From Aphelenchoides besseyi (taxonomy: Eukaryota; Nematoda; Chromadorea; Rhabditida; Aphelenchoididae), in contig JAMPIQ010000001.1 in assembly GCA_024699855.1 (NCBI GenBank), forward strand, positions 1,302,001-1,366,000: a stretch of DNA of 64,000 nt, written 5' to 3'. This document shows positions 1-64,000 of the stretch, piece after piece. The translations under genes and the position numbers were made by a program. Positions within the stretch are counted from its first letter, which is position 1, and the number at the start of each line of letters is the position of its first letter. Under the pieces are notes generated by a model. That model searched no databases. It was given only the letters and a program-made list of their open reading frames with translations, and was not told the origin of the DNA.

Positions 1-309
1 CTTAAAAAAGAATGCGTTCAGTGATGCAAAACAATAAGATTCAATCGAGCTTTAAAAGTTGAAAAAGGTGTTATTTAGAAAAGATTCGAAAAGAACGATT
101 GTCGAACTAAGCATAGAAACATCTTATTCGAACGATAGAAGGTTGCTTTCAGAGGAAAGGATAAAGTAGACATTAAAAGGTTCCTTTATAGAAACAAACT
201 TGACTCACTGACTCTCATATAAATTTAGACCCGCAAGATATTCCAATCAGATTCAACCCACTAAAATGCAATTTCTTACCTTCACTGTCAATATTCGTCG
301 AATGTCTCT
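1..309. other. AT-rich flank, no gene seen
   Basis: No convincing coding frame on either strand. The segment precedes the start of the duplicated unit, whose homology to the second copy begins near 310. Confidence 0.5.
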
Positions 310-397
310 GACACTAATCCGTTAGTCTTCTGTTGCCTGGCATAACGTTCTATCGCGTGTTCTCTTATGTTTCCAGAAAAATAAGATAAACAAACGA

Positions 398-1759
398 ATG
401 ATCTTGGAACGTGTGCCGAGCTTTCTTCCGTCGCCTTTCCAGTATGATAATGTTTACTTCGACCAAAATGGCCGATTCGTTTATGTTCAACGACAGGTGG
501 AGTCTGATCCATGCCCAGTATTCATTGTCTATGACATTGTCTTCAATAGCTACGTGTAAGACATTTTGAAGAAAACTTGAGGCCGCTTACTCTTCAGAGA
601 ACTAGCAGCCGATTCCTCAGTCACCGATTTCAAAAACGGCAAATTCAATTTCGTCGAATACGGCGTACGTCATCTATGAGTATATATGTTGAAAATTAGA
701 AATTTTTAGATTTGGAGTATTCTACCAGTCGATTTTCAAACGATAATCGCTGTTTTAGAAGCTTCACATATCATACTGCTAGTGCTAATTCGCTTCGACT
801 TTGCTAACAAGAAATATGGTCTGATTGATAGTCGTCTATATTCATACTGCGAGAAGCCGTTATTGGCTCGTGACGACGAAACGTTTGTCATTCTACTTTT
901 GTCGACTTGCAAAGATGGGCGTGTAGTAGTAGGTTGTAGTTTCATGATTTGAAGCATTTTCTCAATTTCCGGAGGAAACGGGAGAGGAACTTGAGGTTTA
1001 TGCATTGGAGACATTCACGATTGAAGCCGATCGATTCAAGCCGAGAAAATGGATAGAACTTGATCATGATAAATATGAACTGCCGGGACCAGACACCATC
1101 CATCTGCGGCACAACAAATTGTGGTACACTCGGTCGAAGAGATTCACACCATTGATACATGGGCCTTCGGGACGGCATCTTGATTATATATCTAGTCCGA
1201 CAGCGCACTACCAACCTATTTCGTATTTCGATTTAACTGACACTTATCCAACCGAAATCACTGTTGGCAACATCGAAGACGTTCGTTACAGCACTTCTGA
1301 CCTTCTTAAGGAACCTATTTTCAGAAATCGTGTTCGAATGAGCAGTGGGTTCAAGACTCGTTGTTCATCCAACAAACACCGACCGAATGTTCAATTTTTG
1401 ACTTGAACGATTGTAATTGGTCATCGATGCAAATCAAGGTTCCAAATGAAGACGATCTGGTAGATTTTGTGCCATTTGAGCACGATCGTAAGTCTTCTTG
1501 CCCTCAATACTATAATGATGTTTTTAGAGCGAGGCTTCTTTGAGGTTACCGTCGATAAGCATTACGATCTTGTGTTTGTTGACAAGAAACAAGGCAGTTT
1601 ACATCGAGTTCCATTAAGGTGAGCTTGTTGAACGTAGAGATTTACAAGCTCTTGTTCTTGTTTAGAACGCCATTCAGGCTCGTGGACATCGCGTGGACAA
1701 GTGTTCTGAATGCCGGACTTCAAAACAAAGCCAAACCGCCTTATACTCAACTGTTTTAG
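398..1759 (+). CDS. unrecognised protein, tandem copy 1
   Basis: I do not recognise this family. Splicing six short introns gives a continuous frame. Introns include 556-597, 665-709, about 923-974 (52 nt) and a 47-nt intron beginning near 1284; two more lie near 1490-1530 and 1620-1665. The start at 398 (MILERVPSFLPS) is the first ATG after a TTTCCAG acceptor 21 nt upstream, so trans-splicing may define the 5' end. The product is about 390 residues, has no obvious signal peptide, and ends in ...PPYTQLF. The middle is rich in Tyr, Asp and His with conserved HLRHNKLWYTRSKRF. An AATAAA follows at 1769. It could be cytosolic or nuclear; nothing in the sequence decides. One base is missing relative to copy 2 near 972, which matters only if that stretch is exon rather than intron. 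Confidence 0.6.
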
Positions 1760-1775
1760 TTAATGCACAATAAAG

Positions 1776-2497
1776 TAATCAACAATACGAGTTCAATTAA
1801 TTCACGAAATAGCAAGGAAACTGGCCAAACAACTGCTGTCGTATAGTCCAGCGGACAATTTTGCGTGATCATGGGAAACAGTTTACCCTTTTCTACTTAA
1901 AAAGGTTTGTCATTGGCTACTCATTTAATAAGATAGCATAACTATTACTTCAGGTTTTTGCTATTTCAAGGATATACGTCGTTTGAATAAAAATTTTGGC
2001 TTATAACATGGGGAAGTGCACGAATACAATCCTGTGGTTTTTGAACAAGTTTTGAGTCATATGAAGCGACTTGTAAATTTAGTAAAGGAGTGTATTCGCC
2101 GTTTTTCCTAGATGACCCACTACGACATTCCAAACTTTAAACCTAACTATAGTTCTCAAGAAATCAACTGAAGAAAAATGTGCAATGGTAGCCGAACGAG
2201 TAAGAGCTCTGCTTGCGGGAGCTATCCTACCTTGAAGATTGCGAGTTGAAATCAGCCCATCGTTACGTTCAAGTGCTGCATTGAATCAACAAAAACGACT
2301 CCAAGAAGTGAAAAAAGTCGATAGAAACCCTTGCAGTCAGTTGCTTTTCACTCTTCTTCGCAACTGCTCATTCGGAATTCCGTGGTTATGTTCGTGCACT
2401 TCTTGCAAGCACAGGAACATCTACCTCGAACGCTAAATGACTTACTTGAATGCTATTTGCTATATTTCTCCTGTCACTGTTATGTCGACAATCCTTG
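1776..2497. other. spacer between tandem copies
   Basis: About 720 nt not shared between the two repeats. A 65-codon plus-strand ORF at 2239-2436 has no splice context or recognisable composition. I see no supported gene. Confidence 0.4.
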
Positions 2498-2584
2498 ATA
2501 CTAATCCGTTAGTCTTCTGTTGCCTGGCATAACGTTCTATCGCGTGTTCTCTTATGTTTCCAGAAAAATAAGATAAACAAACGA

Positions 2585-3960
2585 ATGATCTTGGAACGTG
2601 TGCCGAGCTTTCTTCCGTCGCCTTTCCAGTATGATAATGTTTACTTCGACCAAAATGGCCGATTCGTTTATGTTCAACGACAGGTGGAGTCTGATCCATG
2701 CCCAGTATTCTTTGTCTATGACATTGTCTTCAATAGCTACGTGTAAGACATTTTGAAGAAAACTTGAGGCCGCTTACTCTTCAGAGAACTAACAGCCGAT
2801 TCTTCAATCACCGATTTCGAACGTGGCGAATTTAAATTTGTCGAAAACAGTGTACGTCTTTCTATGAGTATACGTGTAAGAAACTATGGAAGTTTAGGCT
2901 GATAGCATTCTACCAGTTGATTCTCAAACGATAATTGTTGTTCTGATCGGATTGAATCCAAATAGCATATTGCTAGTGCTAATTCGCTTCGACTTTGCTA
3001 ACAAGAAATATGGTCTGATTGATAGTCGTCTATATTCATACTGCGAGAAGCCGTTATTGGCTCGTGACGACGAAACGTTTGTCATTCTACTTTTGTCGAC
3101 TTGCAAAGATGGGCGTGTAGTAGTAGGTTGTAGTTTCATGATTTGAAGCATTTTCTCAATTTTCCGGAGGAAACGGGAGAGGAACTTGAGGTTTATGCAT
3201 TGGAGACATTCACGATTGAAGCCGATCGATTCAAGCCGGGAAAATGGATAGAACTTGATCATGATAAATATGAACTGCCGGGACCAGACACCATCCATCT
3301 GCGGCACAACAAATTGTGGTACACTCGGTCGAAGAGATTCACACCATTGATACATGGGCCTTCGGGACGGCATCTTGATTATATATCTAGTCCGACAGCG
3401 CACTACCAACCTATTTCGTATTTCGATTTAACTGACACTTATCCAACCGAAATCACTGTTGGCAACATCGAAGACGTTCGTTACAGCACTTCTGACCTTC
3501 TTAAGGAACCTATTTTCAGAAATCGTGTTCGAATGAGCAGTGGGTTCAAGACTCGTTGTTCATCCAACAAACACCGACCGAATGTTCAATTTTTGACTTG
3601 AACGATTGTAATTGGTCATCGATGCAAATCAACGTTCCAAATGAAGACGATCTGGTGACCTTTTGGGGATTTGAAAAAGACCGTAAGACTTATTCTTTCG
3701 ACATCTGTAATGACGTTTTTAGATTTTAACCGAATCGCTTATGAACTCACTGTTGATAAGCATTACGATCTCGTGTTTGTTGACAAGAAACAAGGCAGTT
3801 TACATCGAGTTCCATTAAGGTGAGCTTGTTGAACGTAGAGATTTACAAGCTCTTGTTCTTGTTTAGAACGCCATTCAGGCTCGTGGACATCGCGTGGACA
3901 AGTGTTCTGAATGCCGGACTTCAAAACAAAGCCAAACCGCCTTATACTCAACTGTTTTAG
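2585..3960 (+). CDS. unrecognised protein, tandem copy 2
   Basis: Paralogue of the gene at 398-1759 with the same exon-intron plan and the same start context (TTTCCAG acceptor, then ATG at 2585). All junctions I checked keep the frame. These include the junction near 3110-3163, where an intron of 53 nt (or a 32-nt alternative) restores the reading frame. Long stretches are almost identical to copy 1: over about 650 nt from 2965 I see only a few substitutions, one changing Arg to Gly. The second exon and the exon near 3655-3760 are clearly diverged. The C-terminal part ends in the same QLF. No AATAAA follows immediately, unlike copy 1. Function unknown. Confidence 0.6.
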
Positions 3961-4004
3961 TTAATGCCTATTAAGTAATTGACTACAAGTGTTTATTTTG
4001 TAAT

Positions 4005-5390
4005 TCACTCAAGTGCAACAAAATCGCCCAAACAACAGTTTTCCCCATCGAAAGCAGACAACATTGCATAACCGTAATCTCCAAACCGGCTTCCCCAAGA
4101 GTTTTTGACTAAGTAGTAGGGTTCGCCATTGTACTCTCCAAAGCCAACTAAGAGAATGGCGTGATTTGGTTTTCCTTTTCTACATTTGTCCTTGAGTATC
4201 ATTCTGCCGCGAAACCCATGCCATTTGCTTGTGTCTCCTGAAAATGATTTTTAAGTTATTACAGATGATAATTGTTTACCGACGAACACTGTGGCTGCAA
4301 CGACTGTTTTTCTTAATGTTTCCACGAGGTTTCCTTTAGTCACTTTTGGTTTTTTGGGATACACCCTTTTGTAGTACAGTTGGGCACCTGGTGGTTTGTA
4401 GCAACTTAAATATCACCGTTAGGAAGAAAGTTGTTCAATCTTACTCTTGATCGTTTTCTATCCATGGGTACGCTTGACTAGAGTAAATACCAATCTCGGA
4501 AACAGCAGACAGTCCCTAAATTAATGATTCTCTGAACTTCCTACTTTTTCTATTAAACTGACCAACTGTACAGTTCCTCCTGTGGCCCCCGTAGTGTCAA
4601 AACATCCACCAAGATCTGTCTTTTTTTTTCTTCCACAGTCCACGAGCGACTGTTCCGAAAACGACAGAAGTTCGCCGGTTTGTTTTTTCTGAAAAAATTC
4701 CAACAATCCAACGGTGCCAAATGCCCAACATGATTTGCAATCACCCTAATTGAATTTATTGTAAAATTGTGATTTGTTTTCTTACCTGGTCTTTCACTGC
4801 AGTCACATAACCTTCGGCCGTCCAATTTTTGGCTTCCGCGAACTGAAATGTTTCAAATACAGTTATTTATGTTGATTGCAAAAGATTACCTCGCTGACAT
4901 TCAATTGGCCCAAACGATGTAACGAGCAGAACGAAACATCGGATTTTTCCCATCCAGAAGGTTCGTCAAATGTCCCATTGTCATCGCAAAAACAGTCGTA
5001 GATGGTGGAGTTGAACTCAAGTTCCAGCCACAAAGTATTGACAACTTTTCGTTTGATGAGCGTCGACCAATAATTGTCGGCGGCGCTGAAATCCATGCAT
5101 TCCACTCGTCCACCTTTAACAGTAACTTCGAATGGCATTCTCAAATATTGAAGATCAGCTCGGTTTGAAGGCAGACTTTCATCAGGGTTTACGATTTTGG
5201 GATCTTGGAAAACGACATGAATGCGAGTCCAGTTGACAATTGACATCGAAACGTTTGTGTAGAAACGATATGGCGGTGGGTGCTCTTGGTCGTCAACGTT
5301 GTCGAACGAAAGCGTGGTATTGCATTGATCAACGGCGACATTTGGCAAAACATAAAGAGCAAATAAAACAGAGAGTAAATGGAAGAACAT
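4005..5390 (-). CDS. secreted papain-family (C1A) cysteine peptidase with unusual N-terminal extension
   Basis: Reading minus-strand exons in order gives a signal peptide ([20 protein letters not shown]) and then a Cys-containing, glycosylation-rich region of about 160 residues. A papain catalytic domain follows: [17 protein letters not shown] with the active Cys, a DCG segment, [10 protein letters not shown] with the active His, and [11 protein letters not shown] with the active Asn. All three catalytic residues are therefore present. Introns are short; the one at 4516-4544 is only 29 nt. The usual I29 inhibitor propeptide with an ERFNIN motif is not visible. In its place the extension contains a stretch ([18 protein letters not shown]) that faintly recalls the N-terminal module of large lipid-transfer proteins; that resemblance is weak. 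By family this is a lysosomal or secreted endopeptidase. Substrate cannot be inferred. Confidence 0.8.
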
Positions 5391-6203
5391 CTCGTTGTGA
5401 ATGAGAGCAAAAAGAACGCTGTTCCGTTCCCAGTGAGTGAGGAATGCAAAATGTTGCGTGCGGAAGGAATAAACGAGAGAGCTGTTTTTTGCGAATTAGC
5501 TGGCCGTCTTTCAGTGAGACGTGTGCATTTGGAAAGAAACGGACTTCGAAACAAACTGAACATTGCATTTCGTTTGCACAGTCCTATCAACGTCAATGCA
5601 TTTGCTATTGAAATTAAAAGAAGTTTGCAAGTCTGTCAAATTGAAACTCACAGGATGTAATCAGTTTAACGTCGTTATGAGTGCACTTCCTTAATAAATT
5701 CAACACTTGTCTTTGTAATCAATCTTAGTAACAATGGAAGTGTTTAAGTTCAATCTCAACTTCATTCGTACAAACCGTGAGACTTCTAATCAACGAGTTG
5801 AAATACTGGAAATGCAGATCAATGAATGTTTTTATTGAGGTTACATTACACTGTCGCTAAGATTCGTAGAACTCCATTCGTTAATTCTTTTAGTTTGCTT
5901 TGCTTCAAAGATTGGTCGACTTTTGTTTACAAATTTATTGAAACTCGACGTTGCAGCTGCTTGATGGATACACACGAAGACTTGGCCATGCGCGCACGGT
6001 AGAACTGAGCATAAATTTAAGAGAAAACTGAAATGGGCGGAACATGGACATCGGAAGAATGGGGAAATGGACTCGGCGCCGAGGGGGAACTGCGTTGAAA
6101 AGTTCGAACTTGATGGTTGAAAAGCAGATGTGCGTCTATTAATTACTACAAAAAGAAAGGGCAGGGGCAAAACGAGAACAATGAGAAAATCGGGAACGAC
6201 GGT
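5391..6203. other. intergenic, likely peptidase promoter and paramyosin 3' UTR
   Basis: Lies between the minus-strand peptidase start (5390) and the paramyosin stop (6204). ORFs here (5379-5660 plus, 5841-6170 minus) are overlapping or low-complexity and show no splice or domain support. Confidence 0.4.
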
Positions 6204-9200
6204 TTACTCATCTTCTGAAATCATCGATTTGTAAGAGAATGTATAATTACGAGCGTAGTCTCTAAATTGCGATCACGACTTACCCAAAACATAAACCCTA
6301 GAAATACCGACGATTAGTTTGTTGATACGAACAGAATCACTTACTTTGGCGATGCACCTTTTCCGGTAACAACGGACGAGCGGTGTTTGGCACGGATCAA
6401 GTGCAAAGAGCTTTCGGCTTGATCAGCACGGCCTTCGGCATCTTCCAACTCGCGTTGGTAACGACGAACACGTTGCAAGTTTTGCATTGTGATTGATTCC
6501 TAAACAGCAAGTAAGTCGGTCAACAAAGTTCATAAACTCACGGCTTCACCCAATTGACGTTTTTGGATGTTCAACTTTTCGAGCAAACGATCGGCAGTGT
6601 CTTGAGCCATAACGAAAGCTTTGTGCTAAAGTTTAAAGGTCAAACCGACTAATTCAAATAGCAACTCACTTCTTCATCGACTTGCATTTGAACTTCCTTG
6701 ATACGACGATCTTTCTTTCGGAGTGCGTTTTGGGTTTCTTTGTGACGACGCGACTCTTCGTCGAGAGCGGTTTCCAAATCACGGATTCGAGTTTCCAACT
6801 TGGCAATCACACGTTTTCCTCCCAACAATGCAGCAGCTTCGGCTTCTTGGATTTGAACTTGGAGCTGAATAAAAGAACCCGTAGAATTGACGTTATACAA
6901 AAGCCTACTTGTTTGACTTGTTCTTCCAATGACTTGCGCAAAGCATCGATCTTCATTGAATGCTCGGTCTCTTCGTGCAACTGTAAACAAACGTCATTCA
7001 AGTAAAATGAAATCTCTCTGATTCAGCAGCTAATTCTCTTAAAAACATCTCGACGCAACTTTTTTCTTGTGGCACTCATAAGCTGACTTATTTTGCCGAT
7101 GCACAGACTGTTCATTTTGTTGTTTGAACGCGAAAAAACGAATACTAATAAGAGAGTTTAGATTTGCTAGAAGAACTACAAACTGCGCGACCAGTGCATC
7201 ATGTCAAAATCTGTCAAGAAATGGAGGATTTGGAGTCTGTAAGTTTCAACCACAAAACCATTTACTATTTCAAGAGTTAATGACGATGCAAATAATTCAA
7301 TCCCTGGAAATAAACTTGCACAAACTCGCAAACGCTTAACAGTTTTGAGTCGTCACGATTCTACAAAACTTTCAATCGATGAAGTAATGCTACTGAAAAC
7401 GAAAAAAAGTACAATTGGCTGTTCCATCAGAATCTACTGGCATTTGGATTTTGCTTTAAACCCGACTGACAAAAACGTGAGTTTCTATATTGGTTCAATG
7501 ATAATGTGCTTTTTCAGCAAAGTCCCATTAAGGAATTCTTGAAATAAAACTCAAAAATGACATCTATACTCAATCGCTGTACATCAGATGAAATCGCAGC
7601 AAATGAGATTGAGTGTCGCTTAATTTGCCGAGTTTCTCGAGCAAATGCGTTTTTGACTTACAAACGATAGCTCGCGTTATGTTTAGTTAAGAAGTTTACC
7701 TGTTCAACGGCGCGAGCAGCATCGGCTAAAGCTCGGTTGGCACGTTCATCAGCGGCATGCAATTCTTTGGTGGCTTCATCCAAATCAGCTTGAGCAGTCG
7801 AAAGTTCAGTTTCGAGTTTGTTCTTGATCGCGGTCAAGTTGTTGTTGATTGATTGCAAGTCGTTGATGCGTCCGTGCGCTTCTTCCAAATCAACTTCGGC
7901 TTGTTTGCGAGCACGAATTGCGTTGTCCAAAGCCGATTTGCCTGAAATCGAGGATCATTTGTAACGCCAGTGATTTTGAAACAAAACTCACATTCCTCAA
8001 GTTCAGCAGCCAATGCAGCAACCTTACGTTGAGCCAATGCGTATTGATCTAAAGGAAGCGGATTAGTGTTTGATTACGTAAAGCTGGAATGCAACAACAT
8101 GTCGAAGTCAACTCAAAGTATGATCTGTACATTCGACTTACCAAGAACTTGTTGGAGCTGAAACAAAATTGATTAGTCATTAATAGCATGAGAATACGAA
8201 TATAAAAAGATGTTACACAAACAGAAAATAAACTTACTTGACGTTGGGTGTCTTCCAAAGAGGCTTGCAAGATCTAAAATCAACACATAGCTGAAAGGAA
8301 ACATCCAAAGACCCACTTTGCATTGTTCGGACAATTTCTTGATGCTCTTTTGAGCTTCAATGTTGGCTCTAAAATGATTCAATATCAATTTAGTAGTAAA
8401 CAATGTAAAGAATGGATTTCAAGTCGGATTGAATTTGTGTTTCCGAAATGTTAGCCATTTAACAAACCTGTTCAAGTTGTCAACGGTCATTTCCAACTCG
8501 GCAATCTCGGCTTGGTATTTCTTCTTCAAACGCGAGATCTCAGCCTTCATTCGTGCTTCAGCATCAGCCAATGCGGCGGTCAATCGGTCGATCTCGAATT
8601 GCATGTTCTTGCCTAAACAATGTTGATTAAAACTATCGCTTTCGATTTAAATGACTTACGCAAGTTCTCCAACTCTTCTTCTTTCTCTTGCAAACGACGT
8701 TCCATTTCGATGCGAAGTGCTTGCAAGTCAGCCAAAGCACGTTGGGCACGAGCTTCAGCATCACGACGAGCAGCCTCAGATTCCTTGAGAGCGGTTTGCA
8801 ATTCACGGATCTCACCGGCCAAACGAGCGTTCTCCAAGTCCAATTCGTGCAATTTGCGGTTGGCATCAGCAAGTGCTTCCTTAGCTTCATGCAAGTCGTC
8901 TTGCAATTTCCGGTTTTCGCGAGCCAAAGCTTCTTTTTGTTCGATGGCTTTCTACAAAATCGGAATTAGGAAGCAGAAAAATGAAGTTTAAGCACGCAGT
9001 TAATCTTATCGGCGTTTTAATAAGTGTTAAAGCTCAGAATAAAAGATTGTTACTAATAAAACAACCGCTAGATTGAGTAACTCACCTCGAGCAAAGCCTT
9101 GAGCTTTTGGTTCTCTGCAATTGCTGCTCGCAATTCGCGTTGAGCGGCTTCAAGTTCGACTGTGAGCTCGTCGATGCGGACCTTCAGCTCGTTGACTGTG

Positions 9201-12200
9201 CGCTCCAATTGCTCCTTGGCGCGTTCAAGGATTGCAATTGTGTTTTGCGCTTTCTCCAAGTCAACAATCAAGACCTCAACTTCGGATTGCAAACGCGATT
9301 TTGCCTTCTGAAAACGACACAAAATTATAAGAATATAGGATTTGAAATAGAATTTAACGCAGTTGTTTATCAAGGAAATTCACACAATTATTAGCATATT
9401 GAATAGCGCAAATTTTATGAGAATAGCGAAGGCAGTGGTTTGTGTTGAAGTTGGTTATTTTGGCGAGTTGTGTTCGGCTTGAGCTGTCGGTTGTTGGTCG
9501 ATCAGTTGATGATTAAGATGGAAGATGTGAGTTGGGTTCTCAACATGTCAACGATACTTTCAGGATTCTCATCATCAAATGAACAGAGGACAATATGCGG
9601 TCAGTGGACGTTCGAATATAGTAGCAACTGAGAGCATAACTGTTCATCGATTGCATGCCTCTCAATAGCGTGCGGATGATACTCCGAGATTTTCAATCAA
9701 TTCTTTGGTTGGTTGAACGTGATTGACGGGTTGTGGTTAGAACTTGGCAAGCGTGAGCCGTTGGTTGAGTTGATGCCAAATGACGATGAAGAGTGATACA
9801 ACGAAGCGCCGAAGCCGGTGCAGAAAAGGAACGCAAAACGAATTCAGTGCACAAAGAAATTTATCGACTGGATGAACGAAAACTACACGAATCAGAGGCC
9901 CCGTGTTCAGTTCTTTGAAGATCCGATGTTGTTGGCGATGAACGACCAATTTGCGATTTCACACACACTTCAGTTTGCTACATCACAACTACTTTTCAAG
10001 TTGTTTTTCAGTTTTGTTCATGATAGACTTTAGAACGTTTTTGTTTTCTCGAACAAAATGAACGACAACGATTCATTGCAAAGGAAAGATCTCGTAGAAC
10101 CGAATCCATCTAGCGATGTTGATCCAACAAATATCACGCGGTCTATCGTTTGCCGAATCCATCCGGTATCAGCAGTTGTATTACGAAGGTAAATAACACA
10201 TCTTGCCATAGTTCCATTTAAATTCCAGAGTGGGCAATTTCTGTTCAAATTGCACAGCTTTTTTATGAGACATTTCAAAACGATTGGAACTTTTGCGATC
10301 CTCGGCACGAATTCTCTTCAACTACTAATCCAACCAATTCGTGCAAACAATGCAGAATGGGCCTTTGTTGAGAAGTCGGAATGTGGGATCCGACATTTTG
10401 CTCTCGCAAATACACGAACAGCAACAAGCTGCTGAAAGATTCGAAGAAGAACGACTGCGTAATGAAGACGGCACGTTGGGAATTGAACGTAAGTCATTTT
10501 ACCATAAGGTTTTCAATGCGGGATGTCTTTTAGCCGTCCAATCGGACATTACACTGAACTCGGAACAAGTTGTCGAAATCACGAAATGGATTAAAGTGAT
10601 CGGTCCTTTAAGCGATAAGAAAACATTTGAAACTTCGCAATTCCTAACCACCCGCTACTCCCTTCCACAAATCTACGCTCCAATAACAAAATCAACGCTC
10701 ATTTTTGGTGGCTTCGACGATTCCCAAACAGCAACAGAACTCATTGGACCGCAAGTTACGAGAATGTCGGACAACTTTCAAGTTGTTGCAGTTGGTACAA
10801 CAGTCGAGGCAAGTCGCACTCCACACTTCTTATAGGTTGTAACTTTAGGAGATATCGTCTTTCACATTAAAAGCTTTGAATCCAACCAGCAATAAGATCG
10901 TCGAATATCCGAATTTCACCAAGTTCGTTAAATTCGGAGCCATTTACATCGTAGTCGAGAAAGCAGTATTTGAAATCGGCAAAACGATTGACGAACGTAA
11001 ATGTGGGATTGTTTACGGAGGCCAAACGTACGATAACTACCCTGCTGAACGAATCAAAACTCATCACGACCACAAAAGATTCGATTTTAATGGAATTCAC
11101 GAAATGATTTTAGTACGTAAGTAGATGAAAAGCGACTTCCTGGCAGACTCACTGGATGCTTACATAACCACTTTGGCCGACGAGTACGCGTTACATCAGA
11201 TTTTCATCGAAATGGGAATTCAAGTGGTCTCCCATCCAGGCGCATTTTGCCCCCGTTCAATCAACTAGCAAGCCAATCGGTCACTTCGAACTTCAAAAAG
11301 ACGATCCAAAATTCGTTGGCCAATGCGATTCAGGACAAACAATACATCCAACAAAAAGAAAAAGTAATCGACATTATTTTCCCTCCCTTTAATTTCACGA
11401 CTTATTCGAAAACCAGTATAATTAAGCACTGGGAAATGTAGCACATTAACAAAAGTGAAGACCAGATCTACAAGTGTTACATGAATAATTGTCATCTCAC
11501 GTTCGAAAGATCATCTGAATCTCAAGAACGTCAACGAACAGTGCAAAAGTTTCTGGATTGCCCGTTCGACTGCAATAACTATCCAGAGAAACAATTCGTA
11601 CTTGTCAACCACTTGGTGCGTGAACACGGATATTCCAAGAATAACATACAAACTTTGGTGTCCGAATTGGCAGCCCAGCGTATTGATGAATCATGCGTCT
11701 TCGAACAGATTTTTTGATTTGCATTTTCAATTTAGTGTTTTTTAAAGTCGAAAGTTCGTTATCGATTCACGAATTGTGTTAAAATAAATGAATTCACAAC
11801 AGCCAAAACCGTACCTCCAATGCACTGATCTTGCTCATGAGAAGTTCTATTTGTTCTTCGTACTCGGCTTCTGAAATGATGAAATAAGAATGTTCAATTG
11901 TCGATTAAGCTACGCTTCTGAATAAACTTCTTTCTCAAGTCTTCTACTTCTTCGTGATGCAATGCAACTTCAGCGTCGAATTTCGATTTCCATTGCGCAA
12001 TCTCCGTGTTGGCCAAAGAGAGCTTGTGCTCAGCTTCAGCACGTGCAGACGTCTCTTCATCGAGAGCAGTGCTAAAACACAATCGTGGTTACATTGTTGT
12101 TTAATGACAAACTCACCGAACCGAGTCAAGTTCCAATTGAACGGAGTGCAATTGTTGAGCCAATTGACTGCGCTCACGTTCGGCATCTTCCAAACGTCGA

Positions 12201-13967
12201 CGAGCTTCTTCCAATTGTTGGGCCAATTGGTATTTGACGTGTTGCAAGTTGTCGAGTTGAACCTTTTGATCGTGAACTTCCTTCAACAACTCGTTGTTCT
12301 CGTTTTGCAAACGTTGACGCTGTTGGGCGAGATCGTTGACGTGCTTGTTAAGATCCTCGACTTTGTTCAACAAATCGTTGCATTGAGCTTCGAAACGCTC
12401 GGCCGCTTTCTCAGCTGCGTGCTAAAAACGTGTTGTTTATTTTGTATTTTTATTGTGTTTATCCGAAATCAACATGTGTTGGCAGTTTCTCAAATGTTTC
12501 AACACATTCCGCTACGGTTGTTCGACCCACTTAAGTTCGGACAGCTGAACACCCGATTTACCACATGTGCTTCGCTTTTGTTCGTCCGACAAATGTGGAG
12601 GTGGAAAGACGGGGAGAACAGCAAAAATTTTCCAAAGCAAAACGATTGACGAGACGATCAATCGGTCGCCGCCTACCGCCCACCCAAATGCCAAATACCC
12701 TGCGGCCACGACGGCCCGATTCGAAGAAGCCCTCCGAAAAAGAGAAGGTGGCGGACGAGGTTCTTTTTGTCCAAATCGTTCGCATGTCCTCCATCCGGTA
12801 ATCAATTCATTGGACTGCAAAACGACAGCAGATGCGCCTGTCCGAATGGGTCCGAGGTCGCAATTTTCGGGACCAACTGCCACAATCGTTGAACATGAAA
12901 CACGGACGGCTATGTAGTCTCACCGGGCTTCATGATGCGAATTCAATTGACACGTCAAAACGAAAAAGAGGAAAAAACCAGCCGATCAATTGACGCACCA
13001 ACCTAACGGGTTTCAACGGCCCCACTTTTGCTCAATCAAAAATCAATAAACTGACCTTTTCCTTTTGCACCTGATCGATCGTAGCGGTCAATTCGATGAC
13101 TTCGTGTTGCAAACGTTGACGTTCACGGTCGATCCTAGAACACAAGCAAATTTGCCGATTGGAACGGAAAACTCACTTGGCGTTCTTCTTTTGCAATTGC
13201 TCAATTTGGTCTTGGTATTCGAGAAGTGCATCTTGATGCTTCTTACGCAAAATGTTCATCGCATCTTCGCTTTCCAATTGCGATTCTTCCAACAATTTGC
13301 GCAGTTTTTGCAATTCCGATTCACGTTTACGATTCGACTCGATCTGAAAACTCGGAAATCGAATTCGGTTTCCATGCGATCGCTCACTTGGCTGTCGGTG
13401 GTTCCTTCGGCATCTTCGAGACGATCGGTAAGAGCGATCAATTGAACGCTGAGATCGGCACGTTCACGTTCGATCTGAAATCTTCACAATTCGTTCGGAC
13501 AATCAACGAGACGACTTACGCGATTGCGCAATTCACGCTCCGATTCCAAATCCTCTTGAAGCAAACGAATTTTGTCCTGAAAAGTTCACAGTGAAAACTG
13601 AGCGGAAAGGAGATTGGGGGCGACAAGTGAAAAACAATAAGTTTCGTCTTTTGTGTGACTCCCACTCGCTCGGAATGAACAAACAAAAAGGTGCGGATGA
13701 TAAAAAGGCCGCAACAATTCACACAAATGATGTCGAACAACAAATTAAAGACGATAAGATGGACGTTGAGAAGACGAGTTGTCGAAGAAAACGTTCGATT
13801 GGAGGTGGGGATTGTTGCGCAGAACTCACCTCAAGACGAGTCAAACTGCCCAAATCGGCAACGGACATCGAACCAAACGGACCGGCCGGTGCAAATGCAC
13901 TCATCGACGGCGATTTGTAGAGCGAAGCATTCGCCATGGAAGGCGATCTGTAGAGGGGATTAGACAT
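6204..13967 (-). CDS. unc-15: paramyosin
   Basis: Invertebrate thick-filament core protein, a long dimeric coiled coil packed under myosin in muscle. I could join 22 exons with every phase consistent, giving about 879 residues, close to the length of C. elegans UNC-15. The first exon (13830-13967) encodes a Ser/Tyr-rich head with repeated YRSPS/YKSPS and then [13 protein letters not shown]. Later exons are almost wholly heptad coiled coil (for example [17 protein letters not shown] and [15 protein letters not shown]). The tail ends GASPKVYVLEDE. Exons include 13520-13576, 13388-13474, 13177-13343, 13056-13134, 12117-12421, 11914-12071, 11815-11870, 9086-9307, 8660-8951, 8468-8612, 8317-8368, 8237-8272, 8142-8157 (16 nt), 7992-8048, 7700-7941, 6909-6980, 6670-6864, 6542-6625, 6345-6499, 6284-6297 (14 nt) and 6204-6214. 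The introns at 9308-11814 (2.5 kb), 6981-7699 and 12422-13055 are large for this window. Confidence 0.97.
7140..7545 (+). CDS. unrecognised coding-like locus nested in a paramyosin intron
   Basis: Plus strand, antisense to and inside paramyosin intron 6981-7699. Coding-like segments: [20 protein letters not shown] just before a GTAAGT at 7219, then [20 protein letters not shown] and [21 protein letters not shown] good intron follows (GTGAGT near 7476 to TTTTCAG near 7517), and then a short final exon ending IKEFLK. The first junction does not keep frame with the strongest donor, so the locus may be decayed or use another donor. No start codon context is clear. I do not recognise the family. 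Confidence 0.3.
9740..11717 (+). CDS. unrecognised, possibly decayed Cys/His-containing locus nested in a paramyosin intron
   Basis: Lies on the plus strand within the 2.5-kb paramyosin intron. Several segments look coding: [20 protein letters not shown] near 9860, a charged Gln/Glu-rich stretch near 10380-10490, and [20 protein letters not shown] near 10550-10615. Further on are [20 protein letters not shown] near 10905-10965 and a C-terminal part with paired Cys and His ([19 protein letters not shown], then VREHG). Plausible introns with GTAAGT/GTAAAT donors occur at about 10190-10229 and 10491-10533. However, frame changes near 10345 and 11250 and an in-frame TAG near 11439 are not explained by good splice sites. 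It is either a gene with splicing I cannot resolve or a pseudogene. Function not inferable. Confidence 0.35.
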
Positions 13968-14900
13968 GACGAAGTTCGTCGACGACGGCGAGGTGGTGCA
14001 AAGCCGAGAGCGGCTGACTGTAACGAGGAGTCAGAACGAATGAGAGAAGATTGGGAGAATCTCGTAAGAGAAGCAGTCCTCAGGTTGATCGGACCCTGAC
14101 GTGTTGAAGAGAGGCGGGAATCTCGAGGCGGGTTTCAGGCGCTCGGATCCGACTTGATCCGCTGGAAATAGCAGGACGAACTTCTTCGGGGGTCTTCGAA
14201 TCAATCGGCTGTTTTCTTCTTTTCGCTTGCGGCTGTTCGAATTCACGGCGCACATCCTCGAGGGCGGACGACGATCCGCTCGAACAGCTGCCGGTCGAAT
14301 CGCAAATCCACGGAGACGAAACATTGAGATCCATTTTGTACGTACGTCCTTCTTTTTTTCCTTACGTCCACTTCGGACGCAAAGACAACACACGACCGTT
14401 TTGATTCCGATTTGGCTCGACGCTTTTCGCTCAAACGGCATTCCGATTTTCGGGGGCGGAAGAAATTGGTTGACGCCGTTGGCCCTCTCGTACACACTCA
14501 TGATCTCAACGTTTTTTGTTCCGTTCAATTGCTGAAGTTTTTTTCGTTTGATTTTGTCGTTGAGCGGCAACATATTTTGGCCGTTCAAGCTGTCGACAGT
14601 GTGTGGAGAAGACGTCGCGTAGTCACGGAAACGCACGTTATGCGATGCATAATTTCGTGTGGCCAAATTCGGAGCCAAAAGGTCGACGAATCCCTGGAGT
14701 GTGAAATTGATGCCCTACGGTTGGCTGTGAAGCAAAAAAGAAAACATATTTTGAAACTCAAAATACAAACATCGCAAATACGACCATCATTCAATTGCTT
14801 CAACAAACAAAAAGCCTTGAACTTTCCTTATAAATGTCATTCCTCTGTTGGCATTTGATGTTCGTTGATTGGTTTGTTTAGTCTTGTAATTTTATCTCAT
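13968..14900 (-). other. paramyosin upstream region with uncertain ORFs
   Basis: Contains the paramyosin upstream sequence. Two overlapping minus-strand ORFs are open here: 14031-14678 (215 codons) and 14080-14334 (84 codons, beginning MDLNVSSPWICDSTGSCSSG). I cannot tell which, if either, is translated; neither shows a known domain. Confidence 0.3.
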
Positions 14901-14904
14901 CGTT

Positions 14905-15490
14905 TCATTGGATTCGATTTTTGAACGTAAGTTCTGGACAACAAACAAGTGGAACCCCAATGGCTTCCGATGTTTGAGTTCCGTCAGAGTGTTGATTTGC
15001 ATTTTGTATTGCGGTTTCACGTGCCGTTTCAACGTCTTCACGTGTTCTCGTTGGGATCAGTGGTGGCGAATTGTTGATCGAAGTCACTTGAGAATAAGGA
15101 AAGAAAAGGAAGAAGACGAATGATGTTAAGCGCAAATTACGTTTGTCGAGCCATCCGTCGAAATTGCAAGAGAACGAGCAAAAGCGAACAAAAACATTCG
15201 CCTTCGGGTTGTTGAGCATCAAAAACGAAACGTCCGCTTTTACCGTAGTTACTCATTAGAAACGGGAAATCACAGAGGCGAAAGAGATGAACGCGTCCAA
15301 TGCAAAGCCAATTTGGAAGGCCCAAAATACAATATCGGACCATGTTTTTTGGGCTGTTGAAATTGGAGCTCCACGACGCACCATCGAGCGACCAAATGGA
15401 AATGTGAAAACAATTCGAGTCGTTGTGATAATCGCTACTCACAAACACTAATGGCCATACCTCGTGGGCCGCCCGATTTGTCCATGTGTT
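14905..15490 (-). CDS. candidate small membrane protein, structure uncertain
   Basis: A minus-strand exon starting near 15485 (MDKSGGPRGMAISV) has a strong GTGAGT donor. A TTTCAACAG acceptor 90 nt further on opens a hydrophobic segment (DIVFWAFQIGFALDAFISFA), followed by SVISRF and a stop. A second coding-like minus-strand segment, after a TTCTCAAG acceptor near 15090, ends at 14905 and contains PLIPTRTREDVETARE. I could not join the two in frame, so they may be separate. A plus-strand ORF from 15287 overlaps the hydrophobic exon and is the main alternative. Family not recognised. Confidence 0.3.
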
Positions 15491-15714
15491 AAAGTAAGAA
15501 GCACAAATAAAGAAGAAAAAAAGTGCGAATGAAGCAGGAGAGGTCCATGTTGGCTAAAAAATGCCACTCGCTCCTCGTTTCACACCCCACGAATCCGCTC
15601 AGCGGCCACAGTCGACTCGTCCACGTGCGCATTCTGTCTTCTTTATATCTTGGTTCCTTCATTTCCCGCCATATCATCAGTTCGCATCGTTCCATGTAAC
15701 ACATTGGTCACTTT

Positions 15715-18700
15715 CCAGGCGTCGAAGCTTCCGTAGATTTCGCTTCGAAAGTCTCCAGGTGCAGCCAGAAAATCACGCATCGAGTAAGTTGGGGGGTTTC
15801 AACAGACGTTCGGAAAACCCCCCAACTTACAAAACCCAATTGAGTTTGTCGCCCGGCATTCTTAGTGCGAATTCTCAACGCCGACTATCGCAGCCATTTC
15901 TCCACCAAACTTCACCGTTCGTTTTTCATCAACGTTCTGAGTCGATTGGTGATAATGAACGGCCGGAAATATCGTCGACTTTATATGAGCCGCCGTCTCG
16001 GAGTCCATTGCGTCATGCCGTGGTTGAGCAACTTCGAAAACAATCTTATTCTGCCTCATGTTCGGAATTGGGCCAAAACGACCCAAAGCTCTTGGGGTTC
16101 GCTGGACGAGAAGTTAAGTTAGACAAAGCGGTCGGTTCCTTCGACGTGATGTCTTCGACCTCCAAAACATCGTCCGAATGCGTAATCCCGTCGCCGTCGA
16201 CTTCGCCATCAACAACAACGGAATTCTCGTCTTTTACCCCACGGAGGCGATTGCCGGATCCGCCCACGATCACAAATGCCGTCCCGTTTGTTTCATCAGC
16301 ACCTCTCGCTGTTCAGCCGGTCATACGCCGTTCATCGAGTCCACGAATGTATTTTTCAGTGTTTTTATTTTCAATCAATTCGTTTAATTCTTAGATTACC
16401 CACTCCACCACCTCAATCAATATCACCGATTGCAATTACAAACGTAAATGTGTCAGCTTCCTTTTCTCCATCTCCTTCACCACCAGCAATGTTAGAGCGG
16501 CGGCCATCCTCAGGTAGATTTAGAATTCAACGAACTAATCCGTTTCTTCTCAACGTTCGTTCAACACGCAAATTTCAGGTCGTAAATTACCACCAGAACC
16601 TTCTCAACAGCCAAATCCGTCCGTTCCACTGTCGTCGGCTTTACCTCCACCTAATCCAAATAGCAATCTACAACGTTCAGCATCAGCACGAACGAACAAC
16701 GTAAACAGGTGAGCACGTTAGACCGAAACCCTTCGTATTGCGGTAAACACATCGATTTGCGGCTTAACGGCAATTCGTAACGGGAACCGCCCCTTTCGCT
16801 CATTTGCATCCGAGTTCTATGTTAATGATGCCAATGAAGGAGCCCTTCTTGTAGTCTTCGCTTTTGCCCAAAACAATCGTCCGTATTTTAGAGCCCAACT
16901 ACCACCGGCTGCTCCACGCTCTTCGACCTCTTCGACAACCACGACAATGAACCGTTTGATTCCCGAGCCATTGAGCTCGGCGGCAGCGAACGGTAACAAC
17001 CCAATTTCCGGAGCATCTTCAGCGCCCCAAAGTCCACGTGGCAATCTATCTCGCGGTTCGATGAGCGAAATAAGCGTGGGATATTCGGGAGGTCGGAAGT
17101 TCTCGACGGATATTGGACGTGATTCTCTGAGTCGAAATGGATCTATGGCACATCTTCTGGAACAACAACATCTTTTAAGACGCGAATTCACAGCAACACC
17201 CGACTCCATGGTTGCACATTCGAATGCATCGTCGTTGAGTCCATCAATGGAACAGGTAATCGATTTGCTTGTCGAGTTGATTGCTTTGCACTTTTCTGTT
17301 TCTTTTCGTCATTCGGACGACGGAAATCGACAACTTTGTTTGCATTTCCGTTACGCCAACTTTACTGCAATTAAAACGGCACAATAGAGAACGAAGCCGT
17401 CGAATTCCCGGCGGTCAGATTGGCCGTTTTTTGAAGAAGTTGGAATGTCAAGTTTGGGGGCTGTTTCCGCAACCATTTCGTTGGCATCGAATGTCAATTG
17501 AAGTCCCGCATTTATCATTGTGCTCTTTGCCGTTCCAAATGTTTTGTCCTCAGGGCTCTTTGCGCAAAATCCCGCGTGATTCCTCAGGCCAACGACTAAA
17601 CGGCGGAAATGGTCGAGAGAAAGGGGGCGACGGAGACCACGTAATACATCGTTTTTTATTTTTGTCTTATGCTTAATCCTTCCATCCCAAAGTTGCGATG
17701 GCGAACTACAACGACAAAACAAATTGCCATTGGACTAACATCAGAGTCTGGGAAAAATTGACGACCGGAAAAGAACAATGAAATACGTGGATCGTTAATT
17801 GTCATGAGATGTTGTCATTCGTTTTCGAAGCAACCCGTCAATTAGTATACAACTGTTTTAGTTAAACTGCGCAATTTCATCAAAGTCGAGTAGCGACGGC
17901 GATGATCCGTCGAATCACGGTTTGGATCCCGCATTATATCAACCACAAACACCGACCAATTCAACCACAGATGATGTTCCGATCGGCTCGAATTCGCATG
18001 GCAGCTCAACGGCTCTATCTCAATCAACTGCTGTATCGGCGGTCAATAACGAAAATGAACCACGACCGAAAGGCCTGGGACTCATCTACTGCACCATACA
18101 GTTATTCCCAGCGAGAAAGAGACTTCGAGCTGTGGTCCTTAAAATTGAAGGTTTGGCTGGTGAATTGCGACCGGAATTTGAGATTCAACCGTTTTGCAAA
18201 GTGAATGTGATTCCTGGCAAACAGAAACAAGCACAAATAAGTTTCGTTAAACGAGGTCGTGATGTTGTGTTCAATCAGGTTTGGTTTAGAATAAAAGGCT
18301 ATAATGTGTACTCGTTTACAGGAATTCTTCTTCGACGGCATTAGTAGTGAGGACCTGGAAAGCAAGTCGTTGTTCGTTGAAGTTTGTCATCAGAGTTCTC
18401 AGAAGCTACAAAAAGATCTGGTAATCGGCGAGATTTGCGTTCCACTCAAAGACTTAAATCAACTGCAATCGAGTCATAAAAAAGAAGTGAGAATCATCGA
18501 AGAACTGAAACATCGACCAAACACAAAGGTTGGTGATCTTTAGAATGCACATATTGATTGAAATGGTTTCAGAAGTTGGGCAAGTTGTACATAACAACGA
18601 GTATTGATAAGGATGCTCGGCTAACGATCAATATCATAAAAGTCGATTCACTTCCACGATTCATATTCGGAGCCCCAGGTACCGTTAAACAGTTGATGTT

Positions 18701-19190
18701 CAAACAGATTTTGTTTCTAGATGTTTGTGTTCGAATAACAACGAGCCAAGGAAATGGAAATGCACAGACCAAATCTTCGCGAGTGCTAAAGAAAACATGC
18801 TCGGCCGTAAGTTTGTATTCCGTTTTTCTGTTATTTTCATTGATTTCAGGTCTTCAACGAAGCAGTAATGTTTTTGATCAGCACAAAAAAGAGCGATCTT
18901 CTGAACACAAAGATCACGATTTCTGTTCATGATACTTCGCGGTAATCATTGAAATTGTATTCACTTTGCATCTCTTCTTTAGATCTGTTACCGGCGACGA
19001 CGTGATCGGTTCGGTCTATTTGGGCCAATTGGCCGTGGATAAGTCCGAAATCGAACAGTGGAAGAACACAATGGAGCATATCGGAAAGGAATACAAAGGA
19101 AGTCATCAATTGAAAACACCCAATCAAGGCGCTCCAGATGTTCACGTTGAAATGCCGGACGAGGACGAAGAAGACGAAGCTTACGGTTGA
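15715..19190 (+). CDS. tandem C2-domain protein (synaptotagmin/DOC2-like), 5' end uncertain
   Basis: The long N-terminal half is Ser/Pro-rich and looks disordered (for example PSPSTSPSTTTEFSSF). Two C2 domains follow. C2A spans about 18080-18535: GLGLIYCTIQLFPARKRLRA, FCKVNVIPGKQKQAQ, VVFNQEFFFDGIS and VIGEICVPL. C2B begins near 18575 and runs to about 19110: KLGKLYITTSIDKDARLTIN, VFNEAVMF and DDVIGSVYLGQL. The acidic tail is DEDEEDEAYG. The family acts in vesicle trafficking or membrane docking. The aspartates that bind calcium in loop 1 and loop 3 of typical C2A domains are not evident here, so C2A is probably calcium-independent. Introns near 16349, 16515, 16709, 17256, 18279, 18530, 18679, 18808 and 18941 all fit. 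The first exon is not identified; coding is clear from about 15805. Confidence 0.7.
15784..15830 (+). repeat. 16-bp perfect inverted repeat (hairpin)
   Basis: The left arm, 15784-15799, starts GTAAGTTGGGGGG. The right arm, 15815-15830, is its exact reverse complement. The loop is 15 nt. It falls at the start of the clearly coding part of the C2 gene, and the left arm begins with a consensus 5' splice site. Confidence 0.85.
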
Positions 19191-19605
19191 AAACTCTCGT
19201 AGCATTCTCATATTTCCGCCCGTGTGTTGCCGCCATTTTTCTCACTGAGATTTTTATTTGACAATCCAAATAAAGGAAAGAAAAACTTGCGGATCGGATG
19301 TGAAAAACGTGTGAATCTTCACCCCGAACAATTGGAACCTGTCAAACAATACGAGAGAGAAAGAGTCGCGCAGGCCGATGAGCAGAAGGCGCGTATTGCA
19401 AGTTGACAAACGGACCCTCAAATCCATCTGTTCGTACCGTAAACGTTGGGCCGCGGTCTTTCGCTCTCCTTGGCAAAACAAAATTAGCCGCCCTCTTTGC
19501 ACATAATGAAACCGTTTCATTGTTGTCGCTCCACCACCAACCTCCACATTTTGGCGTTTCCTAATACCGAAAGCTTAGCCATTTCTCGTTTTTCAGCTGA
19601 TAAGT
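19191..19605. other. intergenic between C2 gene and olfactomedin gene
   Basis: Probably 3' UTR of the C2-domain gene followed by the upstream region of the next gene. A 60-codon plus ORF at 19224-19406 has a charged C-terminal half but no splice or start support. Confidence 0.4.
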
Positions 19606-20808
19606 ATGCCATCTCCTACCGTAAACGTCTTAATCGGACTGGCCGTCGTTCTCGTCCTAACAACCCTGATTCAACGTCATCAGATAGTTAAACTTCAGGT
19701 ATTTCAATTACACTCATTACTTACATCTTCCAGCCGTTTAGTCTCAATTACAATCCGTTCACCATCGAGCAAAACGCGAAATTCAATTTGACGTGACCGA
19801 TGATGTCGAGCAATTGGTTCCACTCTACACAAAACTTTCACACAAGTCAATGACGAAGATTTGCAAAGAATATTGGTCATCAACATATCGACGAAATCTT
19901 AATCGAACAAAACCGAAACATCCACCAGCTGTCGTTAAGGCATCAATTACTCAAAAATTAGATGAATGTGCGCCAATCGTAGACTTAAATGTTGGAGTTT
20001 CATGGAAACGACCGCACTCCGTTGGCTCGGGAATCAAATGCGGCAAAAGTCGGTTGTTGGTGACCGAATTCTCGGGCGGTTATTCTCTTTTTTCGTATTC
20101 GAAAAACATTCTCGAATATCCACAGACCATTGATACACTTCCGGAAGCTTTCTACGGAACCGATCATACGGCAATCTGTTCGAAACGTAAGTCAATATTT
20201 ACCATGGATTTGCATACCAATTTCAGAACACGGCGATCATTTCATTTACTACGCAACTGCAGTTGGATGGAAAACGGGGTCGTTGATAAAATTCGATCTG
20301 AAGAAGAACACTGAGATTCGAGCATTTTTGAACGTTACTAATGTAAGCTCTTCAATGTGATGGCTACTGATTGCCATTCAATTTGTAGGAACCGCTGTAT
20401 AACGCTACGTTTTCGACTGTCGACTTGGAAGTGGAACAAAATTGGGTTTGGGTTATCTATCGACTGCCAACAAACGAAATGGCTATAGCAAAACTTTCGA
20501 TTGAAACACTGAAGCAATTAGGAAACGGTTGGGTTTTAAACGATCCACGACTTCAAGAAGCGAGTAACACATTTGTTTCATGTGGAATTCTTTATTCCGT
20601 CAACTTCGATTACTCTACCAACAATCAAATTGTTTCTGCTGTTTATAATTTGAACTCGAATCACTACATCAGTGCGCAGCCTCAGAAGTTACAGTGGAAG
20701 TCATCTTCTGCTCAACTTCACACCGTTCGTTACGATTTTTTGACCGATTCGTTGGATGTCTTTGAGAATGGTCAAATCTACGAAATCCGATTGAAAAGAC
20801 AAAATTAA
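19606..20808 (+). CDS. type II membrane olfactomedin-domain protein (gliomedin/colmedin-like)
   Basis: The start at 19606 follows a TTTTTCAG acceptor by 9 nt. The protein begins with a short cytosolic tail and one membrane segment (VNVLIGLAVVLVLTTLI), then a stalk with a furin-like RAKR site. An olfactomedin domain fills the rest. Typical OLF features are visible: TEFSGGYSLFSYSK, DHFIYYATAVGWKTGSLIKF, EQNWVWVIYRLPTNEMAIAK, the conserved Cys in FVSCGILYSV, and LHTVRYDFLTDSLDVFENGQ near the C-terminus. Four exons join with short introns (19699-19740, 20188-20226 and 20343-20390, approximate). Relatives cluster receptors at synapses or nodes (C. elegans UNC-122/COF-2, vertebrate gliomedin). The collagen repeats of UNC-122-type proteins are not seen. 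Function is inferred from family only. Confidence 0.8.
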
Positions 20809-21132
20809 ACAATCTCAATTCTTGTGCTTTCAATATTTGCTTGTGTTGTTGTGACATTTTTATGTACATTGCTAATAAACTATTTCCGAACACGAAAGAG
20901 CTTGAATTGTACGGCAACAGATGTTTATTGGTTTACGAATGATCGTATAAAAGAATGCACATCGAAAGAATACACAAAATTGTGAAAAACGAAAAATTGG
21001 TTAGAAATAACAATCAAAAATGACTGTGGGGATATAAGTGCCAACGAATAGGCAGATCACAAAAGGAAATCAGCAAATAGAAACAATTGAAGTAAACTTG
21101 CTAAGAAACCCATGAGAAGAGATAAAGAAGAC
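20809..21132. other. convergent 3' flanks
   Basis: A 324-nt gap between the stops of the plus-strand olfactomedin gene and the minus-strand LSM14 gene. No gene seen. Confidence 0.5.
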
Positions 21133-22455
21133 TTAAAAGTTGAGGGGTCGTGGCTGGCGATTTTGATTGTAACGACCATTACCGGCATTAAATCCGCCAC
21201 CTTGTTGATAGCCACCTTGGCGTTGGAAAGGTGGTCGTTGTTGTTGATTACGATAACCACCGTAATTGTTTCCTCGATTGCGATAATGAAAAGCTTGACT
21301 TCGAACGGCTTGTTGACCGAAAGTCTCCTGGTTCGTTTGTCTTTCTTTACGCCAATCGGGTCTTGTGTTGCGTCTAAATAGCAAATAACACGTAAACAAA
21401 CGAACGTTCTTACCCTTCCTGTTGATCCAACGCATCACAGGAGATGTCGTCGAAGAAAGAGGAACTTTTGCTGTAGCCTGTACGAGTGTCCGATTTCGGC
21501 AATTCCTCTTCATCAGAACTTGAATCTTTTTCTGAAACCATCAAATAGAAGAATCCACATAGTTTTGTTTACCTTCGAAAACAACTTTCTCGGCAAGATC
21601 ATCGGAAATCACGTTCAACTTTTCCATGAACTTTTCGTTCGCTTTCTCAAAATCGTAATCGTTGTCGAATTTCAATTTCTCTTTTGGAGCAGAAGTTCGA
21701 TTAAACGGTCGGTTTCCGTTCTGACGATAATTCTGATAGTTCACACCGCTGTGTTGATTGAAACGATTTTGTTGCCAACCCTCTGGAATACAAGAAAAAT
21801 AGCCACAGTTAACAAAAACCTACTTACGTCCTTGATTACGATTATCCGGACGACGTTGCTGTTGAGGTGCTGATCGATAGCCGGTCTTCTGCGGAGGTTG
21901 CGAAGTTGTGGATGATTGAGTCGGGGGTTCTTGTTGCACGGGTTTCTCAGCTGGAGATTCAGAAGGGGATGCTAAATAATCGGAATAAATGGGGTGTTGA
22001 TCATGATTTACATTTCGCGCTATTTCTTTGAGCGGTATTGGATTCGTGCCATGGAGCCGCAGGTTGTTTCGGAGGTTGAGAGACACTAATGATTGCCGGA
22101 TCATATTGCAGTTCACCGATTTCAGGTTGTTTGGGGGTCTCGCAAACCACAAGATCTTTGATGTCACTGGCCTTGAAGATAATGTACCTGAAGTTATGAA
22201 TAAATAGCCGCCAATCACAAAACCGCTTACTCGTAGACTTCGTCCCGCGGTCTCACTGGATGCTCAGTGGGCCGATCTTCGGTTCCAAACGAGCGAACTG
22301 AAATCAATTGATCAAAAGCAATAAACGAATAACGAACCTTTTGCAAGCGCAATAGTCGCTTCGTTTGAATCGACCGTGTACAAGATGCCCTCGTAACGAA
22401 TGTCCAATTTGCTAATCAAGCTGATTTTGCTTCCCAAATATGGAGTTTGCGACAT
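21133..22455 (-). CDS. car-1: LSM14/CAR-1/Trailer-hitch RNP protein
   Basis: The N-terminal LSm14 domain is clear ([61 protein letters not shown]). A Pro/Gln-rich linker follows, then an FDF-type motif ([15 protein letters not shown]) and a phosphorylatable acidic stretch (SSSDEEE). The FFD box is [18 protein letters not shown], the TFG box is [11 protein letters not shown], and the tail is Arg/Gly-rich ([20 protein letters not shown]). This is the full architecture of the family, which represses mRNA translation in P-bodies and germ granules with the DDX6 helicase and acts in early embryos. Short introns interrupt it. The start at 22455 is the ATG opening the LSm domain. Confidence 0.95.
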
Positions 22456-23442
22456 GATTTCCTTTGTTTAATAACGACGTCGAGTTGTAAATTGGATAGC
22501 AAGTCGGAGAGATCAAGCCGGGGAAAGCGGCAGCGCGAAAATGCCAACGTAACAAAGCGCTTCGCGAAGTTTCCTTCCGAGAGATTGCCGCCTTTTAAGC
22601 GTCCATTTTGAGTGTCTGTTTGACAGACAAGCACGATGGATATAAGTCCGCGCGATACAAACGAAATGCGATGATCCTTGTCGTGTCGGAATATCTTGTC
22701 ACATAATCGTTTCGCCTAAACCAGTGATCAAATTCGTCGAGTGCAAGTTTGGCTCCGGTTGGCACTTGTAATTTGAAGGTTGTAGTCAGAGATGGCTCCC
22801 CCTCATGTGGTATTTCTCTCTACCGTAATGAAACTTGCTGTCTGTCCGATGTTTTTTGGCTCGAACTCAAAATCGAGTTTCATTTAATGGAAAATAAAAT
22901 GGAATTTAATGTTTCTGTTAATTGAATGGAATTCAAATTCATCCACTTTCCGAAGGGTTTCTCTTCATTTCACTCGTTTCTTCACAAAATCGATTGTTTT
23001 TTTGAACGACCATTAGTCGAATCGCATTCCGGTCAATTGTTCACTGGTCTCGTTGATTCTACTTCTTCGGTGTGTTGTGGATGAGTCGAATGGATTTTAA
23101 TCAGTTCAAAAAGATCCGATTCGTGTATCTGCAATCAAACGGGAGGTGGCGGTCGGCTGGTGCGCATATTCGCCCGTTGCCATGCAGTCGATCTGTTGGA
23201 TTTACCATTTCGTCTAATTAGAGAGTTTGCGTTCATTGATTGTAGTTTTGTTGAGTATTCTGAATTCGTAATTCTATTTCGATTTCCTCTTAATCGAACT
23301 ATTCGAACAGTTTTCTACGCATTCCATTTTCTCAGCTCAGCAGTCGGAGCTCTTGGCTTTCCAGTGCTTTCGGGCTTTCGCTTTTCATTCGTGACTTGAA
23401 GTTTCGTCGTAATTTTTATTTCGTTTATCTTTAGCGGGTAAC
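22456..23442. other. 987-nt divergent intergenic region
   Basis: Separates the minus-strand LSM14 start from the plus-strand zinc-finger start, so it should hold both promoters. No conserved gene is visible; ORFs at 22416-22634 and 23160-23399 lack support. Confidence 0.45.
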
Positions 23443-25739
23443 ATGTTCGAACAAGAACAAGAACCAACCGAGACGCCACCGGTTGGTTTGCGGCGATCAA
23501 AACGATCCAAATTTCATCTGGACGTTGTGGCCATCTTGAACGGTTCTCAGGAACGACGACGACATGCATCCGATGGAACACAAAATTCGTCTAGATGTTT
23601 CAATCGACGATCGTCAAAGAATCGCGCCCCGAAGAACTCGGCTTCTCCACTAATCGATGCCCCATTGTTGTCGCCGGAAATCCCCGTACTTGAGCCGATG
23701 AATGTGTCTAACGGTAAGATATCTCTTTTGAATCCTTCATTTTTGTTGTAATTTAGATTTGGAGAATCAGAAGACGACGAATGAACCGTTGACAGTCGAG
23801 ATCGAGCAGGTAGATTGATTGATAAGAAGCTCGAAACATTGGGATTTTTAGAATGAATCTGTCGATATAACTGCACCGTTGAGTAAGAAGAGATCGCCGA
23901 AAGAGTTCGTTGCAATGGATGATTCGACTGCCAATTCAATGAAGGATGGACTAAAACGATCGAAATCTCGTAGCTCTTCGTCTGCGACTCCAAAAACATC
24001 ATCTCCATTGCCTGAAGTTACAATTACAAAGCCACCAAATCCAGATCTCATTTGCCCGACGTGTAACAACGAACTAAAATCGCGTGCCGGTTATGTTAGT
24101 CATGTTAAAGCGTTAGTTGGAATACTCATCAACGGATAATTCGTATTTCGGTTTTAGATGCGAGAAAAATGGCGGTAAATGGAAGTCAAGACCAAAGAAG
24201 CAGGTAGTGGAAGAATTGGAGGATGACGAGTGGATGGCAGACATATCTGAGAGCGCAAATTCATCACGCGGTGCTGCATTACGAAGATCAACGAACATGA
24301 GTATGCGATCCGCAGATTCGAATGGCTTGTTGATGACCGTCAAGAACGAAGTTGAGTATTTGTACGAAACAAGTGGCGATATAGATCAATTGAATGACAG
24401 CGGAGATGGAGATGATCTTATGCCAGTTTTGGTTCCTGAATGTACGTTAGAACCGTCACGAAATAGTACTCCTCTCGGCACTCGTAAACGTGCAGGTAAC
24501 GCGAGTCTTCAAAAAGAATTTCGACCAAACGACCGAAAGGGTAAGAGAATTTATACGTACATTTGCTTTCATACAGTTGCGGATTTAGTCAGACGACCAA
24601 AATTGATCTCAACCACTCACAGTTCCCTTGATTTGCCATTTGATATTAAATCGGCGGTTAATCAACGACTCCAATTGCCACCGGTCCCACAAATTATCGT
24701 CGATCCACCAACCGGTTTGCTTGTTTACATTGTTTTGAAACCCTTTCTTGTTTCAGATAGGAATGCAACTGAATTTAATTGCAACGAGTGTCCATACAAA
24801 GCATCCGATTCCAATCTTCTTGCTCTTCATCGTATTCTTCATCGCGGTGATCGTCCGTATCGATGGTTTGTTCACAACGCTTACAACCTAATAACCCATT
24901 GAGTTTTCAGTCAATCGTGTTCGTACAATTGCTTCAGTGCTGAAGCTTTGCATTCTCATCTCGACTTGCATGTTCCACCGCTTTCACCCAATTCCGCTGC
25001 AATGATGCGAAAGAGAATTGCAGCAAATAAACGACATACCGTCACAGAGTTCGTCCCACCAAACGCACCAAATGTTATTTCGTGTAATCAATGCAACTTT
25101 CGAACTCTTCAACACGATCGTATTGTTCAACATCGTCTCGAACACATTCAAGTTGGTTTGCCTTTTGAAGTTCGTTTTATCGATCATGTTTGTAGACACA
25201 ACGACAACGTCTGGTTTGCATAATCAAACGTTCGATGAACGACGAGACGAATCATAATCGAGCAAAATCGCGTCTTCCACAACCGACTGCCAAAATGTAC
25301 GATTGTAAGAAGTGCGGATTTCGTGTCGAACACAAAGAGCATTTGACGCATCACGAAGAGCTTCACGGCTCCGGACTTCTGTACGCCTGTCGACATTGCG
25401 ATTATGCGAGCGATGCAGCATCGGTTCGCGATTATCATCAGCGACATCACCATTTCGAATTGAGCTTGACCACTTACGCTAAAAACTTGGCGGTAGAAAT
25501 TTTGAAGAGAAAAGCGAACGTAAGTTACGACAACAAACTCAATAATATACGATTATCTTTTAAAGGAAGTTCTACGTAATCCGTCACAAACAACTTCCGC
25601 ATCTACTGAGACTACCGAAGAACTCGCCGATTCGGATACTCAGGATCGTGTTGATGATCAAATCGAAGATTCGGCCGTTTCTTCCACCATTAGTTCTGAT
25701 GATGTTTACAAGCAGTTTGTTCCAGCGGAATGTCGTTAA
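23443..25739 (+). CDS. multi-C2H2 zinc-finger protein
   Basis: The start at 23443 lies 8 nt after an ATCTTTAG acceptor. A basic/Ser-rich N-terminus (LRRSKRSKFHLDVVA) leads to zinc-finger modules. The first is CPTCNNELKSRAGYVSHVKA plus Cys (CCHC). A pair is centred at 24775-24980 (CNECPYKASDSNLLALHRIL; CQSCSYNCFSAEALHSHLDL). A further finger is CNQCNFRTLQHDRIVQHRLE, followed by a C-terminal pair (CKKCGFRVEHKEHLTHHEEL; CRHCDYASDAASVRDYHQRH). An acidic Thr/Ser/Asp tail ends FVPAECR. All introns I joined keep frame, including one of about 54 nt near 25151. It is likely a nuclear DNA-binding regulator. The spread of fingers recalls hunchback-like or other nematode ZTF proteins, but I cannot assign an orthologue. 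Confidence 0.75.
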
Positions 25740-26238
25740 CCATTACAATCGAACTCTTAATTAAGTCGCTTCCTATGGACCAGTGCTCAATTTTCGTGCT
25801 TTCCACTGCTTCGGGTCCCCAATTTTGATGTTCGACAACAAATGCGGAATTCTAAATTTTCACTCAATCCTTCTCACTACCCGCCTAAACGTTTCATCCC
25901 ACAGCACAAATCCGTGAATTCTCGCCCACAAACTCTATAGCCGGGTATTTGAACTTTTTTCTGTTTTGTAATGCAAGCTTTATTGTGTATATCTGATCCA
26001 TTGTGAATGGTCAATAACTTTTGATTCCACGTTTTTATTTAATGATTATAAACATTGTGAATGTCCAGTTGAATCCTTGATTCCTATAGATTAGCTACAA
26101 ATAAACCCGATTGCTCACAAACCAGCGACTTCAATTCGGCTATTGATAAACGAAGGCAAATCAGTTGTTGAAGACAAAATCGATGAACCGAAAAATCTTG
26201 TCCTCGACTTAATTGTTAACACTTTTCTTTTTTATAGC
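25740..26238. other. intergenic between two zinc-finger genes
   Basis: AT-rich spacer of 499 nt, presumably the 3' UTR of the upstream gene and the promoter of the next. No coding frame seen. Confidence 0.5.
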
Positions 26239-27213
26239 ATGAACTCGAATCGATACCCAATTCAAGAATACTGGAATGGTCAGTAAAATTTTAATAATTT
26301 GATTTATAGTTTTAGATGTTCAATTTTCTGGATTACAGCAAAATGCCGGTGGTCAATTTGGGGCCGAGTAAGTTGTCAGGATTTGCTTCGTGATTATGTT
26401 CATTGTAGAAAGAGAAAGCGTGGAAAACGAGGTGGTCAGAAGCTGAGAGAACGACGTCAAATGGCCGAAAAGTTTCGCCGGATGACTGGCGAGAACGCAG
26501 GAATAATGAATAATCGAAGATCATCGGACACCATAGGAAACAGTCAACTTGCTGAAATGAATGGTATGTTAACAACGATCTCTAACGTGAACAATTGATC
26601 ATTCCAGAGGCCGTAAAAGATAAAACTGAAGAGCCGTCAACCTCCAAAACCGCAGAGCTCGTTTCACCGACCGAAAATCTCTCGAATACCAACGAGCAGC
26701 AACAAGAACTCACGACATCAAATCAGTTGGAAACCGAGAATATTCCCGAATACGAGAAAGCGAAACTCGAAGCTCGAAAGTTGCGAGTTAAGACAGCAAT
26801 GTCGAAAATCTTTGAACCAGCTGCAGACGAGGAAGAAGGTGCAATTTTGGATCAAAATGGTAAGTCAAAATGTCCTTCATTATTCCCAAAAAATCTTGCA
26901 GATATTCCCGATCTTATGATTTGCGGTGGTTGTCATTTGATCACTGCGAACGCTCAGTTTTTCTACGAACATCGACTGAGAAGATGTGATCGAAAACAAC
27001 CGGGAAAAGGAGGTAAACTCTAATGCAATTATTCTCCATTTTCTTCAAACTTTAGATGGTGAGCCAGTTGCCGGTTTCAAGTGTTATCACTGTGACGACT
27101 TTTGCAAGAATGCCTGGCATTTGATTGCACACATGGCTCGAAAGCACAACATCGTTTTGTATCGTGACTCCAAAGAAGAACTAACAATTGAATATCCGTC
27201 GCATAATGATTAA
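26239..27213 (+). CDS. C2H2 zinc-finger protein with basic N-terminus
   Basis: The ATG at 26239 directly follows TTTTTTTATAG plus one base. Five exons join in frame. The N-terminal part (MNSNRYPIQEYWND) leads into a strongly basic patch (KRKRGKRGGQKLRERRQ), then a Glu/Thr/Ser-rich linker. A Cys/His module (CGGCHLITANAQFFYEHRLR plus Cys) is followed by a canonical finger near the C-terminus (CYHCDDFCKNAWHLIAHMAR plus KHN). The last residues are EYPSHND. The basic patch could be a nuclear signal. No orthologue recognised; probably a nucleic-acid-binding protein. Its stop lies only 17 nt from the stop of the convergent ZCCHC4 gene. Confidence 0.65.
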
Positions 27214-27230
27214 ACGTTTTTATTCGTATC

Positions 27231-28752
27231 CTAATAAACTCGAATACAACGATCTAGCAAATGACATTTTTTGCATTGAGAACAATGAGTGTAAGTCGAT
27301 TTGTAACAAAAATTACAACGATCGCAATGCACATATGTCGGTCCAAACTAGAGAACAATGTAATGGAGCTTATCGTCACTAACTTACAACTGTAGTACAG
27401 GAGTCACACTTCTCACAGTGTTCATTCTCACGACTTACGTACCTTCGGCAACGTGAACATAATCTGAAAATTAACTTAAAATCGACAGAAAGCAACTTAC
27501 CGATAACCTTCATCTACGGGTAGAATAAACTTTTCTGGATCAACATCAGTGAACATTCGAACAATCGATTTCTCCGGCTTCTTAAACTGTGCGTGATTGC
27601 TGTACGTGACCTTAACTGAATATTTCAACATTTCCACTACTTACTTCTAACCTTGTAATCGATCATCTGCAACTCGTTCAAATGTTTCCGAAGAAACAAA
27701 GGTAAAAAGAACAAACATTGAACTCTTCCCTTCGGTTGTTTGGACAGAAATCGTGCTTTCACTTTCTCTATAGTTTTCTGTAAAGCCGTTATCAGGACTC
27801 CGAATGGTGGATCGACAACGATCATCAGACGACGAGCAGAAGCAAGAAAGTTGTCCAAGTCTTTTCGGCCGTTCGATTGGTAAAAATGATCATTCAACAT
27901 GCTATAATGAGCAAACTCATTTGGTGGAAAGAAGTTCGACTAAAAACTACCAATTAGCAGATAGTAAAGAAACATACAAATCGATGATCGTAGTCCAACA
28001 AAAACGCTTTTCGATTCTCCATAGCACGTATTTTCTCAAAAATTGTCGGACATCCGATTGAAAGAACAGAGTCAAATGACTTCAGATTCGTTAATACAAC
28101 GTCCAGGGTTTTTGAATCAAACCAGTATTGCTGAGTGAAACTGAATGATGGGTATCAAGAAAACACTTACCGCTTGTCCATCGTTCGCTTCTTTTGTTGC
28201 CAAGATACTCGTTGCACTGCTCAACAATCGTCGCTGCTCTGAACTCATTTCTTCTACCGGATCTCGATGTGGAATAGTGACCGGTGATCGGCATGTCGAG
28301 CACCAGTAAATTACGGAATTGGAGTCAGAAAGTCTGAAATCGACGTTTAACTTAAATTCACAATCTCCAACAGACATTTCCGACAATGTTCCTTGGCCGT
28401 AATTGAACTTCAACGGTTTGACGTTTTTGTATTCAAATTCATCGTCGTCTTTGGAAACATCGACACGGTAGTTACACAGCTCTCGAGTTCGATAGACGGC
28501 ACACGAGAACCAACGATCGTGATTGTTGCCAAATAAAAGACAAGGTCCTAGAAAGTACAGTTAAAACAATGATTAAAGTTACTACTTACCGTGACTACAA
28601 CTCGGTATCGGCAATTCACCCGGATCCAAAAGCGCGATTCCTTCTCGATCTTTGAAGTCGCTTGTACTCGGTTTGAAATCGTTCACTGCATGGAAGTGGC
28701 TTGTTTTTGGCTTCTTGACAATTCCTTTCGGCTGCCGTTGATTTCGTTTCAT
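27231..28752 (-). CDS. ZCCHC4: ZCCHC4-type 28S rRNA N6-adenosine methyltransferase
   Basis: Exon 1 (28590-28752) begins [14 protein letters not shown] and ends CSHG. Exon 2 continues [20 protein letters not shown] with the N-terminal GRF-like Cys cluster (CNYRVD, CSTCRSP). A Rossmann methyltransferase core follows, with a SAM-motif-like [13 protein letters not shown] and the catalytic VVDPPFG (DPPF, N6-adenine type). The C-terminus is a dense Cys/His zinc region: [19 protein letters not shown], then across a short intron with GTAAGT and [35 protein letters not shown]. This matches the order of domains in human ZCCHC4, which methylates an adenosine in 28S rRNA. The protein probably acts in the nucleolus. 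Confidence 0.9.
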
Positions 28753-28961
28753 TGGTTGAGTCTAAATGGAATACAATACTCTTATTCTAATCATTATGTT
28801 CTTCTACCATCATTTGACATTTTGCCAATCCTTCACGAGGATGATTTCCGTGGAAGATCGAAGCGGTCCATCTCGTTAGTTTGGCTTGGTAAGTGAGTCA
28901 CGACAACTTCGACTCATAAACTGTTCGAAATTGACCGCAATTAGTCTTTGAAATTGTCGTC
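28753..28961. promoter_or_regulatory. 209-nt divergent promoter region (ZCCHC4 / Arp3)
   Basis: The start codons of two divergent conserved genes are 209 nt apart, so both promoters must be within or overlap this interval. No specific element is recognised. Confidence 0.55.
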
Positions 28962-30547
<1,586 letters not shown>

Positions 30548-30710
30548 ATACTCGCGTCTACGTATTTATCTAACTGTATTTATTCTTATTGTTTTGCTCA
30601 CTTTAATAAATTGCCTTAAGATCGCCAAATGAATGGGAAGAGATGACTTGTAATCACCCGCAATTCTTATTTTGAATGGAATCCATTCGTTTTGATGTTT
30701 TTGTTCAGAA

Positions 30711-31356
30711 ATGTCAGTTGAGGCTGAGGTTCGATACTACGATCCTAATGAATTCGTTACCACAAGTTTGTCCAACAAAGTGAGCAAATCGTCTCAAACG
30801 TTTGGAACCCAAGCGATCACTTTAAGTGGAAAGGTTTGCTCGCATTCATCGATTGGTTGGATTGTCGTTTTCAGACCATCATTATGGATGGAGTTGTTTT
30901 GCGCGGTGATTTAGCTCATATCAGCGTTGGCAGTAACTGTTACATCGGTTCACGAACGATCATTCGATCCTCGTACAAGAAGATCTCAAGCGGTGTCACT
31001 TATTTCCCAATGCGAATTGGCTCTCGAGTAATTATCGAAGAGGTTTGTCAGTCAACTAAAAACCCGTATTCTTATCTTAACTTAAGGATTGTGTTGTGAT
31101 GGCAGCGGAGATTGGAAATTCGATTTACATCGAAAAGAATTGTCTGATTGGTCACAGCGTTGTCATCAAGGATTGCAGTTATGTCACCGAAGGTACAGTT
31201 CTGTCGGCCGATTCCGTCGTTCCGCCCTTTTCGATTGTCAGTGGAAATCCGGGTCGAGTTGTCGGAACGATGCCGGCGAACACAGCTCAAGTGATGAATG
31301 ATCTCAGCTCCGAACTCTATTGTAAATTCAGTCCAACGGTTGCGGGCATGTCGTAA
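30711..31356 (+). CDS. DCTN5: dynactin subunit 5 (p25)
   Basis: Three exons encode about 185 residues. The N-terminus is MSVEAEVRYYDPNEFVTTSL, then left-handed beta-helix hexapeptide repeats (GVVLRGDLAHISVGSNCYIG, RIGSRVIIEEDCVVMAAEIG, NCLIGHSVVIKDC, VPPFSIVSGNPGRVVGTMPA). This is the p25 subunit of the dynactin pointed-end complex, which with p27, p62 and Arp11 helps bind cargo adaptors for dynein. The ATG is 2 nt after a TTTTTGTTCAG acceptor, fitting trans-splicing. It could be the second gene of an operon with Arp3. Confidence 0.92.
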
Positions 31357-31512
31357 TCAATTGTACGATCTTCTTGTTTGTTCATTTCCTCGTTATTCTT
31401 TTTGGTTAAGATTCATAAATATTCCTATTCTTTTGAATGAGTTTATTGGCTTCTAAAAAATAAAAATGCTCGTGTACAAAAATGCAAATTCAGTGTACAA
31501 AATCATGTCGTC

Positions 31513-34161
<2,649 letters not shown>

Positions 34162-34668
34162 TTCGTTTGAACAGCGATCAGACGCTCAGCTGAAATTCGA
34201 AAAAGTCTGATCGTAAGTGAACGCGAATGATTGACGGAGTGGCACGAAATGGACCCTATCGACAGGTCTTAGAGGCGATCTAATAGCGCTGTCCGTCAAC
34301 AGGTCCGAACTTTCACTCGAACCAACTGATAATCAAAGGTCGTAAAACTAAAAATAAGAGAAACCGAGGTTCACGTGCCATTCGTTCTTTTTATCTTAAC
34401 GCAATGACCGACTGTCCGCTGCTCCGCCTTATCGCTCAATGGAGAAATCGCTCACTTTTTCCCAACACATCACATGTCTTTCCGTTGATTTGCCAATCAA
34501 CAACTGCCACTGTCTTGTGTTTTTCTATCTCGTTTATCGTTCAAAAGTCACACCGCAAATCGCTTTCAACATAATTTATGGCCGTAACAGAATAGAGAAA
34601 CACACGTATCGTTATTAAAAAATAGTGATATTAATGATGAGTAATGTGAAAAGATAATCAAATGATTT
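34162..34668. other. intergenic between cathepsin L and HSF
   Basis: A 507-nt spacer that should contain the cathepsin L promoter (minus) and the HSF 3' UTR. It includes the potentially folded element at 34231-34299. Confidence 0.45.
34231..34299 (+). other. predicted multi-stem foldable element
   Basis: The ends TTGACGGA (34231-34238) and TCCGTCAA (34292-34299) pair over 8 bp. Inside lie a 4-bp stem (GACC/GGTC, 34252-34268) and a 5-bp stem with a 5-nt loop (TTAGA/TCTAA, 34269-34283). The arrangement is nested and consistent with one fold, but it is not a tRNA: no TTCGA loop or anticodon arm. It may be chance. Confidence 0.25.
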
Positions 34669-36264
34669 CTAACGTTTCGAAGTCGCCAACTGTTGTTGTC
34701 CGACTTGCATTTCGTTCTCCGGTACAAACATCGCACTTTCGTTTTGATCACCAAACTCCCAAGTTTGTTCATCTTCGTTGAACTCGTTGACATAATCCAA
34801 ATTATCGCCTTGGAGTTGTGCACCGTCGATGAAATAGGGTAAAGTGTCGTCGACGGTGACCAATGAGTCGTCATCCTCGTCGAACTGCTGAAAGGCACTT
34901 GTGAGCATTTGAGCGGATGAGTTCGACTGAGCTGAAGATGGAGCAGCACGATTGCCACCAACCGTCAAACGTTCTTTGCTGTAGAACGGACGTTTCGAGC
35001 ACAACGAATTCGATGGTGAAACAGGCGATAGAACGTGGTGTTGAAACGGACGCTTCAAATGCTGATCGTAATATCGGAAGTTGATTTCGTTTCGAATGTT
35101 CATCGATCGTTCAATTGCTTGGCTTCGATCTTCGGTGGTTCCGAGCAAACAATTGTCGACTTGATTCGCACCTTCTTCGATTGCTCGTTGACGAAGTTGA
35201 AGGCCTTCGAGTAGAGCACTTTCGGCGTTCAACGAAATTGGCGCCGTTGGAGTGACCGGTTCATTCAATTCCTGTTGAATTCGATCGAGTATTCCACAGT
35301 CGATCACTGTCGATTTGTTTCCGTTCTGAGCTCGTCGAATCGCCAATTCGTTTGCAACATTTGAATTTTCGCCGTAGTTCATTGTTGAAGCTCCACGATC
35401 CATAGCGTCTTCCAATTCCTCTTCCAACGGCACAATTCTTTGCGAATTGTTGGGCATACGTTTTTGTGAGGGTTGAACAATACCCATTAGGAAAGTGACC
35501 AGTTTTCCAACATTTTCCTGTTGTTTTGTATTCGAGTTTCGAAGCTGCGCCATTTCCTGCCACAAAAGAATATTGTCGCTGAAACATGTGTGTCTTCAAC
35601 CTCTAGTGAAGTGTTGAACTTACCGTGTGAGTTGAGTGATCGTGTGACGCATCGAGTTCTGTCGCTCTCGTACGATCTTCAATTCACGCAGAAGACAAAC
35701 CAAATCCTCTTCGGGAATGGAAACCGTTTTGCGTGGAAGAGTGTAAGCCGGAGGTGGTGGTTGTTGTTCTATCGGGATGCTTTCCGTTCGTTTTGTTGTC
35801 GGATAGTTACGTTTGATGGCGTGTAGAAGATCTTGACGTCCACGTAGAAAGTGGGGATGCGAAAAGTTTAAATTGTCGCTGCCTTCCAACGGCTTATTCA
35901 ATATGACTTTGCGAAAACCATCTGAAAATGAAGACTACAGTTTTTCGCGGTTGCTGAGTGCTTACAGAGATTCAGTTGTCTAACAAAACTATTTAAATTG
36001 TTGTGCTTAAAGTATTGGGGTAGAACGGAGCGACAGAAAGTTATCGAATCAACAATGTGAAATGCACTTCCATCCTGAAAGATGGTTCTGTTAACTAAGT
36101 TCAAAGTCTAATGACTTACTTCGTTCCAACAAATAATCGTCTCAAAGTTCGGATCATTCAAAATTGACCAAAGTTTGAGCAGAAAGTTTGGAAGCTGTGG
36201 CAACTTCTCGGAGCTTAATCCCGTTGTTTCACGCGGTTTTGCAGACGAAGCCCGACGATTCATA
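34669..36264 (-). CDS. hsf-1: heat-shock transcription factor
   Basis: The HSF DNA-binding domain spans the first exons: [25 protein letters not shown], then [36 protein letters not shown], then YGFRKVI. This is the winged helix with recognition helix [12 protein letters not shown] linker with [17 protein letters not shown] leads to a coiled-coil trimerisation region ([40 protein letters not shown]). The rest, in one long exon from about 35565 to 34669, is acidic and hydrophobic ([20 protein letters not shown]), fitting an activation domain. It binds nGAAn arrays and drives chaperone genes. The start at 36264 gives a short N-terminus before the domain. Only one HSF gene is seen here. Confidence 0.94.
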
Positions 36265-36980
36265 TTCTCGGACTGACCCTAAATTTGAGATCAACAAGGA
36301 ATCTTGAGTTCTTTCAAACATTTTCATGGTCGAAATAGCCACTGATCGTCGTGTCAAAGTCGTTTTTAACAATTTTTATTCACAAATAAAAAACAATAAA
36401 TCACCCACCGGCAACAATCAAAAAGAGCGGTTTTCGTTGTGTTAACGACAAGAAACTTCCACCTCAAGCTTCTAATCATCTTCACTGCCGCTTGAAAAAA
36501 TGAAAACAATTAGATGAAATTGTGATAATCGATATAAACGAGAGACCACGAACGAAGAGGACAGAGTCGAGGTGCAAGAAGAGAAATAAAATTGATAAAT
36601 TACTTTCTTTTAAAAAACCGGCCTGAGGCTCAATAATTTAAACATGGTTATGTACAAACACAAAAGTTTTTGAAAAGTGATAAGAAGGAGGAATAACTGA
36701 CCCAAAATAACCCAAAAGTATTCAAGTCGAGGGCTTGTAAAGCGCAAACATTGCAAACAAAAGTTCGAGAAATCGAAAGACTTTCGCCGCAGTTCGAAGG
36801 TCCGTCAATTTCGAGCTCTTGGTAAGTCAACAATCACGAAGTGCCCGTAGTTAATAACAGAAGGTGAGTACGTTAAGAGAGAGAAACGAGATCGGAGAAG
36901 AATTGGTCCCGGCAATGTGGCATTAAAAATGTTGAGCACGAGTTGATAAAGTTGAATATACGTATTAGTTTAAAGAAACA
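36265..36980. other. intergenic between HSF start and CHD7 stop
   Basis: A 716-nt spacer on the same-strand path from the CHD gene to HSF; probably CHD 3' UTR and HSF promoter. I see no convincing gene or RNA. Confidence 0.45.
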
Positions 36981-46280
<9,300 letters not shown>

Positions 46281-47416
46281 CTTGGCTGTGAATAGAAAAG
46301 TGGGCACAAAAAAGATGAGAAGCAAATTATAAAACTCGAGGAATGTGCCCCCTGTTAAACCATGACTAAAAATAGAACGACTAACTGTAAAGCCAATTAA
46401 TTCGCGATGAACGGTGTCGTCTTATTAGTGTCGACTTGTTGCTAGGCAGCCAACAAATAACTTTTGCGGAAAGACACGCAAATTTGCACTCAATGGGAAA
46501 AAACGAAAGTCGTCGAAATTGGACGTCGACGCAAAACGAATTGATCACAAGAAAACTCGAACGTTTTTTCGCGAATCAAAATCATTTTTTTCCAATTGCA
46601 CGCAATTCGACTTTCAAAACCAAAAACGCAAAACAACGCACAAAAATACGAGAAAGAAGACTTTTGGCGCCGAATCCGCCGAAGGCGTCGAAACGAAAAC
46701 AAACGTCGAGCTTCGAATTTTCGTTGTTCTTTCGATTATTGACCTCATCATTTTTATGAGTTCAATATCAATGGCAACACCAACATTGTGGCGGGCATTG
46801 GAATCCTAAACGCTGTGGGAACGCCGCCCGAACAAGAAAAATAGACGAGAGCTATGCGTCGCCAGAAGAGAGTGAGTGCGCTGTGAAAAAAGAGTACGTC
46901 ACACATAGCGAGAGGCTTTCTCGGGGGGTCTTTTTGTGGCCCCGCGTTGACTCGAGCGTGTAGTCGAAAGAAGAGCAGACGCACCGCATTTTGCGTGGGG
47001 GACAGTTTTCGCTTTTTCCAGTGAGCCGGCGAACTCGTCATGTTTCGCAGTCAGTTTGTGGCAAACTTTGCTCTTTTGGGCCCCGTTCAATTCCGTTTCG
47101 AAAAGCGTCGCGGTTTGGTGACGCTTTTGCAGTAAAAACGCGAATTTTTACAACGTCAAAACGCAGGCACGTATTCTCGTTTTTGTACGTTGGCGCGTGA
47201 ACGCCGCAAGTTTCGAACTTTCCATTGAGGTGATCGACGGCAAACTTCTATTGTTATTATTCAGTTCAAACACATTGTCGGTAATGCTTTTCGTTTATTT
47301 CGATAGAAATGTCGAGATGCGCTAAAGTGATCATGTACACAAGTGATGGTCGAAAATATGCAAAAAATCTGAAGAGCACCTGCTGGAATGCAAAAGGAAG
47401 GTTGACTAAACGGGTT
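46281..47416. other. intergenic upstream of CHD gene
   Basis: A 1.1-kb spacer between the PAM stop and the CHD start, both on the minus strand. It is GC-richer around 46870-47000 than its surroundings. Several short ORFs on both strands overlap; none is supported. Confidence 0.45.
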
Positions 47417-50146
47417 TTACGGTAAATGTCCTTCTTTCGTTGGCGACAAAGTGAAATCATCTTCTTCGGATTCATCGCCCTCCAGCAATTCCGAAGTTCG
47501 AAGCGGTTTGAATCCCTGAAACAAAATGGGAATTAGTAAGACTCGAAGGAGAACACATGACAACGAAAGAATTTACGACACAAAGTTTCTTCGACTTTCT
47601 TACCGTTCGATCGACCATTCCATTTTGTTCGGCAACATCGCGGAAACGCATATAAGCAACGAATCCGGCTACACCGACAGACAAAAAGACGAGAATAAAT
47701 ACTAGCAAACTAGAACCACCATCCACGGGCAACTTCGAGTCGCCACTATTGCCATACAATTCTGCCGATGTCATGTGCTGGGACTGACTACCTTGTTTCA
47801 CTTCGAATTCCCACAACACACCGCCGTTGGAGTCGATTTCTCCCACCCAAACGGCGTTCTTACGACCACGAATAATGTGAGGCATATTGAAAAGTTCTGT
47901 TTTGGGTGTAAACGAGTACTCAAGAAGGTTTGTTCCGTTTCGTAGTCCCGAAACAAACGCCTCGATCTTCTGTCCTGGTGATGCTCGACCGGGAATGAAG
48001 TAGAGACCGTGATCTATGAAAAGACGATTAGTTTCAGGTTCCATTCCTCGAATTACCAGGACAAAAATGAACAGAGTAAACATTCTGGAAATGAGCGGAA
48101 TTGGCGATTTGGTCGAGAGCATCGCCTTGCATGTTGAAGATTTGAACTCGTCCGTTCTCGCGATCGGCAACAAACAACCGATGAGTCGATTCGTCCAAAG
48201 TGATATCGTGCGGTAGGAAGAAGGAACCCAACGGTGGTTGTCCACCTTCACGCGAATACGACGATTGGGTTCCCCATTCGGCAACAAAACTTCCATCTTT
48301 CGCATAGTGAACAATTCGATTGTTACAATAACCATCAGCGATGAAAATTCCACCGTCCAAGCGCGAAACTGCAACAGCTGCCGGCTTGCAGAAATGTTTT
48401 TGATCGGAGCCGGGTTCAAATGCCGTTCCAAATGCTAATACTTGTTCCAATTTGCCTGAAAAAGCCTCAACATACCGAAAACTTTCAAAATCATTCAACT
48501 AACCACTTCGTAGTCGCCATTTAATAACCTGATGTGAACCAACATCTGTCGTGTAAATGTAACTGCTGTCATCGATGAACACGCCATGTGGCAAATAGAA
48601 CTGCGACTGTCCATAGGCGGCCGCCAACTTCAAACCTTCACGACTTTGCGTTGTGAACAAGAGAACCGGCTCTTCGATTGGTTCTCGACTTTGAAGTTGA
48701 TTGTTTTGATCAAAAGTCCTAAACAACAAATAAGCAAATTGTATTGATTTAAACTTACGATCCATCCCAAACTCGACTACCACGATGGAAAACAACCAAA
48801 TTGCCGGAACGATCGAAAGTCAATCCGGCAATTTGTCCCAATCGATGTTCACCGATTTTCGTGACTTTCGACTTTTCGACGACACCAAAAGGTGTTGCAC
48901 TTTGATGAGCAGCATGTTCCCATTCGGGATGAGAGGGCAGAAGAGTTAGCGCATCTTTCGGATATTCAGCGGCCATCAAATCGGGTTTTTCGTTGTAACT
49001 GCAACCCGCACCGTAAGGGAATGGATCGGCAACATTGGCGTCCCGATAGAACATCATATCTGTAATACAATCGTTTCTCAATACTTACGATTACAGCCAA
49101 CAAATCAGTTATGTTGTAAAAAGACTTACACTAAAAACAAAATGATTAGTACGATAGTTTTGGTTGTAAACTTACGAAATTGCACATTTCATTGACACCC
49201 ATCGATCCCATCGGAACGTAATCATCTTTATCGTGCGAATCAAAACGACAAGCAGCGGCCATGAAATCGCCTTTTCGAATCACCAAACCTTCGGGACTAC
49301 TTTGGAATAACTGTGGCCACTGAGGATTTCGTTTTCCAATTTGTTGCCATTTATCTTCGTGTTTGAAATAGGCAGAAACAACACGACCCATAGCGTGAGT
49401 GTGAGTGCGAAAAGCGAAGGGATGAAGATCTGCTTCGCCAGTGTAAACACAACTCATATTGTTGTAGGCAGCTTCTAAACGCGGTGGAATCGGTTCACCA
49501 GAAACGAAAAGATAAACAGCGGCGAGATTGGCAGGTCGAACATCGGACAAATGCATTGTAACACCTAAACTTCATTAGAGAATGTTTGAAAGCGTTGTAA
49601 TTCCCACCTGAATAATCTTCAACTTGTCCTTGGAATGGATGAGCATAGTGGATTTGAAGCACGATGTATTGAACAGGATCGTTTTCATTTCCAATAGCAA
49701 ATCCAACATTTTCTGGTAATGTCAGTGATGGAGCGTTTCGAGCCCATGCGTACAGAATATGACTGGAACCTGCACACGTCGCACCGCCTTTCCAAACCTG
49801 TGATTGATAGGCCGGTTGATCACAACCATAGAGAAGCATGTGATGAACCCGATCGGCACTTGCATGAGGTTCGAATTTTACTGAAATCAAATTTCTTACA
49901 AATAAAATGCACAGAACACTACTCACCGATGTAGCCGGGTTCTGCCTTTATACTCACAGAAACATAATCGTCATCCTAAACACAAAGTTGTCTTTGGAAT
50001 ACATCAGAATTGACACTCACTTCTGTCGGTGTATAACCGGGAATCTGAACCAAAAGTTGTTTGTACTGTTGAGTTTTACGGCTGACGGAGCTTGTGCTTA
50101 TACTGCAGATAAGCAGAAACAACAGGACCAGGGTTCTTGTCCACAT
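47417..50146 (-). CDS. pamn-1: bifunctional peptidylglycine alpha-amidating monooxygenase (PHM-PAL)
   Basis: The enzyme converts glycine-extended neuropeptides to amides in secretory granules. A signal peptide (MWTRTLVLLFLLICSIS) is followed by the PHM domain: copper ligands RVHHMLLYGC, the IHYAH segment, HTHAMGRVVSAYF, and the methionine in GVNEMCNF. The PAL propeller follows with NHL-like blades (IAGLTFDRSGNLVVFHRGSR, YLPHGVFIDDSSYIYTTDVG, SRLDGGIFIADGYCNNRIVH, HDITLDESTHRLFVADRENG). Near the end a membrane segment (SLLVFILVFLSVGVAGFVAY) and an acidic cytosolic tail (LLEGDESEEDDFTLSP) are seen. Both catalytic halves are in one polypeptide. The start is 15 nt beyond the stop of the upstream DPY-19 gene, right after a TGATTTTCAG acceptor. 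Confidence 0.95.
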
Positions 50147-50167
50147 GAACTGAAAATCAGTTTATTC
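50147..50167 (-). promoter_or_regulatory. minimal intercistronic junction (stop, poly(A) signal, 3' splice site)
   Basis: On the minus strand the order is GTTGAATAAACTGATTTTCAG, read as DPY-19 stop TAA (50162-50164) within AATAAA, then TGATTTTCAG, then TTC and the PAM ATG at 50146. This resembles SL1-type operon junctions known in C. elegans. Confidence 0.6.
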
Positions 50168-52367
50168 AACAATCACGTAATTGAACACGTCAAAATGCGG
50201 CAAGACACGTTGAATCTCGGAATATGTTTGAGATAATAAAAAGACAAGATCGTTGAGGGCAAATGCACAGTTACGACTAGAAAAGTTCATCGACGGCAAT
50301 CGATAAATACCAATATGGTTAGAGTCGGTAAACACGAAACGTGCGATTCTCGAACACAAGAACGGGAAACGATCCGTTTTGCGGGTTCTTCAATGCGTCG
50401 CAAAAACGATCGTGCGGTGAAGTTCGCAAATTCGCGGAAGAAACCGACGGAGGAGTGCGATCGGATTCGGTTTTCTGTCCGTTGGCCACGTCTATTACGT
50501 CTTTTAATGCACAGCCGTTCGACTTGGCGTAACAAATGGAGTTCTCCACGATGATGTGTGTCGCTTTTTCGGACTTTAAAACCTTGTAGACGTGGTCGAA
50601 TGGTGCTCGAGCGTACATTTGGTAGATTCGAAAAGTTCGATCTCGAAGTCGTTTGTCTTCGAAATGAGGATGATTCGTGATTGCTCGATTTGTACAACAT
50701 TTGACACCGGCAAGCAACTACAAAACTTCAATTCAAGTAATTCGATTACAGCCACATACCTGCATTGAACCTGCGTAGACGTTCTTGCCGCTTTCTTTGC
50801 TAATGAACTCCATTAGTTTTACGGTGTCGGGGTCATAAAATTCCTACAAGAAGAAGTTAGCAGCGACAATCACTTAATCAAACTACCTGTTCGTGTGACA
50901 TGACTTTCTGATAGAAGTTATAGTGATCGAACGATATCTTGGCTGCTAGTGACAATATCACAGCGTACTTCACGTAACGACCAACAAAACGATCGAAATA
51001 CCCAAAAGCACAAGAAGCCAAAATGCTCATATGCGGGAAAAGAATATACTTCATACGCAGAGTGGTGTAGGTCATGACTCCGAAAAGGACCGTTTGCACG
51101 TGCAAATACAACTCGGTAGAAGATGGAAATTGACGAAATTTACAAAAACGATAAACAACAGTCACAATAAACAAAACCGAAGAAACACCAAACATTTGAA
51201 TTACGCCGTTTTTCATCGTACGTTCAACGAAATCATAACCAAGAAACGAGAAAGCGCCATGACAAAGATACACAAGTGTTTCGAAGGGTGGATTGCTGAT
51301 GGAAAGACCAAATTTACTGAGGAAAAAGTGCCAAATGTGTGTATCTGCCTTAACCACAAACTTTGAAGCAAAAATGAATCCAACAAACAAAACGAAAATG
51401 GACAACAGTTTTACGAACGCCGATTTCACTGCGAAGCTTCTTTGAGGGAAAATGCTAAAGACAATCGCAACGGACAAGTTGAACCACAGGATCGAAGCAA
51501 CAAGAAGCATTGGTTGGAAGAATTGGACGACAATTCCAAAACAAAACCCAACGGTTTGTGAAATCAAAATCCGACGAATTACACTTGTTAGCTCCGGAGA
51601 TAGAATGGAAACCATAAGAAGAGAAGCAGATTGAAACAAACACACGTATTGTGAAAACTGCCAACAAATGGAGAACAAGAAAGTGAACAGCGAAATCAAA
51701 ACCAAACCAAAAGCTGAAGTTTTCGATTGACGTAGAACACGAATAACAAATAGAATTTGAAACCACAACCAAGGTAACGCGAATATTTCTCGCATGTTCA
51801 ATGCAAAATTGATTCTGGATACGTCCTCGTGGTTTACAATCATCCACGTAGTTGCCATCAAGCCGTATATCCATTCCGAGCCAATGGTCCATGCCAAAAA
51901 GAAGGTCGCAGTCACGGCCAATCCGCCGTTTAGAAAGCAGAAATAAGCATAAAAAAGCGTGGGGATTGGAAGCTGAAAAGGCCAAAAAGCGGACAAAAAA
52001 CGATAGAACACGGCCAATAAAACTTCCGGGTAGATGTTGAAACGTTCCAACGAATTGATTACGTGCGGAAACTCGGACTTCTGATCGTAAATCAGCTTTC
52101 GAAGTCCCGTCTTCAAGCTCTTGGTTTCGACTATTTGATAAAAGAAAGAAGCATAGAAGCCCGATTCAGTGCGCAACGAAATTCTGCGCTCCATCTGCAG
52201 AAAAACAAGTCATTTAGAAACGAATGAAAACTCGCACTCACCTCTTCGATATTCGAAAACCACAGGGATGTTTCGTGAAAGTCATGCATACACTTGGCAA
52301 AGATAAGGCCCATGGAAACGGCCGCCAAAATACCGACCACATTATTGAGCGCCGAGAACGTTGACAT
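50162..52367 (-). CDS. dpy-19: DPY-19 protein C-mannosyltransferase
   Basis: This ER enzyme attaches mannose to tryptophans of thrombospondin repeats and some receptors, using dolichol-P-mannose. The N-terminal exon has one membrane segment (MSTFSALNNVVGILAAVSMG). The conserved lumenal loop follows: ERRISLRTESGFYASFFYQI, then INSLERFNIYPEVLLAVFYR. About a dozen hydrophobic segments lie in one 1.3-kb exon (50887-52194). The soluble lumenal C-terminus has VYAGSMQLLAGVKCCTNRAI and YQMYARAPFDHVYKVLKSEK, typical of the family. About 690 residues, close to the C. elegans protein. It is the upstream partner of the PAM gene. Confidence 0.93.
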
Positions 52368-52729
52368 GCCGAGTAAAAAGAATGGCGAATTGGGTTGACG
52401 AAAGCGCGAATTTGCCGAAGAGAAGAAATGGGTTGGTTCGCCAAATTGACACGTGGAGTGCGTACTCTCAACAAGCCATCGACGGTTTTCGAACGACGAG
52501 CAGCTGAATCGGATATGAACAGTGGAATTTTGTGTTCCAACTTCTCAGCCACAAATTTCGTCTGTTCACTCGTTGACCAAACACTAAAGTTGAACGTTTG
52601 CGACCACTAAGCTCCAGCAAATCACTCTCGACCGGAGAATATGCAACGAAATGCGGTTGCTTGGCGTGCGTGTTCGTCGGTCGATTTCGTGCATTTTTTC
52701 AGATTTCCTCTTCGATTCGACGTACAATA
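52368..52729. promoter_or_regulatory. 362-nt divergent promoter region (DPY-19 / CRIPT)
   Basis: Separates divergent start codons at 52367 (minus) and 52730 (plus). A TTTTTTCAG at about 52695-52703, 27 nt before the CRIPT ATG, may be a trans-splice acceptor. Confidence 0.5.
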
Positions 52730-53194
52730 ATGGTCTGTGAGAAATGTAAGTCAATCGGAAGATGGCACAGTTAGTTTTTGTTTTCAATTTGCAGGCACTA
52801 CGAAGTTGAACAAATTGGCGACAATCCACAAAACTACACCGAACGCATCCGCTTCGTCGAGTAGCAGCAGTTCGACGAAGAAACATGTTACGAATGAAAA
52901 CAAGTTGCTCACAATGAAGAACAGGTAAAGATCATGAGAAGCTCTTACTATTAGCTACGATTCTACTGCAGGTTCAAACCGGACAAAGTGGAACCATTCA
53001 AGAAATGTCGAATTTGCAAGAGAATGTGCCATCACGTAGCTGCTCATTATTGTCAAGATTGTACGTCCGATCTATTACACTATCGTTTTTATACTTCGCT
53101 TTCAGGTGCCTATCAAAAAGGAATCTGTTGTATGTGTGGCCGAAAGATTCTCGAAGAGAACGCCATCAAAGGATATCGTCAAAGTCTGACGTAA
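52730..53194 (+). CDS. CRIPT: CRIPT (cysteine-rich PDZ-binding / minor spliceosome-linked protein)
   Basis: Four exons of about 105 residues. It opens MVCEKCTTKLNKLAT and contains NENKLLTMKNRFKP. The conserved Cys core is CRICKRMCHHVAAHYCQDCA followed by YQKGICCMCGRKIL, with paired CXXC zinc-binding sites. It ends RQSLT, a PDZ-ligand-like terminus as in vertebrate CRIPT (QTSV). A Ser-rich insert (ASSSSSSSTKK) is lineage-specific. The protein was described as a PSD95 partner and is also linked to the minor spliceosome. The first exon is only 17 nt (MVCEK plus two bases), and three short introns keep frame. Confidence 0.95.
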
Positions 53195-53294
53195 ATGTAT
53201 TCACGTTTTTGTTTCAAATGTAAATATAAACAGTTACGAAAGTGTTTTATTACCCGAATTCAATGAAATGTTTTGATAAAATTTCGAAGAATAA

Positions 53295-56061
53295 CTATCG
53301 ATTTCTAGTCTTTCTGAACTTATCGGCGTCAGTGGAGCTTCGATTCTTTCGTTTACGACCACCGTATCGGGAATCAAGTGGCCGATACGATTCGTCCGAA
53401 CTATCTTCATCACCAGTTATCGAGCCATCTTCGGGATTGATGTTTCGTTGCTTCCGCTCGTCGAATCGCCACAACGCACAAGTGCCGTCCCACTGAAAGC
53501 GAACTGATAAGACCGATGAACACATCGACTTACCGATGCCGTTGCAACCTCATCTTCAATCGGCGACCAGGCGCAATCACGAACAACACTACGATGTCCT
53601 CTGAAATACTCCAATAGTCAAAACTCGTCATTACAATCTTCGATTTTATTAATAGAAAACTCACCGGAAAATGTGTTTTGTTTCTCCCGTGTAGATATCG
53701 TAGACTAAAAGGATTTGTTATCGTTTTTATCATATCATTTACAGCACGTACCCACGCAATTTCCTCGCCCGCATCCCGTGTAAATATAACGTTTCCCAGT
53801 GTGATCGGGAGAGAAACGAGCACGAATTAGTGTGTGTAGAACGGAATGACCACGAAGTGTAACAATCGAACAGTCACCGTCCAATCGTTGTGTTCGCAGG
53901 TTTTCTTGAGGTGAACATTGCCAACGATAATCCCACTTTTGCATTCGAACCGACTTCTTCGTTGATTCCTAAAAGCCACGAAATAAACGTTGCAGTTACA
54001 GCAGCAAACTTACGATTCCTGCATCAGATGCAAAGTGTCGAAGGTCCCACAATTTGATTGTTTGATCTTTGGAATTCGAAAGAATGTATCGATCATCACC
54101 TCGAGAGTCAATGAATGTAATGCCGTCGCGATGTCCGGCAAAGATACCAATTGGACGTGCCTGACCGAATTCACCCATCTCTCTTCGATCCCAAACCTTC
54201 AAAGAGTAGTTAGAAATCGAAATTAACTCCTAATTCCTAACCTTAACTAGACCATCGTCTGCTCCACTTAGAATGATATTCGAACTTTCGTCTCCGAAAC
54301 ACACTGCATTCACATCGTCATCGTGAACTTTCAGCGTCAGAACGCAACCACAACGTTCGCGGTCGTAGATGTAGAGGTGTTGATCGGTTGAACCAGCAAC
54401 AATTTCTGTCCCGGACTTATTGAAACGAATCGAAAATAGAGCAAAACTAAATTCAAAACCCAAAGGTTAATGCGCTTCAATTCTCAAAAAACAAACCGAG
54501 CTTCGTTGGCTTCGACGCGTAGAGGTATCCAGTTCTCATCAAGATCATCGATGCTGCATTGGTAGAGTGCTTCATTCCAAGTCGAATAGACGAGGTCTCG
54601 TCCGTCCGGACTAACAGCCACATCCAAAATACTCCAACCAACGTACGGTACATCAAGCGCACGATTAAGGAAATACTGACGACGAGGACCGTGCTTCTCG
54701 TACAAACGAATTTTGTGATCTAAACGTCAACTAACAATGAAAATAAGAAACTTAAAAGTCGATAGGTACCTTGACTCGCTGTCATCAGTCCATTTCCATT
54801 GTCCGTGTATGCAATGCAAAAGGTTTTCGCTCGAATCGCGGCCATACAACGACGACGATTCGGGAAGAATCTAAGAAAGAAAATCGAAAAAGTCAAATAA
54901 ACAAGTTGAGTACCCTGTGTTAATGTTGATCTTTTCGGCACCTGTAAACCCAGAAGATTGTTCACGAGTTGAAGCGAAAAAGTGACGTTTTCCATGATTC
55001 CACGCCAATTCTCGTCGTTGTAATGTCAACAAGAGATTCAATGTACGCGGCTTTTTCGGTTGATCAATCGAGTCGACTCGTAGCGGAAATCCACATCTCG
55101 TTGCGATATCCGCGTGAAGTTCATCATAACTCTAAATCCGTCGATAAAACGTACTTAAATAAAACCTACTCTTCTGTATTCTTTGGTTTCGGCTACAACA
55201 AAAGATTGAGCTACGGGACGATTGGTGGTTGAGGCGAAATCTTCGTCCTCATCATCGGAGCTTGACGTTTCCGAATACACGTCTTCTTCAGTGGACATTC
55301 TTTCGTCGCTTGAGCGATGGAGAGCGTTGAGGGATCGAACGCCAAGCTAGAACATTTTTGATGACAATTCGAAGCCATTTCCCGCGTCACAGCAAAACCC
55401 TTTCGAACACGAAGAGCGAACCCGAGAAGCGAGGCGAACACACACACCACACCCCCGTAAGAAATTTTCGAAGCAGACAAACTTCATGTGTGTGAAGAAA
55501 AACAAGTGGAGAGCAGCAATTCGGACTACAGACTAGTTCGATGGCATAGTGTTCGTATTCGCCATAAAAATTGATGATTTCTAATTGGAGTCCATGCGAC
55601 TGAACGGTCTTCGAATTCGAAAGCTTCTCGATCACGTGTCATTTCGCAAAGATAATACTTGACTGCTAGTTGACCAGGAATCGAAAAACAAGCGGCTCGT
55701 GCGCAAATGTTGAGAATTGCGAGAAAATTTGTCATCAAAAACTCTTTCGCGACGATAATCCACGTCAGTGGTGAGATCAAATGGTCCCACAGACAATACG
55801 TCGATAAAACCAAGGAGAACGCACCTGATTGTTGTTTATCATCTGCCGAACCAAACTGTAAACCCTCGGACCGTTGTCCTGAACTTGTGAACTTGTCGAC
55901 GGCTCCTAGAATACAAAGTAGAATGCGGTGACGTCTTTGTTCACCTGTCGATCAACAGCTCTCGACCTCGAAATACTTTCGAGTTGTCGTATAAGATCTT
56001 GACTCGAAAATGCACTGTCGTATTCTTCTTCCGAGTTCTCCGAACTGTGAATTCCGCCCAT
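53295..56061 (-). CDS. wdr-23: WDR23/DCAF11 WD-repeat substrate receptor of CUL4-DDB1
   Basis: N-terminal exons at 55945-56061 and 55825-55906 encode MGGIHSSENSEEEYDSAFSS, DLIRQLESISRSRAVDRQ and EPSTSSQVQDNGPRVYSLVR. A 478-nt intron (55347-55824) follows, then an acidic exon with EDVYSETSSSDDEDEDF. Seven-blade WD repeats follow: FCIAYTDNGNGLMTASQ, GWSILDVAVSPDGRDLVYST, SIRFNKSGTEIVAGSTDQHL, HDDDVNAVCFGDESSNIILS, GHRDGITFIDSRGDDRYILS, DQTIKLWDLRHF, LHTLIRARFSPDHTGKRYIY. The basic tail is GGRKRKNRSS. Orthologues present the SKN-1/NRF2 stress regulator to ubiquitylation. The end is 100 nt from the convergent CRIPT stop. Confidence 0.93.
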
Positions 56062-56349
56062 CTACACACTCATTTTCTGTTCGTGATCACTGAAAAACAT
56101 TCCAAATCCTCGAACCGATCATCAGAAACCGTTAGGTCGTTCAACATCGAGCGATTGGTTGACCAATAAGGTTGACGAAAGGTACCGATTTATTTTACAG
56201 CTATCAAAGAATCTTGTTAATTTCAACGTATTTACAGTAACAGCAATTAAAATTCAACGGTTTTTGTTAGTAATCCAAATGTATCCCGTTTAAGAGTACA
56301 AAAACAAAGATTGACTACTAAGGGATTGAAATTTGTAAACGTTTTGTTA

Positions 56350-57461
56350 TTAATCAAGTTCATCGACATCAGAGATGACTGCCGGTTTCGGTTTTTTACC
56401 GGTGGATGGCCACCCGCTTGGATCAACGATTGTTCTGCAGATCGGGCACGTGTTCGCGCGTTTGAGCCATGGAGCAATACAGTCTTCGTGAAAGACACTA
56501 AAATGAACGTTTGAAGTAAAATAAAGTCATGAAACTTACTGTTTGCAATCAAGACGAACAACCTCTTGATCCAATTCAAAATCATCCATACATGTAGTGC
56601 ACTGTTGTCCGTTCTGAACTTGTTCTTCGGTAATTTTGGTCATGGGCAAACGCGTGAGATCCTCTTCACTTAGACCCTACAATAACGAGAGGTTTGCTTG
56701 CTTTCGTTCAACACTCAACCTGTTGTTGTTGTTCAAAGGCGTTCAGGAACTGGGTTATCAATTGATCAAAGTTCCCATCGCCGATCTAAAATCAAAACAA
56801 TAACAAAACAGTTGGCAAACGTTAGCGTCTATAAGAAAAAACGATTCAAAAACAAAGTATTACCACGTAGTTGTTAATATTTCCTTGAATACTAAAACTA
56901 TTGCATAGAACAATTCAACGAAAATCGACTTACGTTGGAGTACCGCCGTGGAAGTTGATTTGAACGCGGGTACCCGGTGCGGCATGAGCAGAAAGATTCG
57001 AAACTAATTGTTGGAAGAAATCAACAAACGGTTCTCCTTGTTGACCATTCGGTCGTTGTCCACTTTGACCGGTTGCGGCCGAAGCGTTTGAACTGCTCGG
57101 TTGTTGTGCTCCACTGAATATGTTATTCAAAATCTAAACAAACAATTTCAATTCAGTTGTTTTAAAACTTACACTTCCAAAGATTCCACCACTCGGCGGT
57201 TGGGAGCCTTCTGATTCCTGTGATTCGTTTCGTTGTTGTGTTGGCGCACTCCCACCACCAATTATCGCTTGGAAGAAGTGCATTGGACTTGCGGTGACTT
57301 CGTCTGCCATTGGGAAATTCGGAACTTCTTCGATGAACTCGCCATTACATCGCGAACATTGCAAGTGCTGAAAATCAATGATAGGCTGTGCACTCAGCGA
57401 TCAGTCAACTGACCTCATTTGCTTCTACTGTCGCTTGACATTGATGACAGTAATACGGCAT
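56350..57461 (-). CDS. RNF126/RNF115-type RING-H2 E3 ubiquitin ligase
   Basis: The N-terminal zinc ribbon is MPYYCHQCQATVEANE then HLQCSRCNGEFIEEV (CXXC pairs), which in RNF126/RNF115 binds BAG6 and other partners. A low-complexity middle with GQSGQRPNGQQGEPFVDFFQ follows. A small conserved helix precedes the RING-H2: CTTCMDDFELDQEVVRLDCK, then HVFHEDCIAPWLKRANTCPI and CR. All eight zinc ligands are present. The tail PSTGKKPKP and DVDELD closes it at 56350. The ATG at 57461 lies 6 nt after an ACCTTTCAG acceptor. In mammals these ligases handle misfolded or mislocalised membrane proteins. Same strand as WDR23 (289-nt gap) and NOB1 (170-nt gap). Confidence 0.92.
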
Positions 57462-57631
57462 GTTGTGCTGAAAGGTCTGATTAGAGTTCGAACGAAATCA
57501 CGAAAGATATCAAACAGCGCTGTTCGCGAGAACGAACTGATTGATTAGCTGAATGTCAATAGCAAAAGTGAACATTTTATTCAAGAATCAACAAATGAAG
57601 TTTAACAATAACAAGCAAAAAGAACTGACTG

Positions 57632-58880
57632 TTAACGTCTTCGACCGCTTTTCACTCGGCGATTTGGTCGAATTCCCAAAATTGCGGAACGAGACGTCAC
57701 ATCGTGTTTCAAAAACGGTGAGTCATCCATCGAGTTCTAAAAACAAACTAAAATAGTTGTCTATTGTATCTGTTTACTTCAGCAATCTTGGATGCTCGAT
57801 TTTGTGGCATTCGTTGATCTTCGAAGAAACGATCGCAGTTGTCGTGTTTACCACCTTTGATGTTTCGCATTTGAGCGGTTTTCGCACGTTTATTGAGCAA
57901 CTTATGCCAATTGATGTGAACACGAATGTGACCGTTTGCATCGACGGTAACCGCCACACGCTCCAAACTTTTGTTACCGCACTTCTGACAAAACTCTTTT
58001 TCCATTTGTGAAGTTAGTTTTGAGCAGGCTCTAAAACACACGACTTAAACTTTACGATTATAACAAAATGCTTACCGACATCGTAAAACAAACGATTTCA
58101 GTTGTTTGATAACAAGCCCTTCGATAGAGACAAGATGCAATTTCATGTGCATCAGAACGTTTTGTAGTGCAAAATCCGAACTGATCACCGCCACACTCAT
58201 GTGTCCATCGATCTTATCCGCAACTCCATATTCTTCTCCAAGTACACTCAGTAAATTCGACTCATCAATCCATCCTTCATCGTCATCTTCTTCGCTATCC
58301 CATTGATTGTCCATTTCATTCGACTTGTTTGCTTTGGTCTAAACAGCAAAATGATGAAGAGACATAAAAATCAAAAGGTTTACGGGCATCACGAATCCGA
58401 ACGGCGTCTTCTCAGTTGCAGCGTCCGGTCGTTCGTCATCAATGATCTCCAAAACACTCGTCACTTCGTAGTTTATCGTTTCTTTGCCCAAATATTGAAC
58501 GTGAAGGTCATGGCACAGAGCCAATAACTTCAAATCGGTCACTGACAGCGCCGGATAGTCGCCGGTCTTTTTGGAAATCTCTTTCACTAAAACCCAGAAA
58601 TTTAATGGGCGATATTCTCGACTTGCCAATGCTCAACGACTCGGCAGTTGGTGTTTGTAATTTCAATTCGTACGGAAGACATTGCATGCGCTCACGAGTT
58701 TGTTTGTCTCGAATTTCTGCCACAACCTCGGGGATCGTGTAGATTTTCGCTCCGATGTCCTAATGCATTCAATCAATTGGAGGCTAATTATTCGCAACAT
58801 ACGTGTAATGGAGCGTTCTTGATGAAGGCAGAAGCATCGACGATCAAATGGCCAACTGGAACTTCGTCGGGACTGCGCAT
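57632..58880 (-). CDS. NOB1: NOB1 endonuclease for 18S rRNA 3' end
   Basis: The PIN domain starts in MRSPDEVPVGHLIVDASAFI, with the first catalytic Asp in VDASAFIKNAPLH. It continues DIGAKIYTIPEVVAEIRDKQ and SVTDLKLLALCHDL with further acidic residues. An acidic linker (WDSEEDDDEGWIDESN) and the region FALQNVLMHMKLHLVSIEGL precede a zinc ribbon (CRACSKLTS, EFCQKCGNKSLERVAVTVDA). The end contains KGGKHDNCDRFFEDQRMPQN and the C-terminal exon DDSPFLKHDVTSRSAILGIR plus a basic tail. NOB1 makes the final cut that matures 18S rRNA in pre-40S particles. The intron at 58587-58626 is GC-AG. A TTTTTCAG lies 11 nt before the ATG. Confidence 0.95.
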
Positions 58881-59357
58881 TTCTTCGATCTCTGAAAAAG
58901 TCTTCTCGTTGGCTGCCGAAAATTCGAGGCAAAATGATGCAATTTGATTGAAAAACGTTAAAATTCAGAATCCACGATAATCTGAGATGCACGTTAAGAT
59001 CGTAGAAACTCGATTGCAAAACCATTTCTTGACATTTCCAATTCAAAATAACGATAAAGATTGTAGTGAGTTAACGTGCGTAGCATAAACATCAGACGTC
59101 TCCTCGGTGCGCCCAAGAAACAAACAAACAAAAAGTTGAGAGCCAATTCAAAAGGACATTTTCAAAAGTTTTATCGACCTTTTAATTTACGTGCTTTTAG
59201 TCAAGATTTCTATTCGAAGCTCGTCAGCTAATTATATCCGATTGTCTTTAAAATCATCCATTAACTAACGGTAGATAACTTCTTCCTTTAGTGTCATCTC
59301 ATTATTTTAGAGTTTCTAACATGTTTTCTTGATTACGAATCAGAATGTAACAGCAGG
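58881..59357. promoter_or_regulatory. 477-nt divergent region (NOB1 / NAA60)
   Basis: Between divergent starts at 58880 (minus) and 59358 (plus). Both promoters are expected here; no motif identified. Confidence 0.45.
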
Positions 59358-60206
59358 ATGGAAAGCGAGAGTCCCAGCAAAAATTTACTCACATTGGTCG
59401 ACATCGAATGTGATTCGAGTTTCAGCACTCAAAACGGATGGATGATTCGACATCTTGTGAATCAGGATCTCGAATCCGTTGCTCAGTTGTAAGTTTAATA
59501 CAACTTTTCGTTGTACTAAGAAGTGTTGTTTAGATGTCAAGATTGTTTTCCGTTGTCCTACGGAAGTGATTGGCTTGTTGATGTTTGCAATCAACGTTTC
59601 ATTGCTTTCGCTCTTTTTCATTACGACAAACTTACATCATTGCTTGTCGCTGAGCTAAAATCTCTCAGTCAGTGCGATATCGAAGATCAAGACATTGGAA
59701 GCAATGACGAACCGGTAAACTTTGACTCCTCTTCTTATTCATTGCTAACTTCTTTAGGTCTGTTACATTATGAGCTTAGCAGTTAACGCCGGTAAACTCT
59801 TGTTTTGGAATCGTTTTCAAATTGTCATTTCAGCTTATCGACGACGAGGAATCGCCACAATTTTGCTCAACCACTTAAAAACAATCGTTCTCGACAAACC
59901 ACCATTTCCGAAAATCATTTTTCTTCACGTTCTTGCCACAAACTTCGGGGCCATCAATTTCTACAAGCAAAACGGTTTCCTACATCACTCCACACTTCCG
60001 TACGTTTGATCTCGATTATATATCATTAGGATAAGTATTCTAGGAATTATTATCAAATCCATCACGTTTATCACGAAGCCTACACAATGGTCTTGTACGT
60101 CAATGGACATCGTTCTTGGACGTTGAAAGTGAAAGAAGTTTGCTCAATGGCCGCGGCAATCGTTTTATCTCCGATTCGTTACTTGTTTCGTTTGAAATTT
60201 TTCTAA
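59358..60206 (+). CDS. NAA60: NAA60-type N-alpha-acetyltransferase
   Basis: NatF acetylates N-termini of transmembrane proteins on the Golgi. Here the N-terminus [20 protein letters not shown] is followed by the GNAT fold: [20 protein letters not shown], then [20 protein letters not shown]. The acetyl-CoA motif is [20 protein letters not shown], and [19 protein letters not shown] is the C-ter beta-alpha part. The next exon, [20 protein letters not shown] then [20 protein letters not shown], is typical of NAA60. The final [12 protein letters not shown] is basic and hydrophobic, like the membrane-anchoring helices of human NAA60. Introns near 59488, 59716 and 60003 keep frame. Confidence 0.9.
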
Positions 60207-60938
60207 CCGAGTCTTTCACAACATGAGTTCTTTGGTGAGCATTGGGAAGCCTTTAAATCTCATTTCTATTCAAACGTGTCATAAAACTAGAAATCGCTTT
60301 CGATTAATAAACAGCCTAATCTTTAAACGACCTTATAGTAATTGAACAGCAATTTAAAACAACAAACATTTGACATCTGTCGTAAACCTCCTTCACCACC
60401 TATCACGTGAATAAGAAGTTTCTATTTACACCAAAACAAAATGAAAGTTCGGACCATTACAGTATACAAATTTGGTTTAATTGATAAATGCAGAAAAAAC
60501 TTTGTAGAAATACGTCACCGATATTTTGACAGGTATCACTAATTTACACACATCTTACATTCGAAATCATGGATTTAATTTCGTTTGTAAACGATATTGA
60601 ATTAAGATTTTACGGTCTTTAAACAAGATGAATTTTGAGTGTTATGACTTCTGCGCAACTAATTTGATTGGGCACATTGTGATTAACGATTTCACTTTTT
60701 TGTTTTTAACTTTTATTACAATGCTAACTGACTGACGAGCATAGTAACTTGATTAAAGGTACCTCTTCAAAAGTAAAACTTTATATTTAGGTTACGAAAA
60801 CAACGATCTATCAGTTCAATATAGCATATTGATGCGGTTCTGAACCATTCGACACATCCAATTAACCATCAGCATATTCGACCATTACTTCCAACCTGAT
60901 GCTCTTTGAAAAGACATGACCCACCAACGAACTGAAAT
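60207..60938. other. AT-rich intergenic region
   Basis: About 730 nt with no open frame, repeat or RNA structure that I can support. Confidence 0.5.
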
Positions 60939-61298
60939 ATGCAGAGTCGACACTTTTTCCGAGTCCTTACGAGCTCATTTCCTTTTGCTGAAGTCGATCG
61001 AACTGGTCGAGCGATCTCATTGTCCGCCAAAGGTTTTGTGATGTGGAACGAGGGTAAAAGTTTCGACTTTTACTCGATTCAAACGTTTGTTTTAGAACAG
61101 TGTTGTGAGTTCCTCAAGAAGTACTGTGATCAATATCCAGAATGTGATCTTCGAAAAGATTCGGCCATACTAGCAAAAGAACGTCTTAATCCGTCGTGTT
61201 TCAACAAACTGACTGAAATCTTCGACCGCGATGTCACTGGCTTCAAGAATCTGTTCCCAGAATTTTCCACTTTCAATGCAGTTCGTCGATTTGATTAA
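60939..61298 (+). CDS. unrecognised small ORF
   Basis: The 119-codon frame from ATG at 60939 is open to 61298. It contains a candidate intron (GTAAAAG near 61050 to TTGTTTTAG near 61095) that keeps the frame. The C-terminal part is charged and Cys-containing (EQCCEFLKKYCDQYPECDLR, ERLNPSCFNKLTEIFDRDVT) and more coding-like than the N-terminal part. No family recognised. It abuts the retrotransposon, so it could be a remnant or host gene fragment. Confidence 0.3.
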   Translation: MQSRHFFRVLTSSFPFAEVDRTGRAISLSAKGFVMWNEGKSFDFYSIQTFVLEQCCEFLKKYCDQYPECDLRKDSAILAKERLNPSCFNKLTEIFDRDVTGFKNLFPEFSTFNAVRRFD

Positions 61299-61498
61299 TC
61301 CTTTGTAATCACGTTGTTTAGATCGCCTTGTACGAGGGAATGAAGCGTTATGCGCGGAAGAATGGTAAGGTTGAAGTCGCGAACGAGTTAATTGTTTGTT
61401 TTAGAAGAGTCGATTGGCATGTCGAGAATTGTTAATTGTCGAGTTATGAAATTTTGAAATCGCCAATTGCCGAGTTGATCGTTCTTTGAGTTGTAAAG

Positions 61499-61896
61499 TG
61501 TTGCGACCTTTCTTACGTTTTTCCCAGACGATCTGGCGTCCATATTTGAATGCATCTTTGTTGTGAACCGCCGGCGTACGGCGGCCATCTAACTATCAAA
61601 ACAACACCGCATCACACCTGCTATCCATTCGACTTTAAGTCATTTCTCCTCCCAGTCTAGCCGATCGCGTAATCACGATACTCCGTATTTAAACGACGAT
61701 CGGAGACTATTTGCCATTCCTTTTCCACCATTTTTCGTTAACTCATTTTTTTTACTCTCCTCTTTTTCTCTGACTCATTTTTGTATTCGTGTTTGTAATG
61801 TTTCGCGCCTATTCTAAATAAAAGGTTTATTAACCCAAGTTTGAGTTTGAGAATTTGGGAAAACCTCTTCGAAGAAGTGTCGCAATTGTCACGACA
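61499..61896 (+). repeat. candidate 5' LTR
   Basis: Begins TGTTGCG and ends TCACGACA, giving TG...CA termini, about 398 nt. It holds TATTTAAA at 61686 and an AATAAA at 61815. Boundaries are inferred from the PBS position because the second LTR is outside the window. Confidence 0.45.
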
Positions 61897-61903
61897 TTTT
61901 ATT

Positions 61904-61921
61904 TGGTGCATCGGCCGGGAA
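61904..61921 (+). other. primer-binding site, tRNA-Gly
   Basis: TGGTGCATCGGCCGGGAA is the exact complement of a tRNA 3' end reading TTCCCGGCCGATGCACCA, the usual end of metazoan tRNA-Gly. It sits 7 nt after the inferred LTR end. Confidence 0.75.
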
Positions 61922-61959
61922 CACGAAGTTACACGGCCAACGTAATCTACCACTGAACC

Positions 61960-62292
61960 AACAAGTATCGCTCAACGCAACTCCTGCAACGAGCACAACA
62001 AGTATCGCTCAACGCAACTCCTGCAACGAGCCCAACAAGTATCGCTCAACGCAACTCCTGCAACGAGCACAACAAGTATCGCTCAACGCAACTCCTGCAA
62101 CGAGCCCAACAAGTATCGCTCAACGCAACTCCTGCAACGAGCCCAACAAGTATCGCTCAACGCAACTCCTGCAACGAGCCCAACAAGTATCGCTCAACGC
62201 AACTCCTGCAACGAGCCCAACAAGTATCGCTCAACGCAACTCCTGCAACGAGCCCAACAAGTATCGCTCAACGCAACTCCTGCAACGAGCCC
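61960..62292 (+). repeat. 37-bp minisatellite, 9 units
   Basis: Nine nearly identical 37-bp units starting AACAAGTATCGCTCAACGCA. Units differ mainly at one position (GAGCAC versus GAGCCC). The unit length is not a multiple of three. It lies in the untranslated leader of the BEL/Pao element. Confidence 0.97.
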
Positions 62293-62300
62293 ACCAAGTA

Positions 62301-62450
62301 CCGCACTACGGAACAGCTCAGTCCGCTCGAAGCCATTTCGGCCCGTGGACAAAGTGACAGCAAGCCGCACTACGGAACAGCTCAGTCCGCTCGAAGCCAT
62401 TTCGGCCCGTGGACAAAGTGACAGCAAGCCGCACTACGGAACAGCTCAGT
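62301..62450 (+). repeat. 64-bp tandem repeat, about 2.3 units
   Basis: Two complete copies of a 64-bp unit starting CCGCACTACGGAACAGCTCA, then a partial third copy of 22 bp. It follows the 37-bp array directly. Confidence 0.95.
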
Positions 62451-62625
62451 TTGCATTTTTTTGAATAATCCAAAAACCTAAATTTGAATCATTCAATTTT
62501 CGTTCATCATTTCTTTGTCATAAGTGTGCTGTGATCTATCAAAGTCGAACTCCTAAAGCTCGACATCAAAATTGAAACACGAACTTTTGGTTTCTTTTCC
62601 TTAATCTCAAAATTAAATCAAAAGT

Positions 62626-63030
62626 GTGATTGGGTCGCCGCCTGGAAGCCATCTCTTTGTTCGAACTCTCCGAACTTCGCCACCGCCCGACCAACCCAAT
62701 TTCAACGTCGACTATTATCGCCTCGAGTTTGGTTCGGCCTCTACATCATCATCGACAACTACTGAAGATCGTCCCGAAGTACAATCAACCGAGATGTTAA
62801 CCAACCGCCCAAAGACGAACCTGATGAGCGTCAAACGGAAATGGGGTCTCCAAGCGAACCAGCTGAAAGTGTTGAAAGAGAAATACGATCATCTGAAGAG
62901 TATGGACATAGATCAATCCATTGCCCCATCAGTTCAACTAACCAATCAGAAAATCCGCCTTATCGAGTTAACCGATGTCCGCGAAACGATTGATTACCAA
63001 GAAGGAGGCAGTCCAAACGATACTCGATGA
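62626..63030 (+). CDS. ORF upstream of and overlapping gag, unknown
   Basis: A 134-codon open frame ahead of the gag ATG, overlapping gag by 56 nt in another frame. The C-terminal half is charged (VKRKWGLQANQLKVLKEKY) and looks coding. The first in-frame ATG is inside it (near 62794), so it may start there. Could be a leader ORF of the element or a relic. No family recognised. Confidence 0.3.
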   Translation: MIGSPPGSHLFVRTLRTSPPPDQPNFNVDYYRLEFGSASTSSSTTTEDRPEVQSTEMLTNRPKTNLMSVKRKWGLQANQLKVLKEKYDHLKSMDIDQSIAPSVQLTNQKIRLIELTDVRETIDYQEGGSPNDTR

Positions 63031-64000
63031 ATGGAACGCTATCATTATGGAAGTAGGCGATGACGCAGCGATAAAACAAGCCAGAGAAGAAATGGAGGTT
63101 TGGATGTCGGAATGCACCGTACCTCAGGAAGAAGTGATGCCAGCCGTTGAAGATCGAGTCACCGAGCTACAAGCAGAAATCAAACTGACGAAAGGGAAGA
63201 TAGAGATGTTGGAGAGAGCGTCAGTGCCACTCGGAGTGACGGCACATCCACAGCCAACCACCACAACGTCAACTCCCACCGAAGTCACCACAAATCGTCT
63301 ACACCTCCCAACGTTGGAACCCAACAAGTTCGGTGGCGACCCACTGGAATGGTACAGTTGGTGGTCGATGTTCGAAGCAGCAATTCACTCCACGAAATTA
63401 CCCGAAGTGCAAAAGCTCCTCTATCTCAAACAATACACAACACCCGACGTCTGGAAATCGCTGAATACTCTGACGATCATACCGGAAAACTATGAACCAG
63501 CAGTTCGTCGTTTACATGAACTTTACGGGCGCCCAAGTTTGGTCAAGAATCGACTTCTGGAACAACTTCATCAATTGAAATCGCCAACGGAGTCGCCGAC
63601 ATCACTCCGAGCCTTCGTGAACCAACTCTCCACTTTGACAACGCAACTAAAATCCGCGGGAGTAACTGCAACGGATGACACCTTGGTATTCGATGTTCAA
63701 AAGAAGCTGCCTGCGAAGATACTTCGTCCAATTCTCCGACAACAACACACTGCCGCTACATTCAACTTTGATTCATTGCTACTCGCCTTGGAAACTATCA
63801 CTCAAGAAGAAGAAGACCTTCAAAGAATGCAACCACAACAGTCACGACATCGAACCGCAGTATCGAAGCAACGCGAACCACAAGCATGCCTCTATTGCAA
63901 GGCAGACGGTCATTTAAGCCACCAATGCCGAAAGTGCTCCAGCAACGAACAACGCCGCCAAGTACTGAAGAACGAGAATCGATGTTTCAGATGTCTCCGA
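62975..64000 (+). CDS. gag-like protein of BEL/Pao element, partial
   Basis: Opens at ATG 62975 (MSAKRLITKKEAVQTILDEW) and stays open to the window end, so the C-terminus is missing. After a coiled-coil-like stretch and a Thr-rich linker, LPTLEPNKFGGDPLEWYSWW is the DUF1759-type Gag segment. A CCHC zinc knuckle follows (CLYCKADGHLSHQC), and a second Cys pair begins near the window end. In BEL/Pao elements this region precedes the protease and reverse transcriptase of the polyprotein. No stop or frameshift is seen in the visible 1,026 nt, suggesting a young copy. Confidence 0.8.
   Translation, partial: MSAKRLITKKEAVQTILDEWNAIIMEVGDDAAIKQAREEMEVWMSECTVPQEEVMPAVEDRVTELQAEIKLTKGKIEMLERASVPLGVTAHPQPTTTTSTPTEVTTNRLHLPTLEPNKFGGDPLEWYSWWSMFEAAIHSTKLPEVQKLLYLKQYTTPDVWKSLNTLTIIPENYEPAVRRLHELYGRPSLVKNRLLEQLHQLKSPTESPTSLRAFVNQLSTLTTQLKSAGVTATDDTLVFDVQKKLPAKILRPILRQQHTAATFNFDSLLLALETITQEEEDLQRMQPQQSRHRTAVSKQREPQACLYCKADGHLSHQCRKCSSNEQRRQVLKNENRCFRCLR

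What the first reader, a model, noticed from the sequence alone, without database searches (positions are those of the whole stretch)
50147..50167. DPY-19 and PAM genes separated by 15 nt with overlapping stop, poly(A) signal and splice acceptor
Seen: stop TAA (50162-50164) lies inside AATAAA, followed at once by TGATTTTCAG, TTC and the PAM ATG. Known: SL1-type operons in C. elegans have essentially no intercistronic sequence, so 3'-end formation of the first mRNA and trans-splicing of the second compete at one site. Inference: this pair is such an operon, linking two secretory-pathway protein-modifying enzymes.
Basis: partly seen in the sequence, partly recalled or inferred. Interest (0 to 1): 0.75.

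Follow-up and report, generated by a model that had tools for sequence, protein, structure and literature searches.

The report
Two-gene nematode operon, DPY-19 and PAM
In a plant-parasitic nematode two neighbouring genes for enzymes of the secretory pathway sit so that the probable end signal of the first lies against the probable splice start of the second, most likely a two-gene operon; the stop codon in the original report was misread.

Summary
The string is real: AATAAA (50166-50161), C, TGATTTTCAG (50159-50150), TTC, PAM ATG (50146), minus strand. But the TAA inside AATAAA is not the DPY-19 stop. DPY-19 ends at TAA 50321-50319, where Pfam Dpy19 matches to its last position. Stop and ATG are 172 nt apart, not 15.

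The operon inference gains support. Three public Aphelenchoides besseyi models and one of Steinernema glaseri merge the same two genes. S. hermaphroditum lists them with consecutive locus tags and one contig length. The pair thus occurs in two infraorders of Tylenchina. All 25 SL RNA genes found carry one SL1-like leader.

The AATAAA 11 nt before the exon start is the only canonical poly(A) signal in the gap; 4 of 322 predicted cis-acceptors have such a neighbour. Genome-wide the motif string is not enriched over a scrambled hexamer.

Best reading: a two-gene operon with overlapping 3'-end and trans-splice signals (SL1-type spacing), a new member of a known kind. No RNA data were available; classical spacing from a variant signal is the main rival.

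The parts
50319..52367 (-). DPY-19 (C-mannosyltransferase-like) coding region, exons 52367-52242, 52194-50887, 50843-50760, 50717-50319; 638 aa
   Evidence: Pfam Dpy19 3.1e-80 and 1.9e-34 on the two main exons; spliced frame open
50319..50321 (-). true DPY-19 stop codon TAA
   Evidence: Pfam match to profile end 653/653; same or nearly the same C-terminus in relatives
50150..50318 (-). region between DPY-19 stop and the PAM exon (DPY-19 3' UTR; outron of PAM, including the acceptor)
50286..50291 (-). GATGAA, the only other hexamer found of the 20 poly(A)-signal forms scanned (weak)
   Evidence: scan of 20 hexamers
50161..50166 (-). AATAAA, only canonical poly(A) signal between the two genes; the TAA inside it is not DPY-19's stop
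50150..50156 (-). splice acceptor TTTTCAG in front of the PAM start, proposed trans-splice site
   Evidence: acceptor score 6.6, against a median of 5.9 for 322 predicted introns; the public A. besseyi model P0003 reads ...SFP-F-MWTRT..., which fits use of this same acceptor
50144..50146 (-). PAM start codon, 3 nt after the acceptor
   Evidence: N-terminus MWTRT resembles MWSRS (S. glaseri, inside a chimeric model) and MWKRS (S. hermaphroditum)
47417..50146 (-). PAM (peptidylglycine alpha-amidating monooxygenase; PHM and PAL halves, C-terminal hydrophobic segment), 10 exons, 753 aa
   Evidence: Pfam Cu2_monooxygen 5.2e-18, Cu2_monoox_C 5.3e-24, NHL 3.5e-14; spliced frame open
50105..50131 (-). 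G/U-rich stretch in the PAM signal-peptide codons, possible downstream element for DPY-19 polyadenylation
   Evidence: inference from sequence only

Best explanation
DPY-19 and PAM form a two-gene operon in Aphelenchoides besseyi (species inferred from near-identity to public records). One transcript starts in the 362-nt gap between the DPY-19 and CRIPT start codons and runs through both genes. The precursor is resolved at one place: the poly(A) machinery reads AATAAA at 50166-50161 and would cut about 10-25 nt on, at or just past the acceptor; the spliceosome uses TTTTCAG at 50156-50150 to join the species' SL1-like leader to position 50149, 3 nt before the PAM ATG. The binding sites of the 3'-end machinery (AATAAA) and of U2AF (TTTTCAG) are 4 nt apart, so the two reactions probably exclude each other on a given precursor. 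Shown: gene identities, coordinates, orientation, the same pair in Steinernema, presence of SL RNA genes. Inferred: co-transcription, trans-splicing of PAM, use of this AATAAA, mutual exclusion.
For: Same-strand neighbours with a 172-nt stop-to-ATG gap. The S. glaseri model joins at ...VESP-D-MWSRS, so an acceptor used by that model probably lies within about 6 nt of the PAM ATG there too (inferred from protein alone). 25 SL RNA genes found, 25 of 25 with leader GGTTTATTAACCCAAGTTTGAG. Strong acceptor (6.6); the best GT between 50717 and the acceptor scores 3.4, below the 12 DPY-19/PAM donors (3.8-7.4), some of which were seeds of that score. AATAAA is the only canonical signal in the gap and 11 nt from the exon start; chance 1-2%.
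Against: No RNA evidence. The motif string is not enriched genome-wide over a scrambled hexamer (50 against 47). The 172-nt gap also fits a classical operon: in this window an actin-family gene (Arp3-like) and a DCTN5-like gene show AATAAA 98 nt before the exon start. A weak variant signal, GATGAA at 50291, would give similar spacing. The best donor-like GT in the last DPY-19 exon (3.4) is not outside the range of predicted introns (10th percentile 3.0, 25th 4.1). In two filarial species listed with both genes the contig lengths differ.
Confidence: 0.6

Rival explanations
1. Operon with classical spacing. DPY-19 is polyadenylated from the variant signal GATGAA (50291), about 120 nt before the PAM acceptor, and the AATAAA beside the acceptor is incidental.
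For: Stop-to-ATG distance of 172 nt; the actin-family/DCTN5 pair in the same window has AATAAA 98 nt from the exon start; a U-rich stretch (50244-50230) lies in the gap.
Against: GATGAA is a weak form (recalled), and a chance AATAAA at this spot has 1-2% probability.
Confidence: 0.25
2. Two separately transcribed genes. PAM has its own promoter inside or behind DPY-19 and its outron is removed by trans-splicing at the same acceptor.
For: Trans-splicing of single genes is common in nematodes (recalled); no promoter test was possible.
Against: Order and orientation are shared by Aphelenchoides and S. glaseri, and adjacency by S. hermaphroditum; only 172 nt are free.
Confidence: 0.12
3. A real cis-spliced DPY-19-PAM fusion protein, as the public gene models P0001-P0004 literally say.
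For: Four predicted proteins carry both domains (three of them A. besseyi, one S. glaseri); P0003 fits use of the acceptor 50150/50149.
Against: The three A. besseyi models join at three different points; donor-like sites in the last DPY-19 exon are on the weak side (best 3.4); P0002, P0003 and P0004 cut off part of the conserved FRVYRL end and P0001 runs past it; S. hermaphroditum has two separate complete genes.
Confidence: 0.03

Closest known systems
SL1-type operons of Caenorhabditis (e.g. CBROP0134 of C. briggsae, with Cbr-vha-11; PMC9258526, passages seen; Williams et al. 1999 cited there, not seen)
   Same: Same-strand neighbours; poly(A) signal next to the proposed trans-splice acceptor; SL1-like leader in the genome
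   Different: Here the stop codon is 172 nt from the ATG; poly(A) site and leader are not measured; no second leader type was found that could be excluded
Classical nematode operon with a spacer of about 100 nt (C. elegans median distance between gene annotations 99-105 bp in PMC7986045, passages seen)
   Same: Short gap, downstream acceptor at the ATG
   Different: AATAAA is 11 nt from the exon start; the actin-family/DCTN5 pair in the window (98 nt) looks like the classical form
Tunicate operons without intercistronic region (Ciona intestinalis, single SL, median distance 1 bp; PMC7986045, passages seen)
   Same: One leader type for all genes; 3' end and acceptor adjoining
   Different: Different phylum; in Ciona this is the rule, here the motif string is not enriched genome-wide

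Membership tests
SL1-type operon | two adjacent genes on one strand | tested here: met
   the same pair in Steinernema
SL1-type operon | no sequence between poly(A) site and trans-splice site | tested here: inconclusive
   AATAAA 11 nt before exon start; the poly(A) site itself is unknown
SL1-type operon | downstream mRNA carries SL1 | not testable with these tools
   no RNA; 25 SL1-like RNA genes with one leader found in the genome
SL1-type operon | one polycistronic precursor | not testable with these tools
   needs nascent or long-read RNA
Classical SL2-type operon | about 100 nt between canonical poly(A) signal and acceptor (definition recalled) | tested here: not met
   the only AATAAA is 11 nt from exon start; a variant hexamer at 50291 leaves room for doubt
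Classical SL2-type operon | SL2 RNA present in the species | tested here: inconclusive
   RF00199: 0 matches, but the control genomes did not ring either; 25 of 25 sites of a donor-plus-Sm pattern carry the one leader, a pattern that would miss SL RNAs with another donor or Sm context
DPY-19 family (PF10034) | full-length Dpy19 domain | tested here: met
   profile positions 26-498 and 534-653 of 653 on two exons
Bifunctional PAM | PHM N and C domains plus PAL/NHL half in one reading frame | tested here: met
   392 of 738 aligned residues identical to S. hermaphroditum PAM

The most novel reading that the evidence does not exclude
In a nematode with a single leader type, an operon kept since the ancestor of Tylenchomorpha and Panagrolaimomorpha resolves its precursor by an either/or choice at overlapping AATAAA and acceptor sites, so that each transcript yields DPY-19 or PAM mRNA but not both, tying C-mannosylation to peptide amidation.
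Probability: 0.3. Interest if true: 0.55.

Novelty: new member of a known kind. Interest (0 to 1): 0.4.

Why it matters
SL1-type operons seem few (2 in C. briggsae by PMC9258526, passages) and were described in Caenorhabditis, where SL2 exists. A pair shared by Aphelenchoides and Steinernema, in a genome where only one SL1-like leader was found, lets one ask whether overlapping poly(A) and trans-splice sites are an old way of resolving operons, next to a classical-spacing pair in the same window. It also suggests that four public gene models fuse two genes that should be split.

Tried and rejected
Considered and rejected: stop codon within AATAAA (other frame); SL2-type processing by an SL2 RNA (none found, but the control was silent, so not proof); a real fusion protein. 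Genome-wide motif counting as support for a class of sites failed: scrambled hexamer 47 against 50. The first gene-finder settings were poor (far too many introns; DPY-19 and PAM fused under both settings). Of the three settings only the first gave PAM from 50146 to 47417, and it broke DPY-19 into two pieces; the other two also broke PAM. Statistics rest on that first setting, and its 114 genes include split ones. For that reason two results were not used as support: a strong acceptor within 40 nt before 30 of 114 predicted starts, against 9.5% of sampled control ATGs, and its table of short same-strand gaps. The exact string typed first was wrong (it lacked the C at 50160) and found nothing. 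Rfam at gathering threshold gave 0 matches in the window. All ten paper searches; of these, (dpy-19 with peptidylglycine alpha-amidating monooxygenase; SL1 operon with polyadenylation terms) returned 0 papers. I saw listings for all and passages of seven papers, no whole paper; nothing on this gene pair was seen there.

Full report
WHAT IS THERE. The window lies in a genome of 47,386,574 bases in 31 contigs; C1 has 18,141,642 bases, and match positions reach 17.7 Mb on C2 and 9.5 Mb on C3, so three contigs hold most of it. DPY-19 of the window is identical to the A. besseyi record P0003 at 624 of 626 aligned residues, and PAM to P0002 at 737 of 739, so the organism is taken as Aphelenchoides besseyi or a very close relative. 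The karyotype catalogue lists 6 (ploidy 2) for A. besseyi (PMC11555361, passages), which fits three large contigs. On the minus strand DPY-19 (52367-50319) is followed by PAM (50146-47417). A CRIPT-like gene (Pfam Cript on its exon at 52955-53194) lies on the other strand; I read its ATG at 52730, leaving 362 nt between the two start codons.

THE STOP CODON WAS MISREAD. The finding puts the DPY-19 stop at 50164-50162, inside AATAAA. The DPY-19 terminal exon ends instead with FENRTFRVYRL and TAA at 50321-50319; Pfam Dpy19 matches it to profile position 653 of 653. Orthologues end at or near the same place: FRVYKVL in S. hermaphroditum and S. carpocapsae, FRVYRLLLS in B. okinawaensis, FRVYRVNCRGEV in Panagrellus. 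The TAA in AATAAA is out of the DPY-19 frame. So stop and ATG are separated by 172 nt, not 15.

WHAT REMAINS. AATAAA (50166-50161), C, TGATTTTCAG (50159-50150), TTC, ATG. AATAAA occurs three times on the minus strand between 46,000 and 53,500: here, at 47299 behind the PAM stop, and at 53251. In the gap it is the only canonical signal; of 20 hexamer forms scanned one other, GATGAA at 50291, was found. The acceptor scores 6.6, above the median 5.9 of 322 predicted introns. PAM begins MWTRT 3 nt later, like MWSRS and MWKRS in Steinernema.

CHANCE. AATAAA density gives 1.3-1.7% for a hit within 20 nt of a given point, and 4 of 322 predicted cis-acceptors show one. The coincidence here is thus moderately unlikely by itself. 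Across the genome the full string occurs 50 times (two acceptors are counted twice through alternative ATGs), the reversed control 24 times; a scrambled hexamer gives 47, of which 15 begin AAATAAA and so also contain AATAAA; replacing ATG by GTA gives 30. The string is therefore not a sign of a large class of sites, and this pair stands on its gene anatomy and conservation.

CONSERVATION. A query made of DPY-19 plus PAM found 11 proteins at E of 1e-5 or better among 7,270 candidates. Four carry both domain sets: P0001, P0002 and P0003 (A. besseyi, on contigs of 16.9, 16.1 and 18.1 Mb) and P0004 (Steinernema glaseri, 1,333 aa); one search rechecked the domains in P0003 and P0004, for P0001 and P0002 the precomputed ones are taken. 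The three A. besseyi models join the halves at three different points (RLEPYISASS, ENRT-ISTSS, SFP-F-MWTRT), the mark of gene models forced over a boundary rather than of one real junction. P0003 fits use of exactly the acceptor 50150/50149. Aphelenchoides is Tylenchomorpha and Steinernema is Panagrolaimomorpha, so adjacency is old, unless it arose twice. Against a wider spread: Cercopithifilaria johnstoni and Acanthocheilonema viteae are listed with different contig lengths for the two genes (75,536 and 71,754; 22,943 and 9,690), though a pair split over contig ends is not excluded. For C. elegans I recall, without a call, that dpy-19 and T19B4.1 are on different chromosomes. Of 36 proteins at E of 1e-20 or better (only the 7,996 best candidates were scored) the same four were chimeric; the 120 listed of 1,991 gave no further DPY-19 chimera. 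Many of the listed nematode proteins came without contig data.

LEADERS. SL1 with up to two mismatches occurs 82 times. Rfam SL1 gives 18 matches at E of 0.001 or better, none over the curated cut-off, with 50 of 10,971 candidates scored. A donor-plus-Sm-site pattern gives 25 genes, and each of the 25 coordinates is preceded by GGTTTATTAACCCAAGTTTGAG. Rfam SL2 gave none, but that search had no positive control. B. xylophilus is reported to lack SL2 trans-splicing and to have 25 SL1-like sequences (PMC3164644, passages).

HOW IT WOULD WORK. One transcript enters from the DPY-19/CRIPT gap. The 3'-end machinery on AATAAA would cut 10-25 nt downstream, at 50151-50136, which is the acceptor and the first PAM codons; the leucine-rich signal-peptide codons after it are G/U-rich and could serve as downstream element. 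U2AF on TTTTCAG, 4 nt from AATAAA, would direct the leader to 50149. Both at once on one precursor seem sterically hard, hence the proposal of mutual exclusion. Only the anatomy is shown; the rest is inference. My own estimates: operon of either kind 0.85, PAM leader at 50149 0.85-0.9, use of this AATAAA 0.65, strict mutual exclusion 0.3.

A BUILT-IN COMPARISON. In the same window an actin-family gene (Pfam Actin; TAA 30545-30547; Arp3-like is recalled) is followed on the plus strand by a DCTN5-like gene (Pfam DCTN5; predicted ATG 30711); AATAAA 30605-30610 lies 98 nt before the exon start. That looks like classical spacing, in a genome where only one leader type was found. The DPY-19/PAM gap could be of that kind too if GATGAA is used, which is the main rival.

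VERDICT. The coordinates of the signals are right, the stop codon is wrong, the operon inference is better supported than the finder could know, and the SL1-type detail is likely but unproven. It is a new member of a known kind.

Noticed in passing
window 61420-61896 (partner repeat at window-scale 68350-68826, in L039): Two identical 477-bp LTRs (TGTCG...CGACA, GGCA flanking on both sides, a primer site that looks tRNA-Gly-like (recalled, not tested), a frame behind the first LTR with Pfam DUF1759) each contain AATAAAA followed at once by an exact 22-nt copy of the host spliced leader (61824-61845). The R region of this retrotransposon may be the host leader itself, which would let a trans-spliced genomic RNA still make its first strand transfer.
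   Followed up: partly
G000, 82 leader sites: 57 of 82 leader copies are not among the 25 SL RNA genes. Of 11 close pairs (12 kb or less) 6 lie on one strand 6.7-8.8 kb apart, like LTR pairs. L009 and L010 share 433 bp that end exactly at the leader's last base and then diverge. Flanks were read for 9 of the 57. One literature search (15 of 34 papers listed) showed nothing like it in titles and abstract starts; in C. elegans the 2.4-kb Cer1 mRNA is found with and without SL1, the 8-kb RNA not with it (PMC3315495, passages).
   Followed up: partly
window 49130 (minus strand): A one-base exon T between a strong acceptor (9.2) and donor (5.0) in PAM restores the family motif MCNFYMMFY. The three public A. 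besseyi models differ here (FVD, FVN, or a premature stop in P0003, which fits a 42-nt exon 49130-49089 and a 29-nt intron). An alternative donor 5 nt on, scored not above 0, would give FVN instead.
   Followed up: partly
window 30545-30711 (+): Actin-family (Arp3-like) to DCTN5-like same-strand pair with classical operon spacing: AATAAA 98 nt before the exon start, predicted ATG 2 nt after it.
   Followed up: partly
P0005 (Bursaphelenchus okinawaensis): DPY-19 is annotated as one protein with an upstream C2/CUE-domain (TOLLIP-like, recalled) part, so in the same nematode family dpy-19 may be the downstream gene of another tight pair.
   Followed up: no
SL RNA genes, e.g. L001-L008: The leader differs from C. 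elegans SL1 at two positions (GGTTTATTAACCC against GGTTTAATTACCC); five inverted pairs of SL RNA genes on C1 have their leader copies 354 bp apart (start coordinates).
   Followed up: no
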